Origin: Natronosalvus caseinilyticus
GTDB taxonomy: Archaea > Halobacteriota > Halobacteria > Halobacteriales > Natrialbaceae
Length of the DNA: 64,000 nucleotides
Direction: 5' to 3'
Assembly: GCF_017357105.1 (NCBI RefSeq)
Contig: NZ_CP071596.1
Coordinates: forward strand, 1,798,001-1,862,000
Below, in pieces: positions 1-64,000 of this stretch. Each line of letters begins with the position of its first letter. Within the stretch, counting starts at the first letter, position 1. Under the pieces are notes generated by a model, which was not told the DNA's origin, did not search any database, and was given only the letters and a program-made list of their open reading frames with translations. Position numbers and translations under genes: made by a program.

Positions 1-502
1 TCATTACCAGGAAAGGAGTGAATCCTTCAATACCATTCTCTCTACGTAGTGATGCAAGGCTACTCTCAAGGCGTTGAGTGTCGAGAGTCGGAAGGAGTTG
101 CTATTCTCAAGGTGTTACCCACACTCTGAGCCATGAAGATACCATTGTAGGTCACTGACTCGAGAAAATCACTGGTAATCTAAACCTCTTTCAACTATGA
201 GAGACAATGGCTTATCATAACCACCAAACCCACCTAAATTTCGAGTGAGGACTATGGGTATACTCAGATTTTCTTTCTAACACTTCTAACAGAGTCGTCA
301 GACAATCTCATTTTCTTCTAAGTGGTTTTGATTGTCCAAGCATAGAAATTGATTGTAGGCTAATCTATGGCTCTTAGAAAGAAACGACTTCTACAAGTAA
401 TTCTCATTGACGTTTCTAACCACCATTACAAACCATGATGGATGAGGAAGATGAAAGGGGGACTATAGGGGGTTAGTAAGATGGAGTGCTGTTCATTGTA
501 TT

Positions 503-621
503 GACTACAGCGGTAATGTATATGATTGCGGTTTCACTGTAACTGTTCCGTTCCGTTCCGTAGAACACATAGTGTTCTTACGGTACTCACTCCACAGTGT
601 ACAGATGAAACCTTTGTAGTC
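503..621. repeat. Large nested imperfect hairpin
   Basis: Nested complementary arms are visible directly. GACTACA (503-509) pairs with TGTAGTC (615-621), and GGTTTC (530-535) with GAAACC (607-612). CTGTA (537-541) pairs with TACAG (600-604), and ACTG (542-545) with CAGT (595-598). The terminal stem CCGTAGAACAC (558-568) pairs with GTGTTCTTACGG (572-583) with one bulged T and a 3-nt loop. TTCCG is repeated three times at 546-560. Nesting on this scale is unlikely by chance, so a structured RNA or a recombinase-related DNA fold is plausible. No function can be assigned. Confidence 0.55.
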
Positions 622-853
622 ACAACCCTGACTTAGAGATTGGTGGTAGAGTTGCTTTCTCTGTACTGCAAGGGATTGTAGAGGAGATGGAGATGATCTT
701 AGGATAAACAACTTCATGTAGTCCATCCCAGCAAAGGATTAGAGAGTAGTGGTGATGATCTTCTTGACGACATGGGGTTAGTGGAGATCGACGTGAGATT
801 AGAGAGTCCAAGTCGATAGCTGTTACTAATCCAACTGAAAGGGCTGCAATCAG

Positions 854-881
854 ATACACGGTTAGACACCTTACCGTGTAT
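854..881. promoter_or_regulatory. Inverted repeat upstream of the short integrase
   Basis: ATACACGGT (854-862) and ACCGTGTAT (873-881) form a perfect 9-bp inverted repeat with a 10-bp spacer. A second, shorter copy of the half-site pair, CACGG (970-974) and CCGTG (987-991), lies directly before the ATG at 993, and a lone CCGTG is at 916-920. Repeated half-sites ahead of a recombinase gene suggest an operator or recombinase arm sites. This is inferred from pattern and position only. Confidence 0.45.
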
Positions 882-992
882 GTTATATTCTATTTCCTTC
901 TCCCAATCCCTCTATCCGTGATATAGAAAACAGAGGGATGGTGAAAGACACTTACCAAAGCACTTTTTGCACGGCAAGTTAATTATCCGTGT

Positions 993-1589
993 ATGCAGAT
1001 AGATGACTCAGGCAGAGAAACGAAGTGCTGGTTAGAGTATCCCAATGAGATCGACCAACTTGCTGATGCTGCAAGAGAAGCAGGATGGAAACGACGTATC
1101 GCTATCCTGTTGATGGGCAAAGTAGGGCTGCGAGCCAGTGGTGTGCTTACTGCAAACCCCAAAGGACTGTCCTACAACGACAATGGTGAGTACTGGAGTC
1201 TCACAGTCAGAGGTAAGAACACCAAAGACACTGATGGAAAAGCCACCAGAGACGCTTACGTTCCAACTGGTGTGAAAAGAGAGTTGGAAAACTACGCCAA
1301 GGAGAGGGACATAGCACCATCAGAGCCATACGTCGATGTATCAGTTGACTCTGTTAGAAGGTGGGTCAGAGAAGCAGCAGAGGAGCTTACAGAAGAATCT
1401 GAGCGGTGGGGAGACGTATCCAGCCATGACCTTAGACGTAGTTGGGCTACCTACCACTTAGTTGAACAAGAAGTGAGTCCTCGAGTCATGATGGAGATCG
1501 GTGGATGGGACAGTTACAATGCGATTGAGCCATACCTTGCTAAACCAACTCCCTCGAAAATCGGAGATGAATTGAACAGCATAAACTGA
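993..1589 (+). CDS. Short tyrosine recombinase (XerC/D-like integrase)
   Basis: This 198-residue protein is essentially the catalytic domain of the tyrosine recombinase/phage integrase family, which cuts and rejoins DNA through a phosphotyrosine. Visible catalytic elements are Arg in GLRASGV (about residue 47), Lys in the RGKN turn, HDLRRSWAT (His and Arg of box II), the Trp of GGW and the Tyr of EPYL near the C-terminus. There is almost no N-terminal core-binding domain. Short forms occur in haloarchaeal viruses and plasmids, so it may be complete. The ATG at 993 follows CCGTG repeats. Low GC and a second recombinase 1.5 kb away mark mobile DNA. It may act in integration, inversion or dimer resolution. 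Confidence 0.85.
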   Translation: MQIDDSGRETKCWLEYPNEIDQLADAAREAGWKRRIAILLMGKVGLRASGVLTANPKGLSYNDNGEYWSLTVRGKNTKDTDGKATRDAYVPTGVKRELENYAKERDIAPSEPYVDVSVDSVRRWVREAAEELTEESERWGDVSSHDLRRSWATYHLVEQEVSPRVMMEIGGWDSYNAIEPYLAKPTPSKIGDELNSIN

Positions 1590-1865
1590 AAGACAGTAGT
1601 ATTTGTTAGCCAAATAATGGCTTGTATATGTCCGTCAGCGGATTCTTTAGAGAAGTAAGTAGTTTTTCATCATTATACTACTCAAGTCGATTGTAGAGAC
1701 AATTACTTGGTAATCAATATCATATTAACACCTATTACTCTTATAATTTTTCGATAGTAAGTTTTATTATTGTCTATACTATAGTACATCCTACGTCGCT
1801 GATTTCGAGAGAAAAAAGAAAAGAGAGTGGGAGTCACCTCTTTGCTCCATGTAGTTGTTGATGAT

Positions 1866-1893
1866 GCATTTGATGTTACGACAGGTCAAATGC
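1866..1893. repeat. Hairpin 1 of the structured region
   Basis: GCATTTGA (1866-1873) and TCAAATGC (1886-1893) are perfectly complementary around a 12-nt loop. Outside them, GATG/CATC and GTAG/CTAC pairs can extend the stem to about 1846-1910. Confidence 0.5.
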
Positions 1894-1933
1894 TTCTCTC
1901 ATCCATCTACTTGACTTAGCATCTTTGTGTAGC

Positions 1934-2029
1934 GGCGTTCACTCCGGTTTCAGTGTTCCTCAAAGAGCCACTCTCAGCACCGCCCGTGGCTCTTGTGACG
2001 CTCCATCTGAAACGCGGAGGTGAAGCGCC
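1934..2029. repeat. Hairpin 2: long bulged stem with an internal stem
   Basis: The 20-nt arm at 1934-1953 (starts GGCGTTCACTCC) pairs with the 23-nt arm at 2007-2029 (ends GGTGAAGCGCC), with three small bulges. Inside, AAGAGCCAC (1963-1971) pairs perfectly with GTGGCTCTT (1986-1994). The segment AGTGT can pair with ACGCT using one G-T pair, which is compatible with RNA of the plus strand but not the minus strand. This is one of the most extensive fold-backs in the window, and nothing around it codes for protein. Confidence 0.55.
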
Positions 2030-2058
2030 TTGATCCAACTCTTAGTTGAGATTGGATT

Positions 2059-2179
2059 GGTTGGTGTTATTCCCCTTCTTGGTAATGAGGGTGGTTGGAT
2101 ATGGAGATGGTCTTAGAGAGTATATCTCCCTGGTTGGTGCATCCTCATAACAGGGAGCGAGGGGGATGAATAACCAACC
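2059..2179. repeat. Hairpin 3: three nested stems over 121 nt
   Basis: GGTTGG (2059-2064) pairs with CCAACC (2174-2179), TTATTC (2067-2072) with GAATAA (2168-2173), and CCC (2073-2075) with GGG (2163-2165). A middle stem joins ATGAGG (2085-2090) to CCTCAT (2143-2148). An apical stem joins GGAGAT (2103-2108) to ATCTCC (2124-2129). The GGTTGG motif recurs near 2093 and 2132. The nested order of all arms argues for one folded unit. Confidence 0.5.
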
Positions 2180-2237
2180 CCCTTCACTCTACGCAGTGTA
2201 GAAAAGGCTTCATCATCTCATGTCGTCAGTGGAGGTG

Positions 2238-2273
2238 TAAGGAGTACGTTGCGTTGTTGTGGAGTACTCCTTA
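2238..2273. repeat. Hairpin 4: perfect 10-bp inverted repeat
   Basis: TAAGGAGTAC (2238-2247) and GTACTCCTTA (2264-2273) are perfectly complementary around a 16-nt loop. It is the last of the four hairpins and could end a plus-strand transcript. It lies about 100 bp beyond the stop codon of the convergent HNH gene, so it could equally terminate that gene. Confidence 0.5.
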
Positions 2274-2369
2274 GGAACACTGTAAGACTGAGTGATAAGC
2301 CGTCATATATAATTCTGAACTATAAATGTGTATTAAAGCATATGTGCAGATACTACGATCGTGTTTTAT

Positions 2370-2975
2370 TTAAATCTCTGAAGCAAGGACAAGCGACATC
2401 CATATTAAAAAGAAGCCAAATAAAACTTGGTAAATTAAATATAATGCATTAATATCCCAGAATAGTACAATAGCCATAGAGAAAGTAAGGAGGATTAGGA
2501 GGGGCACAAAGTAGTCAACAGAGTCTTTAGAAGATGGATTTTCGTTATTTGTACTGGAAGAGTTGGTCACTGTTTTAGACTCATTATTCTTAGAACTTCC
2601 ATAAACATTTTCAGCAATATGTTGTAAATTTTCATCAGCGGGCCCATCACTCACTTTCCATGATTGTTTAGACGTGGATGACCGTGATGATTTTGCTGAT
2701 ACAGGAGTTTGATTCGTTCGTGCTCTTTCAGTCATTGGTTGCACATAATGGTCGTGCTGGTTATTATGACACTTCCAACAGAGCGTGATCAAATTTGACG
2801 GATGATCTCCGCCACCTTCGCTTTTGTGATGAACATGATGAGCGTGTAATTCAGCAGGACCATACTCACGCCCCATTATCCCACATATTTGGCAGGTGTA
2901 GTGGTCTCTCTCTTTCACGTATTCAGATATGCTATTCCAATTGTCAGCATATTGGTCTCCCCAGTTATCACTCAT
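2370..2975 (-). CDS. HNH nuclease-like protein with two C-terminal membrane helices
   Basis: This 201-residue protein has an HNH (beta-beta-alpha metal) module at residues 20-80: CQIC, then HAHHVHH, an N-L-I-T-L-C-W-K-C segment and a final HNNQH. These supply the two zinc-binding CxxC pairs and the H-N-H catalytic set. A Ser/Thr/Asn-rich linker (about 85-150) leads to two hydrophobic helices at about 152-172 and 176-197. HNH proteins cut DNA; the membrane tether is unusual and would place the nuclease at the cytoplasmic face. A TATA-like box at 3034-3040 (minus strand) fits this start. Its role in the element, defence or mobilisation, is not known. Confidence 0.75.
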   Translation of the reverse strand: MSDNWGDQYADNWNSISEYVKERDHYTCQICGIMGREYGPAELHAHHVHHKSEGGGDHPSNLITLCWKCHNNQHDHYVQPMTERARTNQTPVSAKSSRSSTSKQSWKVSDGPADENLQHIAENVYGSSKNNESKTVTNSSSTNNENPSSKDSVDYFVPLLILLTFSMAIVLFWDINALYLIYQVLFGFFLIWMSLVLASEI

Positions 2976-3019
2976 CTATTTACACTTACTGCCTAAACAC
3001 GATTAGGTTATCTAATTAG

Positions 3020-3040
3020 ACAATAATGTATTGTTATAAA
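3020..3040 (-). promoter_or_regulatory. TATA-like box and small inverted repeat before the HNH gene
   Basis: On the minus strand TTTATAA at 3034-3040 lies about 60 bp before the ATG at 2975. The repeat ACAATA (3020-3025) / TATTGT (3029-3034) abuts it on the downstream side, where a repressor could block initiation. The assignment rests on position and symmetry only. Confidence 0.35.
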
Positions 3041-3135
3041 TTATTATCCACAGGAGTTATTAGAAAGACTAACTTCTGATCTTAGATAGGTGCCTGTCTC
3101 GTTGAGAAGTAAGGCACAAAGAATAGATAAAATGA

Positions 3136-4293
3136 CTAGTTACTATCCATTCTGTCCAGAGCGTTTCTACGGTCCTCCACAGGTGCCTGATCGTATTTGA
3201 AGGTAGTGCGAGGTGATTGGTGCCGTAACTGACTTTGTGCCGCTGCAAGCCCTTCTTCTCTTGCCATATATGTTCCTACAGAGTGCCGAAGACTATACCA
3301 TGTTAGAGAGCGGTTCTCCATACTAATGTTCGCTACCTCTGCTATCTTTTCGAGTACGTATTTGAGAGACGATGATCTATAGGGGTTTCCGTGACGAGTC
3401 ATCCAAAGTTGGTCACTATCTACATACCTGTCATACAATTTTCTTTCTTCAAGCCAATTCTGTAACAACTCTGCTGTAGATCGACGTAGTGAGACAATCC
3501 AGTTCTCACGGTTCTTACTTGATTCTTCTTTTGGGATACGAAGAACTGCATTGTCTATGTCTACCCATTGGACTGTTGCTCTCCCTACTTCGATGGGACG
3601 TAATCCAGCATCAAGTGAGACACAGATTAGTGAAGCATATTTGAATCCCTCTGCTTCTTCAAAGTCAGAGGGTTGCACTGCTGATACTGGTCTATCAAGA
3701 CGATACGAGAGGTATTCTTTCCATCGTTGTCGTTCTTCGGGCGACATAGCTGCATACGCAGGAATAGAGTCCCATTGCAGTGCTGCTTCTCTAAGCCTCT
3801 GGCGTTCATCTCTGGTAAGATAATCCTGTGGTGAGGTTCCTGTAGAGCCAGTAAAGGAGATATCTGGTTCCCATTCATCTCCTTTCCAGCGAAAGAACAT
3901 CTTCAAAGATTTCTGGATGTTTGACTTGTGGCTCTCACTGTAGTCACTGTAGGCTAATTCTTGTGTATAGGCATCTGCATGGTCTGTCGTAACAGTAGTA
4001 GTGTATCCATCGTAGTTATCCCAGACCCATCGATAGAATACATCAGTATCATGAGCACGCCGTCTCACAACGTCAAAGGAATATCCCTTCGCTTTATCAG
4101 GGTCTTTCCCCAGGTGGAGCATCCACTTGATTAGTTCTTCACGGTGATGTCGGTAGTCAGTTTGTTGTTTAGTGTTCAATCGCTCTCTCGTTGGCTCAGG
4201 TATGAGGATGATCGTTCCCTCATCAGTACTGATTCTATCGTTATCTGGAGCACGTTGAGTGTCAAACGAGTGTCTCTGATCTTCTATCGCCAT
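3136..4293 (-). CDS. Tyrosine recombinase / integrase of the element
   Basis: This is a 385-residue integrase with an N-terminal SAM-like core-binding domain (about residues 40-150) and a C-terminal catalytic domain. Catalytic landmarks are Arg in DAGLRPIEV, Lys in PKEESSKNR, TWYSLRHS (box II, with Tyr in the first His position), His in LRHQS and the nucleophile Tyr in FKYDQ. ATG at 4293 is preferred over an upstream TTG at 4341, because a TATA-like TTTTAC lies about 25 bp ahead of it. It is the last gene before the tRNA-like att sequence, the usual place for an integrase that uses a tRNA gene. GC and codon use differ sharply from genes to the right. Confidence 0.88.
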   Translation of the reverse strand: MAIEDQRHSFDTQRAPDNDRISTDEGTIILIPEPTRERLNTKQQTDYRHHREELIKWMLHLGKDPDKAKGYSFDVVRRRAHDTDVFYRWVWDNYDGYTTTVTTDHADAYTQELAYSDYSESHKSNIQKSLKMFFRWKGDEWEPDISFTGSTGTSPQDYLTRDERQRLREAALQWDSIPAYAAMSPEERQRWKEYLSYRLDRPVSAVQPSDFEEAEGFKYASLICVSLDAGLRPIEVGRATVQWVDIDNAVLRIPKEESSKNRENWIVSLRRSTAELLQNWLEERKLYDRYVDSDQLWMTRHGNPYRSSSLKYVLEKIAEVANISMENRSLTWYSLRHSVGTYMAREEGLAAAQSQLRHQSPRTTFKYDQAPVEDRRNALDRMDSN

Positions 4294-4412
4294 TAGATTA
4301 GACACCTCTGTAAAATCGCTAGACGGGTGTCTGATAACCAATTCAATCGAGCTTGGATTAGCGTCATGGTTTGGTCACTCTCTTGGTGAGAGCAAATACG
4401 AGGCGAGGTGAG

Positions 4413-4474
4413 ATCCGGCCGATATCGTATGATATCTGTCGGATTTCGTGGGGGCACCCTACGGAGTGTCCCCA
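4413..4474. repeat. Two adjacent palindromes between integrase and att site
   Basis: A 32-bp near-perfect palindrome at 4413-4444 has arms ATCCG/CGGAT and an inner GATATC/GATATC pair, centred at 4428.5. Directly after it, TGGGGGCAC (4449-4457) pairs with GTGTCCCCA (4466-4474) with one G-T pair. ACGGAGTG is directly repeated at 4461-4468 and 4474-4481. The site lies upstream of the integrase and touches the tRNA-like sequence, so recombinase arm sites or an integrase operator are the likeliest roles. Confidence 0.5.
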
Positions 4475-4554
4475 CGGAGTGGCAGAGCGGCCCAACGCGC
4501 CTGCCTTGAAAGCAGGTGGCGCAAGCCTCATGGGTTCAAATCCCATCCTCACCG
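4473..4554 (+). pseudogene. tRNA-Ser(TGA)-like sequence lacking a matching 5' acceptor strand; probable attR
   Basis: From 4480 the sequence follows a class II tRNA. The anticodon stem is CCTGC (4500-4504) / GCAGG (4512-4516), with anticodon TGA at 4507-4509. The long variable arm contains GGC-GCAA-GCC. The T arm ATGGG-TTCAAAT-CCCAT spans 4530-4546, and CCTCACC plus discriminator G spans 4547-4554. A working tRNA would need GGTGAGG before 4480, but the 7 nt there are CACGGAG, which pair at only three positions. This is what an att copy carrying the tRNA 3' portion would look like, with the intact gene at the far left end of the element, outside the window. A functional tRNA with an odd acceptor is less likely. 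Confidence 0.6.
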
Positions 4555-4676
4555 CTTCTACGACGAACGGACGTGAGGAGCGAAGCGTGAACGCTGGGAT
4601 TTGAATCAGGGAGGTCGCGCACAGCGAGCGACGCGAGCGAGCACGTCCGACCGTGGTTCAAATCCCATCCTCACCG
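4533..4676 (+). repeat. 22-bp direct repeat of the tRNA 3' end (tandem att remnants)
   Basis: GGTTCAAATCCCATCCTCAC plus CG occurs at 4533-4554, as the end of the tRNA-like sequence, and again exactly at 4655-4676. The roughly 100 bp between them is GC-rich and has no gene. Sequence after the second copy resembles the spacer in degenerate form (GAGCACGTCCGAC near 4640, GAGCACGTTCGAC near 4749). This suggests repeated integration or excision at the same tRNA target. Confidence 0.6.
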
Positions 4677-4968
4677 TTTTTGTTGCGAACACTACCGTGA
4701 GCAATAGCACGGCTCACAGGGAACGATACTGGGTTGTGCGAACGAAAGCGAGCACGTTCGACTGTGATTCGACTCGCGTCAACTCGCCAGCTCGAGACCG
4801 GCTCGTTGTTCGAGGTGTTCGATCTGAATCGGTTCTCGAGCCAGAACACCTGCTCACATATCAATACTACGAATAGTATAGTAATGAATCTCGACTCGAG
4901 CCGTCAACCTCGACCAAGTGCCGAATGCCGACCGCGACGAAGGATTTGCCTGTGAAAGCCGTCGTCCT
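4677..4968. other. Gene-free junction between element and chromosome
   Basis: This is a degenerate echo of the att spacer (about 4690-4790), followed by ordinary GC-rich intergenic DNA. A TATA-like AATAGTATAGTAAT lies around 4871-4884, upstream of the DUF892 gene. Short open frames here have Arg/Ser-rich translations and are not supported as genes. Confidence 0.4.
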
Positions 4969-5463
4969 ATGAGCCACGGCGGTGTGGACAGTCACATGAT
5001 CGAGAACGAGGCCGATCTGTTCGTCAGGGAACTCGCCGAACTGTACGGGATCGAACACCGACTCGAGGCGTTCCAGTCCGCCCGTGCTGGCGACGCAACC
5101 AGCGAGGACCTCGAGGACTTCTACATGGGTCACAGCGAGGCCACGACCGAACAGATCGACCGCCTCGAGCGCGTCTTCGAGGCGATCGGTGCCGATCCCG
5201 AACGTCGCGAAAGCAGCCGTTTCGAAGGGGTCGTCGAGGAACGAGAGGGACTTATCGGAGACACGGCGGATCCCACGCTGAGCGACCTCGTCGACGTCGA
5301 GACCGGACTGGCCATCGAGCGCCTCGAGATTACGAAACTCGAGACGCTGCTCGCGCTCGCGGATCGGGTCGATCTGGAGCCCGAGGCCGTGGAGATTCTG
5401 CGGACGAACAAGCAGGAAGCCGAGAACGCGGTCGACCGACTGCAGGGAATGGCGAGCGCGTAG
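4969..5463 (+). CDS. DUF892 (YciE/YciF-like) four-helix protein
   Basis: The protein of 164 residues is almost entirely helical. The pattern of conserved acids and His in an ENEADLFVRELAELYGIEHRL-type N-terminal helix, a FYMGHSEAT segment and a C-terminal E-T-L-L-A-L-A helix matches the DUF892/YciE-YciF family. Those proteins are ferritin-like, di-iron-type bundles of uncertain stress function. ATG at 4969 and ATG at 4996 are both possible starts; the family homology begins near MIENEAD (4996). It is the first chromosomal gene to the right of the att region and stands alone on its strand before the crotonase gene. Confidence 0.7.
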   Translation: MSHGGVDSHMIENEADLFVRELAELYGIEHRLEAFQSARAGDATSEDLEDFYMGHSEATTEQIDRLERVFEAIGADPERRESSRFEGVVEEREGLIGDTADPTLSDLVDVETGLAIERLEITKLETLLALADRVDLEPEAVEILRTNKQEAENAVDRLQGMASA

Positions 5464-5587
5464 GCTGCACGGTCGGATGCAGACGGTAGTCGGGCGTGGC
5501 TGCGACTGCGACCGCGTGCGCTTTCCCCCGGCTCGTGAGCGTTCGTAACCACCCACCTTTTTCTCGGTCTCGAGCCTCGAGACGCGT

Positions 5588-6382
5588 ATGACCGAGACCG
5601 AGACGGACGCGATTCGGCTCGAGCGCGACGACGGAATCGCGACGATCACCGTCGACAGACCGGAGCGTCACAACGCGATGGACGAGACGGTCGCCCGAAC
5701 GCTCGCCGAGACGGTGACACAGGCCGCGGAAGACGACGCGGTCCGGTGTCTCGTGCTCACTGGTACCGGCGCCGTATTCAACACGGGAGCCGACCTCTCG
5801 ACGTTCGAGGGCGACGAGACCGATGCCGAGCGCCTCGAGGCCATCGCGACTCCCCTTCACGAAACCGTCTCGACGCTCGTCTCGGCGCCGAAACCGGTCG
5901 TGACGGGGGTCAATGGGGTCGTCGCCGGCGGCGGACTTGGACTCGCCCTCGCGGGTGACGTCGTCCTCGCCGCCGAAGACGCCCGGTTCGAGTACGCCTA
6001 CCCGAAGATCGGCCTCTCGGGCGACGGCGGAGCGACGTGGCTCCTGCCGCGACTCGTCGGTCGGCGGACGGCTCAGCGGATCGCATTCTTGGACGAGCCA
6101 ATCGACGCCGAGGAGGCCGTCGAACTGGGACTGGCGACTGAAGCCGTCGCGTCCGAGGAATTCGACGACCGCCTCGAGGCCGTCGCCTCGGAACTCGCGA
6201 GCGGTCCGACGAAGGCCTACGCGGAGATCAAGCGCCTGTTTGCGGCATCTTCGACGAACGGGATCGAGGCTCACCTCGAGGAGGAACAGGAGCGAATTAC
6301 CGACCTGGCGTCGACGGCCGACTACGCGGCGGGGTTGCGCGGGTTCCTCGAGAAGGAGTCGCCGACGTTCAGGGGGGAGTGA
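5588..6382 (+). CDS. Enoyl-CoA hydratase/isomerase family protein
   Basis: The crotonase fold (264 residues) is clear. RPERHNAMD is near residue 26, oxyanion-hole residues lie in FNTGADL and GVVAGGGLGLAL, and KIGLSGDGGATWLLPRLVG matches the active-site segment. An Asp takes the place of the first hydratase Glu, as in PaaG-type isomerases, so an acyl-CoA isomerase is as likely as a hydratase. The C-terminal helices (EAHLEEEQERI, KESPTFRGE) are family-typical. It works in the cytosol on acyl-CoA esters. It is co-directional with the dehydrogenase that starts 57 bp later, so the two may share a transcript. Confidence 0.88.
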   Translation: MTETETDAIRLERDDGIATITVDRPERHNAMDETVARTLAETVTQAAEDDAVRCLVLTGTGAVFNTGADLSTFEGDETDAERLEAIATPLHETVSTLVSAPKPVVTGVNGVVAGGGLGLALAGDVVLAAEDARFEYAYPKIGLSGDGGATWLLPRLVGRRTAQRIAFLDEPIDAEEAVELGLATEAVASEEFDDRLEAVASELASGPTKAYAEIKRLFAASSTNGIEAHLEEEQERITDLASTADYAAGLRGFLEKESPTFRGE

Positions 6383-6438
6383 TCGAGGCAGCCTCGGCCG
6401 ACCACAGGTTCAAGAGGAATCGACGTGAGGATAGCGAT

Positions 6439-7443
6439 ATGACCGAGACGGACAGCGTTCGGAGCGGCGAGGGACCGTCGATACTGGTCCTCCGCAAGGG
6501 AACGCACGGAACCCCCATCGAAGAGTACGCGAACGCACTGCGAGAACGCGTTTCGAATCCGGACGTCGAGATTACCGTCGCCAGCACGCCAGTCGAAGAA
6601 CGGGAGGCGATCCGAGACGCCGAGATCGTCACCGGAATGACGATCGACGAGTCCCTCCTCGAGCACGCCGAGAACCTGGAGCTATTCGCCTGCGCCTACG
6701 CGGGTACCGGTCACCTGCCCCTCGAGACCCTTGAGGAGATGGGCGTCACGGTGACGAACGCGTCGGGCGTCCACGGCCCCAACATCGGCGAACACGTCCT
6801 GGGGGCGATCCTCTGGTTCACCCGCCGGTTCCACGTCGCGTCCCGCCGCCAGCGTCGCCGCGAGTGGCGCCACTACCAGGCCCACGAACTGCAGGGCTCG
6901 ACGGTGACGGTCGTCGGCCTCGGTGCGATCGGTCGATCCGTCTGTGCGCGCCTCGAGCCGTTCGGCGTCGACGTCCAGGCCGTCCGCTACACGCCGGAGA
7001 AAGGCGGCCCGGCGGACGAAATTTACGGCTTCGACGCGGACGATTTCCACGACGCCCTCTCCCGGACCGACTACCTCGTGTTGGCGTGTCCGCTCACCGA
7101 CGAGACCCGGGGGCTGGTCGACGCGGCGGCGTTCGACACCCTCCCGCCGAACGCGGTGGTGATCAACGTCGCCCGCGGCCCGGTCGTCGACACCGACGCG
7201 CTCGTCTCGGCGCTCCGTCGTAACGGCATCCGCGGGGCCTCGCTGGACGTCACGGATCCCGAACCCCTGCCGGAAGACCACCCGCTGTGGACGCTCGAGA
7301 ACGTCCAGATCACTCCACACAACTCGGGGCACACACCGAAGTACTACGACCGTCTGGCCAACATCGTCGCCGGAAACGTCGAGCGGGTGCTCGAGTCGGG
7401 TTCGTACGAGGGGCTCGAGAACCAGGTGTTGCCCCGGCCGTAG
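6439..7443 (+). CDS. D-2-hydroxyacid dehydrogenase (NAD-dependent)
   Basis: This 334-residue protein belongs to the D-isomer 2-hydroxyacid dehydrogenase family, which interconverts 2-oxo and D-2-hydroxy acids with NAD(P)H. The Rossmann motif is VVGLGAIGRS (about residue 160). The catalytic Arg is in NVARGPVVD, the Glu in DPEPLPEDHPLW and the His in ITPHNSGHTP. The N-terminal catalytic half includes the GTGHLPLE segment. ATG at 6439 is chosen because homology begins with the ILVLRKG strand soon after. The exact substrate (glyoxylate, phosphoglycerate or another) cannot be read from sequence. It lies downstream of the crotonase gene. Confidence 0.9.
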   Translation: MTETDSVRSGEGPSILVLRKGTHGTPIEEYANALRERVSNPDVEITVASTPVEEREAIRDAEIVTGMTIDESLLEHAENLELFACAYAGTGHLPLETLEEMGVTVTNASGVHGPNIGEHVLGAILWFTRRFHVASRRQRRREWRHYQAHELQGSTVTVVGLGAIGRSVCARLEPFGVDVQAVRYTPEKGGPADEIYGFDADDFHDALSRTDYLVLACPLTDETRGLVDAAAFDTLPPNAVVINVARGPVVDTDALVSALRRNGIRGASLDVTDPEPLPEDHPLWTLENVQITPHNSGHTPKYYDRLANIVAGNVERVLESGSYEGLENQVLPRP

Positions 7444-7509
7444 CCGGACGATCGGTTCCGGGTCGTCGGTATCGACCGCAGCGACAACCCTTTTCGACTC
7501 GCTGGCCGA

Positions 7510-8217
7510 ATGGCCGCTATGACCGTCACGTTCGACTCACTTCGTATCGACTGGCACGGTTACGCGACCGTCCGCCTCGAGGGCGAGACTGGCACCGTCG
7601 TCTACCTCGACCCCGGCCGGTACGGCGTCCTCGACGACGTCGAACCGAAAGACGGCGACCTGATTCTCGTGAGCCACGACCATCACTACGACCCCGACGG
7701 CATCCGGCGCGTCGCACACGAGGACGCCATCGTCGTGGTCCACGAGGCCGTCGACGCCGACGACATCGACCGCGTCGACGAACAACCCGAGGCCCTTCCC
7801 TACGAGGTCGAACGCGTGCGGGAGGACGAGTCGTTCGTCCTCGGCCCGCTCGACCTCTTCACGACGCCCGCGTACAACGAGCCAAACGGCCCGTACACCC
7901 GCGACGACGGCACGCCCTACCACCTCGAAGGCGAGGGCTGTGGCTTCGGCGTGACGATCGACGGCATCTGTGCGTTCTGGCCCGGCGACAGTGACGTCCT
8001 TCCGATTCACGAGAGACTCGACGTCGACCTCTTGCTCCCGCCGATCGGCGGGAGTTACACGATGGATCGCCACGACGTCGCCGACCTCGCTGAAACGATC
8101 CGGCCCGACCTCGTCCTCCCGATCCACTACGACACGTTCGAGGCGCTCGAGACCGACGCCGACGCGTTCGTGCTCGACGTAGCGAGACGTGCGGTTCCGG
8201 TCGTTCTCGACGAGTGA
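7510..8217 (+). CDS. MBL-fold metal-dependent hydrolase (UlaG-like)
   Basis: The sequence of 235 residues shows a metallo-beta-lactamase fold of the UlaG/UPF0173 type. DWHGYATVRLE starts strand 1, SHDHHYDPDG gives the first metal-binding cluster, FWPGDSD gives the bridging acid and LPIHYDTFEAL gives the C-terminal His. Such proteins bind two metal ions and cleave phosphoester or lactone bonds; the substrate here is unknown. ATG at 7519 is an alternative start 9 bp downstream. A second UlaG-like gene lies at 57575-58297 in this window. Confidence 0.85.
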   Translation: MAAMTVTFDSLRIDWHGYATVRLEGETGTVVYLDPGRYGVLDDVEPKDGDLILVSHDHHYDPDGIRRVAHEDAIVVVHEAVDADDIDRVDEQPEALPYEVERVREDESFVLGPLDLFTTPAYNEPNGPYTRDDGTPYHLEGEGCGFGVTIDGICAFWPGDSDVLPIHERLDVDLLLPPIGGSYTMDRHDVADLAETIRPDLVLPIHYDTFEALETDADAFVLDVARRAVPVVLDE

Positions 8218-8294
8218 CCGTCACGTCGAGGCAAGTCTCAGAATAACCTATAAGTTCCACAATAATTACGTCGCGCGGCTCGTACTCATCGGTG

Positions 8295-9293
8295 ATGGAC
8301 GAGACTCGAGCCTCGAGTCGGTTCTGTGAATCCTGCGGAGAACGGCTCTCCCGGCAAGCGAACTTCTGTGGCCAGTGTGGGACGGCCGTCGACGGCGACG
8401 TCGGCGATTCCAGCCGGGATCGAGCCACCTCGAGCGGATCCATGACTGAACTGCTGCAGTGGGCCGTTCGCTCGCGGAGGTCGTCCAGCCCGCGATCAAC
8501 TGCGAGCCCGGCGCAGCGAGGGCGACTCCGCCGCCGCGTCCGACGACACGTCGAAGACGGCTGGCGAGTCGAGGACCGAACGGACGACAGCGTGACCCTC
8601 GTGCGACGGAACCTCGGCTCCACGCGAACCCACCTGCTGATCGCGGCGATCACGATCTGGTGGACGATGGGGCTCGCGAACGCGATCTACGCGGCGATCT
8701 GTTACTTCGACCGAACCGAGCGGACAGTGCTCCACGCCGACGATCCGCCGTCGGCGGACTCGCCCGCTCGCGAGCGGGCGAGTCCGTCCACTCGAGCGAG
8801 AAACGAACCGACACGACGCTCGAGGTGGCTCTCAACGTTCGTGTCACTCGCCCTCCTCGCACTCGGGCTCTGGATCGTCGCCTCGAGCGCGAGTCTCGGC
8901 GGGTTCCTTGTCGGCTCACTCGTTCTCGGCGCCGGGGTCGTCGTCTCGCCGCCGGCCAGGAGCCGTCTCGAGCGTCGAAAACCGATCACGACGAACGGCC
9001 GGACGAGGTCGATCGAGGAGCGGAACGTTCACGCCCCCGAGAAACGCTGCACGGGCTGTCTCAAGCCGATCGTCGACGGCGTCGAACGAACCTACCGACA
9101 GGAACTGGTCGTCGCCGGCGTTCCGATCGTCACCACGAACGAGGGCTCGAACTGCTACTGCGACCGCTGTGCCTATGCCGATCCCTCCGCGGGTTCGATC
9201 CGTGACGCGCTCGAGGTGGACGACGGATTCGAAGCGGACGACGAACTGGCGACCGAAACGACGGAACCGGACGCAGAAATGAAAACGAACTGA
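8295..9293 (+). CDS. Zinc-ribbon membrane protein, function unknown
   Basis: An N-terminal zinc ribbon (CESC at residue 11, CGQC near 27) is followed by an Arg/Ser-rich stretch. A hydrophobic helix around THLLIAAITIWWTM (115-140) ends at a short loop. A pair of helices (about 175-215) follows, and then a C-terminal cytoplasmic domain with a second cysteine set (CTGC near 252, CYCDRC near 289). The Cys spacing suggests two separate zinc sites. The 332-residue protein ends in an acidic tail. ATG at 8295 overlaps a GTG at 8292. It converges on top6A with only 3 bp between the stop codons. I do not recognise the family. Confidence 0.65.
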   Translation: MDETRASSRFCESCGERLSRQANFCGQCGTAVDGDVGDSSRDRATSSGSMTELLQWAVRSRRSSSPRSTASPAQRGRLRRRVRRHVEDGWRVEDRTDDSVTLVRRNLGSTRTHLLIAAITIWWTMGLANAIYAAICYFDRTERTVLHADDPPSADSPARERASPSTRARNEPTRRSRWLSTFVSLALLALGLWIVASSASLGGFLVGSLVLGAGVVVSPPARSRLERRKPITTNGRTRSIEERNVHAPEKRCTGCLKPIVDGVERTYRQELVVAGVPIVTTNEGSNCYCDRCAYADPSAGSIRDALEVDDGFEADDELATETTEPDAEMKTN

Positions 9294-9296
9294 CGA

Positions 9297-10385
9297 TCAG
9301 ATGACGCCCATTTCCTCGAGTCGCTCCGGCAGGTACGTGTCCGTCACGAAGTCCAGGCCGCGCGAGGCGAGTGCCTGCTGCTCGGCCTTCTTCCCGATCT
9401 CGAGTTGCAGTTCGATCTGTTCTTTCCAGTAGTCGGTCTGGAACCGGGGATCGGTGAGTTCGTTCTCGAGGGCGTTGACGTCCGAGTCCGAGAGCGGGTC
9501 GGTCGGGAGGTCGTACTCGACGATGTCGGCGGGCTGGATGCCGATGAACTGCGCTTCGGGCGTCGCCAGGTACTCAGAGAGGTGGGCGGACTTGATCGAG
9601 CCGTAGGCGACCGAGCCGAAGATGCGGTACGACCACGGGTCGCCGTCGGTAAAGACCGTCACCGGAAGCTCGAGTTCGTCGTGGAGCCGTTTGGTGATTC
9701 GACGGGTCGCTCGAGCGGGCTGGCCCTTGAGGTGGACGATGAGCGCGCCGTACTCGTCGTCGAAGCCGTTCTCGACGAGTCGGTCGCGCATCCCGCCGGT
9801 CTCGACACACAGGATGAACTCGGCATCGCTGTCGAGGAACTCGATCGTGTCGGGGTTGTTCGGGATCTGGTAGCCGCCCTCGCCGACGTCTTCCTGGCAG
9901 TGGATGTCGCGCTCGCCGCGGCGGGTCTGCTCGCGCAAGTACAGTGGCCCCATGATCGTCGCTCCCGACTCCTCGGGGCGCATGTGAAAGTCCTCGCGGG
10001 TGACCGCGCTCACGATTTCGAGGTCCTCGACGAGCTGATTGGACTCGTCCTGATCGTTGAACTGGGCCTCTTCGTTGTCCCAGCTTTCCGAGAGGTAGTA
10101 GAGTTCACGCAGGGTCGAGGAGCGATCCTCCTCGAGCTGGTTTGCGAGGAACTCGATGGTGTAGACCGCCTTCAAAAGTTTCCGGGCACCGCGAACGGAG
10201 TTCGCACTCCGGGTCGACGTTCGGTCGCCGTAGACCCAGACGTTGGCCTCCTCGTCGAGTTCGATGTTGCTCTTCGATCGGGTCGGGACCTCCATGTGGG
10301 GAATCTCGCCTAGTTCGAACTGGTCGTAGAACTGGGCGGCGAGGTCGATCAACTGTGCTCTGGCCTGTGATTCGTCCGTGCTCAT
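9297..10385 (-). CDS. top6A: DNA topoisomerase VI subunit A
   Basis: Subunit A is the DNA-cutting half of the A2B2 type IIB topoisomerase; it makes double-strand breaks with 2-nt overhangs through a tyrosine. In 362 residues it shows the winged-helix/CAP segment with RELYYLSES (Tyr pair at 96-97, containing the nucleophile). It also shows a TOPRIM domain with [10 protein letters not shown] (Glu194) and FTDGDPWSY (Asp246, Asp248), and the [11 protein letters not shown] segment. The length is normal for archaeal Top6A/Spo11. Its ATG overlaps the stop of top6B (ATGA at 10382-10385), so the two subunits are translationally coupled. Confidence 0.97.
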
Positions 10386-12880
10386 GATGTGATCGTCAGT
10401 TTTTCCGCGTCGACGCCTTTGACGTCGATGTCGAACGTCGCCTCACCCGACACGTCGTACTCGAGGGTCGCCTCGTCGCCACCGGGGACGTCCGCCTCCC
10501 AGGAGACGAACCACTCGCCGTCCATCTCGACGGCCGAGGCGCCGTCGGAGAGGTTCCGCGGCTCGGCGGAGACGATGTCGGTTATCTCGAGGGTCTCGTT
10601 CGTGCTCGAGTGGTTCTCGACGACGAGTTTGACCGTCGATGCGTCGCCATCACCGCCGCCGTCGCCGTCACCGTCCTCGAGGTGACGCTCGACCAGGACG
10701 TTGTTCATGATCCGTGCCACGGCGTCGTCGATGTCGGGCTGGTCGCGCCCCGTCACTTCGGCGACTTTCTCGGCCATCTCCGGGAGGATCTTGCCGAGGA
10801 CGTTCTGCTTCTGCCGACGCTTTTGCATCGAGCGCCGTTTGTTGAGGTAGCGCTTGAGTTCGCGAGCGGCCTCTCGGATGGCGAGTTCGATCTCGTCTTC
10901 GATCTCGGGGACGTTCGCGATGGCGTCCTTGGACTCGCTCGTGAAGGGAACGTTCGTCGAGGCAACGTGGACCATGATCACGGCGGGTCCGGTCGGTATC
11001 CCGGAGCCCCCGGGCTGGTCGAGGCCGTAGTTACGCCAGCCGATGCCCTTGACGACGTCGGTGGTCGCACAGGCGCCGCGCTGGTAGACCAGCGGCACCC
11101 GGTTCGCGAACCGGAGGACGTCGGCGGTCCCCTCGGCCGGGAGGTCGCCGCCGTAGGCGATGCCGGCCTCGACGATGAACGGGTCGCCGCCGGAGACGCC
11201 CGCGTCGCGGGTCGCCGCCGCGTAGAAGTCCGCGTCGAACTCCTTTTTCAGCCCGGCCTCGACGAGGTCGGCTGTGATCGGCGAGAGACACCGCGTCGGC
11301 GGCGCCATGATGTTCGTCGCGCGCATCCCCTCCACGAGGTTGCTGGCAGCGTCCCGGTCGCTCGCGAGTTCGCGAACGAGCGGCGTGTCGTCCGGGACGG
11401 TCACCATCACGTCCCAGACCGCTTCGACGACGTTCTCGCGGGCAGTCTCGCCGAACGCCACGTCGTCGTACTCCTCGGTCAGGTCCGCGGCCCGGTCGAC
11501 GGCGGACTCGAGGGCCTTCCGGGTGAGCCGGTGTCGGCCGTCCTCGAGGTCCTCGAACGTGCCGGCCAGGCGGACGGCGAAGGCGTGGACGACCTCGTCG
11601 TCCTTCCGAGTGCTCGTGGCGTCGTCGCTGAGTTCGTAGAGGTCGGCCACGATTCGGGAGACCTCATCTGGGGTCGTGGCGTCTGGGCCGACTTCGTCGT
11701 CCTGATCGTCCGCCTCGTCCGCCTCATCGTGCCCGACGAGCGCGGCCCACGCCGACTCGAGCGCCTTCTCGCGAACCGTTGATCCGAACGTCGTCCCGTA
11801 CTCGTCACCGACCTCGTCGGCGACCTCCTCGACGACCGTCGACAGTTCGTGGTGGGCGATTCGGTCCCGGCTCGAGACGGCGTCGGCGATTCCCTCCGCG
11901 AAGTCGGTCGTCGCTTTGGCCCCCTTGTTTGCCGTGGAGTTCTCGACGGCGGCGGCGACGTCTGCGGCCTCGTGGCTCGCAGGCGGCTTCCAGGCCATCT
12001 CGCGGCCGAAGTGGCGGTCGCGGAACTCGTCGATGATCGAGTCGGCCGTCTTCTTGCCGACACGGGTGAACTCCTCCTGGAGGAACCCCGAGACGGAGTG
12101 AGAGTCGGTCGCGGCGAGCATCTTGATCACCGTGCCCAGTTCGACTCCGTGGGGGTGGGGGCGGATCTCCTCGGTCTCCTCGGGGAGCTGGTCGGTGGCG
12201 CGCTCGAACTTGAAGTGGGCCGTGGGCTCGCGCAACTCGAGGCGGGCGTGGGGATTGACGACCGCGGTGTGCTTGATGTAGTCGTGGAGCTGGGCGCGAG
12301 CGCGCATGTTGGCCTCCATCTCGAGTTCGATCCGGGTGCCGTGGGGGCGATCCCAGGTGGTCGTCTCCGCGACGCTGATCTCGGGTTCGTTCTCGTCGGT
12401 GTCGACGATCAACTCGAAGTACTCGGCCTCGCTCGAGCCCTGGGTTCGGCTGGTGATCTTCGCAGGTTTGCCGCTCGTCAGCTGGGAGTAGAGCACTGCC
12501 GCGGAGATACCGATCCCTTGCTGACCGCGCGACTGTTCGCGGGCGTGGAAACGAGAGCCGTAGAGGAGTTTCCCGAAGACCTTCGGGAGCGATTCTTTCG
12601 TGATTCCCGGTCCGTTGTCCTCGACGATCAGGCGATAGTAGTCGTCGGCTTCCTGGATCTCGACGTAGATATCGGGGAGAATGCTGGACTCTTCGGCGGC
12701 GTCGAGGGCGTTGTCGACGGCCTCTTTGACGGCCGTGACGAGCCCGCGAGCACCGCTGTCGAAGCCCAGCATGTGCTTGTTCTTCTCGAAGAACTCGGCG
12801 ATGGAGATCGCTCGCTGGTTGTCAGCGAGTTCCTCGGCGATCCCCGGCTCGTCGCCGAGTGTCGACTGTAGCGACGTCAT
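10382..12880 (-). CDS. top6B: DNA topoisomerase VI subunit B
   Basis: The ATPase half of topoisomerase VI spans 832 residues, longer than the 530-670 usual in archaea. The GHKL ATPase contains EAVDNALDA (53-61), VEDNGPGI (86-93) and RGQQGIGIS (118-126). A helix-two-turn-helix follows near 255-300, and the transducer resumes at about 515 with [21 protein letters not shown] (681-691) is the switch-lysine region. An Ig-like C-terminal domain (748-832) follows a Gly/Asp linker. Residues about 305-510 are an acidic insertion that appears internally duplicated. ATG at 12880 is chosen because MTSLQSTLG begins typical homology. It is divergent from gyrB. Confidence 0.96.
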
Positions 12881-13087
12881 CGTCGTCCTGTTGTAGCGGC
12901 GGGGGTAAAAGGTGTGCGTTACCGTAGTGAAAGTGATCGACGTTCGAGATGGCCGGTGTCTGGTCTCTTCGTGCGTTCCGTTCGTGGTTGTTTCTGCGTA
13001 CCCGAGGCGAGCGGCTCGACGAGTCGTACTCGACTCGAGGCGTCGGTGAGTACTCGTGTGTTGCATACGTGACACCCGGCCGAAATT

Positions 13088-13118
13088 CGCGCGCTCGCGC
13101 GCGTACGTGACTTTTATT
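13088..13118 (+). promoter_or_regulatory. gyrB promoter with Z-DNA-prone tract
   Basis: TTTTATTA at about 13112-13118 is a good TATA box and would start transcription around 13140-13150, close to the gyrB ATG at 13152. Immediately upstream, 13088-13109 is alternating pyrimidine-purine DNA (CGCGCGC, one T, then CGCGCGCGTACGTG). Such DNA can flip to the left-handed form under negative supercoiling. The element also lies in the region shared with the divergent top6B promoter. Confidence 0.55.
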
Positions 13119-13151
13119 ACCCCCCGACCACTACCCGCAATCAGGTTTTGT

Positions 13152-15083
13152 ATGTCTCAAGATAGCGAGTACGGCGCCGGACAAATCCAGGTCTTAGAGG
13201 GCCTGGAAGCGGTCCAAAAGCGACCGGCGATGTACATCGGTTCGACGGATACGCGGGGACTCCACCACCTCGTCTACGAGGTCGTGGACAACTCCATCGA
13301 CGAGGCGCTGGCCGGCCACTGCGACGACATCACCGTGACCATCCACGAGGACGGCGCGGTGAGCGTCGCCGACGACGGCCGCGGCATCCCCGTCGACACC
13401 CACGAGGAGTACGACCGCCCGGCCCTCGAGGTCATTCTCACCGTCCTCCACGCCGGCGGGAAGTTCGACAACAAGTCTTACCAGGTCTCCGGTGGGCTCC
13501 ACGGCGTCGGCGTCTCCGTCGTCAATGCCCTCTCCGAGCGTTTCGAGGTGACCGTCAAGCGCGACGGCGGCGTCTTCACCCACACGTTCGAGAACGGTGA
13601 GCCGCAGGGCGACATGGAACGGGTTCGAGATCTCGAGCCAGACGAAGAGACGGGTACCCAGATCACCTTCTGGCCCGACCGCGACATCTTCGAGACGACC
13701 GAGTTATCCTTCTCGACGCTCTCGAACCGGCTTCGCGAACTCGCGTTTCTGAACTCAGGCGTTCGGATCACGCTCCGGGACGAACGCGAGACGGACGACG
13801 AGGGCCAGCCAGTCGAGGATACGTACGTCTACGACGGTGGGATTCGCGAGTTCGTCGAGTACTTGAACGAGACGCGCTCTGCCCTCCACGACGACGTCAT
13901 CTACTTCGAGGACGACGCCCAGAACATCCAGGTCGAGGTGGCGATGCAGGCCACCGAGGAACTCCAGGGCTCGATTCACGCCTTCGCCAACAACATCAAC
14001 ACGCGCGAGGGCGGGACCCACCTGACCGGGTTCAAGACCGCCCTCACCCGCGTGGTCAACGACTACGGGAGCGAGAACGGCCTGCTCTCGGACCTCGAGG
14101 AGAACCTCCGCGGCGACGACATCCGCGAGGGGCTCACCGCGGTCATCTCGATCAAACACCCCGACCCGCAGTTCGAGGGGCAGACGAAGACGAAACTCGG
14201 CAACTCGGAGGTACGGGGCATCGTCGAGAGTGCGATGCACGACGGTCTCTCTACTTACTTCGAGGAACACCCCGACTCGGCTCAGGCCATCGTGATGAAG
14301 GCCGTCGAGGCCGCGAAGGCCCGCAAGGCCGCGAAGAAGGCAGAAGAGCTCACGCGGCGAAAGTCCGCCCTCGAGTCCACTTCCCTCCCCGGCAAACTCG
14401 CGGACTGTCAGACCAAAGATCCCGACGAGGCCGAACTGTTCATCGCGGAGGGTGACTCCGCGGGCGGCAGCGCGAAACAGGCCCGCAACCCGGAGTTCCA
14501 GGCCGTCCTCCCCATCAAGGGGAAGATCCTCAACGTCGAGAAGCACCGACTGGATCGCATCCTCGAGAACGAGGAGATCCGGAACATGATCACCGCCATC
14601 GGCGCGGGGATCGGCGAGGAGTTCGACATCGACAACATCCGGTACAAGAAGATCATCATGGCGACCGACGCCGACGTCGACGGGGCCCACATCCGGACCC
14701 TGCTGTTGACGTTCTTCTACCGGCACATGCGCCCGCTGCTCGAGGGCGGCTACGTCTACGCGACCCAGCCGCCGCTGTATCGCATCCGGTACCGTGGGGA
14801 GACCTACGACGCGATGACCGACGCCGAGCGCGACGAGATCGTCGAGGAGCAGTGCAACGGCAACCCGACGCAGGTCCAGCGCTTCAAGGGGCTCGGCGAG
14901 ATGAACCCCGAACAGCTCTGGAGTACGACGATGAATCCGGACAACCGCATCCTCAAGCAGATCGCGGTCGAGGACGCGGCAGCGGCCGACCGCATGTTCT
15001 CGGTGCTGATGGGCGACGCCGTCGAGCCGCGAAAGCAGTTCATCAAGGACCACGCCCCCGAGGCAGAGTGGATCGACATCTGA
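13152..15083 (+). CDS. gyrB: DNA gyrase subunit B
   Basis: This is the 643-residue ATPase and TOPRIM subunit of gyrase, which introduces negative supercoils with GyrA. GHKL motifs include [18 protein letters not shown] and [13 protein letters not shown]. The transducer is followed by a TOPRIM domain with [11 protein letters not shown] (Glu433), DADVDGAH and [11 protein letters not shown]. Length and motifs match bacterial-type GyrB, which haloarchaea acquired from bacteria. ATG at 13152 follows a TATA box by about 35 bp. gyrA follows after 102 bp on the same strand, so the two are likely co-transcribed. Confidence 0.98.
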
Positions 15084-15185
15084 TAGCGCCATGTACGCAG
15101 CCACACATCGACTGACGACGATGCAGTCACGACACGAATCGACACGGAAACGAGACCACCGACGAACAGAGGTGCCCCTCGAGCG

Positions 15186-17729
15186 ATGAGTTCCGAAGTA
15201 CCAGACCCGACGGACATCGATGCGGCCTCGGTCGAACCGGTCCGCATCGAAGACGAGATGGAGCAGAGTTACATCGACTATGCGATGAGCGTCATCGCCG
15301 GGCGCGCCCTCCCCCGGGTCGAAGACGGCCTCAAACCCGTCCACCGGCGCATCCTCTACGCGATGCACGAGATGGGCGTCACGAGTCGCTCGAGTCACCG
15401 CAAGTCCTCCTCGATCGTCGGGGAGACGATGGGTGACTTCCACCCCCACGGTGACCAGGCGATCTACGACACCCTGGTCCGGATGGCCCAGGACTTCTCG
15501 ATGCGCTACCCGCTCGTGGACGGCCAGGGGAACTTCGGTTCGATGGACGGCGACCCGCCCGCGGCCCAGCGGTACACGGAGGCCCGCATGGCCGCCATCG
15601 CCGAGGAGTTGCTCGAGGACATCGACAAGGACACGGTCGACTTCTCCTCGAACTACGACGACCGCCTCCAGGAACCGGACGTGCTCCCGGCGGCGTTCCC
15701 GAACCTCCTCGTGAACGGCTCCTCGGGCATCGCCGTCGGCATGTCGACGAACATTCCGCCGCACAACCTCGGTGAGGTGATCGACGCGACCGTCGAACTC
15801 ATCGACAACCCCGATGCGACCGTCGAGGACCTGATGGAACACGTCAAAGGACCCGACTTCCCGACGGGAGCCAACATCGTCGGCCGGGACGCCATCTACT
15901 CGGCGTACAAGACCGGTCGCGGGCGCATCCGCGTACGCGCCGAGTTCGAGGTCGAGGAGTGGAAGCGCGATCGCGAGCGCATCGTCGTCACCGAAGTGCC
16001 CTACCAGGCGAACAAGGCCCGCCTGGTCGAGCGCATCGCCGAGGACGTCACCGAGGGCACCCTCGAGGGCATCTCGGACCTGCGCGACGAGTCCGATCGC
16101 GACGGCGTCCGCATCGTGATCGAACTCAAACGCGGCGCGAACACGGACGTCGTCAAGAACCGACTGCTCGAGAATCACTTAGAGCGAACCTTCGGCGTCA
16201 TCAACCTCGCGCTGGTCGACGGCCAGCCGAAGGTGCTCACGCTCAGGGAGACGCTCCAGGAGTACATCGCCCACCGCAAGGAGGTCGTCCGACGGCGCAG
16301 CGAGTACGACCTCGAGGAGGCGGAAGACCGCGCCCACATCCTCGAGGGCCGACTGAAAGCGCTCGAGAACATCGACGACGTGGTCGACCTCATCCAGGAC
16401 TCCGAGGACCGCGACGAGGCGCGGGCGGGGCTCGAGGCGACGTTCGACTTCTCCGAATCGCAGGCCGAGCACATCGTCCGGATGCAACTCGGGAGCCTCA
16501 CCTCGATGGAGTCGGCCGAAATCGAGGACGAGTACGAGGAGGTTACGGCGGAAATCGAGCGCCTCGAGGCGATCCTCGGGAGCGAGTCGGCGCTGTACGA
16601 GGTCATCAAGGAGGAGTTGCTCGAGATCAAAGACGAGTACGCCGACGACCGGCGGACCTCGATCATCGAGGACATGGGAACTGTCACCCACGAGGATCTG
16701 ATCCCCCAGGAGGACGTCTTCGTCGTCATGACCGAGGACGACTACGTCAAGCGGATGCCGATCGAGAACTTCGACCCCCAGGGTCGGGGCGGCAAGGGGA
16801 TCATCGGTGCGGACGTCAAGGACGAGGACCGCGTGACGACGGTCTTCCGGGCGAACACCCACGACTACCTGCTGTGCTTTACGAATCACGGCCAGGTTTA
16901 CCGGCTCAAGACCTACGAGATCCCGGAGATGAGCCGGACGGCGCGGGGGAAATCCGCCGTCAACATCCTCGACCTCGATCCGGGCGAGGACATCACGGCC
17001 ATCGTCGACACCGACGCCTTCGACGGGGAGGAGTACGTGACGATGGTGACCAAACACGGGTACGTCAAACGGACGGCGGGCGAGGAGTTCGACAACATCC
17101 TCTCGACGGGCATCATCGCCGCCAGCCTCGAGGAGGGCGACGAACTCGTCGACGTGGACGTCACCGACGGGTCGAAGGACCTCGTCATCGCGACCGAGCA
17201 GGGGATGACGATTCGCTTCGACGAGGACGAGGTCCGGGCCATGGGTCGGAACGCCCGCGGGGTCAACGGGATCAAACTCGAGGATGGCGACGCCGTCGCG
17301 GGACTCGTCTCGACCGACGAGGGCGACGAGCGAGCCCTTCTCACGGTGACCGAGAACGGCTACGGCAAGCGGACGCTGCTCTCGGCGTATCGGGCCCAGT
17401 CCCGGTATGGCAAGGGATTGATCGACATTAAGACGAACGAGCGGAACGGTCCGGTGAAGGCGGTCACGGAAGACGACGGACTCGTCCTGATGAGCGAGCG
17501 TGGCCAGATCATGCGCACGCGAGCAAGCGAGATTTCGACGGTCGGTCGGAACACGATGGGCGTGACGGTGATGGACGTCGAGGCGGGCGATGCGGTCGCC
17601 AGCGTGGACGTGATTCCGGCGGAACTCGGTGTGGACGCCGAGGAGATGGAGGCCGACGATGTAGACGTTGCTGACGAGACGGATATCGACGAGACGGCCG
17701 TCGACACAGATTCGACGACCGACGAATAA
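15186..17729 (+). CDS. gyrA: DNA gyrase subunit A
   Basis: This is the DNA breakage-reunion subunit of gyrase (847 residues). The N-terminal winged-helix domain contains [11 protein letters not shown], the [15 protein letters not shown] segment and the nucleophile Tyr130 in [10 protein letters not shown] coiled-coil arm lies near 370-480. The C-terminal six-bladed pinwheel starts with the GyrA box QGRGGKG (from Gln532), the DNA-wrapping signature that separates gyrase from topoisomerase IV. An acidic tail ([12 protein letters not shown]) ends the protein. It lies downstream of gyrB and upstream of a VapBC-like pair. Confidence 0.98.
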
Positions 17730-17937
17730 CCGGCCTCTCGTTTTCCTTCGCCGGCCTCGAGAGCGTATCGCCGCTTTCGAGGAGAACCTGGCTCGGCCAG
17801 TCTCGAGAATCTGTCCTGTAACCCGCGGCCCAAACATCGAACGTACTTCCGAGAGCTCGAGCCGAGGAATTCAGGGCCCAAACGAGATTCAGCGGACGTA
17901 TTCGTCACTCTGTCGGGGTAGTGTGGGCGCACACTAT

Positions 17938-17944
17938 GATTTAT
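17938..17944 (+). promoter_or_regulatory. TATA-like box for the vapBC-like pair
   Basis: GATTTATGA around 17938-17946 lies about 25-30 bp before the ATG at 17970. That predicts a leaderless or near-leaderless transcript starting at that codon, and argues against the in-frame ATG at 17943, which falls inside the box. Confidence 0.4.
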
Positions 17945-17969
17945 GAGTGGTGGACTCGTCCTTTCGGAC

Positions 17970-18221
17970 ATGAGCAGTGAGCGTGTCGACTCCGAGAGCA
18001 AGGTGTCGGGGAATCAGGCGAACATTCCCGCTCGTATCCGCCGGGAACTCGACATCGACGACGGCGACAGACTCCGCTGGCACGTCGAGGACGACGGGAC
18101 GCTCCGGGTTCAGGTCGTCCAGCAGCGCACCGGGACGTTCAGCGACTTCGACGGCTACGACGGCGATCAGGCGACGGAGGCCGAGAGCCAACACGACGCG
18201 TGGGGCGTCGACCTCGAGTAG
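17970..18221 (+). CDS. AbrB/SpoVT-type antitoxin (VapB-like)
   Basis: A swapped-hairpin AbrB-like DNA-binding domain occupies the first 50 of 83 residues: KVSGNQANIPARIRREL followed by the IDDGDRLRW strand. An acidic tail (DFDGYDGDQATEAESQHD) would bind the toxin. In such pairs the antitoxin both neutralises the PIN-domain RNase and represses the operon. ATG at 17970 is preferred from the promoter position. The toxin gene follows 9 bp after the stop. It sits alone downstream of gyrA, separated by about 240 bp. Confidence 0.75.
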   Translation: MSSERVDSESKVSGNQANIPARIRRELDIDDGDRLRWHVEDDGTLRVQVVQQRTGTFSDFDGYDGDQATEAESQHDAWGVDLE

Positions 18222-18230
18222 CTGAGATAG

Positions 18231-18665
18231 ATGCCGCGCGCACTCGTCGATACGACCGTACTCTTTGCGGCGGCGTACCGCCGTGACAGTGCACACGACG
18301 CCGCCCTCCCTATCCTCAGGCGAATCGACGCCGCTGCTCTCCCGGAGGCGGTGATTCTCGATTACGTCCTCGCGGAGACGCTAAACGGGTTGACGACGCA
18401 CGCGGATCACGACGCCGCTGTCGATTTTTTGGATCGGGTGGAAGAGAATACGCAATTTCACATCGATTCCCTGACGGCGGACGAATTTGCCGCGGCAAAA
18501 GCCCTCTTCCGACAGCACGAGTGCTTCTCGTTCGTCGATGCCGCGATCGTCGCGTACATGCAAGCGGAGGGGCTCGGGTACCTCTACGCGTTCGACGACG
18601 ATTTCGACGCTGCAGATGACGTCTACCGACTCGACGTCGCAACGAACCCGTATCACCCAGAGTGA
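18231..18665 (+). CDS. PIN-domain ribonuclease toxin (VapC-like)
   Basis: The 144-residue PIN domain has the acidic metal-binding residues in place. Asp is in ALVDTTVLF (residue 7), Glu in LAETLNGL (about 49), Asp in FVDAAIVAYM (about 102) and acids in AFDDDFD (about 122). PIN toxins cut RNA, often tRNA or rRNA, when freed from the antitoxin. It is preceded by the AbrB-type gene with 9 bp between, typical of a toxin-antitoxin pair. A housekeeping PIN nuclease cannot be excluded. Confidence 0.78.
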   Translation: MPRALVDTTVLFAAAYRRDSAHDAALPILRRIDAAALPEAVILDYVLAETLNGLTTHADHDAAVDFLDRVEENTQFHIDSLTADEFAAAKALFRQHECFSFVDAAIVAYMQAEGLGYLYAFDDDFDAADDVYRLDVATNPYHPE

Positions 18666-19072
18666 TCGAGACGCCCCCGAATTCAGCACAACTCGACAAT
18701 CATCAGCTGAAGTTGATGTTCGATCGATGCTCACGTCGGCGCTCAATTCGCACACGTAGTGAGCCGCACACACAGTGACATGCACACACAGTAAGCGTCT
18801 GTTCCCCGCACACCGCTTCTAAAGCAGGGTTTCAATGACCGCCAGGGTGAATTCCTCGAGCAGCCTCGCCCTCCCCAGCCGATTGCGGTGCTCGCTTCGC
18901 TGCGCTCCTCACCCCTCGCGCGACGTGAACGACCGGCCCTCGCGGTGCTCGAGCCGCTCGACAGCGCGCGCCGCGGTGGTTCGTCGATTCCACCTGGTCG
19001 CTCGTTCGGCTACCCGGCCGCTCGCTCGGCTACCCGGCCGCTCGGTCCGCCGGCCTCGGTTCCTGGATCCGC
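18666..19072. other. Gene-free stretch with short repeats
   Basis: No gene is supported. CACACACAGT-type repeats lie around 18768-18792. A 20-bp unit starting GCTCGTTCGGCTACC is repeated in tandem at 19001-19020 and 19021-19040 with one mismatch, plus a 6-bp partial third copy. The remaining GC-rich DNA (18840-19000) is rich in CTCG/CGAG words without clear structure. The region separates convergent vapC and the PP-loop gene. Confidence 0.45.
19001..19046. repeat. 20-bp tandem repeat, 2.3 copies
   Basis: GCTCGTTCGGCTACCCGGCC (19001-19020) is followed directly by GCTCGCTCGGCTACCCGGCC (19021-19040) and GCTCGG. The single difference is T/C at the sixth base. It lies in the intergenic region just beyond the 3' end of the PP-loop gene and looks like slippage expansion. 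Confidence 0.7.
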
Positions 19073-20398
19073 TCACCGCCTCGTGAGCAAACGCTGGTAG
19101 CTCGCCTTCGCCGCGCTCCAGGCGGGGTACAGCGTCGTATACACCGGGTCGGGCGCGTTGCGGGCGCCCGCTCGGAGCACGCGGTGGCGCAGTGGCGACC
19201 CCGAGTTGTCGACGATTTCGTCGAGGTTGGCGGACTCGAGCCAGGCGAAGAACGCGCGTTCGGCCGACGTTCTCGGCTCAGTCTTGCGAACCCGGTTGCG
19301 GATGTCCTCCCACATGTAGCGTTCGTCCTGGCCCAGGATCCAGTGGCCGCCCTCGAGTCCTCGCCGAAGGTCGTGGTACCGGTCGTCGGTGAACGGGTAG
19401 CCGTGTTCGGTCGGTTCGAGCCCCGCAAGTCGAAGGCCGACGGCCGTCCGGTAGCACTTTTCGCAGACCCCGCAGTTGCCATCCATGCGGTCGTTACAGG
19501 TCTGGAGCTCGAGGTCGGGGGCGTCGCTTTCGACGTACTCCGCGAGCACGTCGAGGCGCTCCTGACGGGTCAGGTCGTAGGCGTCGTGGTGACACCGGGT
19601 GCCGTCCCAGCGGACGTTGTCGTCGATGTCGGGGTGAGAGCCCCACTCGAGGTCGATTCCCTCCCAGTGGGTGGCGGCCATGTAGAGGTCCTCGATGCCG
19701 CGGGAGGCGGCCAGTGGGGCACAGAGCCCCAGCAAGCCGAGGCCGTGGCCGACGGAGCTGTACCAGCCACCGTCGACGTAGCGTTTGTAGTGAGCGAGCA
19801 GCATCGGGTGATCGAGGAAGGAGAGCATGTTGGCCTCGACGAAGGCGGTCTCGAGGCCGCGGTCGGCGGCGAAGTCGGTCACCCGATCGACCAGGTGGTT
19901 CCACTGCACGTCGTCCGAACTGTCGGGCGTGATCGTCCAGCCGCGGACGCTGATCAGCGTGGGTTCCTCCTCGCGGTGACGGACGTACGAGCACGTGGAG
20001 TCGACGCCGCCGGTGAAGAGGAGGCCGCTCTCCGCATTCTCATCGTCGCCGTCGTCGCTGGATACACGCGTGTCGACGACCTCACGAGCGTAGAGGTCGC
20101 CACCCTCGAGGAAGTCGTACATCTCGAGCATGGCCGCTTGGACGTCCTCGAGCGCCGAGACGAACGTCGCGTCGACGGTGTCGACGGAGACGTCTGCACC
20201 TGCGGCCCAGGCGACCGGACACACCTGGGCCAGTGCCGGGACGACCAGCAGCGAGTCGGGAACCGACTCGACGTCGACGTCGTAGGTTACCTCGAGCGGG
20301 TCACCGGTGAAAAATCGGGTGAGGTCGCTCGAGGGGCGAACGGTCGTTCGAAGGGTGCGTCCATCCGTCGTCGGGGTGTCGATGTGTATCGATGCCAT
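19073..20398 (-). CDS. PP-loop (adenine nucleotide alpha-hydrolase-like) protein, function unknown
   Basis: The 441-residue protein carries a PP-loop signature, LLFTGGVDSTCSY (about residue 120), as in QueC, asparagine synthetase and tRNA-thiolation enzymes, which adenylate a substrate with release of pyrophosphate. A cysteine cluster CNDRMDGNCGVCEKCYR (about 310-326) resembles the QueC-type zinc site. The N-terminal 90 residues (THIDTPTTDGRTL-like strands) are not recognised. ATG at 20398 is chosen although the frame is open upstream to 20683. It is divergent from a polytopic membrane protein. Surface-glycan or nucleoside modification is possible, but no substrate can be read. Confidence 0.65.
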   Translation of the reverse strand: MASIHIDTPTTDGRTLRTTVRPSSDLTRFFTGDPLEVTYDVDVESVPDSLLVVPALAQVCPVAWAAGADVSVDTVDATFVSALEDVQAAMLEMYDFLEGGDLYAREVVDTRVSSDDGDDENAESGLLFTGGVDSTCSYVRHREEEPTLISVRGWTITPDSSDDVQWNHLVDRVTDFAADRGLETAFVEANMLSFLDHPMLLAHYKRYVDGGWYSSVGHGLGLLGLCAPLAASRGIEDLYMAATHWEGIDLEWGSHPDIDDNVRWDGTRCHHDAYDLTRQERLDVLAEYVESDAPDLELQTCNDRMDGNCGVCEKCYRTAVGLRLAGLEPTEHGYPFTDDRYHDLRRGLEGGHWILGQDERYMWEDIRNRVRKTEPRTSAERAFFAWLESANLDEIVDNSGSPLRHRVLRAGARNAPDPVYTTLYPAWSAAKASYQRLLTRR

Positions 20399-20841
20399 GG
20401 TCGAAGAGCAGGGTCGCCACCGGTTTCGGCTCGAGGGTGACGACCGGTCGTCCCGTGACCACCACCGAGGACGGTAAAAACAGGCACAATCGTTGACGCG
20501 TCGAGCGTCGTAGAAATCACCGCCTAGAGATCGGTAGGCGTTCGTATCCGCCTCTGCCACCTCTTCGATCGTCGCCTCGACCGCCGCGATGGAGACCTCA
20601 TTTCCCAGTTTCGACCGGCGTTGACCGTCGTCTCGAGCGTCGACTCTCGCCCAGCAGGAGAGCGCAGGGTTGGTACCGGGCACAAGCGCGCGCTAGCCGG
20701 TCAGCCGCCGGGCCAACTCGGGATCGCGACCGCCTCGAGGGGGTAGGCGGAGGATAACAAACCCCTCTCTTCTCGAGGCATTTCACCAATGCGAACTGTC
20801 ACGCCAGCCACCGTCGGCGGTCGCCTCGTGCGGGTGAGTCG
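20399..20841. other. Divergent intergenic region with an 18-codon upstream frame
   Basis: This is the shared promoter region of two divergent genes. A TATA-like GGATAACAA lies at about 20752-20760. Plus-strand ATG at 20789 opens an 18-codon frame whose TGA (20843-20845) overlaps the ATG of the membrane protein at 20842. This layout would allow translational coupling. The minus-strand frame stays open to 20683 with partly acidic codons, so the PP-loop protein could start further upstream than 20398. Confidence 0.35.
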
Positions 20842-22641
20842 ATGACGCAGAGACGAACCCTGCTGGATCTCGTCCTCGCGGTCGGGTTTCTCGCCGTGGC
20901 GATCGCTATCGCCGTCGCGCATCGGTCCCCACCTTCGGGGTACGAATCGTCGATTTACACGGGCACGCCGACGCTCACCTGGGTCGCGTTCGGCCTCGCG
21001 CTGGCCGTCGCGGTCGGGGTGACTATCGGCACTCGAGGGTGGTACCAGGCCGGCGCCATCGCCCTCGGCGGGCTCACGGTGACGAGCATCGTCAGCCTGC
21101 CGGTGATCCGCAACTACCACTTCCAGGGGATGGGCGACTCGCTCACGCACCTGGGGTGGGTCCGGGACTTCGTCCAGGGGACGATGCAGCCCCACGAACT
21201 GTTCTACCCCGGGCTCCACGCCGTCGCGACGACCCTCCACCTCGGCGGCGGCGTCTCGATGGAGCGGGCGCTCCTGATCGCCGTCGTCCTCCTGTTCGTC
21301 CCGTTCGTCGTCTTCGTCCCGCTCATCGCACGCGATATCTCGGGAACGGGCGCCGCGGCCGGGTTCGCCGCCATCGCCTCCTGGATGGTGCTCCCCATCA
21401 ACAACGTGGCGACGCACATGGGCCCGCACACGAACTCCAACGCACTGTTCGTCGTCCCCGTCGCTCTCTTCGCGACCGTGGCGCTCGTGAGCCGACGCTC
21501 GGACCTCGAGCGCCTCCCGTTCGGCATCTCGCCGTTCACCGTCTGCCTGTTTCTCGCGGGCGTGGGCCTCCTGCTGGTTCACCCCCAGCAGATGATCAAC
21601 GTGGTCGTCTTCCTCGGGGCGCTCGCCGGGGTGCAGTACCTCGCGAAGCGTCGGTACGACGATCACCCGATGGTGCACCATCCGTCGCTGTTCGCGCCGG
21701 CGGTCATGCTCGGTGTGTTATTCGTCGTCTGGGCGGCCGCGAACGCGCGGTTCCGACGCGCCTTCTCGGGGCTCGTCTACGGTTTGTTCAGCCGTGACAT
21801 CGGGACTGGCTCGACTGTCGGTCAGCGAAGCGGGTCGCTGACGGAACTGGGCGGTAGCCTGCTCGAGCTGTTTGCGATCATGTTCCTCGTCGCCGCCGTC
21901 CTCGGGGCGATCGCAGCGCTGTTCGTCCTCGCGACGTGGCTCGGGCGAACGAGTCTGGATCCCGATGGCCGCTCGTACGTTACCTACTTCGCGCTCGCGC
22001 TGGTGCCCCTCGGCGGCATGTTCGTCGTCTACTTCCTCGGGACGCCGACGATGGCGTTCCGGCAGGTCGGCTTCATCTACGTCGTCCTGACGATTCTCTC
22101 GGGAATCGCCCTCGCGCACCTCTTCGGCTGGCTGACCGGACCGTTGACGACTCCGGGGGCGAACGCGCTCGCCGCCGTCTTCGTCGCGGCTTGTCTCGTC
22201 CTGACGCTCGTGACGCTGTTCACGTCGCCGCTGATCTACCAGCCGACCCAGCACGTCACCGAACAGCAACAGTTCGGCTACGACACCGCCCTCGAGCACC
22301 GGGCCGACGAGCGGTTGTACGCCGGATTCGGCTACGGAATCAACCGCTACGGCGACGCCCACTACGGCACCGAGGCCGGGAGCGAGATCAACTACGACGG
22401 CGGTGCCGGCGGTGCGGTCCTCGTCGATGAGTTCGAGGACGGCAACTACCGGGAGGCCTACCACGGCGCGGACTACTACTTCACCGTGAGCGCCTACGAT
22501 AAAGCGAGGGAACTCGAGGTGTACGACGAACTCCACCACTCCGAGGAAGCCCTGGAAGGAATCGAGCGCGAGCCCTACGCGGATCGATTGGTCTCGAGCG
22601 AGGAGTTCACGATGTATTCGGTGGAGGGGACGCCCTCCTAG
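20842..22641 (+). CDS. Polytopic membrane protein, GT-C-like
   Basis: The protein has 599 residues with roughly 12-14 hydrophobic helices through about residue 470, then a soluble C-terminal domain (about 475-599) rich in Tyr, Asp and Glu. A first loop between helices 3 and 4 holds GMGDSLTHLGWVRDF, an acid/His-bearing outer loop of the kind used by GT-C glycosyltransferases and oligosaccharide-handling enzymes. HPQQMIN and FRQVGF lie in other loops. The fold class is suggested by topology, not by a recognised signature. The glycosylation genes aglJ and aglM lie 4 kb downstream, so a role in surface glycan is possible. Confidence 0.6.
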   Translation: MTQRRTLLDLVLAVGFLAVAIAIAVAHRSPPSGYESSIYTGTPTLTWVAFGLALAVAVGVTIGTRGWYQAGAIALGGLTVTSIVSLPVIRNYHFQGMGDSLTHLGWVRDFVQGTMQPHELFYPGLHAVATTLHLGGGVSMERALLIAVVLLFVPFVVFVPLIARDISGTGAAAGFAAIASWMVLPINNVATHMGPHTNSNALFVVPVALFATVALVSRRSDLERLPFGISPFTVCLFLAGVGLLLVHPQQMINVVVFLGALAGVQYLAKRRYDDHPMVHHPSLFAPAVMLGVLFVVWAAANARFRRAFSGLVYGLFSRDIGTGSTVGQRSGSLTELGGSLLELFAIMFLVAAVLGAIAALFVLATWLGRTSLDPDGRSYVTYFALALVPLGGMFVVYFLGTPTMAFRQVGFIYVVLTILSGIALAHLFGWLTGPLTTPGANALAAVFVAACLVLTLVTLFTSPLIYQPTQHVTEQQQFGYDTALEHRADERLYAGFGYGINRYGDAHYGTEAGSEINYDGGAGGAVLVDEFEDGNYREAYHGADYYFTVSAYDKARELEVYDELHHSEEALEGIEREPYADRLVSSEEFTMYSVEGTPS

Positions 22642-22667
22642 TAAGTCGGCGGAACTCGAACTCGGCG

Positions 22668-23285
22668 TCAGTTGTCGACGCCCGCTCCCGTCGGCGCATC
22701 CGGCAGTTCCTGCTTCTCGACGTCGATTCCCAGTTCCTCGAGGGCGGCCTCCATGTGTCGCTCCTCGGCGAAGTCCGAGCCGTCCTCCTCGCGGATCCGC
22801 TGGGTCGTCGCGAGCACCTCGGCGCGGCGGTCGTCCGGAATCGAGAACTTGTCCGTGGCGAGTTCGATCGTCAGGCCGTTGTTGTCTCTGGTGTACAGCG
22901 AGTGGAAGATGCCCCGATCGAACTCGTTGTAGCCGTAGCCGGCCTCCTCGAGGGCTTCCCGGGTGTCGACGAAGCGCTCGGGATCGATGCTGAACGCGAG
23001 GTGGTGGACCGAACCGATCTGGTGGCGAAGCGGCGCCGGGTTCGATTGGCGGTCGTCGCTCACGAAGAACGTGATGATCCGGCCATCCCCGGTGTCGAAG
23101 AAGAGATGCGTCGAAGTCGGGTCGTCCAGGTTCGGCTGTTTCAGGACGAGGGGCATCCCCAGCACGTCCCGGTAGTAGGCGATGGTGTCCTCGGCGTTCG
23201 AGCCGATCAGCGTGATGTGGTCGGTGCCGGTGGTTTGAATGGGACTGTCGGGTCGGTCGGCGGTGATTTCGAAGTTGTCAGCCAT
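22668..23285 (-). CDS. VOC-superfamily (glyoxalase/dioxygenase-like) protein
   Basis: Two beta-alpha-beta-beta-beta modules are visible in 205 residues. TDHITLIGSNAEDTIAYYRDVLGM opens the first and VHHLAFSIDPERF opens the second. Candidate metal ligands are His of DHITL, His of VHHLAF and Glu of LTIELATD. The YYRDVLGM and DTGDGRIITFF segments are typical of ring-cleaving dioxygenase and glyoxalase relatives. ATG at 23285 (MADNFEI) is preferred to one 27 bp upstream. The substrate is unknown. It converges with the membrane-protein gene. Confidence 0.85.
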   Translation of the reverse strand: MADNFEITADRPDSPIQTTGTDHITLIGSNAEDTIAYYRDVLGMPLVLKQPNLDDPTSTHLFFDTGDGRIITFFVSDDRQSNPAPLRHQIGSVHHLAFSIDPERFVDTREALEEAGYGYNEFDRGIFHSLYTRDNNGLTIELATDKFSIPDDRRAEVLATTQRIREEDGSDFAEERHMEAALEELGIDVEKQELPDAPTGAGVDN

Positions 23286-23568
23286 ACCACCTCGTAGGTT
23301 CCGACCGTACATACGTTTCCGCTAACGTCGATGTCACCCGTGGCAGTTGATTCGCGCGCAGCGTTCGACTAGCTATCGATTCTATACTATCGTCCCAATC
23401 GTTCGATCGACTCGAGTCTGTGCCCGGTACGACGGCGGTCCGATCGACGGGCCGGGAACGCCGCTCGAGGAAACGAGAGCGGCGTGACCCGGGGAAGGGC
23501 AGGCCCGTGCCCCGGGCGGTGCGCGACGACGCCCGAACCTTTTATTCGACGGACACGTACGTCGATCC

Positions 23569-23832
23569 ATGCTGCGCAGTCTCCTGACCTGGGTGCTCGG
23601 TCGAGGCGACATCGACGACGCGGTCGATACCGGTTCCGACGGGGACGTCGGTGGGTTCGACGGCGACGACGGCGACGATGGCGATAACGATGGCAATGAC
23701 GAGTCGCGGTTCGTCCTATCACCGCTCGACCGCTCGGTCCGCGCCGCTCACGGGGGCGACCCCGGCACCGACCGCAAATTGGCAGCCCTCGAGGAACGGG
23801 CGCGGGAACTCGAGGATCAGCGACGCGAGTAA
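23569..23832 (+). CDS. Small acidic protein, function unknown
   Basis: The 87-residue protein has an amphipathic N-terminus (LRSLLTWVLGR), a Gly/Asp repeat-like middle (DGDVGGFDGDDGDDGD) and a C-terminal helix of coiled-coil character ([17 protein letters not shown]). A TATA-like TTTTATT at about 23539-23546 predicts a leaderless start at 23569. It overlaps the convergent neighbour by 16 bp at its 3' end. The composition is haloarchaeal, but I do not recognise a family. Confidence 0.55.
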   Translation: MLRSLLTWVLGRGDIDDAVDTGSDGDVGGFDGDDGDDGDNDGNDESRFVLSPLDRSVRAAHGGDPGTDRKLAALEERARELEDQRRE

Positions 23833-24110
23833 GTGAACGCGCCGTCTTCGAGCGCCTCCGCGAGCGACTCGAGGATCCGCGAGACGTCGGCGTCGGGTAC
23901 GGAACCGGAGCGGGCGGCTACGATGGCCTCGCAATCATCGTCTCCCTTGTCACGCAATACAACCGCGACGGCGAGCAACTGTCCGAACCCGACATCGCGC
24001 TCGATGAACTGCTCGAGGTAACGCGCCGAACGGCTTCCGGAACCGTCGAACTCGCCGACGAGGAAGCCACCCGCGAGTTTCCGGTGTTCGTCCGAGAGGT
24101 CGATTCGCAC
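23817..24110 (-). CDS. Conserved-looking hypothetical protein
   Basis: Acidic, mixed alpha/beta composition over about 97 residues ([54 protein letters not shown]) indicates a real haloarchaeal gene. Codons upstream of the GTG at 24110 turn Arg/Ser-rich, so the start is placed there. No family was recognised. Its 3' end overlaps the small acidic protein gene by 16 bp. Confidence 0.5.
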
Positions 24111-24263
24111 CTCGACTGAGGCACGGTCACCGGGTCGCCTGCTCGCTCGAGCTTCTCGACGCCGCCAGGCTCGAGACCGCGATGCACCTGGGCTCGAGCG
24201 CACTTAACGCGTGCATCTGGCCACCCCCGAAGCTACCCAGGCTCGCTCACAAGCGACCCTCAG

Positions 24264-24791
24264 ATGCCACTCGAGTCCGCCGCGCGCACCGACCTGGACG
24301 GAACCGACTGGGACGGCACCGTCCCCAACGCCTTCGACCTGCGGGTCGTCGCCCTCATCCTCGTGGCCTCCGGCCTCGCGGCCTCCGCGAACCTCACCGC
24401 GGGCGGCCTCGAGTTCGCCCTCGTCGCGTTCGGTCTGCTGGTCGTCGCCGGTATCGCTGCTCACTGGCTCGGCCAGCGTCGCGTCCGTCGCGTGACCGAA
24501 TCGCTCGTCGAGGAGTGGGTCGCCGCCGGCGGGAGCGTCGAGTCGGTCACCCGCTCGGCCTCTTGGCTGCGAACGGAGTGGATCGTCCGGACGAACGAGG
24601 GGCCGGTCACCGTCGGCGGCCTGGCGCTGGTGCCGATCTCGCGGGTGTCGATCACCTGGCGCGGGCTGGGGGAGTCACACGCGGTTTCGGTGGCGAGCGC
24701 CGACCTCGAGTCGCTGGCCGCGGAGTGGTACGCGGAGATTTTCGAATCCGGTCAGGAGCGGGTTCGAGAGACGCCGTCTCGAGTCTCGTAG
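24264..24791 (+). CDS. Two-helix membrane protein, function unknown
   Basis: The 175-residue protein has two closely spaced hydrophobic helices at about residues 27-48 and 50-68, in a PH-like arrangement. A cytoplasmic beta-rich domain follows ([28 protein letters not shown]). It is preceded by an acidic N-terminus ([18 protein letters not shown]). It is co-directional with pstB, which begins 170 bp later. I do not recognise a specific family. Confidence 0.6.
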
Positions 24792-24961
24792 CGGCGCCTT
24801 CGAGACGACTCGGCGCCTTCCAGAACGACTCTTCTCCCGTCCCGGCCGACTGCCGACTGCCGCGACCAGGTCTCCGTCTCGAGCGCACCCTGCTCTCGAC
24901 CGTGTATGCTACGCGTCCACAACAGGTAACTGCTCGAGGGGTGACTAGGCACCTACCGCGC

Positions 24962-25819
24962 ATGACCGCCAACCGAGCCGAGTCCGAAGAGCGTTCCGAC
25001 GCGACCGGCGACTCCGGCGTGACCTCGATGACCGAGATTGCCAGCCCGCGAGGATCGCCCGGGGTCGAGTCGCCCGTGATCCAGTCGCGCGACCTCGACG
25101 TCTTCTACGGCGACACCCAGGCGCTCGACGGCATCACGATGGACATTCCCGAACGACGGGTGACGGCGCTCATCGGGCCCTCGGGCTGTGGCAAGTCGAC
25201 GTTTCTGCGATCGATCAACCGCATGAACGACCTCATCGACGTCGCCCGCGTAGAGGGCGACCTGTTCTTTCACGGCAAGAACGTCTACGACGACGACGTC
25301 GACCCCGTCGCGCTCCGCCGGAAGATCGGGATGATCTTCCAGCAACCGAACCCCTTCCCGAAGAGCATCTTCGACAACGTCGCCTACGGACTCCGGGTCC
25401 AGGGGATGGACGACGACCTCGAGAAGCAGGTTCACACTGCCCTCGAGCGTGCCGCGTTGCTCGAGGAGGTCGAGGATCAACTGGACTCGAGCGGGCTGGA
25501 CCTCTCGGGCGGCCAGCAACAGCGCCTGTGCATCGCCCGGGCCATCGCGACCGACCCCGAGGTCATCCTGATGGACGAGCCGGCGTCGGCGCTCGACCCC
25601 GTCGCCACCTCGAAGATCGAGGACCTGGTCGAGACCCTGGCCGAGGAGTACACGGTCGTGATTGTCACCCACAACATGCAACAGGCGGCCCGAATTTCGG
25701 ACAAGACCGCTGTATTTCTCACCGGCGGGGAACTCGTCGAGTTCGACGACACGACGAAAATCTTCGAGAATCCGGAGAGCCAGCGTGTCGAAGACTACAT
25801 TACCGGGAAATTTGGATAG
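24962..25819 (+). CDS. pstB: Phosphate ABC transporter ATPase (PstB-type)
   Basis: An ABC ATPase of 285 residues has Walker [11 protein letters not shown]-loop [12 protein letters not shown], signature LSGGQQQR, Walker [14 protein letters not shown] and switch [13 protein letters not shown]. The [11 protein letters not shown] and [15 protein letters not shown] stretches are PstB hallmarks. PstB drives phosphate import through PstC/PstA with PstS. None of those genes, nor phoU, lies within the window around it, so this copy stands alone here. ATG at 24962 gives a 35-residue non-homologous leader; a start nearer [10 protein letters not shown] is possible. Confidence 0.9.
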
Positions 25820-25927
25820 TTCGAAGTCGAGGTCGAGGTCGAAGTTGAGGTCGAGGACGCTCGACTATTTCTCGCGTTCTGTGGCCCCTCGAGCGACAAC
25901 CTGGTGCGAGCGGTTCGGTGTGCTCGG

Positions 25928-26137
25928 TTACTCCAGATAGCCCAGCCCCCGGAGCTGTTCGGCGATCTCCTCGAACTCGGCCTCCGTGAGCTGCCCGGAC
26001 TTCTGGTGTTGAATCACAATGCTCCGCAGGAGAAACCGGGTGAGATCGCTCGTACTCTGAAAGCTCGTGCCCTCGATGGTCTCCTCGACGCGCGCCGCGA
26101 GATCCTTCGGGATCGAGACCGTCGTGTATTCGGTCAT
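25928..26137 (-). CDS. Ribbon-helix-helix DNA-binding protein
   Basis: This 69-residue protein has an N-terminal strand EYTTVSIPKDLAARVEE, a helix-turn-helix pair (FQSTSDLTRFLLRSIVIQH) and a second helical hairpin LTEAEFEEIAEQLRGLGYL. This is the arrangement of CopG/Arc-type repressors. The ATG at 26137 gives a complete domain. It converges with pstB with about 110 bp between and is divergent from the DUF5789-like gene, which it might regulate. Confidence 0.75.
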   Translation of the reverse strand: MTEYTTVSIPKDLAARVEETIEGTSFQSTSDLTRFLLRSIVIQHQKSGQLTEAEFEEIAEQLRGLGYLE

Positions 26138-26257
26138 CTCATGTCGAAACTGGGTGACGGATCGGCGTAAAGATTCCCACTGCAGAGGGGCATCCGTGAG
26201 CGCTCGAGCCGTCTCGAGAGCGTAGCCATTTTCGGTCCCGAGGTGGTATGGTACCCC

Positions 26258-26587
26258 ATGGGAGTCCGGCCACCATCGAACGGACCCGACGACGAGCCGA
26301 CGAGCATCGAATTTGGCATCGCCGCCGTCGACGCCCGCCTCAAACGAGGTGACCTCTCGTTTCCCGCCTCGAGAGCGGACGTCTCGGCCGCACTCGGCGA
26401 CGCCAACATCCCCTACGACGTGCACGGGAATACGGTCGTACTCGAGACGGCGCTCGAGCACGTCGACCGAGAGCGATTCGAGAGCCGACAGGAGTTGCTC
26501 AACGCACTCCACCCGGTCTTCGAGGAGTATCGCAAGAATCACTCGGGCGGCTTTCTCCGGCAGGTCCGGACGCTGCTCCCGTTCTGA
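26258..26587 (+). CDS. DUF5789-like haloarchaeal protein
   Basis: The 109-residue protein contains the layout GIAAVDARLKRGDLSFPASRADV, then ALGDANIPYDVHGNTVVLETALEHV, then ESRQELLNALHP. This resembles the small haloarchaeal DUF5789 family as I remember it. Function is unknown; the fold is probably mixed alpha/beta. ATG at 26258 is preferred over a GTG at 26243. It is divergent from the ribbon-helix-helix gene, with about 120 bp between. Confidence 0.55.
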   Translation: MGVRPPSNGPDDEPTSIEFGIAAVDARLKRGDLSFPASRADVSAALGDANIPYDVHGNTVVLETALEHVDRERFESRQELLNALHPVFEEYRKNHSGGFLRQVRTLLPF

Positions 26588-26697
26588 TCGGTTTCGTTCG
26601 ACGCCCCCTTCTGAACGTGTCGGTTCGACGTCCGTCCTGACCGTATCGTTCGGCTCTCGTTCTGACTCGTTTTCGACTCGCTCGGAGAGACGCCGGT

Positions 26698-27780
26698 TCA
26701 GCGCTGCCGGTCGTCTCGCTCCTGACGACTCTCGAGGCGAACCTGCTCGAGGCGTCGGCGCTGCTCGCGGTGGAGGGTGACGATCATGTCCGAGAGGACG
26801 CCGAACATGAGTAACTGGACGCCGAGCAAGATGGCAGCCGCGGAGACAACCGCGAGGATTTCGTGGCCGGAACTGTACTGGATCCAGCGCCAGAGCACGT
26901 AGCCTGCGAGGGTAACTCCCGAGACGACCGACGCGGCGCCGACGCTCCCGAAGTAAAACAGCGGATTGTTCGTCTTCGCCAGCGAGTACAGCGTCAGGAT
27001 GATCGTTCCGCCGTCCCAGACGGGGTGGAGGTTCGTCTCGGACTCGTCGGGTCGGGCCCGGTAACTCACCGGGACGACGGCCGTCTCGACGCCGTGGCGG
27101 ACGCACTCGACGGCGAGTTCCGTCTCGATGGTGAATCCGTCGGAATCGAGCAAGAGGCGCTCGAACGAGTCGCGAGTAAACGCACGATAGCCCGAGAGGA
27201 TGTCCTCGTAGTGAGCCCCGTGGATGAACCCGAACGCGCCGTTGATCATCCGGTTGCCGACCCCGTTGAGGCGCTTCATCGCGTCGTCGTCCATGTTAGC
27301 GAAGCGATTGCCGATCACGTGTTCGTACCCTTGAGACAGGGGCTCGAGCATCGTCTCGGCGTCGGCCGGATCGTACGTGCCGTCGCCGTCGAGCATGAGG
27401 ACGTAGCGCACGTCGATGTACTCGACGGCTTCGCGGACGGCCTGTCCCTTCCCGGAGCCGGACTGGGTCAACACCCGAGCGCCGTGCTCGCGGGCGATGT
27501 CGCGCGTGCCGTCGCTCGAGTCGCCGTCGACGACGAGGACGTTCTCGTAGCCGCGCTCGCGAAACCGGTCGACGATCCCTCCGATTGTCGCGGCCTCCTC
27601 GAGCGTGGGGAGCAGAATACAGACCTGGTCGGGCGGGAGTGGGTGGTCGATGGTCGACGAGCGAGATTCTTCGTCGGCGTCGCTCGTCGCGTTCGCATCG
27701 CCGTCCGCGTCAGCGTTCTGGTCCGCGGGTGATGCGTCGCCGTCGGATGCGGCGGACTCGATCCCTGCGTGCTCGTCCAT
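26698..27780 (-). CDS. aglJ: AglJ-type dolichol-phosphate glycosyltransferase
   Basis: The GT2-family domain includes CILLPTLEEAATIGGIVD, VVDGDSSDGTRDIA and LDGDGTYDP with the DxD-type metal site. Also present are GSGKGQAVREAV, NRMINGAFGFIHG and DILSGYRAFTRDSF. Two to three C-terminal membrane helices (about 270-340 of 360 residues) end with the LLMFGVLSDMIVTLHREQ segment. The pattern matches Haloferax AglJ, which adds the first sugar to dolichol phosphate for S-layer N-glycosylation. An acidic leader of about 50 residues precedes the domain. aglM lies 98 bp upstream on the same strand, so they may share an operon. Confidence 0.88.
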   Translation of the reverse strand: MDEHAGIESAASDGDASPADQNADADGDANATSDADEESRSSTIDHPLPPDQVCILLPTLEEAATIGGIVDRFRERGYENVLVVDGDSSDGTRDIAREHGARVLTQSGSGKGQAVREAVEYIDVRYVLMLDGDGTYDPADAETMLEPLSQGYEHVIGNRFANMDDDAMKRLNGVGNRMINGAFGFIHGAHYEDILSGYRAFTRDSFERLLLDSDGFTIETELAVECVRHGVETAVVPVSYRARPDESETNLHPVWDGGTIILTLYSLAKTNNPLFYFGSVGAASVVSGVTLAGYVLWRWIQYSSGHEILAVVSAAAILLGVQLLMFGVLSDMIVTLHREQRRRLEQVRLESRQERDDRQR

Positions 27781-27878
27781 TGGAATGCACTCGACGCCCG
27801 GATTGGAAAAACGTACTGGTGTATTTGGTGACTGTTCACATTTCCGATGGAAGTAACGTCTTCCTGACGACTCGCCAC

Positions 27879-29195
27879 TCACCAGGTGAGGCCCTCGTAG
27901 ACCTCGAGATCCGCTTTCGCGTCGGAGACGTCGATTCGGCGGCCGTCGACGAGTACTCGATTCGTCATTCCCTCGAGCGCCCTTGCGAGGTCGTCGAATT
28001 CGGGCCAGTCGGTCGCGACGACCGCTCCATCGGCTCCCTCGAGCGCGTCCGCGGCGCTCGCGGCGTACTCGAGGCCCTCGTGGTCGGCGTATTCGGGGTA
28101 CGTAGATTGCAGGTTCTCGGTAGCAACCGGATCGTAGCCGACGACGGTCGCGCCGCGCTCCAGGAGGACGTCGATGACCTCTAGTGCGCGGGACTTCCGG
28201 ACGTCGTCGGTCCCGGGTTTGAACGATAGCCCGAGGACGGTGATCCGGGCGCCCTCGAGGTCGACGTGGTTCGAGAGCAAGTCGACGAGTCGTCGGGGCT
28301 GGGCGTCGTTGACGCGGACGACGGCGTCCAGGAGTTCGGGGTCGTAGCCCTGCTCTCGCGCGCCCGCTCGGAGGGCGTTGACGTCTTTGGGGAAACACGA
28401 GCCGCCCCAGCCGAGTCCCGAGCGCATGAACCGCTCGGAGATGCGGTCGTCGAGCCCGACGGCCTCGAGCACTTCGTAGGCGTCGACGCCGTAGGCCTTC
28501 GCGACGTTCCCGAGTTCGTTCACCAGCGAGACCTTCGAGGCGAGGAAGGCGTTGTTGGCGTACTTGATCAACTCGGCCTCGCGAACGCCCGTCTCGACGA
28601 AGTCCGCCCCGCGCTCGCGCATGGGGGCGTAGAGTTCCCGCAGCGTGTCGGCGGCCGCTGGGTCGGTCGCCCCGACGACGACCTTCTCGGGCTCGAGGAA
28701 GTCCTCGACGGCGGTGCCCATCCGCAGGAACTCGGGGTTCATTGCCAGCTCGAGGCCCTCGCCGACGGCCCGTCCGCTCGCCTCGCTGACGATGGGCCCG
28801 ACGACGTCCTCGGTCGTCCCCGGCAACACGGTGCTCTTGACGACGACGAGGTGGTCGCCGTCCTTCTCGGCGAGTGCGGCCCCGAGCGACTCCGAGGCCG
28901 CGCGCATCGCCGTCAGGTCGAGGCTGCCGTCGTCGTGCTGGGGCGTCGGCAGACAGAGGAAGGTGAGGTCGGTGTCGCGGACGGCGCCGTAGTCGGTGGT
29001 CGCCCGCAGTCGCTCGCCTGCGTGCTCGGCGATTCGTTCCGCGAGACCCGCTTCGTGGATAGGTGCCTCGCCGGCGTTGATCGCGTCGACCGTGTCCTGG
29101 TCGATCTCGACGTTCGTGACGTCGTGACCGAGGTCCGCGAGACAGGCCGCGATCGTCGTGCCGACGTAGCCGCTGCCGACGATGGAGACGTTCAT
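27879..29195 (-). CDS. aglM: UDP-glucose 6-dehydrogenase family protein (AglM-like)
   Basis: The protein of 438 residues has an N-terminal Rossmann motif (IVGSGYVGTTIAACLA), KSTVLPGTT, a central NEFLRMGTA-type segment and KYANNAF. The catalytic Cys lies in GWGGSCFPKD (about residue 258), and the C-terminal UDP-binding domain begins around VLGLSFKPGTDDVR. These enzymes oxidise UDP-glucose (or UDP-sugars) to the uronic acid with NAD. In Haloferax, AglM supplies UDP-glucuronate for the N-linked glycan. The adjoining aglJ supports that role here. Confidence 0.9.
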   Translation of the reverse strand: MNVSIVGSGYVGTTIAACLADLGHDVTNVEIDQDTVDAINAGEAPIHEAGLAERIAEHAGERLRATTDYGAVRDTDLTFLCLPTPQHDDGSLDLTAMRAASESLGAALAEKDGDHLVVVKSTVLPGTTEDVVGPIVSEASGRAVGEGLELAMNPEFLRMGTAVEDFLEPEKVVVGATDPAAADTLRELYAPMRERGADFVETGVREAELIKYANNAFLASKVSLVNELGNVAKAYGVDAYEVLEAVGLDDRISERFMRSGLGWGGSCFPKDVNALRAGAREQGYDPELLDAVVRVNDAQPRRLVDLLSNHVDLEGARITVLGLSFKPGTDDVRKSRALEVIDVLLERGATVVGYDPVATENLQSTYPEYADHEGLEYAASAADALEGADGAVVATDWPEFDDLARALEGMTNRVLVDGRRIDVSDAKADLEVYEGLTW

Positions 29196-29306
29196 GCAGT
29201 GCTCAAGGCACCCGGAGGGGTAGTGATTTTTGGGTTCGTCGCCAGCATCGTCCCAATCCTCGGGGGACCACTAACAAGAATAGTTCTTCGGCACGTATCG
29301 GGCCCC

Positions 29307-29945
29307 ATGTCGACGGACGATTCCTCCCACCCGCTGCTCGCAGCGATTTACGACCCGGCGACCGCACTCGCCGAACGAACCCTGCTTCGTCCCCACCGCG
29401 AGTACCTGGTCGAGGGCCTCGAGGGCCGGGTGCTCGACGTTGGCGCGGGAACGGGCGCCCTCTTTCCGTACCTCGCCCAGGTACCCGACGGAGACGTGAC
29501 GTTCCACGCCATCGAACCCGACCCGTACATGCGACGGCAGGCCGCGTCGACGGCCGCCGACCTGGGTCTCGCGGTCGACCTGCGAGACGCCCGGGCCGAG
29601 GCACTTCCCTACCAGGACGAGTCCTTCGACGTCGTCGTCGCCTCGCTGGTCTTCTGTACGATTCCGGGTACCGAGGCCGCCCTCGAGGAAGTCGAGCGCA
29701 TCCTCCGTCCCGGCGGTGAGTTCCGCTTCCTCGAGCACGTTCGAGACGACGGCTGGCGCGGACGGGTCCAGTCGCTGGTCGAACCGCTCTGGAAACGAGC
29801 CGCCGGCGGCTGTCACCTGACTCGACAGACGGCGTCGCTGTTCGCGGCCGACCGGGCCTTCGACGTGCTCGAACTCGAGCGGATGAACCTCGGGGTGACG
29901 CCGGTGCGCCCGTTCGTTCGGGGGCGGATGCGAAAACGAGTGTGA
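29307..29945 (+). CDS. Class I SAM-dependent methyltransferase
   Basis: The protein of 212 residues has motif I VLDVGAGTGALFPYL, motif II acid HAIEPDPYMR, motif IV FDVVVASLVFCTI and the post-motif EVERILRPGGEFRFLEHV. These are the features of UbiE/Coq5-like methyltransferases acting on small or lipid molecules. The HLTRQTASLF segment resembles methyltransferases of the METTL7 type, but substrate cannot be read. It is divergent from aglM, sharing a 111-bp promoter region. Confidence 0.88.
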   Translation: MSTDDSSHPLLAAIYDPATALAERTLLRPHREYLVEGLEGRVLDVGAGTGALFPYLAQVPDGDVTFHAIEPDPYMRRQAASTAADLGLAVDLRDARAEALPYQDESFDVVVASLVFCTIPGTEAALEEVERILRPGGEFRFLEHVRDDGWRGRVQSLVEPLWKRAAGGCHLTRQTASLFAADRAFDVLELERMNLGVTPVRPFVRGRMRKRV

Positions 29946-30020
29946 TGGGGCTCGTGCGTCGCGATACGGATGGGCGCTACTCGAGTGAGGCGATTCGGAC
30001 GAACGCTACTCGAGTGTTGA

Positions 30021-30581
30021 CTACTCGAGCGTCGCGACCAGCAAGAACGTCTCCGGACGAACCGCCACGTGCTCGATGGCGAAGCCTGCCGCCTTGAGGG
30101 CCTCGGTCGCCTCGTCGGCGCTGTAGCGCTCGTCGGTCGGCGGGCCGTCCTCGCCGGTGCCGCTCGCCGCCCAGTCGACGATGGCGAGTCGCCCGCCGGG
30201 TGCCAGAACGCGGGTAATCTCCTCGAGGGCCGCCTCGCTCGCGAACTCGTGGTAGGTCATCGTGGAGAACGCGGCGTCGACGTCCCCGTCCTCGAACGGG
30301 AGGTCGCTCACGTCCGCCGTGACGAGGTCGACGTTCTCGGGGACGCCCTTCTCGCGGTAGTAGTCGTGCATCGCCTCCTGGAGGTCGACGGCGTACACCG
30401 TCTCGACGTGCGGGGCCACGTCGTCGGTGAAAAATCCCGTCCCGCTCCCGAGGTCGGCCACGGTGTCGGTTTCCGCAGAGTCGAGCGCCCAGCGTAACTC
30501 CTCCCTCGAGCAGAATCGGTACCGGCGCTCGGCCCGCTCGAGTTTGTCCGCCCGCGAGGCGTCGAAGGTGTGGTGTCCCAT
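30021..30581 (-). CDS. Class I SAM-dependent methyltransferase
   Basis: The 186-residue protein has motif I VADLGSGTGFFTDD, motif II YAVDLQEAMHDYY, VTADVSDLPFEDGDVDAAF and the post-motif EITRVLAPGGRLAIVDW. The N-terminal HTFDASRADKLERAERRY helix is common in a haloarchaeal/bacterial family near DUF302 genes. It ends 4 bp from the DUF302 gene, which is upstream on the same strand, so the two form a pair. It may methylate a small molecule or metalloid; this is an inference only. Confidence 0.85.
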   Translation of the reverse strand: MGHHTFDASRADKLERAERRYRFCSREELRWALDSAETDTVADLGSGTGFFTDDVAPHVETVYAVDLQEAMHDYYREKGVPENVDLVTADVSDLPFEDGDVDAAFSTMTYHEFASEAALEEITRVLAPGGRLAIVDWAASGTGEDGPPTDERYSADEATEALKAAGFAIEHVAVRPETFLLVATLE

Positions 30582-30585
30582 GGGA

Positions 30586-31026
30586 TTAGAGGTTCGCGAA
30601 GGCGTCGTCGACCAGTTCGCCAGTTGTGGCCACGATGTCGGCCATCGCGTCGTCGTCCGGAGCCATTCCGACGAGTCGAGCGATGCGCATGATGCTCACG
30701 TGGTAGACGCGCTGGGTGCCGGTCGACTCCTCCCAGATGACGACGTTACACGGGAAGATCGCGCCGATTTTGTTGTCAGAAACCTCGAGCGCCTCGTCCG
30801 CGACGGCCGGGTTGCAGGCCCCGAGGACGTAGTAGGGGTCCCGGTCGGCGTCGACTTTCTCGTTGAGCAACTCCGAGGGGGAGAACTCGACGGGGACGCC
30901 GAAGCCGGCGTCGGTGAACACCTCGCGCACGTGTTCGATCGCGTCCTCGTGGTCCATCTCGAGGGTGGTCTGTTTCGCGCCGATGTCGTCGGGGTCGATC
31001 TCGGCCGGATCGATAGGGAGCGTCAT
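30586..31026 (-). CDS. DUF302 domain protein
   Basis: The protein of 146 residues matches the DUF302 layout: an N-terminal HEDAIEHVREVFTDAGFGV helix, then PYYVLGACNPAVADEAL and KIGAIFPCNVVIWEE. DUF302 proteins are small, cytosolic and of unknown function, and often occur near thiol or metal-redox genes. The single Cys in GACNP and the one in FPCNV are family-conserved. It is first in a two-gene minus-strand unit with the methyltransferase, divergent from an HTH regulator across a 347-bp gap. Confidence 0.82.
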   Translation of the reverse strand: MTLPIDPAEIDPDDIGAKQTTLEMDHEDAIEHVREVFTDAGFGVPVEFSPSELLNEKVDADRDPYYVLGACNPAVADEALEVSDNKIGAIFPCNVVIWEESTGTQRVYHVSIMRIARLVGMAPDDDAMADIVATTGELVDDAFANL

Positions 31027-31373
31027 TCGTGTGAAGTAGTGGGGCCAGCGAGAAAAGTTCTTTCGACGGCGGTTCGGAACCGTCTCGCTCGACGTTCGCC
31101 GCTCGAGTGAACACGAGGACGTACGAACCTGATGCGCCGGGAACCGAGTCGATAGTCGAACGAACGCTCGGGCCGAACGAACGCCTCACAATCGAGGCTC
31201 GATTTGCTGCCACTCGTTCTTGCAGTACTCGAGAACGACTCCGTCGCCGTCGGCTCGATTCCCTCGCTGCCACGTCGCCCTCGATTTCCGGCCTCCAGCG
31301 TCACTCGAGCCGGAATTGTGCAATCTATACACAAATCTTTTAACGACACGGCTGCTACCTACGAGTGATACTG
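31027..31373. other. Divergent promoter region, no gene seen
   Basis: The gap between the DUF302 gene and the HTH regulator carries no supported gene. AT-rich ACACAAATCTTTTAA around 31330-31343 is the likely TATA/BRE region of the plus-strand regulator, giving a start close to its ATG at 31374. The rest is ordinary GC-rich DNA. Confidence 0.4.
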
Positions 31374-31775
31374 ATGCCTGACTCGATGGCCGAACAATTG
31401 CAGCAAGACATGGTCTGTGAGGGCCTCCTCGAGTGCTTTCACGGCCTCAAACAACTCGACAGGGCGTGCTTCGAAGTGCTGGTGGAAGCCGAGGAACCGC
31501 TGACGGTGGACGAAATCGCGGCGGCGGTCGACCGCGAACGATCGACGGCCTACCGGGCCGTTCAGCGCCTGCTCCAGACGGGCTTCATCCAGAAGGAACA
31601 GGTCAACTACGACCAGGGCGGCTACTACCACGTCTACTCGCCGACCGATCCGTCGAAGATCGCCGGCGACATGCAGCGCCTGCTCAACGACTGGTACGCG
31701 AAGATGGGCCAGCTCATCCAGGAGTTCGAGGACAAGTACGAGCAGGCCGAGGCGACGGCTCCCGCCGAAGGATAG
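31374..31775 (+). CDS. Winged-helix transcriptional regulator (TrmB/MarR-like)
   Basis: The 133-residue protein is built around a winged helix-turn-helix: LLECFHGLKQLDRACFEVL, TVDEIAAAVDRERSTAYRAVQRLLQTGF and a wing VNYDQGGYYHVYSPTD. A C-terminal helix (SKIAGDMQRLLNDWYAKMGQLIQEF) likely dimerises it. No ligand-binding domain is present. It is divergent from DUF302-methyltransferase and may control it. ATG at 31374 follows a TATA-like tract by about 30 bp; a GTG at 31365 is an alternative. Confidence 0.82.
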   Translation: MPDSMAEQLQQDMVCEGLLECFHGLKQLDRACFEVLVEAEEPLTVDEIAAAVDRERSTAYRAVQRLLQTGFIQKEQVNYDQGGYYHVYSPTDPSKIAGDMQRLLNDWYAKMGQLIQEFEDKYEQAEATAPAEG

Positions 31776-31956
31776 TCGATCGTTCGGTAGTCGGCTTCAC
31801 AGACGGATATGTCACGTTCGCCTCCGGGGTCGACACCCCGAGCGAGTCGAGGCCAAAACCAGATAGCAAACGTCGAACGGCTCGGTCCATCGGACCCTTC
31901 GATTGCACTCGAGCGTTCTATCGATTTTTCACACTTCTAGTCGAGACGGCATTCGT

Positions 31957-32277
31957 TCAATCGGGGGTGTTCGGTTCGCCTGACGGTGTGGCCGAGCGGT
32001 CGATCGAACTCGGTTGTCCGCCGTCTCCGCTGATCGCGACCGTGTCGATCGATCCGTCGGCGGAGACGGTGACGCGATAGCCGGCGAACGTAAACGTGAG
32101 TTCGTCGGCCGTCCGGTTGGCGGCCGCCGCCTCGCTCGAGAACAGCCTGTCGAGGCTATCCGGATCGATGGCGTGATACAGCGGTTCCAGATCGATTGGA
32201 TCGATCCCCTCCTTTCTGGCGACTGCGTTCACGACACGATGGCTGACAGACGATGAGTTCTGGTGGTCAACTGTCAT
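31957..32277 (-). CDS. HalOD1 (haloarchaeal output domain) protein
   Basis: The protein of 106 residues shows the HalOD1 pattern: SVSHRVVNAVARKEGIDPIDLEPLYHAIDPDSLDRLF and a beta-rich TADELTFTFAGYRVTVSADGSI. HalOD1 occurs in haloarchaeal signalling proteins as a receiver-linked output domain, and often alone, as here. Its action is not defined. A Bat-type regulator lies about 230 bp upstream in the same direction. The ACGT-rich upstream gap contains a perfect inverted repeat at 32398-32420. Confidence 0.8.
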   Translation of the reverse strand: MTVDHQNSSSVSHRVVNAVARKEGIDPIDLEPLYHAIDPDSLDRLFSSEAAAANRTADELTFTFAGYRVTVSADGSIDTVAISGDGGQPSSIDRSATPSGEPNTPD

Positions 32278-32397
32278 TCTCGTAGATTTGGTCTCCGGAT
32301 TCCAACGATGGTTACAATACTGTTCCCCGTACCGTCTCCCGTGTACCCCTCAGCGGGTGCTGTATGCCGTTTCTCAATGTACATGATACCACACGTA

Positions 32398-32420
32398 TTC
32401 GCCAACTCTCACTAGGCGAA
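32398..32420. promoter_or_regulatory. Inverted repeat between HalOD1 and Bat-type genes
   Basis: TTCGCC (32398-32403) and GGCGAA (32415-32420) form a perfect 6-bp inverted repeat with an 11-bp spacer, about 120 bp upstream of the HalOD1 start. It could be an operator or part of the upstream gene's terminator. Evidence is symmetry only. Confidence 0.3.
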
Positions 32421-32507
32421 GTGAGCAGAAAGGTCTGTTGTGGTAGCACGCACGGCATTTATAACAGGTCCCGTCTCCTCGCCACGACGGGGGTCGTGAA
32501 CAATCGT

Positions 32508-33182
32508 TCATTTTTCACGCACAAGTGTGTTGGCGAGGAGGTTTCGCTGGCCGCGCCGGAGCCGAGCGGACAGCGCGTTGCGCGAGATGTCGAGTTCGGA
32601 CGCGAGTTCCGTCAGCGTCTGATCGCGAGGGACGTCGAAGTATCCGGCGTGATAGGCTGCCTCGAGCGCTTCCTGCTGTTCGGCTGTGACGCCGTACTCC
32701 GCCTGTTCTTCCGGGTTTTCGGGGCGGTACACGCGCTGGGGTTCGAACGAGAAGCCGTGTTCGACGCAGTACTCGTGAAAGTCAGCGAGGGATTGCTCGC
32801 CGGGAAAGAGAATCTTCACCTCCCATCGGTGTGCTTCGTTGCTCACCGCCTCGAGCACGGTCGCTCTCGCGTCCGAGACGGCCGTGATGAGATTCGGTAC
32901 GTCCATCTCCCAGGTCACTCGGTAGAATCGCTCCTCCGTCCCGTCCTCGTTCGACCGGTCGTCTTGCTCCTCGAGCATGAGGACTTCCCGAACCATGTCG
33001 TCGTCGCGGAGATTCTTCTCGAAGGCGTCGAACCCCTCGCCTGAGGCCCAGAGGTAAGGGGTGACGGTGGACTTCCCGCCCACGACGCGCTTTATCTCGA
33101 TGTGCATGTCCGGCGACGCAGTTAATGTATCCGCGAGGACGAACTCCTCGGCGGGGATCGTGAGTTCCGTCAAGACGCTCAT
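32508..33182 (-). CDS. Bacterio-opsin activator-type regulator (HTH-10)
   Basis: The protein has 224 residues. The N-terminal about 160 residues are the Bat-type sensory region (TELTIPAEEFVLADTL, EIKRVVGG). The C-terminal HTH-10 is recognised by YGVTAEQQEALEAAYHAGYFDVPRDQTLTELA followed by LDISRNALSARLRRGQRNLL. Such regulators control haloarchaeal genes in response to oxygen or light, and many have no assigned target. ATG at 33182 is chosen over upstream frame extension because MSVLTELTIPAEE is the family start. Confidence 0.88.
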   Translation of the reverse strand: MSVLTELTIPAEEFVLADTLTASPDMHIEIKRVVGGKSTVTPYLWASGEGFDAFEKNLRDDDMVREVLMLEEQDDRSNEDGTEERFYRVTWEMDVPNLITAVSDARATVLEAVSNEAHRWEVKILFPGEQSLADFHEYCVEHGFSFEPQRVYRPENPEEQAEYGVTAEQQEALEAAYHAGYFDVPRDQTLTELASELDISRNALSARLRRGQRNLLANTLVREK

Positions 33183-33336
33183 CGTAGTCGTCGTTCGACG
33201 ACCACGACTGTAAAACAGAGACCACCGATCTGGTGGTGGCGACTTCGAGACTCGGCGTTTTCTCGGCCCGTTCTGGGTAAATGACCGTCTCGCGTCGTCG
33301 CACTCGAGGCAGATAGCGTCGCCCAGAACGCAGCAA

Positions 33337-34485
33337 TCAGGCCGCGCAGTTGTTCGGCCCCATCTCGAGTTCGGTCGCCTCGCTTTCGTCATCGAGCGTC
33401 TCCTGCCCGGTGTTGATCTCGATGACGCGCTCGTAGTTCGCCGGCTTCTCGGGCGTGTTGTCGACGAGGCGGTCCACGAATTCTTCTTTTTCGAGGCCCA
33501 GCAACTCGAGTTCGTCTCGGAGCGTTCCGAGTCGGGCCTCGATCGCGTCGCCCGGCGACCCGACCTCGTACCTTCCGTCCGCCGAGACCGAGACGTGGCC
33601 GGGCAGGACGCGCGTGTCTTCGGGGAGCTCGAGGAGCGTCTCGTGGAGGGAGTCGTAGAGCATTTCGGCGCCGTCGGCGGCGTCCTCGTCGCCGAACTGG
33701 AGTTCCGTCCGGCCGACGGATTCGACGAACAGCGTGTCGCCCGTCAGGACGGCCTCGCCGTCGACGCGGTAGTTCATCATCTCCGTGGTGTGCCCCGGCG
33801 TGTGGAGCGCTTCGATTTCGACGCCGCCGACGTCGATCGTCTCTCCGTCGGCGAGCGGTTCGTAATCGTACTCGACGTCGCGCTCCCTCGCACGTTCGCC
33901 GAGGTGGTAGGGGACGCCGAGTTCGTCGGCGAGCGTTCGACCCCCCGAGACGTGGTCGGCGTGAACGTGCGTGTCGAGGACGCGCTCGATCGTGAGGCCG
34001 ACCTCCTCGGCGACGACCTTGAATCGGTCCGTCTGGCGGGTGGGGTCGACGGCGACGGCGCTCCCCGACGCACTCGAGCCGACGACGTACCCGAGACAGC
34101 CCTTCGCTCGTCGCTGCACCTGGACGATCACGGGGTCGTCGTTCTCGGTATCGATGGGGACGACCTCGTAGACCGTGGACCAGTCTTCCATCCCGCCCTT
34201 GACGACGCTGACGTCGTCGTACCCGATGGTCTCGAGTTCGAAACTGAACGACGTCGAGGTGAGCCCTTTCCCGCAGATCGCGATGATGGATCCGGCGTCG
34301 TCGCTGTTACCGATACGGTTTCGTTGTTGCTCCGTGAGGTCGTCGTTCGGCCCAAAAGGGACGTTCTTTGCGCCCCGGATGTGCCACCCTTCGAAACTGT
34401 CCTCCGGCCGCGTGTCGATGAGCGTGAACGACTCGTCCCCGTCGATCATGTTGGCGAGTCGGTCGGCGGTGATCTGGCGTACCAT
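33337..34485 (-). CDS. Rhodanese-MBL fusion, persulfide-dioxygenase-like
   Basis: The 382-residue fusion has an N-terminal rhodanese domain (about 1-115; active Cys in AICGKGLTS). A metallo-beta-lactamase domain follows, with THVHADHVSGG, TPGHTTEMMNY, LTGDTLFVESVGRTEL and LPGHVSVS. The MBL part resembles ETHE1/persulfide dioxygenase, which oxidises glutathione or cysteine persulfide, and the rhodanese would supply or take the sulfane sulfur. The last residues (MGPNNCAA) contain a Cys. It acts in the cytosol. Orientation is the same as the Bat-type gene downstream. Confidence 0.88.
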   Translation of the reverse strand: MVRQITADRLANMIDGDESFTLIDTRPEDSFEGWHIRGAKNVPFGPNDDLTEQQRNRIGNSDDAGSIIAICGKGLTSTSFSFELETIGYDDVSVVKGGMEDWSTVYEVVPIDTENDDPVIVQVQRRAKGCLGYVVGSSASGSAVAVDPTRQTDRFKVVAEEVGLTIERVLDTHVHADHVSGGRTLADELGVPYHLGERARERDVEYDYEPLADGETIDVGGVEIEALHTPGHTTEMMNYRVDGEAVLTGDTLFVESVGRTELQFGDEDAADGAEMLYDSLHETLLELPEDTRVLPGHVSVSADGRYEVGSPGDAIEARLGTLRDELELLGLEKEEFVDRLVDNTPEKPANYERVIEINTGQETLDDESEATELEMGPNNCAA

Positions 34486-34654
34486 GGGTGCCTCCGTACA
34501 CTGTTACTGCGAGCAGGACGCGCAAATGCATCTCCCTTGCAAGATCACTGACTGCGTTTCCGTCCGAAGCGATAGCCCCGTCTCGAGCCCGGTTTCGACC
34601 GTCCCGAAGCGCAGCTATCAGAAAGAATATGACTGTGAGGAATAACGATTGGGT

Positions 34655-34870
34655 ATGGTCAACCCGATCCTGGGAACGCTCGTCATCGCGATGGGGCTCG
34701 TCGGGGCGCTCTAGCCCTACAAACTCGCCCGGTTCGAAGAACAACTATATGCCGTCGGCAGCAAACGTTCCACGTTCAGCGTGGAGCCGGCCGACTGGAA
34801 GGTCGCGGTCACTCGCGCAATAGGCATCGCCGTGACGCTGTTTGGTCTGTTTATCTTCTTCGACATCTGA
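34655..34870 (+). pseudogene. DUF6199-like small membrane protein with in-frame stop
   Basis: ATG at 34655 opens NPILGTLVIAMGLVGAL, then a TAG at 34712-34714. The same frame continues with PYKLARFEEQLYAVGSKRS, VEPADWKVAVTRAIG and IAVTLFGLFIFFDI to TGA at 34868-34870. Joined, this is a 71-codon protein with two membrane helices, of the DUF6199 type common in haloarchaea. Tyr (TAC/TAT) would be expected at the TAG, one substitution away. A nonsense mutation or sequencing error is likely; stop read-through with a non-standard amino acid is not known for Halobacteria. Confidence 0.75.
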
Positions 34871-34916
34871 TTACGGGAACGGGGCGCTTAAGGAGGAGAC
34901 GGTTGCACACTCTCCT

Positions 34917-35480
34917 ATGGTCATGAAAGAATCCGAGAGCGAACTCGAGGCCGGCGACCCCGCACCGACGTTCGAACTCGAGGGCGTCGACGGCGAGACG
35001 TACACGCTCGAGTCCTTCGCGGACGCCGAGGCCCTGCTGGTCGTGTTCACCTGCAACCACTGCCCGTACGCGAAGGCGAAGATCGACCTTCTCAACGACC
35101 TCGCTGCCGAGTACGACGATGTGGCAGTCGTCGGCATCAACCCGAACGATTCCGATGAGTATCCCGATGACTCCTTCGACCGGATGCAGGAACTCGTCGA
35201 GGACGGAACGATCGCCTACGACGCCTACCTCCGGGATCGGACCCAGGCCGTTGCGAAGGCCTACGGTGCCGTCTGCACGCCCGATCCGTTCCTCTTCGAA
35301 CGCGACGGCGACGAGTTCAGGCTGGTCTACCAAGGCCGACTCGACGACGCGCCGAACCCCGAGGACGAACCTAGTCGCTACCACATTCGGGAGGCAATCG
35401 ACGCCGTCCTCGCCGGCGAGTCGGTCGACCTCGAGTGGCAGCCCTCCCGGGGTTGCTCGATCAAGTGGACCGAGGAGTGA
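34917..35480 (+). CDS. Thioredoxin-fold peroxiredoxin/thiol-disulfide family protein
   Basis: The protein of 187 residues is AhpC/TSA-like. PAPTFELEGVDGETYTLESF opens the fold, LLVVFTCNHCPYAKAK carries a CxxC (CNHC, about 43-46), and VVGINPNDSDEYPDDSF and AVCTPDPFLFERDG follow. The CNHCPYAKA motif is typical of a TlpA-like thioredoxin family (DUF953-related) that reduces or oxidises thiols. It follows the interrupted DUF6199-like frame on the same strand by 46 bp. ATG at 34917 is preferred; an ATG at 34923 is equally close. Confidence 0.85.
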   Translation: MVMKESESELEAGDPAPTFELEGVDGETYTLESFADAEALLVVFTCNHCPYAKAKIDLLNDLAAEYDDVAVVGINPNDSDEYPDDSFDRMQELVEDGTIAYDAYLRDRTQAVAKAYGAVCTPDPFLFERDGDEFRLVYQGRLDDAPNPEDEPSRYHIREAIDAVLAGESVDLEWQPSRGCSIKWTEE

Positions 35481-35603
35481 TCGAACTGCGGTTTCGGTAC
35501 CGCTTCCACCGCCGCCACCGTTGTCACCGGTGTCACCACCGAAGCCGACGTTGAGACTGCCGGCCGCGCTCCTTATGCCGTCGCGCCCATAGGCGCCGTT
35601 CGT

Positions 35604-36752
35604 ATGGTCGCCGCTGTTCGCCCGCTCCAGGCGCTTCGCCCGGAGCCGCTCCTTTCCATCCAGGAGACGTACCTCTCGACGCTCGAGGCGCAACTGCTGG
35701 CGACCGTCGTCGTCGTACTCGGGGTCATTCTCGGCTTCTGGCTCGCCCGCCTGGGCCACCCCTCCCTTCGACGCCGCTACGGCGGCCAGGTCGCCGAAGC
35801 GACGACCGTCGCGGCGATAGGCGTGCTCGTCGCCGGTTCCGTTTACGCGCTCAGCGTCGTCTGGCACGTCACCTACGTCCTGGCGTACACGCTCGAGACG
35901 GCCCAGGTCGATCGATTCACGGCTGCCCAGCAACTCGTCACGGCGGCGCTGGTGGCCGTCGCGTACCTGGCGATCCGGTTCGTTAACCGTTCGATCGACA
36001 AACTCAGCGAGACCGACGCGATCACGACCCACCAGCGCGAAGTCGCCTACCACGTCACTGACGTTGCGATCGTGCTTGGGACCGCCTCGCTCATCCTCAC
36101 CATCTGGGGCGTGGACCTCACCAACATCTTCATCGGAGCCGGGGCGGTCACCGCAATCGTCGCGCTCACCGCTCGTCAAACGCTCGCCGCGATGCTCGCC
36201 GGGTTCATCCTGCTCTTCTCGCGGCCGTTTCGCGTCGGCGACTGGATCGAGGTCAACGACACGACCGGGATCGTCACCGACGTGACCGTCTTCAACACGA
36301 AAATACAGACGTTCACCGAGAAACACGTCCTCGTGCCGAACGACGAGATCACCGACAGCCAGCTGATCAACTACTCCGAGAACGACCAGCTCCGCGTCGA
36401 CGTCGAGATCGGCGTCGACTACGACACCGACCTCGAGCGGGCGCGAGCGGTCGTAGTCGACGCCGTCGAGGACCTCGAGGAGATCCGAACGAGCCCGGAC
36501 CCGCAGGTCGTCGCCAGGCGGTTCGGCGATTCGGCGATTGTCCTCGAACTCCAGGTCTGGATCGGCGACCCGACGATGCGTCGCCGGCTCGAGGCGCAGA
36601 CTGCGGCGATCGAGGCGGTGACGGAGCGATTCGAACGGGAAGGGATCGAGATTCCCTTCCCCCAGCGGGTCCACGCTCCGCGAGGCGACGACGGGTTCCC
36701 GATCACCGAGGGCTCACGCGAGGGGCTCGAGGTCGGTCAGCCGACGGATTGA
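35604..36752 (+). CDS. MscS-family mechanosensitive channel
   Basis: In the 382-residue protein, TM helices at about 25-50, 65-90, 110-127 and 150-172 precede the pore helix. The pore region reads IFIGAGAVTAIVALTARQTLAAM, with the Ala/Gly packing used in MscS, and FILLFSRPFRVGDWIEV begins the beta domain. The cytoplasmic cage contains VPNDEITDSQLINYS and the C-terminal GIEIPFPQRVHAP. The channel opens under membrane tension to release solutes during hypo-osmotic shock. It sits in the cytoplasmic membrane. Confidence 0.92.
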   Translation: MVAAVRPLQALRPEPLLSIQETYLSTLEAQLLATVVVVLGVILGFWLARLGHPSLRRRYGGQVAEATTVAAIGVLVAGSVYALSVVWHVTYVLAYTLETAQVDRFTAAQQLVTAALVAVAYLAIRFVNRSIDKLSETDAITTHQREVAYHVTDVAIVLGTASLILTIWGVDLTNIFIGAGAVTAIVALTARQTLAAMLAGFILLFSRPFRVGDWIEVNDTTGIVTDVTVFNTKIQTFTEKHVLVPNDEITDSQLINYSENDQLRVDVEIGVDYDTDLERARAVVVDAVEDLEEIRTSPDPQVVARRFGDSAIVLELQVWIGDPTMRRRLEAQTAAIEAVTERFEREGIEIPFPQRVHAPRGDDGFPITEGSREGLEVGQPTD

Positions 36753-36766
36753 GTTCTCGACCATGA

Positions 36767-37858
36767 TCACTTGCCGACGGCCCGCCGGTACTGCACCGGC
36801 CACTCGGGGCCCTCGATCCCCAGGTCGTCGGCCCACCGAAGCGGGAAGTATGGATCGCGCAGGAACTCGCGAGCGACCAGCACCAGGTCGGCGCGCTCGT
36901 TTCGAACGAGGGCGTCGGCCTGCTCGGCCCGCGTGATTCCACCGACGGTGCCCACCGCGACGTCGTCGCCGACGGCCTCGTCGATGCCCTCCGCGAGGGG
37001 CACCTGGTAGTTCGGCCCCGACGGCCCCTGCTGGTCGGGATGGATCCCGCCGGAACTGACGTCGATCAGGTCGACGTCGAGGTCCGCGAGGTCGGCAGCG
37101 AGGCGCTTCGACTGCTCGAGGTCCCACGAGTCCCGGTTGGGGAGCCAGTCAGTGCCAGAGATGCGGACGAACACGGGACGGTCGTCGGGCCACACCTCCC
37201 GGACCGCCGCGGTCGCCTCCCGGACGATCCGGGTCCGGTTCTCGTAGCTGCCGCCGTAGTCGTCCTCGCGGCGGTTCGTCACCGGCGAGAGGAACTGGTG
37301 GAGCAGGTAGCCGTGGGCGGCGTGGACCTCCACAACCTCGAAACCGGCCTCGAGCGACCGTTTCGCGCTCTCGCGGAAGGCGTCGATCACGGCCTCGACG
37401 TCCTCGGTGGTGGCTCGGCGCATCGCCTCGGGTTCGTGCTCGAACGGGTACGCCTCGGGCGAAGGCGACAGGACTTCCCAGCCGCCGTCTGCGAGCGAAA
37501 CGGGGACGTTCCCCTCCCAGGGCTGGTTCTTGCTGGCCTTGTGGCCGGCGTGGGCGAGCTGGATCGCCGGCACCGATCCCTGCGACTTCAGGAACGAGGT
37601 GACCGGCTCGAGCGCCTTCGCGTGTTCGTCGCTCCAGATGCCCAGGTCGTGCGTCGAGATGCGCCCGCGGGCCTCGACGGCCGTCGCCTCGGCCATCACC
37701 AGCCCCGCACCGCCGACGGCCCGACTGCCGAGGTGGACGCGGTGCCACTCCCGCGCCAGGCCGTCGTTCGGCGAGGAGTACTGGCACATCGGCGAGACGG
37801 CGATTCGGTTGGGGATCTCGAGGTCGCGAAGCCGCAGTGGCGAGAACAGGTTCGTCAT
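36767..37858 (-). CDS. OYE-family NADH:flavin oxidoreductase (YqjM-like)
   Basis: The (beta/alpha)8 flavoenzyme has 363 residues. LRDLEIPNRIAVSPMCQYSS starts the barrel with the Cys that is characteristic of YqjM-type ene-reductases. IQLAHAGHKAS, HAAHGYLLHQFLSP and RREDDYGGSYENRTR supply the FMN and substrate site, and the catalytic HAAH is intact. The C-terminal arm ends in QYRRAVGK. Such enzymes reduce activated alkenes with NAD(P)H. ATG at 37858 is used because homology starts with MTNLFSPL. It converges with the MscS gene. Confidence 0.92.
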   Translation of the reverse strand: MTNLFSPLRLRDLEIPNRIAVSPMCQYSSPNDGLAREWHRVHLGSRAVGGAGLVMAEATAVEARGRISTHDLGIWSDEHAKALEPVTSFLKSQGSVPAIQLAHAGHKASKNQPWEGNVPVSLADGGWEVLSPSPEAYPFEHEPEAMRRATTEDVEAVIDAFRESAKRSLEAGFEVVEVHAAHGYLLHQFLSPVTNRREDDYGGSYENRTRIVREATAAVREVWPDDRPVFVRISGTDWLPNRDSWDLEQSKRLAADLADLDVDLIDVSSGGIHPDQQGPSGPNYQVPLAEGIDEAVGDDVAVGTVGGITRAEQADALVRNERADLVLVAREFLRDPYFPLRWADDLGIEGPEWPVQYRRAVGK

Positions 37859-38091
37859 CGAGCGAAGAGACGAGTTCGATGCGGAAAACCGACCCGACGA
37901 GCGACGTCCTTGCCGCAATCGAGGATCCGCGTTCGAATCTATTCGGGGTCGTCGGTTCGCTCGAGGGGAACGTCGTCCGGGAAACTCGGAGTGTACCACC
38001 CTACTATACTTTCTGTATCATTGGTGCACGTGGAACGCGACCGCCAACCGTTCCTCCCAACAGTAATACGCTTCGCCCGAGCACCACGCGT

Positions 38092-38922
38092 ATGGACTGG
38101 AATCACCGCGACGCCTTCGGAACCGAACGCCCAATTTGCGGAATGATCCACCTTCCGGCGCTCCCCGGATCGCCGGGCTACGGGGGAAGCCGCGAGGCGA
38201 TTCGCACTCGTGCGCTCGAGGACGCCGCCACGCTCGAGGCCGGCGGCGTCGACGGCATCGTCGTCGAGAACTTCGGCGATTCGCCGTTTTACCCCGACGA
38301 GGTGCCGACCCACACCGTCGCCGAAATGACGGCCATCGTGACGACGGTCACGAGCGCAGTCGACGTTCCGGTCGGCGTCAACGTCCTCCGAAACGACGCC
38401 GAGGCCGCCCTCTCGGTCGCCGCGGCGGCGGGGGCGTCGTTCGTCCGGGTCAACGTCCACGTCGGTGCCGCGACGACGGACCAGGGCATCGTCGAGGGCC
38501 GAGCGCACGAGACGGTCCGGCTCCGCGACCGGCTCGAGGCCGACGTGGCCATCCTCGCGGACGTGGACGTCAAGCACGCGACGCCTCTCGGGGAGGCGGG
38601 GTTGGCACAGACCGCCCTCGAGACGGCGGTCCGTGGACGGGCTGACGGGCTAATCGTCTCCGGGGCTGGCACCGGACAGACCACGTCGCTCGAGGACCTG
38701 GAGCGGGTGGCCGAGGCGGTGTCGACGGTCGACCGCGAGGTGTCGATACCGGTGTTCGTCGGCAGCGGCGTCACCTCCGAATCGATCGACGACGCCTTTT
38801 CGGTCGGCGCGGACGGCGCCATCGTCGGCACGGCGTTGAAAGAAGGCGGGGAGACGACGAACCGCGTCTCCCGGGAGCGAGTGGAAGCGTTGATGGAGGC
38901 GGCTCGAGCGGCGGAGCCGTAG
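38092..38922 (+). CDS. BtpA/SgcQ-family protein
   Basis: The protein of 276 residues shows the TIM-barrel pattern of BtpA: MIHLPALPGSPGYGG near the start, DAATLEAGGVDGIVVENFGDSPF, and VNVHVGAATTDQGIVEGRAHE. Also present are ADVDVKHATPLGE and the phosphate-site GSGVTSESID-IVGTALKEGG. BtpA was linked to photosystem I biogenesis in cyanobacteria; archaeal members are of unknown substrate. The ATG at 38092 follows an AT-rich ACAGTAATAC. It is alone on its strand between two minus-strand genes. Confidence 0.88.
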   Translation: MDWNHRDAFGTERPICGMIHLPALPGSPGYGGSREAIRTRALEDAATLEAGGVDGIVVENFGDSPFYPDEVPTHTVAEMTAIVTTVTSAVDVPVGVNVLRNDAEAALSVAAAAGASFVRVNVHVGAATTDQGIVEGRAHETVRLRDRLEADVAILADVDVKHATPLGEAGLAQTALETAVRGRADGLIVSGAGTGQTTSLEDLERVAEAVSTVDREVSIPVFVGSGVTSESIDDAFSVGADGAIVGTALKEGGETTNRVSRERVEALMEAARAAEP

Positions 38923-38948
38923 CCTTCGAGGATCGGGTCTCGAGTTTT

Positions 38949-38991
38949 CGGATCTCAGTCTCGACGCTTGAGTTCCGGATCTCAGTCTCGA
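38949..38991. repeat. 16-bp direct repeat, 27-bp period
   Basis: CGGATCTCAGTCTCGA occurs at 38949-38964 and again at 38976-38991 in the gap after the BtpA gene. TCGAG/CTCGA words continue around it. It may be a slippage product; no function is suggested. Confidence 0.5.
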
Positions 38992-39069
38992 GGTTCGAGG
39001 CTCGACCGTCGAATTGCTGCTCGAAAACAGCTCGCAAGGGCCGTCAGGAAAGCTCGAGGCGATCACCAA

Positions 39070-39582
39070 CTACCGATCCACGTCCCCTCGAGCGTCGACC
39101 GGTTCGGAACCGTCGGTCCTACCGGTTCGCGAGCCCCCGCCCGAATCGAGCGCCAGCAACGTCGAGATTCGTGCGTTCTCCTTGATCCGAATACCCCCTG
39201 CCGGGACCGAGAGCGGGAGCAATGGGAGGTGCGAGAACACGTGGACGGTCGGATGCGAGCCCCCTCGAGCCAGCAACTCGTGGCGGGGCTGGAGAACCAG
39301 CGGTCCGTCGTCCTCGGCACCCGTCAGGAACTCGTTGTACTGGATGACGTACTGGCCGCCCTCGAGGGTCCACCACTCGTACTCGTCGTCCGGGTTTCGC
39401 GGCTCCGTACCGACCGGCTCGAGGTCGGCGTCCTCGAGTTCGTCGCCCCCGAAGTCCAGGCGACCGGGGCCGGCGACCTCGTAGACGGCGGCCACCGTGA
39501 GGTCGACGCCGTGGTCGTGGACCTGTTCGGGCTCGTACACCAGGTTGTCGACGAACGGTAACACGTCGTGTTCGACGGACAT
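39070..39582 (-). CDS. dCTP deaminase/dUTPase-superfamily protein
   Basis: The 170-residue protein has the dUTPase-like fold. YEPEQVHDHGVDLTVAAVYEV contains the HGVDLT motif of the nucleotide site, followed by RLDFGGDELEDAD, EWWTLEGGQYVIQYNEFL and SVPAGGIRIKENARIST. The family hydrolyses dUTP or deaminates dCTP to keep uracil out of DNA. Haloarchaeal genomes carry a distinct short version annotated as dUTPase, which this resembles. Which reaction it performs cannot be told from this sequence. Confidence 0.75.
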   Translation of the reverse strand: MSVEHDVLPFVDNLVYEPEQVHDHGVDLTVAAVYEVAGPGRLDFGGDELEDADLEPVGTEPRNPDDEYEWWTLEGGQYVIQYNEFLTGAEDDGPLVLQPRHELLARGGSHPTVHVFSHLPLLPLSVPAGGIRIKENARISTLLALDSGGGSRTGRTDGSEPVDARGDVDR

Positions 39583-39678
39583 ACTGGTCGAGGCAACGGT
39601 CCCGGAGGTGAAAAAGCGTGGTGTCTCGAATCACGGGTGGGCGCTCGAGTCGCGGAAACCAACCCCGTCGCTCAGTGA

Positions 39679-41058
39679 TCAGTAGACGTACTCGTCCTCG
39701 CGCAACTGGACGTACTTCCCGTTTCGGTACTTGAACTTGCGCCGCTTGTACGCCGCCAGGATCTTCGCACCGCCGACGCCAGCCGTAAACTTCCTGTCCA
39801 GAATGGAGCCGTTACCGCTGCTCGAGCCCTGCATCCCGCTGATGACGTCAAACGCCCAGTCCCAGTCGTCCGGTTCATAGTCCTTGACGATGTCCGCGAA
39901 CGCGACGTTTCGGAGGAGCTCGTCGCCGATCGCTCGCTTCCAGACCTCGTTGTAGTGTTCGAGACCGTCCGTCGCCGCCAGCCGACCGGCGATCTTGCCC
40001 GTGCGAACGGCGACGTGGTAGCCGCCCTCGTGGAACGCCGAGGTCGTCCCCATCGCGCCGCCCGCGACGGCGATGTTCGCACCCACGGGGGACTCGATCG
40101 GCCGCGTCGACGAAATTGGATACGTTTCGGTTCCCTTCGACTTCCCGCGGTTCTCGACGATCGGGATGTCTTCCTCGATATCGTACTCGTCGCCGTACTC
40201 CTGCTCGAGCAGACGGCGGATGTACTCCGCGCCGGTCGGGATCTTGTCGTCCGAGGGCCGCAGGAGCTTGTACGACTCCGGGTGAGCGACGTCTGCGAGG
40301 TCCATCCCGATGGGCATCGTCAGGCCGACGCGGGCGACGGTGCCGTCGTTGGGGAAGATCCACGGGTACGCGGTCTCGCCGGGCATGTAGCCCCACCAGA
40401 ACTTGAGGGTGTCCTCGAACTCGGCGAACAGTTCCTCGGGGAACTCGCGGTACTGCTGGTAGGCGATGTGGTTCGCCTTCGGGGGCGAGAGGTAGTCGGA
40501 GACGCTCTTGCCCACCAGAAATTGATCCAGCGCGTTCAGCGTGATCCGGCGCTGTGGCCCGTCGGCGAGGACGACGTGGCTCGCCTCGAGTTCGTCCCCG
40601 TTCGAGAGCGTCAGGGTGTGGACCGGCTCGCCCGAGAGGTCGCTCTCGAGGTTCTTGACACCCGTCCCGACGCGCATGTCGGCCCCCGCGTCCGCGGCGC
40701 GCTCGTGGAGCCAGTCGTCCATCCGGGCGCGGTGGAAGGTGTAGCCGAACTTGGGGTATCGGGCCTCTATGCCCGTCGTCTCGAGGCGAATCTTCGTCGT
40801 GGGGCCGACGAACTCCGTCCCCTCGAGTTCCCGGAGGATCACCTCGTCGGGAATCTCCTCGTAGTCGAAGTCCATGATGTCGATCCAGTAGTCGAGCATC
40901 CCCGCGGCGTCGGTCGAGTCCGGACCGAGGCCCTCTCGATCCTCTCGAGGGACGCCCTGTTCGAACAGGACCGTCTCGGCGCCGTGGGCGGCGGCCCGTT
41001 CGGCCGCCGATGCTCCCGCGGGCCCACCGCCGACGATCGCAACGTCAACGCGTTCCAT
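39679..41058 (-). CDS. FAD-dependent oxidoreductase, geranylgeranyl reductase family
   Basis: The 459-residue protein has an N-terminal FAD-binding GGGPAGASAAERAA, a central HRARMDDWLHERA helix and a second FAD motif IAVAGGAMGTTSAFHEGGYHVAVRTGK near residue 350. The family reduces the double bonds of geranylgeranyl chains in archaeal membrane lipids and related isoprenoids with NADPH or ferredoxin. The C-terminal basic stretch (KRRKFKYRNGKY) may favour membrane contact. It may act on archaeol precursors, quinones or carotenoid tails. Confidence 0.85.
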   Translation of the reverse strand: MERVDVAIVGGGPAGASAAERAAAHGAETVLFEQGVPREDREGLGPDSTDAAGMLDYWIDIMDFDYEEIPDEVILRELEGTEFVGPTTKIRLETTGIEARYPKFGYTFHRARMDDWLHERAADAGADMRVGTGVKNLESDLSGEPVHTLTLSNGDELEASHVVLADGPQRRITLNALDQFLVGKSVSDYLSPPKANHIAYQQYREFPEELFAEFEDTLKFWWGYMPGETAYPWIFPNDGTVARVGLTMPIGMDLADVAHPESYKLLRPSDDKIPTGAEYIRRLLEQEYGDEYDIEEDIPIVENRGKSKGTETYPISSTRPIESPVGANIAVAGGAMGTTSAFHEGGYHVAVRTGKIAGRLAATDGLEHYNEVWKRAIGDELLRNVAFADIVKDYEPDDWDWAFDVISGMQGSSSGNGSILDRKFTAGVGGAKILAAYKRRKFKYRNGKYVQLREDEYVY

Positions 41059-41197
41059 ATAGCGTTGGGACTCAGCGACCCCTATTAAAGTGCCTGAAAG
41101 TCGCTGCGACGAGACGATTCGACTCGAGTCGGTGCCAATCGACGATCACCAGCCCCCACGGCACAAGACAGACGTTGCCTCGAGCCCAATTCCGGAT

Positions 41198-41608
41198 ATG
41201 ACTGACCCGACGGCAGGCGACGTAGGCGAAACGGCCGACGCTGGCGAGACAGCGGCGTCGAGCGACCAGGCAGCCGAACGCCTGGCACGCCCCGTTTCCC
41301 TCGAGAACGAGGCCGACCTCGAGGCGTTCGTCGCGGATCACGAACGCGCACTCGTCGAGTTCTATACGGCGGGGTGTTCGATGTGCGACGCGATGGTCCC
41401 CGTCCTCGGAGGCGTCGCTCGAGCGACCGACGTCGCCATTGGCACGATCAATCCGCGGGACGACCCGCCGCTGATCGAGCGATTCGACGTCCGGAGTGTG
41501 CCGTTGCTGGTCGCGTTCGTCGACGGCGAACCCACTGCTCGGCACGCTGATGGATTCGTTCCCGCCGAGGAGCTCACCGAGTGGCTCGAGTCGGAGACTG
41601 ATCAGTAG
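41198..41608 (+). CDS. Thioredoxin-like protein
   Basis: The protein of 136 residues has a thioredoxin fold with active site CSMC in EFYTAGCSMCDAMVP, cis-proline region VRSVPLLVAF and an acidic N-terminal extension of about 50 residues. The ATG at 41198 is chosen because the acidic extension begins there. It probably acts in cytosolic thiol-disulfide exchange. It is divergent from the geranylgeranyl-reductase-family gene. Confidence 0.85.
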   Translation: MTDPTAGDVGETADAGETAASSDQAAERLARPVSLENEADLEAFVADHERALVEFYTAGCSMCDAMVPVLGGVARATDVAIGTINPRDDPPLIERFDVRSVPLLVAFVDGEPTARHADGFVPAEELTEWLESETDQ

Positions 41609-41766
41609 CGTTCCGTCGGTCACCTCGAGGACGGTGGACGGTTGTGTGTCAATATAGTCTGAACCGTCAGTTCGGCTCCGTACCCGTTTACCAGCCGCAG
41701 GCCAATAGTATACAAATTATAGCATTTACAAACTCGTTCGGAGACCCGGTCGTCGAATTACCTTGC

Positions 41767-42177
41767 TCACCGTACGACGGTAACCGGTATCGGGGCTCGA
41801 CGAACGACCTTCTCGGCCACGCTCCCGAGCAGCACGCGCGAGACGCCCTGGTGACCGTGACTGCCGACGATAATGTGGTCGACGGCGTTGTCCTCGGCGA
41901 ATTCGACGATCTCTCGAGCAGGGTCGCCGACGGCGGTCTCGATTCGGAACTCGACGTCTTCCTCGTCGAGTAGCAGTCTGAGTTCCTCGGAGACTTCCGG
42001 CGCCTCCTCGTCCGCTTCGAACTGCTCTTTGAGGAGGTTGTAGCCGGCGCCCGTGAAGCCGTCGGCGAGTTCGACGATGCGCAGGAGAATAATCTCCTCG
42101 TCGGCGTGTTTGCGAACCGCGTGTTCGACCGCCTCCTGTGCGGGGTCCGAGCCGTCGTAGGCGACGAGAATTGCCAT
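41767..42177 (-). CDS. Universal stress protein (UspA family)
   Basis: The 136-residue single UspA domain has a start strand AILVAYDGSDPAQEAVEHAV. An ATP-binding G-2x-G-9x-G-S pattern lies in HIIVGSHGHQGVSRVLLGSVAEKV (about 104-127), and the C-terminal strand is PIPVTVV. It is an ATP-binding, cytosolic protein of stress-related but undefined function. The acidic insert DEEAPEVSEEL is usual in haloarchaea. It lies downstream of elp3 on the same strand after a 138-bp gap. Confidence 0.92.
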   Translation of the reverse strand: MAILVAYDGSDPAQEAVEHAVRKHADEEIILLRIVELADGFTGAGYNLLKEQFEADEEAPEVSEELRLLLDEEDVEFRIETAVGDPAREIVEFAEDNAVDHIIVGSHGHQGVSRVLLGSVAEKVVRRAPIPVTVVR

Positions 42178-42315
42178 ACGTGGACTCGACGGCGAGCGCT
42201 AATAAATGTCGGTACGGCACACGCTCGAGAGCGAGAATCGGGCGACACGCGCTCGAGTTCAGGTTCGAGCGCTGAACGCTGGGCGCTGAACACTGAACGC
42301 TGTACAATCGACCAG

Positions 42316-43977
42316 CTAGAACCGCTTGCTCACGTACGGCCCGTCCTGGTGGTACCCCAGCTTGTTCCGGTAGTACTCCCGCGCGCCGATGCCCGAGATG
42401 ACGCTGATCTTGTCGTAGCCCGCGTCGGCCGCCAGTTCCTCGGCGCGGGTCATCAACCGGCGGCCGTACCCTTGGTGTTGGTGCTGGTCGCCCTCGCTCG
42501 CGTCGCCCACCGACACTTCGCTGCCGTAGACGTGCAGTTCGCGCACGAGGGCCGCGTTCTCGAGTTCCGGTCTCACGGGATCGTTGGGGAACCGGAGCCG
42601 GCAGAAGCCGATCAGGAGGTCCTGCTGGAAGTCCTCGATCGAAATGAAGTGCTCGGTGCCGCCACAGACCTCGTAGGTCATCACGTCGAGATCGATCTCC
42701 TCGGGTTCGGCGTCGTTCATGCCCACCTCCCGACAGCGGATACAGTCGCAGGTCCAGCCGTGCTCGTCCATCCGCTGGCGAGCCAGTTGGCGGAGGTTCG
42801 ACTTCCAGACGCCGGCGTCGATGAAGTCCGCCGGAATGTCCCGCTGGACGCGCTGGAGGCGGGTGTACCGGGGGATCATGTCCTTGATCTCCGCGACCAG
42901 GTCGGCGGCCTCCTCGTTGGTCAGCGGCTCGTACTCGTCGTTGTGCCACCAGTCGTAGGTCGCCGTCCCGCGAACCACGAGCGTGGGGTAGATCTTGAGG
43001 TAGTCCGGGCGCCACTGGGTGGATTCGAACAGTTCCCGGAAGTCCTCGAGGCACATCTCTTTGCTCATCCCGGGCTGGCCCGGCATCATGTGGAAGCCGA
43101 CCTTGAACGCCGAGTCCCGGAGTCGTCGGTTGGCGTCGATGGAGTCCTGGGTGCCGTGGCCGCGGTGCATCTCGCGGTTGATGCGCTCGAAGGTGGTCTG
43201 GACGCCGACCTCGACCTTCGTCCCGCCGAGATCGAGCATCCGGTCGATCTGCTCGGGGTCACACCAGTCGGGCTTGGTCTCGAAGGTCGTCCCGATGTTG
43301 CGGACGTCGTTGGTCTCGTTCTCGGCGATCACGTCCTCGAGGTAGCGGAACTCGTAGTCCTCTCGGTCCTGAGCGAAACTCTCGCCCTCTGCCGGCTCCG
43401 GATCCTTCTCGACGTCGTAGTCGTTCATCGCCTCGAGGGCGCGCTTGACGAACCACTCCTGGTAGTCGTGGCTGCGGGCGGTCATCGTCCCACCCATCAG
43501 GATGAGTTCGACCTTATCGACGGGGTGACCAATCTCGCGCAACTGCTCGAGGCGCAGGGTGACCTGACCGTAGGGGTCGTAGTCGTTCTGGACGCCGCGG
43601 GCGGCGGCGGGTTCCTGGCCGGTGTAACTCTGGGAACTCGAGAACTCCGAGTCCGGCCCGCCGGGACAGTAGAGACACTTCCCGTGCGGGCAGCGCTCGG
43701 GGCTGGTCATGATCGCGACGGGGGAGACGCCCGAGGCGGTCCGGACGGGTTTGCGCCGGAGGAGGCCCTCGAGGTCCTCGCGGCGCTCGCTGGGGGCGAA
43801 GTCGAGGAGTTCGGAGTTCTTGGGCACCTTCGGTGCGGAGTGCTCCGAACAGACCTCGAGTTTGGCCTTCTCGACCTCTTCGCGTTCGATGTCGCCCTCG
43901 AGCAGTCGCTCGACGAGGGTTTCGCAGGCGCGCTCGAACGCGTCGGTTTCGGTCGGATCGGGCGTCTCGGTACTCAC
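42316..43977 (-). CDS. elp3: Elp3-type tRNA uridine-34 modification enzyme
   Basis: A 553-residue protein has a radical SAM domain with its iron-sulfur cluster cysteines C96, C101 and C104 (CPHGKCLYC). It continues with RLEQLREIGHPVDKVELILMGGT and KIYPTLVVRGTATYDWW, and has a C-terminal GNAT acetyltransferase domain (ISIEDFQQDLLIGFCRLR, GYGRRLMTRAEELA). Archaeal Elp3 carboxymethylates or acetylates wobble uridines in tRNA to tune decoding. The start is GTG at 43977 and the length is normal for the archaeal family. It is the only Elongator-type gene present, as usual in archaea. Confidence 0.95.
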   Translation of the reverse strand: MSTETPDPTETDAFERACETLVERLLEGDIEREEVEKAKLEVCSEHSAPKVPKNSELLDFAPSERREDLEGLLRRKPVRTASGVSPVAIMTSPERCPHGKCLYCPGGPDSEFSSSQSYTGQEPAAARGVQNDYDPYGQVTLRLEQLREIGHPVDKVELILMGGTMTARSHDYQEWFVKRALEAMNDYDVEKDPEPAEGESFAQDREDYEFRYLEDVIAENETNDVRNIGTTFETKPDWCDPEQIDRMLDLGGTKVEVGVQTTFERINREMHRGHGTQDSIDANRRLRDSAFKVGFHMMPGQPGMSKEMCLEDFRELFESTQWRPDYLKIYPTLVVRGTATYDWWHNDEYEPLTNEEAADLVAEIKDMIPRYTRLQRVQRDIPADFIDAGVWKSNLRQLARQRMDEHGWTCDCIRCREVGMNDAEPEEIDLDVMTYEVCGGTEHFISIEDFQQDLLIGFCRLRFPNDPVRPELENAALVRELHVYGSEVSVGDASEGDQHQHQGYGRRLMTRAEELAADAGYDKISVISGIGAREYYRNKLGYHQDGPYVSKRF

Positions 43978-44098
43978 TGGTAGGTACTGGTGCCCGTTCG
44001 TGAATAAGCGTGTCGAACTCTCGAGGGCGGAATCCCGGGCTCGAGGTCGCGGCCGAGGTCACGGCCGAAAACCCCGAGCCGAAACCCGAAAGGTAATC

Positions 44099-44105
44099 GT
44101 TTAAG
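44099..44105 (+). promoter_or_regulatory. TATA-like box of the mnh operon
   Basis: GTTTAAG at 44099-44105 lies about 31 bp before the ATG of mnhA at 44136, placing the predicted transcription start almost at the start codon. No other gene between elp3 and mnhA could supply a promoter. Confidence 0.4.
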
Positions 44106-44135
44106 GACGGCCTCGTCTTATCGTCGGCGTATCGC

Positions 44136-46820
44136 ATGTCTCCCGACCTGTTGGTCGTTCTCGCGGCGGTTTTTCTCCCCTTTCTGGCTGCCGGCTTCGC
44201 CCCGCTGTTCGTTCGCCTCCTCGAGGAGCGAACGGGCTACGTCGGCGCCCTCGTTGCCCTCTGTTCGTTCGGCCTGCTCGCCACCCAGTACGAGACGGCG
44301 ACGACCGATCCGGGGACGGTCGAGCTAGCCTGGATACCCACTCTCGATATCGCGCTCCGGTTCACCGTCGACGGCTGGGGACTGCTGTTCGCCCTGCTCG
44401 CGAGTGGCATCGGTGTCCTCGTCTTCTCGTACTCGCCAGCGTACGTTCGCGGGTCGGACGGGCTGAGCCGCTACTACGGCGCGTTGCTCGCGTTCATGGG
44501 CTCGATCATCGGCGTCGCGCTGGCGGCCGACCTGATCGCGATTTTCGTCTTCTGGGAACTCACCAGCATTTGGTCGTTCCTCCTGATCGGCTACTACACG
44601 TCGGATCCGGGTTCGACGCGGGCCGCTCGTATGGCCATGATCGTCACCGCCGGCGGCGGCCTGTTCTTGCTGGTCGGTCTCCTCCTCCTCTCGCTGGTCG
44701 CCGGCGACGCCATCGGCCCGACCGCCGCGTTCGACCTCGCGGCGATGCTCGAGGATCCCGACGCGATGGAGGCGGGCCTCCGCGAACGGGGGCTGTTCCT
44801 CCCGGCCCTCGGCCTGATCGCCGTCGGCGCGGCGTCGAAGTCCGCGCAGGTCCCGCTGCACTTCTGGTTACCGAACGCGATGGCCGCGCCGACGCCGGTC
44901 TCTGCCTTTTTGCACTCCGCAACGATGGTCAAGGTCGGCGTCTACTTCGTCGGCCGGGTTCGACCGATCTTCGTCGGCTCCGAGTGGCTCCTCCTGTTCG
45001 TGACCCTCGGCCTGACGACGATGGTCGTCTGTGCGGTCCTGGCGCTGGCGTCGACGGACATCAAGGAACTGCTCGCGTACTCGACGGCCAGCCACCTCGG
45101 CCTGATGATCGCCGGCTTCGGGGTCCCGTCGTATCTGGGGGCCGAGACGGGCGTCTTCCACCTGCTCAACCACGCGCTGTTCAAGGCCGCCCTCTTCCTC
45201 ATCGCCGGCATCGTCGCCCACCAGATGGGGACCCGGCGCCTTTCGGAACTTGGAGGGCTCCGTCATCACCTGCCGATCACGGCCGGAATGACGACCATCG
45301 TCGCCCTCTCGATGGCCGGCATCCCGCCGTTCAACGGCTTCTACTCGAAGGAACTGCTCTTCGAGGCGGTCCTCGAGGTCGGCACCTACCACGACGTCGG
45401 CGTCCTCGAGTGGATCTACCCGGTGGTCGCCGTCTTCGGGAGCATCATTACGGTGCTATACTCGCTGCGGTTCCTGTCGATTTTCTTCGGCGATCGCGTC
45501 TCCACGCCCGAGCACGCGGGTCGACCGGCGATCCCGCTGCTCGCGTCGCCGGCCGTCCTGACGCTGCTCGCCGTCGTCGTCAGCGTCGACCCCGACCTCG
45601 CCGTCCAGGCGATCGTCCAGGCGGGCTTCGACGCGACGGCGACCGATCCCCACGAGATGCACGTCGGACTTCCCACGTCCCTCAGCCTCCCCGTCGGCAT
45701 GAGCGCGGTGACGATCGCCCTCGGCGTCGGCCTGTTCCCGTTCGTCGACCGACTCCACCGCGGAGCAATCGGACTCGTCGGCCGAACGCGTGCCGTCAAC
45801 CCGTCGCGCTGGTACGACGGCACCGTCGACGGCCTCGAGGTCCTGGCCGACCGGCTCGACGCGACGGTTCACGACGGCCTTCTCCGGACCTACGCGACTT
45901 GGACGCTCCTCGGCATCTGCGCGCTCGTCCTCGGCGGCTTCGTCGCGACCGGCGCGATCACGCCGTTCGAACTCGGGACGGACGTGCGACTCGAGGTCGC
46001 CCTGATCCTGCTCGTCGCAGTGCTAGCGAGCGTCGCCGTCGTCGTCGCCCGAAGCCACGTCTCCGGGGTGCTGACGCTCTCGATCCTCGGGTTCATGCTG
46101 GCGATCTTCTACATCCTGGCGAGCGCGCCCGACCTCGCGTTGACCCAGCTAGTCGTCGAGACGCTGGTCCTCGTGCTCTTCTTGCTCGTCATCGAGGAAG
46201 TTCCCGAGTTCGTCGAGACGGGCCGATCGCTGGTGGGGGAGGTCCGGGACGTCGGCCTCTCGATGCTCGTGGGCGTGACCGCCTTCGTCACCGTCGTCGT
46301 GACGACCGGCGCCCGTCCGGACGGCACGACTGAGGTCGCCCGCCAGTACGTCCAGTGGGCCGTGCCGGAGGGCGGCGGGACGAACATCGTCAACGTCACC
46401 CTCGTCGACTTCCGGGGATTCGACACGCTCGGCGAACTCGTCGTGGTCGCGCTCGCGGCTATCTCGATCTCGACCCTGATCACGATGCGCTCGAACACCG
46501 AACGGACGGGCGACCGGGCGAAGCGAGCGCGACTCGAGGCGGACGACTATCCGGACGATGTCGACGTCCTCGAGCGCGGGCTCGGGGGCGACGCGCAGGG
46601 GTTCTACACGACGACTGGTGAGACGGATGTGGACGGAGACACGGACGAAGAAACCGGCGACACAGAGACGGATACGGACATCGACGCGGAAACTAACGAT
46701 TCAGAGACGGATACGAACGTGGACACGGAAACTAGCGATACAGGAACGGGTACGGACATCGACGCGGAAACTGGTGACACGGACACGGACACAGACGACT
46801 CGAGAGGTGACGACCGATGA
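44136..46820 (+). CDS. mnhA: Na+/H+ antiporter subunit A (MnhA/MrpA type)
   Basis: The 894-residue protein has about 20 membrane helices. The N-terminal two-thirds is a proton-conducting antiporter module (complex I ND5-like: FWELTSIWSFLLIGYY, the Lys in AASKSAQVPLHFWLPNAM, STASHLGLMIAGFG). A C-terminal MrpA module (DLALTQLVVETLVLVLFLLVIEEVP, VNVTLVDFRGFDTLGE) follows. The protein ends in an acidic tail of 13-residue repeats (positions 46620-46808). MnhA forms the proton path of the multi-subunit Na+/H+ antiporter. Its stop overlaps the mnhB ATG (46817-46820). Confidence 0.93.
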   Translation: MSPDLLVVLAAVFLPFLAAGFAPLFVRLLEERTGYVGALVALCSFGLLATQYETATTDPGTVELAWIPTLDIALRFTVDGWGLLFALLASGIGVLVFSYSPAYVRGSDGLSRYYGALLAFMGSIIGVALAADLIAIFVFWELTSIWSFLLIGYYTSDPGSTRAARMAMIVTAGGGLFLLVGLLLLSLVAGDAIGPTAAFDLAAMLEDPDAMEAGLRERGLFLPALGLIAVGAASKSAQVPLHFWLPNAMAAPTPVSAFLHSATMVKVGVYFVGRVRPIFVGSEWLLLFVTLGLTTMVVCAVLALASTDIKELLAYSTASHLGLMIAGFGVPSYLGAETGVFHLLNHALFKAALFLIAGIVAHQMGTRRLSELGGLRHHLPITAGMTTIVALSMAGIPPFNGFYSKELLFEAVLEVGTYHDVGVLEWIYPVVAVFGSIITVLYSLRFLSIFFGDRVSTPEHAGRPAIPLLASPAVLTLLAVVVSVDPDLAVQAIVQAGFDATATDPHEMHVGLPTSLSLPVGMSAVTIALGVGLFPFVDRLHRGAIGLVGRTRAVNPSRWYDGTVDGLEVLADRLDATVHDGLLRTYATWTLLGICALVLGGFVATGAITPFELGTDVRLEVALILLVAVLASVAVVVARSHVSGVLTLSILGFMLAIFYILASAPDLALTQLVVETLVLVLFLLVIEEVPEFVETGRSLVGEVRDVGLSMLVGVTAFVTVVVTTGARPDGTTEVARQYVQWAVPEGGGTNIVNVTLVDFRGFDTLGELVVVALAAISISTLITMRSNTERTGDRAKRARLEADDYPDDVDVLERGLGGDAQGFYTTTGETDVDGDTDEETGDTETDTDIDAETNDSETDTNVDTETSDTGTGTDIDAETGDTDTDTDDSRGDDR
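46665..46781 (+). repeat. 39-bp (13-residue) tandem repeat in the mnhA tail
   Basis: Three units, each 13 codons, start at 46665, 46704 and 46743: E-T-D-T-D-I-D-A-E-T-N-D-S, E-T-D-T-N-V-D-T-E-T-S-D-T and G-T-G-T-D-I-D-A-E-T-G-D-T. A more divergent unit precedes them (46620-46664) and Thr/Asp-rich codons follow to 46800. The tail follows the last membrane helix and is likely cytoplasmic. Confidence 0.85.
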
Positions 46821-47281
46821 CCACCGTAATCATGCGGACCACCGCCCGCGTCGTCGTCCCCATCATCCTGGTCGTCGCCGCCTCGCTGTTCGTCGAGGGC
46901 CACAACCTCCCCGGCGGCGGCTTCATCGGCGGCGTCCTCGCGGCCACCGCCTTCGTCGTCATCTACCTCGCGTTCGACCTCGACTTCCTCGAGCGCGGCG
47001 TCCTCGGACGCGATGTCGAACCCGGCGGGCCACCCTCTCGGGATCGCGTCGTCCTCGCCTACCGTCGACTGTTCGAGTACGGGCTGGCGATCGCCGTCGT
47101 CAGTGCGCTGGTCCCTATGGCCCTCGGCTACCCGTTCCTCAGCCAGACGTTCCGCGAGTTCGAGGGGGTCCCGCTCTACCACCACGTCGAGATCGCCAGC
47201 GCGCTGGCGTTCGACTTCGGGGTCCTCTGTGTGGTACTCGGGGGCCTCCTGACGATCCTCTCGGTGGTGGGAGACGAATGA
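46817..47281 (+). CDS. mnhB: Na+/H+ antiporter subunit B (MnhB)
   Basis: This is a 154-residue MnhB-domain protein with about four membrane helices (VVVPIILVVAASLFVEGHN and FIGGVLAATAFVVIYLAFD). It carries the conserved GHNLPGGGFIGG motif. MnhB is a membrane subunit of the Mnh/Mrp complex and is needed for assembly with MnhA. Start and stop overlap the neighbouring genes by 4 bp on each side, typical of translational coupling in this operon. Confidence 0.93.
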   Translation: MTTVIMRTTARVVVPIILVVAASLFVEGHNLPGGGFIGGVLAATAFVVIYLAFDLDFLERGVLGRDVEPGGPPSRDRVVLAYRRLFEYGLAIAVVSALVPMALGYPFLSQTFREFEGVPLYHHVEIASALAFDFGVLCVVLGGLLTILSVVGDE

Positions 47282-47649
47282 CCGCCATCGTCGTCGCGAC
47301 CGTGGTCGGCGCGCTGTGTGCCATCGGGACGTACCTGCTGCTCCAGCAGGACCTCGTGCGCGTCGTCTGGGGGCTGTCGCTGCTGGGCCAGGCGGCGAAC
47401 GTCTACCTGCTGGCGATGGGGAATATACTTCCCGCTAGCCCCGACGCAGTCCCCGTCCTGGCGGGCCACGGCGAGCCTCCGTCGGGGGTCACCGACCCGT
47501 TGGTCCAAGCGCTCGTGTTGACGGCCATCGTCATCGGCTTCGGGATGACGGCGTTCGCCCTGTTCCTCTCGTACCGGGTGTACCAGGAACACGGGACGCT
47601 CGCGCTGGCCGAGTTGGCCGAGGCGGACGAGGCAGGTGATCGACGATGA
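47278..47649 (+). CDS. mnhC: Na+/H+ antiporter subunit C (MnhC, NuoK-like)
   Basis: This 123-residue protein has three membrane helices, related to NuoK. VVGALCAIGTYLLLQQDLVRVVWGLSLLGQAANVYLLAMG covers helices 1-2, and LVQALVLTAIVIGFGMTAFALFLSYRVY covers helix 3 with the QALVLTAIVIG motif. MnhC takes part in the ion path beside MnhD. It overlaps mnhB and mnhD by ATGA/4-bp junctions. Confidence 0.93.
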   Translation: MTAIVVATVVGALCAIGTYLLLQQDLVRVVWGLSLLGQAANVYLLAMGNILPASPDAVPVLAGHGEPPSGVTDPLVQALVLTAIVIGFGMTAFALFLSYRVYQEHGTLALAELAEADEAGDRR

Positions 47650-49313
47650 GTGTGATCGCGTCCTGGACGCCGATGCCGGCGGCGATCGGGGCCGACGCGG
47701 CCTCCACCCTCGTCGTCGCCCCGCTCCTGATCGCCCTCGTGACCGGCGTCGCCAGCCTGCTCGCCGGTCGCCAGCACCGCGGCCGGATCGGCGTCAGCCT
47801 CTTCGGCGCGCTCGCGTACCTGCTCGCCGTGGTGGCGATCGACTGGTACCTCGTGCTCGCGCCCGACGCCCCGGGGATCGCGACCTACCAGGTCGGCGGC
47901 TGGCCCGCCCCTTTCGGGATCACGCTGGTCGTCGACGGCCTCTCGGCGTTCATGCTGACGATGGTCGCCGTGATCGGGATAGCCTCGCTGCTCTCCTCGA
48001 TCCGCGTGTTGCCCGACCTCGACCGCCACCGGTACTACTTCCCGCTGTTTCACTTCCTGATGGTGGGCGTGACCGGCGCCTTCCTCACGGGCGACCTGTT
48101 CAACCTGTTCGTCTGGTTCGAGGTGATGCTCATGGCCAGCTACCTCTTCGTCGCCTACGACGGCGGTCCCCTTCAGACCCGGGCGGCGTTCTGGTACGTC
48201 AGCCTCAACCTCGTCGCGAGCGCCGTCTTCTTGCTCGGTGTCGGCGGCCTCTACGCCACGGCGGGGTCGCTCAACATGGCCGACCTCTCGAGGCGCCTCG
48301 CGGAGCCAGCGGCCTACGGTATCGACCCCGTGCCGGTAGTCGGCCTCTTCGGCCTCCTGCTCGCAGTCTTCGCCATCAAGGCGGGGCTCGTTCCCTTCCA
48401 GTTCTGGATTCCGTCGGCGTACCAGGCCGCGCCGCCACAGATCGCCGCCCTGCTGGCCGGGGCGACGAAGAAGGTCGGTATCTACGCGATCATCCGGCTC
48501 TCGTTCACCGTCGTCGGCGACGCGCCGGTCGACGTCTCCCTCGCGGTGCCGTTCACGGGCCTCGAGCTAGCCGGCGACTCGCCACTCGTCTTCGTCGGCG
48601 CGGCGCTGTTCGCCATGGCTGTCGCGAGCATCTTCGTCGGCGGACTCGGCGCCGTCGGCGGCCGCTCCATCGAGTCGGTGCTGGCGTACTCGAGCATCGG
48701 CCAGGTCGGGTTCATCGCGCTCCCGGTCGCCATCGCGGCGGCGGTCCCGGAGCTCCGGACTCTGGGTATCGTCGCCGCGCTCGTGTACGCGCTCAACCAC
48801 ACCCTCGCGAAGGGGCTACTCTTCCTCGCGGTCGGGGCGGTCCGGACCGCGACGGGAACGAGCCGCCTCGCCGAACTGGGCGGCCTGGCCGGGCGCAGTC
48901 CGTCGCTCGCGGTACCGTTCTTCGTCGGCTCGCTCGCGCTCGTCGGCATCCCGCCGCTGTCGGGCTTCTTCGGGAAGTTCCTCGTCTTCGACGTCGCCGC
49001 GCGCACGGCCTCGAGCGCGCTCGTGATCGTGGTCGTCGCCGGGTCGGTGCTGTCGCTCGTGTACGCGACGCGCCTGTGGACGCGGAGCTTCTGGGGACCG
49101 CCGTCTACGGCGGTCGAGACGGCGGTGACCGATCACGTGCAGGCGGCCGTCCTCCTCGCGCTCGCGCTCGCGATCGTCGGCGTTGGCGTCGGCTTCGAGC
49201 CCGTCTACGCCTTCGCCGAGGCCGGAGCCGAGGCCGCGCTGGACGCCGACGCCTACGTCGAGGCCGTCGATCCGGCCGACGAGGTCTCGACGGGATCCGG
49301 GGGTGACCACTGA
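47646..49313 (+). CDS. mnhD: Na+/H+ antiporter subunit D (MnhD, complex I-like)
   Basis: The 555-residue protein has 14 membrane helices homologous to NuoM/NuoN. FHFLMVGVTGAFLTGDLFNLFVWFEVMLMASYLF and the key Lys in FAIKAGLVPFQFWIPSAY belong to the proton half-channels. LAYSSIGQVGFI and NHTLAKGLLFLAVGAV follow. MnhD is the second antiporter-like proton module beside MnhA. Its stop codon overlaps the mnhE start (TGATG at 49311-49315). Confidence 0.94.
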   Translation: MSVIASWTPMPAAIGADAASTLVVAPLLIALVTGVASLLAGRQHRGRIGVSLFGALAYLLAVVAIDWYLVLAPDAPGIATYQVGGWPAPFGITLVVDGLSAFMLTMVAVIGIASLLSSIRVLPDLDRHRYYFPLFHFLMVGVTGAFLTGDLFNLFVWFEVMLMASYLFVAYDGGPLQTRAAFWYVSLNLVASAVFLLGVGGLYATAGSLNMADLSRRLAEPAAYGIDPVPVVGLFGLLLAVFAIKAGLVPFQFWIPSAYQAAPPQIAALLAGATKKVGIYAIIRLSFTVVGDAPVDVSLAVPFTGLELAGDSPLVFVGAALFAMAVASIFVGGLGAVGGRSIESVLAYSSIGQVGFIALPVAIAAAVPELRTLGIVAALVYALNHTLAKGLLFLAVGAVRTATGTSRLAELGGLAGRSPSLAVPFFVGSLALVGIPPLSGFFGKFLVFDVAARTASSALVIVVVAGSVLSLVYATRLWTRSFWGPPSTAVETAVTDHVQAAVLLALALAIVGVGVGFEPVYAFAEAGAEAALDADAYVEAVDPADEVSTGSGGDH

Positions 49314-50017
49314 TGCGGACCAGAACCTGGCCCCTCGCCGGTGTCGTCTTCGCACTCCTGTGGGTGTTCGTCCGCGGCGTCACCCTGACGCCGTCTGCCG
49401 TCCTCGGACAGCTGCTCCTGGGGCTCGCCGTCGGCTTTCCCGTCGCGTTCGTCTTCCGTCGGCTCTACGACGAGTGGGTCGACGTCCCGCGGAGCGTTCG
49501 CGCGATTCCGTCCGCCCTTTCGTACCTCGGGATCTTCACCTGGGAGATCCTACGGGCGAACGTCGACGTCACGAAACGCGTCCTCTCGCCCTCGATGCCG
49601 ATCGAACCGGAGGTGTTCCTGTTCCCCATGCGCGTCGAGACCGACCTCGCGATCACGACCATCGCCAACAGCGTCTCGATCACGCCGGGGACCGTCACGC
49701 TCGACTACGACGGCGAGACGAACGCGCTCTACATCCACGCGGTCGACGGCCGCGACCCGGAGGCGATCGCCAGAACGATCAGGACGTGGGAGGAGTACGC
49801 ACTAGTGATCTTCGACGAGCGAGCGAGCCCCGAGGATCCGACGCGGAACATCGTCGTCTCCGGCGGCACTCGGGCGAGCACGCCGACCCCGCCCGACGAA
49901 CGCGCCGACGAGACCTCGGCGGTGAACCAGTTGCCAGCGGACGAGCTGGCCGAGGAACTCGAGGCCGCCGACAGAACCGAGCGGGAGAACGGAAATGGAG
50001 GCGATAGTCGTGACTGA
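49313..50017 (+). CDS. mnhE: Na+/H+ antiporter subunit E (MnhE)
   Basis: This 234-residue protein has two to three N-terminal membrane helices (WPLAGVVFALLWVFVRG, SAVLGQLLLGLAVGFPVAFVF). A beta-rich cytoplasmic domain follows, with ITTIANSVSITPGTVTLDYDG and LYIHAVDG, the MnhE core pattern. The C-terminal about 70 residues are extra and acidic. It is required for assembly of the antiporter. The 3' end overlaps the mnhF start by 23 bp. Confidence 0.92.
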   Translation: MRTRTWPLAGVVFALLWVFVRGVTLTPSAVLGQLLLGLAVGFPVAFVFRRLYDEWVDVPRSVRAIPSALSYLGIFTWEILRANVDVTKRVLSPSMPIEPEVFLFPMRVETDLAITTIANSVSITPGTVTLDYDGETNALYIHAVDGRDPEAIARTIRTWEEYALVIFDERASPEDPTRNIVVSGGTRASTPTPPDERADETSAVNQLPADELAEELEAADRTERENGNGGDSRD

Positions 50018-50339
50018 CCCCGCCCTCCTCGAGGTGCTCTCGGCCACGCAGCCGAGCGCTCCGCCGGCCGCACTCGAGACGACCGTCCGCGCGGCGCTGG
50101 TACTCGCGGGTATCCTGTGCGTGCTCGCGAGCTATCGCGTTATCCGCGGGCCGACGGAACCGGATCGCGTCATCGGACTCGACGCCATCGCGACAAACGT
50201 GGTGGCAATCGCCGTCCTCGTGGCCCTGCTGACCGATCGCGGGTTGTTCATCACCGTGAGCCTCGTCCTGGCGATCATCGGCTTCATCGCGACCGTGGCG
50301 GTCGCGAAGTTCCTCACCGAGGGGGAGGTGATCGAGTGA
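49995..50339 (+). CDS. mnhF: Na+/H+ antiporter subunit F (MnhF)
   Basis: This 114-residue MnhF protein has three membrane helices. The core RAALVLAGILCVLASYRVIRGPTEPDRVIGLDAIATNVVAIAVLVALLTDRG includes the conserved RGP-DRVxxLD motif. It overlaps the mnhE end and shares a GTGA junction with mnhG. ATG at 49995 follows an AACGGAAATG context without a clear Shine-Dalgarno sequence, as is common in haloarchaea. Confidence 0.93.
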   Translation: MEAIVVTDPALLEVLSATQPSAPPAALETTVRAALVLAGILCVLASYRVIRGPTEPDRVIGLDAIATNVVAIAVLVALLTDRGLFITVSLVLAIIGFIATVAVAKFLTEGEVIE

Positions 50340-50767
50340 TCCGAACGACGATCGTAATCGCGCTGGTCGTCGTCGGGACGTTCTTCCTGACCGTCGGCAC
50401 CATCGGCCTCCTGCGATTGCCCAACGTCTACAACCGGATGCACGCGACGAGCAAGCCGACGACCCTTGGAACCGCCTCCATGTTCCTCGCCGGGTTCGTC
50501 CACTTCGGTCCGGGCGCCGAAGGACTGACCGCGCTCGTCGGCATCCTCTTTCTGTTCCTGACGATTCCGACGGGTTCGCACATGATCGCCCGCGCAGCCG
50601 AGCGCATCGGGGTTCCCTTCGTCGAGGGCGTCACCTGGCCCGATCCCGACGCGCTCGAGCGACCGCCCGAACGGACCTGGGACGAACGAGCACTCGATCC
50701 TGGCGACTCGAGGCGATACGAAACTGGCGCGAACCGGCCAGGAGAGTCTGGCGAGTCCAAGGACTGA
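50336..50767 (+). CDS. mnhG: Na+/H+ antiporter subunit G (MnhG)
   Basis: The 143-residue protein has three membrane helices with the MnhG signature GLLRLPNVYNRMHATSKPTTLG. An acidic C-terminal extension (PERTWDERALDPGDS) follows. The GTG start at 50336 overlaps the mnhF stop (GTGA). It closes the seven-gene A-G operon. The complete complex exchanges cytoplasmic Na+ for external H+ and fits a high-salt lifestyle. Confidence 0.92.
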   Translation: MIRTTIVIALVVVGTFFLTVGTIGLLRLPNVYNRMHATSKPTTLGTASMFLAGFVHFGPGAEGLTALVGILFLFLTIPTGSHMIARAAERIGVPFVEGVTWPDPDALERPPERTWDERALDPGDSRRYETGANRPGESGESKD

Positions 50768-50806
50768 CTTCGCTTCCCGCAGTCGATTCTCGTCGGATCG
50801 AGTCGA

Positions 50807-51376
50807 TCACTTGCGTTCGCGTTCGCGTTCGTGCTCGTACTCGTACTCGTTTTCTCGCTCGAGCGATCGCTCCCGTTCGCCCGGTTCCGACCTCTCCTCT
50901 GTCGATTCGTCACGTTCGCGCCCCCAGACCTCGGCGTCCTCGAGCGTCTCGACCTCGAGCAATCGCTCGAGTTTGTGTTCGAACTGCGCGTCGGTCAACT
51001 CGCCGGCGGCGTACCGGGTGCGAAGCGTCGCGAGCGCGTCGGCCCGGTCTTCTGACGACGGAGTTCGAGATGCGGGCTGTCGTTGGTCGGGCTCGCGTGT
51101 GCCGGTTGTGCCAGTTTCGTCCGTGTCGTCGGAGTCGGTCGCCCAGTTCGATTCGCGCGCTTCGTCCGATTCATCCGTTTCGTCCGCCTCATCCACGTCG
51201 TCGTCGAAGAGCATCGACACCACGGGAACGACCCCGACGTACCCGACGATGAGCACGGCGAGCCACAGGTCACCGCCGATATCTCCGACGAGCAACCCGA
51301 GCCAGAGACCGGTGACGAGCGTCGACGCGATGCCGGTCGCGTTCGCTCGAAATCGCTCCCATAGATCCTCGTCCAT
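50807..51376 (-). CDS. SHOCT-domain membrane protein
   Basis: The 189-residue protein has two membrane helices near the N-terminus (IASTLVTGLWLGLLVGDIG, LWLAVLIVGYVGVVPVVSMLF). A very acidic middle contains DDDVDEADETDESDEARES, and a SHOCT motif follows: LATLRTRYAAGELTDAQFEHKLERLLE. A Glu/Arg repeat-rich tail (ENEYEYEHERERERK) comes from a CGTTCG-type microsatellite at 50815-50850. SHOCT segments are short oligomerisation motifs. ATG at 51376 is preferred over a GTG at 51382. It converges with mnhG, and a related protein is at 58316-58753. Confidence 0.78.
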   Translation of the reverse strand: MDEDLWERFRANATGIASTLVTGLWLGLLVGDIGGDLWLAVLIVGYVGVVPVVSMLFDDDVDEADETDESDEARESNWATDSDDTDETGTTGTREPDQRQPASRTPSSEDRADALATLRTRYAAGELTDAQFEHKLERLLEVETLEDAEVWGRERDESTEERSEPGERERSLERENEYEYEHERERERK

Positions 51377-51505
51377 GTACACGCCTGCGTCCTCTCAGTA
51401 AAAAGACGTTTCTCTCGATGGGAAATTCGTGTCCGTGCGGTTCGGTGAAATGGCACCATTTCGTTGTGCATCCCCTCGCCAGGCGCACACCGCTATCTTT
51501 GGTCC

Positions 51506-53947
51506 CTACTCGGTAGTGTCCGGTACCGGAATGGACAACGAAAACGTCGCTCCCCCACCTGGCTCCGAATCGACCCAGATGTCGCCGCCGTGGCGTTCGA
51601 CGATTCGCTTACATAGTGCGAGTCCGATCCCCGTACCGGCGTATTCTTCCTGCGTGTGGAGTCGCTGGAAGACCTCGAAAATTCGATCCTGGTCCTCTGG
51701 GTCGATTCCAATTCCTTCGTCACAGACCGACACGACCCACTCGTCACCGTCTCGTGTGGCTGAGACGTGAACGCGTGGCGGTTCGTCACCGCTGTATTCG
51801 ATAGCGTTATCGAGCAAGTTCTGGAATAACTGGCGAAGCTGACTCGCGTCACCCTCGATCTCTGGGAGATCGTCAATCGTGACGTTGGCGTCGTGTTCTT
51901 CGATCTGGAACTGGAGATCAGCCAACACGTCCTCGACGATCGCGTCAAGTTCCACCGATTCGAACGCATCACCCTCCGTCTGGATACGGGAGTACTCAAG
52001 CAAGTCCTGGATCATCGACCGCATTCGGTCAGCACCGTCGACCGCGAACTCGATGAATTCCTCGCCGTCCTCGTCGAGTTCGTCGGCGTAGCGGTTCTCG
52101 ATCAACTGGATATAACTCGAGACCATCCGTAACGGCTCCTGGAGGTCGTGAGAAACCGCGTACGCGAACTGCTCGAGGCGCTCGTTCGACTCCTGGAGTT
52201 TCCGTTCGTACGTCTTTCGTTCGGTAATGTCACGAGCTACACCGACCACTCTGGTCGACCCGTTATCGTCCTGTACTGGGTAGCCAGGCGCTTCGATCCA
52301 CCGTACGTTTCCGTCTCGAATAATTCGAATTTCCTCGTGCTTTGGCTCACCTGTTTCGAGGGCCTTCTCGATACCCTGCTGTGCTCGTTGTCGATCGTCC
52401 GGATGAATTACGTCGACGAATTCCTCCCACGATTCGACTGTCGTCCCATAGAGCGATTCTTCGGAGGGATAGAACGACGCTTCGTCGTTCTCGACGTCCC
52501 AGTCCCAGACGACCGAATCGGTGGCATTGAGAGCGAACTCCATCCGGTCTCGGATGCGCTGGAGTTCCCACTCTCGTTCTTTTCGTTCGGTGATGTCCTG
52601 AACCGCGCCACGAAGCAAAACGACTTCACCGTCGTCGACGTCGGGATCGCCCTTGACGTGAAGCCAGCGTATCTCGCCATCGGGCGTTCTGAACCGAACC
52701 TCTACGTCGAACGACTCGCCGGTGTCGAGTGCCTCCTCGACGGCGTGTTCGATGATCGGTCGGTCCGCCTCGTTGTAGACGTCGAGGGCTTCGTCCAGCG
52801 GTGGTTCGTCGTCGTCGGGTATCCCCAAAATCTCGAAGAGGTGGTCGGTCCAGAACACCTCTCGAGTGTCGGTGTCGATCTCCCAGCCGCCGACGTCCGC
52901 GATGCGTTCGGCCTTCTCCAGGAGTTCGCGCGTCAGTTCGAGCTCTCTCTCGCGCTCTTTCCGCTCAGTGATGTCCCGGAAATACACGGAGAGACCGGAT
53001 TCGGAGGGATATACCCGGACCATCGCCCAGATCCCCAGTGGGTCAGAGTACCGCTCGAAGCTCGTCGGTTCCTGGGCGACCATCGTCGTTTTGAACTTCT
53101 CGAAGAGCGAGTCGGATTCGTCGACGTCGAGCACCTCCCAGGGTTTTCGCCCGAGAATTTCTCCTTCCGACGTGCCGAAAAACGTCTCGGCGCGCTCGTT
53201 CACGTATTCGAACCGGAACTCGTCGTCGAGCGCGTAAAACGCGTCGTCAATTCGATCGAAGACGTCGTCGAGTTCCCGTTTGAATTCGTCTCGCTGCTGT
53301 TCGAACCGGTTTGCCTGCTGCTCGAGTTGCTGTTCGTACTCGTGCCGTTCGGTCATGTCGCGCGTGACCTTGGTAAATCCTCGAAGCGTGCCCTCCCTGT
53401 CGCGAATAGCCGTGATCGTGACGTTTGCCCAGAACCTCGAGCCATCCTTGCGGACCCGCCACCCCTCGTCTTCGACACGACCCGCTGTCGCTGCGGTTTC
53501 GAGATTGTGATCGGGCACCTCGTCGGCGATATCGTCCTCGGTATAGAACGTCGAGAAGTGTTCGCCAACGATTTCCGCTTCGGAATAGCCCTTGATCTGC
53601 TCGGCCCCTTCGTTCCAGGTGACGACCGACCCCTCGGGATCGAGCATGAAGATCGCGTAATCTTTGACCGCACTCACCAGAGCGCTGAACTGCGTTTCGT
53701 CCTGGTGTGGATCGTCAGCGAGATCGTCCGAAGCCTTCCACCAGACCCTACTCGAGTCGCCTCCCTGTTTGGTCTGAATTTCACCCCGTTCAGCGAGGGC
53801 CTCCAGGCAGTGACGGACGGTTTGACGGGGACACTCGAGTGCCTCGGCGACTTCCTCGGTGAACACTGGCGTCGATGGCTGTCCGGTCCGACTGAAGAAC
53901 TCCTGGATATCCTCTATCGTCCGTTCCGGCGGTCCAGGGGAAACCAT
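51506..53947 (-). CDS. Winged-helix PAS histidine kinase
   Basis: The protein has 813 residues. An N-terminal winged helix (VFTEEVAEALECPRQTVRHCLEALAERG, residues about 25-65) precedes four PAS domains at about 80-190, 225-330, 345-450 and 455-575. PAS-linked DITERKERE motifs are visible. A HisKA domain (QFAYAVSHDLQEPLRMV, phosphoacceptor His600) and a HATPase_c domain follow (NLLDNAIEYS, CDEGIGIDPED, GTGIGLALCKRIVE). No membrane helices are present, so it senses in the cytosol, possibly redox or light. No response regulator is adjacent. A DUF6176 gene lies upstream on the same strand. Confidence 0.9.
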   Translation of the reverse strand: MVSPGPPERTIEDIQEFFSRTGQPSTPVFTEEVAEALECPRQTVRHCLEALAERGEIQTKQGGDSSRVWWKASDDLADDPHQDETQFSALVSAVKDYAIFMLDPEGSVVTWNEGAEQIKGYSEAEIVGEHFSTFYTEDDIADEVPDHNLETAATAGRVEDEGWRVRKDGSRFWANVTITAIRDREGTLRGFTKVTRDMTERHEYEQQLEQQANRFEQQRDEFKRELDDVFDRIDDAFYALDDEFRFEYVNERAETFFGTSEGEILGRKPWEVLDVDESDSLFEKFKTTMVAQEPTSFERYSDPLGIWAMVRVYPSESGLSVYFRDITERKERERELELTRELLEKAERIADVGGWEIDTDTREVFWTDHLFEILGIPDDDEPPLDEALDVYNEADRPIIEHAVEEALDTGESFDVEVRFRTPDGEIRWLHVKGDPDVDDGEVVLLRGAVQDITERKEREWELQRIRDRMEFALNATDSVVWDWDVENDEASFYPSEESLYGTTVESWEEFVDVIHPDDRQRAQQGIEKALETGEPKHEEIRIIRDGNVRWIEAPGYPVQDDNGSTRVVGVARDITERKTYERKLQESNERLEQFAYAVSHDLQEPLRMVSSYIQLIENRYADELDEDGEEFIEFAVDGADRMRSMIQDLLEYSRIQTEGDAFESVELDAIVEDVLADLQFQIEEHDANVTIDDLPEIEGDASQLRQLFQNLLDNAIEYSGDEPPRVHVSATRDGDEWVVSVCDEGIGIDPEDQDRIFEVFQRLHTQEEYAGTGIGLALCKRIVERHGGDIWVDSEPGGGATFSLSIPVPDTTE

Positions 53948-54075
53948 TGCTTCCGGATATCGCTGTGACACTAAAAAGTTGATGTTCTGGGTATCGTTTC
54001 TGACAGATCGGCCCTCTCTACGCACACTACGTGGACTGTTTATCGAATCTCAGCACGATCCAGGGCGCGAGTGTA

Positions 54076-54468
54076 TTAGGACTCCTCGATGTACTGGTGA
54101 ACAGCAAAGTCGTTCGGACGTTCGGGACTCACGCCGTGTAGCAGGGGTTCGAAATCACCACTCTCGTTCGGGTCTTCCAGGACGTCCTCCATCATCGTAT
54201 CCTCGACGTCGTGCAACGGATGTGTCGAGGCGCGTCGAGCGTCGATGAGTTGGTCCATCGAGTCCGCCTCGAGATACCAGACGAAATAGTCGCCGTCCGA
54301 AGCGTGTTCGATAAACAACGATATCGTGTGGAGACTCTCCGCTGACCAGATATCCCGGACGCCCTGACTGTCGGCTTCGACTTCCTCGTCCATCTTCGCG
54401 ATCCACTCGCGGAGGCGTTCGGTTTTGCCGGGGCGAATCTTCTGCTTACGGATGAAGATTTCAGCCAT
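54076..54468 (-). CDS. DUF6176 family protein
   Basis: The protein of 130 residues reads EIFIRKQKIRPGKTERLREWI, HTISLFIEHASDGDYFVWYLEADSMDQL and ASTHPLHDVEDTMMEDVLED. This pattern resembles the haloarchaeal DUF6176 family, as I remember it, and looks like a dimeric alpha/beta-barrel (EthD- or Dabb-like) fold. The function is unknown. It is the nearest gene upstream of the histidine kinase, with a 128-bp gap that could hold the kinase promoter. Confidence 0.7.
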   Translation of the reverse strand: MAEIFIRKQKIRPGKTERLREWIAKMDEEVEADSQGVRDIWSAESLHTISLFIEHASDGDYFVWYLEADSMDQLIDARRASTHPLHDVEDTMMEDVLEDPNESGDFEPLLHGVSPERPNDFAVHQYIEES

Positions 54469-54699
54469 CAGGGACGAATTTACTTGGCAAGATGATAGTT
54501 GTTCTGGGGGCGAGGTGCACTCTCAAGATTCAGTGCGACCGCTCACACGAATCTCCGTCAAAGCGTTTCAATGGGGTCGTTTGTATGTGTCGGTGTAGAC
54601 GTGGACGTATTCCGTATCCGTTGCCGTAGACGAATTCAGGAGACGTATCGCTTTTCGTATTCAGTACCGCTCGAGCCAAACGAGACGAGAAAAACTGAC

Positions 54700-56877
54700 T
54701 TACGCGAGCGTCTCGCCGAGCGCCTCGAGCGCCGCCTCTCGAACGGCTTCGCGTTCGCCAGAGAGGAACTCGATGTAGCCGTCACGCCCGCCGACGACGG
54801 TGATGCCAGCATCGGGGACGGTGGTTTCGAGGGCCGCACCGAGTTCGCGGACGTTGACGTCGTCGTCCGAGCGCACGTAGAGTTCGTCCTCGCCGACGCC
54901 GAGGGTGACCGACTCCTCGCCGCGTCGGTGGAGTTCGTCGAGCAACAGCGTCGTCGTCGGGAAGTTAAAGCGGTGGATGAACGCCGCGGTGTCGATCACG
55001 GCGACCGAACGGCCGTCGACGTCGCGAACCTCGAGGTTCTCCCGGGCCGTCTCGAGTTCCGTCTCGAGTTTGGCCCGGAACTGGGCGGCGACGTGCGCCG
55101 CGAGGTTGCCGTCGCCGGCGCCGTCGAACAGCAAGTCGGCGACGAGTTCGCGCTTGTCCTTGTAGGACTGGTAGTACGCCTCGAGGGCGACGGCCTCCCG
55201 TCGCTCGGCGCAGTCCTCGGCGTCGTAGCCGGCGTTTTCCGCCAGGTCGGCGTAGGCTTCCGGAACGTCGCCCCAGAAACTCACGGCGGGCAGGTGCTCC
55301 AGGTCAGCGCGCACGTCGTCGTTGACGTGGGCGGCGACGTTCGCCGCGAGCGTGCTCGTGGTGATCGCCGAGAGGTCGCTACTGGCGTCTTCGTCGGCGA
55401 GCGACGGCGAAACCACGACGTCCACGGCATCGGCGACCGCCGCGTCGGCGCGACTGTCGTCGATCACGAGTCGATCGGCGCCGTAGATGTCGAGCAGTTC
55501 GAAGCCGTCCAGCGAGTCGGTCGTCGACCCGGCGTCGACGAGCACGATCAGCGGCAACTGCTCGCCGTGGCGGTCGCGGGCCTCGAGCATCGAGGTCACG
55601 TCGCCCGTGGCGGCGTCCATGTCGTAGACGTGGCCGTCGAGCGGGCGGCGTTCGACGTAGTGGTAGACGGCGTCGTCGCGGGTGTGTTTCTCCTCGATCA
55701 GCGGTAGGATGGCGCGCTCGAGGGCGGCGCCGGCGACGTAGCCGTCGGCGGTCGCGCTGTGACGGACGACGATGGGGCGGGCCTCGACGACCGCACGGCG
55801 GATGGCCGTCGCGGCGTCGACGATTTCGTCCTCGACCGTCTCGACGATCGGGTCGTCGACGAGCGGGGCGACGATGGTTGGGCGCGCCTGCTGATCGATG
55901 GCGTCCTCGAGGCGTTCGGTGACGGTTTCGCGGTCTTCGCCCTCGAGTACCTCGAGGGTCTCCGTTTCGATCTGGAGGTCGCCGTAGTGGCGTTCGACCT
56001 CGCCCTCGAGGGTGACGACGTCGCCGATCTCGACGGTGGGGTAGGCGCGGACGCCGGCCTCCTCGAAGGCGGCGCACTCGACGGTGCCGGTCTCGTCGCT
56101 GAGTTCGAAGACCGTCGGGCCGCTGGTCTGGCGGACGCCCGTGATCTCGCCCTCGAGTCGGACGATAGAGCCGACCTGATTCTCGATCGTGTCGATCGTG
56201 GTCCGATTGAGCGGGGTCGAGGGGGTCGCTTCCTCGGTCGTGGTTGCTGCGTGGGCGCTCGAACTCGAGCCCGGACTCGAAGTCGAACTCGGTTCCGTGT
56301 TCGAACCGTGACCAGCGTCGTCGCTCGAGGTCGAGGCCGAGGTCGAGGTCGATGCAGCGGCTGACGCTGGCGTTGACTGCTCGTCGGCGGTCGACGTCGT
56401 CTCGGTGTCGGTGTTAGCGTCGGCCGACACCTCGGCGGTATCGGTCGACTGCGTCTCGTTCGTTTCGTCAGTGGACTCGGCACCGTCGTCGGCTCGCTCG
56501 TCCGGCAGGACGTTGCCGTCGGGGGTCTGGATGACCTTCCCGCGGAACTCGCGGTCGTCCTGGCGGATCGACCAGCCGAGGTCGATGTTGCCGTTGTCTC
56601 TGACGTCCAATACTTGTACGTAGACCGGATCGCCCGGCTCGAGATCGAGACTCTCGAGGCGACGATCCAGCTCGCTTCGATGGAGCAAACCCGTGACGTG
56701 GTCTCCGATGTCGACGAAGAGACCGAAGTCAGCGTAGCCGTCGACCGAACCCCGGTAGTACCGGGAAGTGACGAGCTCCGACGCGGAGGTGCCTTCGAAT
56801 TCGAAGGCGACGTCCTCCTCGTGGAACTCACACACGTGGTCGTCGACGGGTTTGCCACAGATGATACAGGTACCCAT
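54700..56877 (-). CDS. S1/OB-fold DHH phosphoesterase (RecJ/GAN-like)
   Basis: The 725-residue protein starts with a zinc site CIICGKPVDDHVCEFH (4-18). An S1 RNA-binding domain (YRGSVDGYADFGLFVDIGDHVTGLLHRSEL, 35-105) is followed by a Ser/Thr/Ala-rich linker (about 125-225). An OB fold (IVRLEGEITGVRQTSGPTVFELSDETGTVEC, 240-300) comes next, then a DHH-type domain (IVVRHSATADGYVAGAALERAI from about 355, LIVLVDAGSTTDSLDG, LVIDDSRAD). The usual DHH catalytic motif is altered to HSATAD. Relatives act in DNA replication or repair and RNA turnover. The linker is compositionally biased and likely disordered. Confidence 0.85.
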   Translation of the reverse strand: MGTCIICGKPVDDHVCEFHEEDVAFEFEGTSASELVTSRYYRGSVDGYADFGLFVDIGDHVTGLLHRSELDRRLESLDLEPGDPVYVQVLDVRDNGNIDLGWSIRQDDREFRGKVIQTPDGNVLPDERADDGAESTDETNETQSTDTAEVSADANTDTETTSTADEQSTPASAAASTSTSASTSSDDAGHGSNTEPSSTSSPGSSSSAHAATTTEEATPSTPLNRTTIDTIENQVGSIVRLEGEITGVRQTSGPTVFELSDETGTVECAAFEEAGVRAYPTVEIGDVVTLEGEVERHYGDLQIETETLEVLEGEDRETVTERLEDAIDQQARPTIVAPLVDDPIVETVEDEIVDAATAIRRAVVEARPIVVRHSATADGYVAGAALERAILPLIEEKHTRDDAVYHYVERRPLDGHVYDMDAATGDVTSMLEARDRHGEQLPLIVLVDAGSTTDSLDGFELLDIYGADRLVIDDSRADAAVADAVDVVVSPSLADEDASSDLSAITTSTLAANVAAHVNDDVRADLEHLPAVSFWGDVPEAYADLAENAGYDAEDCAERREAVALEAYYQSYKDKRELVADLLFDGAGDGNLAAHVAAQFRAKLETELETARENLEVRDVDGRSVAVIDTAAFIHRFNFPTTTLLLDELHRRGEESVTLGVGEDELYVRSDDDVNVRELGAALETTVPDAGITVVGGRDGYIEFLSGEREAVREAALEALGETLA

Positions 56878-56976
56878 CTACTTCACACAAGCAGGTTCGT
56901 CCTAAAACGGTTGTCGAAATCCACTCGCGTCGTGACGGCGCGAATCGTTCGCCGAAATCGATAGCCGTGGGCGCGA

Positions 56977-57243
56977 TCACTCTTCGAAGACCGGTGATTC
57001 CGCCTCGAGCGCCTCGAGGTCGTCTGCGATCGCGCGAGCCTCCTCCGGAAAGAGCGCGGCCTGGAGTTTGTTTCCGTCGTCGTCCTCGAAGACGAGTTTG
57101 ACGCGCTTGTCGCCGAACTCGCGGGCCTCCGCACTGGAGACGTCGAACAGTTTCGCGGTCGCGGACTTGTTCGTCGGGCCGACGTTCTTCACCGAGCCGT
57201 CCTTGAGTTCGATCGTGAAGTCTTCGAGCGAGAGGGTGAGCAT
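56977..57243 (-). CDS. Conserved-looking small haloarchaeal protein
   Basis: This is an 88-residue acidic beta-rich protein: LTLSLEDFTIELKDGSVKNVGPTNKSATAKLFDVSSAEAREFGDKRVKLVFEDDDGN, then a C-terminal helix EEARAIADDLEALEAES. Compact and without cysteines, it is likely cytosolic. The ATG at 57243 opens the acidic frame directly. I do not recognise the family. It precedes the S1/DHH gene on the same strand by 99 bp, so an operon is possible. Confidence 0.6.
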   Translation of the reverse strand: MLTLSLEDFTIELKDGSVKNVGPTNKSATAKLFDVSSAEAREFGDKRVKLVFEDDDGNKLQAALFPEEARAIADDLEALEAESPVFEE

Positions 57244-57574
57244 ACGCTGTACCCTCGTGGCGACCGCTGTAAAGATTGATGATTGACGGTGTGTGGTACT
57301 CGTTCGGCCCACGTCCGGGACTCGACCGTCCGTCGACAGTAGGCCAATAAAAGACACGGCAACGCCGTGTTTCGCTCCCGGTTCGCGCGAACCGGTAGTC
57401 CCCGTCTCCCTGATCGGTTTGACCGCGTGGTGTGTCAGCAGTGCGGTCACCGACTATCGAGCACATCGCCACATAAATATTTGTGATCGTACGCGCCTGC
57501 GGCCGGCGTGAGGATCCGGCCGGCACACGGTCGCGCCCACCTTTATGCCGATAACGCGAGTAGGTTGACCCGCA
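57244..57574. other. Divergent intergenic region with palindromes
   Basis: No gene is supported. An 18-bp perfect palindrome CCGGTTCGCGCGAACCGG lies at 57378-57395. GACCGC and GCGGTC flank a 16-bp spacer near 57421-57448. An AT-rich CACATAAATATTTGTG element lies at about 57470-57485 within otherwise GC-rich DNA. CTTTATG at 57541-57547 is a plausible TATA box for the gene at 57575. Confidence 0.45.
57378..57395. promoter_or_regulatory. 18-bp perfect palindrome
   Basis: CCGGTTCGC is followed directly by its reverse complement GCGAACCGG. It lies about 135 bp before the 56977-57243 gene start and 180 bp before the UPF0173 gene. It may be an operator for a dimeric regulator, but nothing in the sequence identifies the regulator. 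Confidence 0.4.
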
Positions 57575-58297
57575 ATGGAGCTCACCTGGCACGGCCACTC
57601 GACGTGGCACGTCACCGTCGGCAGTACCGACCTGCTGATCGACCCGTTCTTCGACAACCCGAAGACGGACCTCGAGGCCGACGACCTCGAGTCGCCGGAC
57701 TACGTGTTGCTCACCCACGGCCACGCCGACCACATCGCTGACGCTGGCGCCTTTTCGGATGCTACGCTCGTGGCGACCCCGGAACTCGTCTCCTATTGCC
57801 AGGACGAGTTCGGCTTCGAGGACGCCGTCGGCGGCATGGGGATGAACATCGGCGGGACCGTCGAGTGTGGCGACGCCTTCGTCACGATGCACCGCGCCGA
57901 CCACACCAACGGCATCATGACTGACTACGAGGACTCCGCGGGAATGCCGGGCGGTTTCGTCGTCTCGGACACGAAACCGACTCAGGTCGAAGACGAGGAG
58001 TCGACGACGTTCTACCACGCCGGCGACACCGGCCTCATGACCGAGATGCGGGAGGTCATCGGCCCGTACCTCGAGCCCGACGCCGCGGCGCTGCCCATCG
58101 GCGACCACTTCACGATGGGGCCTTGGCAGGCCGCCATCGCGGCCGACTGGCTCGACGTCGACTACGCCCTGCCACAGCACTACGACACGTTCCCGCCGAT
58201 CGAGCAGGATCCCGACGACTTCGCCCGCGAGGTGAAAGCGGCGGGGAGCAGCGCAGAGGTCGTCGCTCTCGAGGGCGACGAGACGTTCGACCTGTAA
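57575..58297 (+). CDS. UPF0173-type metal-dependent hydrolase
   Basis: The 240-residue MBL-fold protein belongs to the UPF0173/UlaG-like group. [24 protein letters not shown] opens the fold and [17 protein letters not shown] gives the HxHxDH site. [27 protein letters not shown] and [15 protein letters not shown] follow, with [11 protein letters not shown] near the end. Two metal ions and the His/Asp set are intact. The substrate is unknown. A TATA box at 57541 predicts a nearly leaderless start. The SHOCT gene follows after 18 bp, so the two may be co-transcribed. Confidence 0.9.
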
Positions 58298-58315
58298 GGA
58301 CAAGCTACCGAACCG

Positions 58316-58753
58316 ATGACCGACGATCTCGCTGCGTTCGTGGCCGACGACCTCTGGTTGCTCGTCGCTATCGTGACCTTCGCCCTCGCCGGACTGGCGG
58401 GCGTCGCGGGTCTCGGGGGGCTGGCCGGAGCCATTACGATCGTCGGCTGGTTTCTCCTCACGCCGGTGTTTCTGTTCTGGGGCGAGGAACTGGCAGCGAT
58501 CGCTTTCGAGTCCGACGAACCCGCCCGCGGGGGCGACGAGCGAGCGCGCCAACGAGCGCACGAGCCGCTCGAGACGCTCAAGGATCGCTACGCCCGCGGC
58601 GAGATCGACGACGCGGAGTTCGAACGACGGCTCGATCGGCTCGTAGAAACTGACGAGGCAATCGGGCGCGTCGACCGGAGTCGCTCCGTCGACAGACACA
58701 GTTCCGACCGCTCCAACGAGTTCGATGCGGAACCGGCCCTCGAGCAGGAGTGA
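58316..58753 (+). CDS. SHOCT-domain membrane protein
   Basis: The protein of 145 residues has two hydrophobic helices (LWLLVAIVTFALAGLAGVAG, AITIVGWFLLTPVFLFWG), a short acidic stretch and the SHOCT motif LKDRYARGEIDDAEFERRLDRLVE near 85-110. A charged tail ends the protein. It shares its layout with the protein at 50807-51376. It lies 18 bp after the UPF0173 hydrolase gene. Confidence 0.78.
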   Translation: MTDDLAAFVADDLWLLVAIVTFALAGLAGVAGLGGLAGAITIVGWFLLTPVFLFWGEELAAIAFESDEPARGGDERARQRAHEPLETLKDRYARGEIDDAEFERRLDRLVETDEAIGRVDRSRSVDRHSSDRSNEFDAEPALEQE

Positions 58754-58819
58754 CAGACTCCGGCGACCCCGTCCGAGAGAACAACGTTTACGCCGCGGGG
58801 GCACGATTGTCGACGTGCA

Positions 58820-59215
58820 ATGACGAAAGAAGTCACCACCATCTCGGAGGAGGGATTTAGTGCGACGAACGAGGTTCGCGACTTCAGCGTCGACATCGAC
58901 GCCACCGGCGAGGAGGCCCCGGACACGCTCGAGAGCCTGCTCGCGGCCTACGGCTCCTGTTACGTCCCCGCCCTGCGCGTCGGCGGTCAGCAGCGCGGCG
59001 TCGAGGAGCTGGGGAAAATCGAGATCGACGTCTCCGGTGACCTGAACGACGACGACAAACTCGAGTCGACGGCGTTCGACATCCGCGTCGAAGCGGACGT
59101 CGACGACGAGACGGGCCAGAAGATCATCGACCGCGCGTTCGAACTCTGCAAAGTCCACGACGCGCTGAAGGACAGCCTCCACGCCGACGCGTCGTTCCAG
59201 GGTGACGCGTTCTAA
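58820..59215 (+). CDS. OsmC-family protein
   Basis: The 131-residue OsmC/Ohr-fold protein has SVDIDATGEEAPDTLESLLAAYGSCYVPAL with the first conserved Cys (about 47). IEIDVSGDL lies in the middle, and IDRAFELCKVHDALKDSL carries the second conserved Cys. Family members reduce organic hydroperoxides through the two cysteines, or are thiol proteins of unknown role. ATG at 58820 is a clear start. The gene stands alone with a 66-bp gap after the SHOCT gene. Confidence 0.88.
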   Translation: MTKEVTTISEEGFSATNEVRDFSVDIDATGEEAPDTLESLLAAYGSCYVPALRVGGQQRGVEELGKIEIDVSGDLNDDDKLESTAFDIRVEADVDDETGQKIIDRAFELCKVHDALKDSLHADASFQGDAF

Positions 59216-59348
59216 GCGCGACGGCAGTCATCGATCGACGTTTTCACGGCCCACCGGCGCTGTTTTTCGCCGCCCTGGAACGGGTCGTCGTCCCACGCAG
59301 TACGACGGGGTTGGTTCACGGCTATGGAAAAGGTGTACTCGAGTTGCC

Positions 59349-59392
59349 CAGAGCAGGGTCGATTCTCGAGCCGATCAGAGCAGGGTCGATTC
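59349..59392. repeat. 17-bp direct repeat at the 3' end of the DUF4870 gene
   Basis: CAGAGCAGGGTCGATTC occurs at 59349-59365 and 59376-59392 (27-bp period). The second copy lies at the stop codon and last codons of the DUF4870 gene, so the first is a duplicate of the gene end, beyond the stop. This is probably slippage. Confidence 0.6.
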
Positions 59393-59818
59393 CGCGAGGT
59401 TCCCGACGACCGGGATTCGAGTGCGCTTGCCCTGGAACGCCGTCACGACCAGGTAGAGCCAGACCAGGAAGAGCGCGAACCAGACGAACAGCGAGACGAT
59501 CGAGAGCCCGGCCCCGACGAGCCACCCGATCAGGAAGACGTCGCCGAGGACGACCGAAACCGTCACCCCGACGATCGTCAGACCTGCGTACAGGGCAATC
59601 GCGCCGACGCAGAGAGCGATGCACTGGGCGGCGTGGAACCTGGCGAACTCGTTTTCGTCCTCGAGCAGGTAGACGAGTAGCCCGCCGACGAGGGTGAAGT
59701 ACGAGAGTGCCCCGAGGACGTTCTCGTCCGGTCCGAGGCTCGTCTCCTGGGTTCGTTCGTCGGCGATCGTCGTCTCCGCGACGTCCGTCACGTCAGGTGC
59801 GGGAGTGTCGTTTGACAT
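59375..59818 (-). CDS. DUF4870 domain membrane protein
   Basis: In the 147-residue protein, an acidic N-terminus (about 1-30) is followed by three to four hydrophobic helices. The DUF4870 layout is visible: NVLGALSYFTLVGGLLVYLLEDENEFARFHAAQC, then ALYAGLTIVGVTVSVVLGDVFL and FVWFALFLVWLYLVVTAFQGKRTRIPVVG. The function of the family is unknown. It converges with the OsmC gene and is divergent from pelota. Confidence 0.85.
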   Translation of the reverse strand: MSNDTPAPDVTDVAETTIADERTQETSLGPDENVLGALSYFTLVGGLLVYLLEDENEFARFHAAQCIALCVGAIALYAGLTIVGVTVSVVLGDVFLIGWLVGAGLSIVSLFVWFALFLVWLYLVVTAFQGKRTRIPVVGNLAESTLL

Positions 59819-59959
59819 GTGCGTACGTCCCTCACCACGTCGACCCTGATATCCTCATCTCGTGAAATTTGTTCACGGCGTGAGACGCGCTCGAGCCGGT
59901 TCGACACCTAACCGCGGCCGACCGCAGGTAACTTACCCCACCGGCGTTCATCACGGAGT

Positions 59960-61027
59960 ATGCAGATCAAGAGTCGCGAGCCCCTCGAGGGCGGGCGCGA
60001 GCGGGTGACGGTCGTCCCCGAGAGCGTCGACGACCTCTGGCACCTCCAGTACGTCCTCGAACCGGGCGACCGCGTCGCCGGCGACACCACCCGGCGAATC
60101 CAGCGCGACGACGAGCAGATGCGCGATACGGGCGGCGAGCGCGAACACATGTGGGTCGCCATCGCCGTCGACGACGTCGAGTTCCACAAGTTCGCCAACC
60201 GACTCCGGGTCGGCGGCGAGATCGTCGCCTGCTCCCGAGAGGACCAGCTGGGCTTTCACCACACGCTGAACGTCGAGGCCCGCGACGAACTCTCGATCGA
60301 CAAGCGGTTCAAGCCCGACCAGAACGAGCGACTCGAGGAGGCCGCCGAGGCCACCGAAAACCCGGACGTCGCCATCGCGACCGTCGAGGAGGGCGAGGCC
60401 CACGTCCACACGGTCGCCCAGTACGGGACCGAGGAACGAGCCTCGATCACAGGCCCGACGGGGAAAGGTGAGTACGCCCGTGACCGCTCGGAACTGTTCG
60501 CCGAGCTCGGTACCATCCTCTCGCGTCTCGAGGTCGACGCGATCATCCTCGCGGGGCCCGGGTTCACGAAACAGGACGCGCTGAAGCACCTCGAGCGCAA
60601 TCACCCCGAGGTTGCCGAACAAATAACGATGGTCGACACTGCGGGCGTCGGCGACCGCGGGGTCCACGAGGTGCTCAAACGCGGTGCCGTCGCGGACGTC
60701 CAGGAGGAGACCCGGATCGAGTCGGAGGCCGCCTACATCGACGAACTCACGAAACGGATCGCCGAGGGAGCGAAAGCGGCCTACGGCCCCGAGGCGGTCG
60801 CCCAGGCCGCCGAATACGGCGCCATCGAACGACTGCTCGTCCTGGACGAGAAGCTCCGCAAGGAACGCGGTCCCGAGGGCGACTGGGCGATAAACGTCGA
60901 CGACGTCGTCCGGACGGCCGAACAGAAAGGCGGCGACGTGACAGTCTTCTCGAGCGAGTTCCCGCCGGGCGAACAACTCTCGAATCTCGGCGGTATCGCG
61001 GCGCTGTTGCGGTATCGACTCGAGTAA
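59960..61027 (+). CDS. pelA: mRNA surveillance protein aPelota
   Basis: The 355-residue protein shows the three pelota domains. The first is the N-terminal Sm-like domain with [31 protein letters not shown]. The central domain spans about 130-250 ([31 protein letters not shown]). The C-terminal eRF1-like domain spans about 255-355 ([51 protein letters not shown]). Pelota with aEF1A/ABCE1 releases stalled ribosomes. Unlike eRF1 it lacks the GGQ release loop, as expected. Confidence 0.96.
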
Positions 61028-61052
61028 GCTGTCCTAGCCCCGCGACAGCCAG

Positions 61053-61817
61053 CTACTCTGCCCGTCCGCGCGCTTCGCTGTTCGCCTCGATCAACTGGAT
61101 CAACACCGAGGCGAACAGCGAGTCAGCGCTCCAGATGGCGGTTTCGCTCCCGTCGTCGTCGACGACACTGAGTAGAATCGTCTGGTCGTCGACGATCAGG
61201 ATCCGTCCCGACCGATCGTCGGCCTGGCGATGTTCCGGGGACTCGAACACCGCGATGCCCTCGAGCCGTTCGAACCGCGACCGGACTTCGGGTTCGGCGC
61301 TCACGGCCGTCACTTCGAGGCCCTCCTCGGCGCTGCTCTCGAGCAGTTGTTCGATTTCGTCGGTGACGAGCGGCGGGAGTCGCGCGCCGAATATGATGCG
61401 CTCTTCGGCGCGCGAGCAGAGGTCGACCACGCGGTCGTCGATGCGCGCTCGGCCGCGAACCGTCCAGATGTCTTCCTGTTCTTCCTCGCCCCCGGGTTCC
61501 TCCCGGACGCGCTCGACGTAGTCGAAGGCGCGCTCCTGTTCTGACTCGAAGCGCGAGCGGAGGATCGAACGCGCTTCCTCGAGGTTCACCGGTCGGTATC
61601 GGATGGGACTGGACTGTTGCATCTCGAGGAGTCCGCGGTCGGCGAGGCTCTCGGCCACGCTGTAGACCTGCGAGCGGGGGACGTCGGCGACGCTCGCGAC
61701 GTCTCGAGCGGTGCCCGAGCCGAGTTGCTGGAGCGCGATGAACACCCGGGCTTCGTAGCTCGTCAGTCCGAGTCGTTCGAAGGACTCGATGGCGTCGTTC
61801 TCGGTCGGCGCGCTCAC
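61053..61817 (-). CDS. TrmB-family transcriptional regulator
   Basis: The 254-residue protein begins with a TrmB-type winged helix: AIESFERLGLTSYEARVFIALQQLGSGTARDVASVADVPRSQVYSVAESLADRGLLEMQQ. It continues with a coiled segment (ILRSRFESEQERAFDYVERV) and a phospholipase D-like/sugar-sensor domain. The start is GTG at 61817, and the upstream RND gene ends at 61814 in an overlapping GTGA, so the two form a coupled operon. TrmB regulators respond to small molecules such as sugars or redox signals and often control the adjacent gene. Confidence 0.9.
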   Translation of the reverse strand: MSAPTENDAIESFERLGLTSYEARVFIALQQLGSGTARDVASVADVPRSQVYSVAESLADRGLLEMQQSSPIRYRPVNLEEARSILRSRFESEQERAFDYVERVREEPGGEEEQEDIWTVRGRARIDDRVVDLCSRAEERIIFGARLPPLVTDEIEQLLESSAEEGLEVTAVSAEPEVRSRFERLEGIAVFESPEHRQADDRSGRILIVDDQTILLSVVDDDGSETAIWSADSLFASVLIQLIEANSEARGRAE

Positions 61818-64000
61818 TCGTCGTCACCTCCGGCGGTCGCGTCGCTGGTCTCGTGACCGCTGTCGCCGGCCTCGCGGCCGCCGTCGCTGGCCGGCGTCGG
61901 CCGGTCGGTCGACCAGTCGGCACTCGACAGGTCGGGGCCGAGGTAGCGCGTCCAGAGCACCAGGAGCGTCGGGAGGACGATCACGCTCGCGAGGAACGCG
62001 TAGATGATCGTCAGCCCGGTGATGATCCCGAACTGGCGAAGGACTGGCAGGATGGCGAACGCGAGGACGCCGAACCCGCCGACGGTCGTCGCGGCGCTGC
62101 CCAGGAGCGCGCCGCCGGTGCCGGTGACGGTCGTCTCCATGGCCGTCCAGACGTTCCCCTGGCGCTCGAGCTCGAGCATGTACCGGGAGCTGACGTGGAT
62201 GCTGTAGGCGATGCCCAGTCCAATCGTGAGGCTGGTGATCATCCCCGTGAGGACGTTGAACGACATCCCCAGCAGATACATCGAGCCGAGGATCCAGCTC
62301 ACCGCGAGCGCGACCGGCAACAGTGTCACGACCCCCAGCGTCGCGCCCTTCCCCGTCAACCAGTAGGCCAGCGAGAGGAAGACCACGACCGCGACGAGCG
62401 TGATCAGCAGGCTTTCAAGGACGGTCTGCATCAGGTCGTTCTCGACGACGTGGTTGACGATCGGGTCGCCGGTAGCGGTCGCCTCCCAGCGCGGGTCGGT
62501 GCCGCCGTCGTCGATGCCGTCCGCGATGGCGCGCATCTCCGCGGTGACGTCCGCGAGGTCGGCATTACCCTGGACCGCGATCGATAGCTGGACCGCCTCG
62601 TACTCGCCGTCGTCGGTCCGGTAGACGTACTGGGCGGCCGACGGTTCGACCTCGAGCAGGTGGTCGTAGACGCCCTCGAGGTTCTCGGTCGGCACCGAGT
62701 CGGGCCCGCCGCCGGCGGCGGTGAAGGTCTCGTTGAACGACTCGTTCTCGGCGGCCACGTCGCGCATGGTCGACAGCGGCCCGGAGACGTCGGCCTCACC
62801 GTTCGGCAGGACGTAGACGACGTCCTCGTTCGCGGCGGCGGCCGATTCGGCCGCGTCCAGGCGCTCGAGCGTCTCCGGATCGGTGACGTCGCCTGTCACC
62901 AGAACCTGGGCGCGGACGTCCTGGCGCTGGAAGTGGTCGTTGACGTAGTTCAGGTTGGACTTGGCGTTGTATTCGCCCGGACTCAGCGGCCCCAAGTTGT
63001 CGGTCCAGGCTGGCGGACTCTCCGCGAGGAAGTCCTCCTCGCTGAAGGAGGTGTCGACCTGGCTCGCGCCGTAGACCCCACCTGCGGTCAACAGGAGTGC
63101 CACGACGAGGACCACGAGGGGCACCTTGCGTGCGGCCGTGGATCCGAGGGTGAGAGCGTCGCTGAACCGGCCGCTCCCCGTTCCGAACGCTCGTTTTCGC
63201 CGGTCGAACCCGCGGGACTCGAGCAGGTCGTCGAGTTCGACCTTCGCGGCGGGGACGAGCACGCCGAAGATTGCCAGCGCCGCGACGATGCCGAACGAAC
63301 TGACGATGCCGAAGTCGCGGATGGGGGCGATAGGACTGATGAGGTTCGAGAGGAACCCGATGACCGTCGTCGCGGTCACCCAGACGAGGGCGATGCCGAC
63401 GCCGGCGAGCGCTACTTTCATCGACCCGCGAACGTCGTCGGTCGTCCGCTCGTCCTCGCGTTGCTCCCGGTGACGCATGAAGACGTGAATCGCGTAGTCG
63501 ATCGAGAGGCCGATCAATAAGACGGGTACGGCGACGAACATCTGGTTGAACGCGATGTCGGCCCAGCCCATGAAGCCGAACGTCCAGACCAGCACCAGCA
63601 GGATGCCGAGGACGCCCAGCGCGATGTCGATCAGGTCGCGGTAGGCGATGGCGAGCGCCGCGACGACGAACAGCAGCGCCAGCGGGCCGACGATGGCCAG
63701 GCTGTCGCCCATCGACCGATCGATCTCGTCCGTGATGACGCCCGCACCGAAGATGAGGTACTCCTCGACCCCGTCGTGCTCGCTCGCGAGCGTCTGCATG
63801 TCGAGCTGGGCGTCGAGTGCGGGTCCGCCGCCACCGCCCATCTCGGCCATGCCGCCACCCTCGGAGGTCTGGGTGACGAACAGCATTCGCGCCTCGGCAG
63901 ACGTCTCGCCCGGCTCGTAATCCGCGGGCATGAACGCGAGTGCGGTGGTGTCCTCGCCGTCGTCGGATAGGACGTCTGCGATGAGCTCCTCGTACTCGTC
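61814..64000 (-). CDS. MMPL/RND-family transporter, C-terminal part (5' end beyond window)
   Basis: The frame runs to the window edge with no start, so only the last 728 codons are seen. Features include membrane helices with PLALLFVVAALAIAYRDLIDIALGVLGILLVLVWTFGFMGWADIA and the FDGIDYAIHVFMRHRE-type MMPL motif LLIGLSIDYAIHVFMRHREQ. A large extracytoplasmic loop (about residues 290-480) follows, then a second set of helices with TIGLGIAYSIHVSSRYMLE. Such proteins export lipids or drugs using the proton motive force. The C-terminal tail is Gly/Asp/Ser-rich. It shares an operon with the downstream TrmB gene. Confidence 0.85.
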   Translation of the reverse strand, partial: DEYEELIADVLSDDGEDTTALAFMPADYEPGETSAEARMLFVTQTSEGGGMAEMGGGGGPALDAQLDMQTLASEHDGVEEYLIFGAGVITDEIDRSMGDSLAIVGPLALLFVVAALAIAYRDLIDIALGVLGILLVLVWTFGFMGWADIAFNQMFVAVPVLLIGLSIDYAIHVFMRHREQREDERTTDDVRGSMKVALAGVGIALVWVTATTVIGFLSNLISPIAPIRDFGIVSSFGIVAALAIFGVLVPAAKVELDDLLESRGFDRRKRAFGTGSGRFSDALTLGSTAARKVPLVVLVVALLLTAGGVYGASQVDTSFSEEDFLAESPPAWTDNLGPLSPGEYNAKSNLNYVNDHFQRQDVRAQVLVTGDVTDPETLERLDAAESAAAANEDVVYVLPNGEADVSGPLSTMRDVAAENESFNETFTAAGGGPDSVPTENLEGVYDHLLEVEPSAAQYVYRTDDGEYEAVQLSIAVQGNADLADVTAEMRAIADGIDDGGTDPRWEATATGDPIVNHVVENDLMQTVLESLLITLVAVVVFLSLAYWLTGKGATLGVVTLLPVALAVSWILGSMYLLGMSFNVLTGMITSLTIGLGIAYSIHVSSRYMLELERQGNVWTAMETTVTGTGGALLGSAATTVGGFGVLAFAILPVLRQFGIITGLTIIYAFLASVIVLPTLLVLWTRYLGPDLSSADWSTDRPTPASDGGREAGDSGHETSDATAGGDDE

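Follow-up and report, generated by a model that had tools for sequence, protein, structure and literature searches.

A non-coding, structured module of about 400 nt is present in two diverged copies within a 6.3-kb integrated element of Natronosalvus caseinilyticus, and the hairpin at its tip carries a 16-nt loop that is conserved on plasmids, on integrated elements and among dispersed repeats of other haloarchaea. Tentatively, and with less than even confidence, we favor the reading that in mobile elements the module works as a hairpin of single-stranded DNA, specific to one strand and comparable to a plasmid single-strand origin or ssi site. The window analyzed is a stretch of 64,000 nt (contig NZ_CP071596.1, positions 1,798,001 to 1,862,000, forward strand); coordinates refer to it unless prefixed by a contig, and negative positions lie upstream of its first base.

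A duplicated module in a 6.3-kb integrated element

The att repeats of the element are 6,297 bp apart and both copies of the module lie between them. One repeat (81 nt) copies the 3' part of tRNA-Ser; the identical repeat (C1:1796182-1796262) is located in the intact tRNA-Ser gene (C1:1796176-1796258). Besides the two copies, the element contains two small ORFs and genes for a short recombinase, an HNH protein and an integrase. The features within the window are as follows.

1-139, + strand: 3' part of copy A; the whole copy starts at about C1:1797660 (window -340); fold z -5.2 (-220 to 19) and -4.6 (-100 to 139)
993-1589, + strand: tyrosine recombinase, catalytic domain only, 198 aa, between the copies (PF00589, E 3e-11)
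1712-1789, + strand: AT-rich, promoter-like block conserved 5' of both copies in the A/B alignment (CGATAGTAAGTTTTATTATT in B, CGATAGAAAGACTTATTGTC in A)
1790-2290, + strand: the module as copy B, homologous to copy A (z about -6 on either strand)
1848-1912, + strand: helix CATGTAG/CTACTTG around the hairpin at 1866-1893; its copy A counterpart is fully paired (CATGTAG/CTACATG)
1934-2029, + strand: long bulged stem bearing the conserved tip, from folding
1962-1995, + strand: family hairpin, 9-bp stem and conserved 16-nt loop (45.2 bits with the R2 model, built without it)
1971-1986, + strand: conserved loop CTCTCAGCACCGCCCG (family form CTCTCNGCACNGCCCG), from comparison with the family
2055-2180, + strand: second long bulged stem; the most conserved A/B block is 2050-2149 (82-86% identity)
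2238-2273, + strand: 3' hairpin AAGGAGTAC.../GTACTCCTT, with low identity to copy A (0.32-0.46)
2370-2975, - strand: HNH endonuclease gene with a hydrophobic C terminus, convergent with copy B (PF01844, E 8.6e-12)
3136-4341, - strand: tyrosine integrase of the element, 401 aa (PF00589, E 6e-18)
4479-4559, + strand: att repeat, 81-nt copy of the tRNA-Ser 3' part

The integrase is 44% identical to haloviral integrases, and the HNH protein (201 aa) has HNH as its sole domain. Relatives of the short recombinase sit on haloarchaeal plasmids; no family hairpin was found near five of them, and 16 loci yielded no link between the module and either the short recombinase or the HNH gene. Two unlike tyrosine recombinases, one reduced to its 198-aa catalytic domain and one a full-length integrase, thus share a single 6.3-kb element. 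No Rep was matched among five element proteins using Pfam and PHROG models, a set that lacks Rep-Arvir itself.

The first-pass annotation had described four consecutive complementary-arm structures (1866-1893, 1934-2029, 2059-2179 and 2238-2273) as a candidate large structured non-coding unit of the integrated element, two of them being long bulged stems with ordered inner stems of a kind that random DNA rarely makes. All four are present at these positions. When folded as RNA, the segment 1820-2300 reached -188.7 kcal/mol on the + strand (z -5.95) and -164.8 kcal/mol on the - strand (z -6.58), energies outside the shuffled range on each strand (0/100 shuffles as low). The annotation was right about such a unit. 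Folded singly, each of the four pieces was unusual on at least one strand (+/-: 1860-1896, z -2.9/-3.6; 1922-2040, -3.4/-4.1; 2041-2185, -3.1/-2.1; 2230-2280, -4.1/-4.3). A fold scan of 6.6 kb around the element gave strong signals at the copy B site, at -220 to 139 and at 4340-4699 (the tRNA-Ser repeat); the signals at -1060 to -701 and about 380-740 were weaker. The annotation could name no known RNA class, and none emerged here: with Rfam covariance models at gathering score, tRNA was the sole match in the window, the module had none, and 14 related loci contained no family above that score except one tRNA. Accordingly, the module does not qualify in Rfam as a group II intron, HEARO, GOLLD, ROOL, OLE, RNase P or SRP RNA. 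An assignment to HEARO/omega RNA was also rejected on context, where an adjacent IscB or TnpB is expected and the neighbor is the HNH-only protein.

The second structured site, at -220 to 139, is explained by its being a diverged copy of the copy B module. A blastn search of the genome placed copy A at C1:1797662-1798051, 71% identical to 1780-2360; the conserved loop of this copy occupies window positions -168 to -153. Copy A begins before the window and was therefore out of view for the first-pass annotation. The two copies share the module of about 400 nt together with the promoter-like 5' sequence, and hence more than the hairpin alone. Their loops, CTCTCAGCAC(C/A)GCCCG, differ at a single base, and in the apical stem the alignment shows AAGAGCCAC/GTGGCTCTT exchanged for ATGAGAAGG/CCTTCTCAT with pairing retained. 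Compensatory changes between A and B alone numbered 18, which does not beat column shuffles (mean 12.2, maximum 20); the claim of covariation therefore rests on the family hairpin described below. BLASTN of the module against 124 other genomes of the family, 391 genomes of the class, phages and plasmids recovered a full-length homologue only in its own genome.

A hairpin family with a fixed loop and variable stems

A weak BLAST match in genome G216 proved to have this loop on a stem unrelated to those of A and B, within another integrated element (integrase, Mrr nuclease and SWIM genes), where the hairpin lies in a 1.4-kb non-coding stretch (z -5.3). A loop-only pattern search of 391 genomes returned 14 matches, compared with three for the reversed pattern. 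Apart from A and B, pairing at 7 or more of the 8 arm positions was seen in 4 of 12 matches, where chance would give 0.6% per match; viral contigs yielded 85 distinct exact matches to the loop, none of them paired to that degree. The viral-contig matches were all chance-like and were set aside, as were eight bacterial matches from the species genome collection, judged to be chance, and matches L222, L223, L224 and L226, which have no stems. L227, whose 10-bp stem is out of register, was kept out of the models.

In an initial model of eight hairpins (R1), seven of nine pairs were changed on both sides. Searching the class with R1 identified many further hairpins, which were sorted into kinds by their stems; kinds beyond the three listed were also found.

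Class D, dispersed: GCTnnGCGRSATATCC...GGATAGNG...
Class P, plasmid: TTCCGGGCRTGCGGGCG...CGCCCGTTCCGGG
Class S: CCTCCCCARCCGACTCGCT...AGCGAGTCCCTCGCGCGCG

Over 28 relatives, all nine pairs were changed on both sides and the covariation score was 1.02 (0.21 shuffled, at most 0.21 slid). Paired cells amounted to 92.9%, compared with 48% shuffled and at most 50% slid, a figure that is inflated because the sequences were partly picked by a model favoring paired arms. Compensatory changes are found both in the paralogue, copy A, and in the relatives. Two of the conditions set to refute the earlier proposal, absence of covariation and a folding energy within the shuffled distribution, are accordingly answered in its favor. 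Only 4 of 252 stem cells were G-U. The stem sequences vary freely and share no common TATA-like box, whereas the 16-nt loop retains 14 fixed positions on unrelated stems across families.

A second model (R2), built from the 28 relatives without A, B or the G216-element hairpin, provided a clean test: these three scored 35.3, 45.2 and 32.6 bits, respectively, and the next best match 15. For the copy B hairpin this corresponds to E 1.1e-8 in 94 kb and about 5e-7 over the genome, values that are rough because calibration was shortened. By the definition of the family, a loop CTCTCNGCACNGCCCG closed by a complementary stem, R2 places both B and A within it. We conclude that the hairpins are real and that the tip with its fixed 16-nt loop constitutes a family spanning haloarchaeal plasmids, integrated elements and dispersed repeats. 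The family was in none of the databases searched, and no description was found in the literature, which is weak evidence of novelty since most subscription papers were outside reach. The 3' half of the loop resembles the 16S rRNA decoding-site stretch ACCGCCCGU, but mimicry was discounted, as that stretch includes variable positions of the loop.

Copy number differs widely among genomes. R2 detected 52, 44, 34 and 22 copies in G235, G256, G328 and G246, respectively, and three strong copies in the source genome. Many of the dispersed copies are near-identical, and the copies are intergenic in mixed orientation; class D units follow no clear rule of orientation relative to genes. Tandem direct repeats, each about 54-57 nt long, often lie ahead of class D units (L242, L269, L282, L277 and L293); each repeat ends in GAAAGCCCYCGNCCCGCTCGC, a strand of the outer helix of the unit itself.

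Most inspected plasmid relatives lie upstream of OB-fold/RPA-like genes

Class D was found in 17 named plasmid records, mostly at one place each and in Haloarcula, and in no phages; class P was found in 108 named plasmid records. The class P unit (L251, L254, L326, L362 and the 108 records) comprises about 200 nt of non-coding sequence that is at least 95% identical across many haloarchaeal genera. In 8 of 11 inspected plasmid records an OB-fold/RPA-like gene on the same strand follows the hairpin unit at a distance of 0.3-0.7 kb; the other three do not show this arrangement. The annotations of these eight genes are SOSS complex subunit B, replication factor A, DNA-binding protein or hypothetical protein. 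The Haladaptatus and Natrinema proteins are 57% identical and the Haloarcula protein, more distantly related, shares their domain; their Pfam matches to OB folds are weak and below curated cut-offs. When the hairpin search was joined with a separate protein search, the gap between hairpin and gene was 387-412 nt in five genomes and 335 nt in a sixth, a set that includes the source genome's own second contig. In G128 both are present, far apart. Seven of the 11 inspected plasmids carry a mating-pair-formation type in PLSDB, as a raw count.

Several loci depart from this arrangement. In Haloarcula plasmids L358-L360 (at about 3000-3120) the class D outer helices bear the tip loop CAAACCGCA in place of CTCTCNGCACNGCCCG, so the conserved loop is not always present there; in L360 the CTCTC loop lies on a separate hairpin, TGGCGCT/AGCGCCA, further downstream. 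From these sequences the hairpin tip looks swappable. The Halomarina sp. BCD28 plasmid (L353) has a 1.7-kb non-coding stretch (6542-8225) 5' of an OB-fold gene that lacks the family loop and folds strongly (6560-7100, z about -5.5); structured non-coding stretches upstream of OB-fold genes may be general. In the Halorarius litoreus plasmid (L367, 1801-3750) the class P hairpin is followed by a small ORF and TnpB, with no OB-fold gene, where TnpB has perhaps been inserted. On the second contig, about 3.7 kb from the class P hairpin there, G000:C2:156809-156877 matches the RNase P RNA model at 26.3 bits, below the cut-off and probably by chance.

Possible action as RNA, as a repeat or as single-stranded DNA

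Could the module be a large non-coding RNA, duplicated in tandem and made on the + strand from the AT-rich block, with an exposed loop as the binding site for some conserved protein or RNA of the host? This interpretation, the one put forward in the first-pass annotation, is a close rival of the reading favored here. The promoter-like block is conserved 5' of both copies and would be the candidate promoter (about 1712-1770), copy B has no long ORF, and unpaired stretches including CACCTCTTTGCT and AGCATCTTTGTG are conserved between A and B. The + strand A+B consensus fold reached -78.4 (column shuffles -54.7, sd 6.0), but the - strand consensus is equally significant (-62.2; shuffles -41.8, sd 4.6). 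One-sided G-U changes between the copies number 17 on the + strand and 4 on the -, the pattern expected of a + strand RNA; against this, family stems are nearly all Watson-Crick, no T-rich terminator was seen directly 3' of the module, and G-U pairs in copy B are not enriched over shuffles (12.1% vs 16.9% on the + strand, 3.5% vs 8.7% on the -). The G-T pair that the first-pass annotation took as an argument for + strand RNA consequently carries little weight. Class D units have 1.9% G-U on the + strand, less than in shuffles for those units that were examined; copy A shows no depletion on that strand and is more RNA-like than copy B. G-U counts do not separate RNA from DNA, because the RNase P and SRP RNAs of the source genome, which lack clear G-U depletion, behave no more clearly; the fold z-scores of the module exceed those of both RNAs on both strands. 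None of this evidence is decisive between RNA and DNA. Of the earlier proposal, structured and non-coding stand, while action as RNA is not established given that both strands fold equally; the DNA-level role it named as the main alternative is at least as likely, in view of the plasmid relatives 5' of OB-fold genes. The dispersed copies might instead suggest a non-autonomous repeat (REP, BIME or MITE-like) whose hairpin would be mobilized through its loop by some recombinase or transposase, the element then carrying two old insertions. Four genomes with 22 to 52 copies, together with tandem repeats that end in half of the outer helix, argue for this, but it is improbable: the copy number typical of such repeats occurs elsewhere and not in the source genome, A and B share a whole module with its 5' sequence, and the spacing to plasmid OB-fold genes is fixed. 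Correction alone, in the absence of selection, can make a palindrome perfect, and chance inverted repeats might have been kept neat by template switching during replication; this account is already disfavored, and very improbable, because 14 of the 16 loop positions stay fixed on unrelated stems across families and none of the 85 viral-contig loop matches has 7 or more of its 8 arm positions paired.

The single-stranded DNA reading is supported by conservation of the loop while the stem changes with compensation in the 28 relatives, by the almost exclusively Watson-Crick family stems and equal single-stranded DNA energies of copy B on the two strands (-76.5 on the +, -76.6 on the -), by G-U contents of class D units and copy B that are low relative to shuffles, by the same-strand OB-fold/RPA-like genes that follow the hairpins on plasmids, by the mating-pair-formation types that most inspected plasmids carry, and by the integrase and nuclease genes present in both integrated elements. 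On this reading, the excised or transferred element would pass through a single-stranded stage, in which the strand would fold and expose the loop; a replication, priming or OB-fold protein would recognize the loop in this form, and second-strand synthesis or establishment would begin at the hairpin. The reading is weakened by the window and G216 elements themselves, which have neither an OB-fold gene nor a recognized Rep or relaxase, and in both of which the module sits between convergent genes. It is also weakened by heavy dispersal in some chromosomes, which is unexpected for an origin, by the + strand G-U behavior of copy A and the 17 to 4 asymmetry, and by Haloarcula pNG500-type units that keep the outer helices with another loop.

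The family may bear on how haloarchaeal plasmids and small integrated elements make their second strand or become established after transfer. The short motif marks candidate cis-acting sites on over 100 plasmids, and in integrated elements too, and predicts an OB-fold protein partner; were the module instead an RNA, it would define a new family of archaeal RNA that shows strong covariation and already has a search model. A broader proposal, which we regard as less likely than not, is that the hairpins form a new and widespread archaeal single-stranded DNA class, read through the 16-nt loop, that would serve as a second-strand initiation or early-expression site coupled to OB-fold proteins, the counterpart of sso or Frpo/ssi.

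Comparison with known systems

The ssoA-type single-strand origins of rolling-circle plasmids are long imperfect hairpins in which the loop sequence is conserved and the stem variable, as in the present family; the ssoA loop is, to our knowledge, unrelated in sequence, and the window element differs in having no Rep gene found. Like REP and BIME sequences, the family includes dispersed intergenic palindromes, but it has a fixed long loop on a variable stem and a link to plasmids and integrated elements. GOLLD, ROOL and OLE are likewise large structured non-coding units, some of them in mobile elements (PMC12286853), whereas the module is archaeal, without an Rfam match and at most a candidate RNA. 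The betapleolipovirus SNJ2, a haloarchaeal integrative element with a Rep-Arvir origin, has a conserved origin hairpin that is essential: replication was lost when its loop was mutated (PMC13107129). The SNJ2 hairpin is located 3' of the Rep-Arvir gene, and no such gene is recognized in the window element. As far as tested, the module is not assigned to either the Rep-Arvir origins or the Frpo sites. The Frpo/ssi sites of F and ColIb-P9 are stable non-coding stem-loops, two in F, one of them upstream of ssb, with promoter boxes conserved in the stem (PMC9849209, PMC11541004); here the stems vary and the loop is conserved. A hairpin directly 5' of an ssb-type gene is found among the plasmid relatives and not in the window element. 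By analogy, the Frpo hairpins of the F plasmid may offer the nearest mechanism, since on plasmids the relatives likewise precede a same-strand gene of the OB-fold/RPA-like kind.
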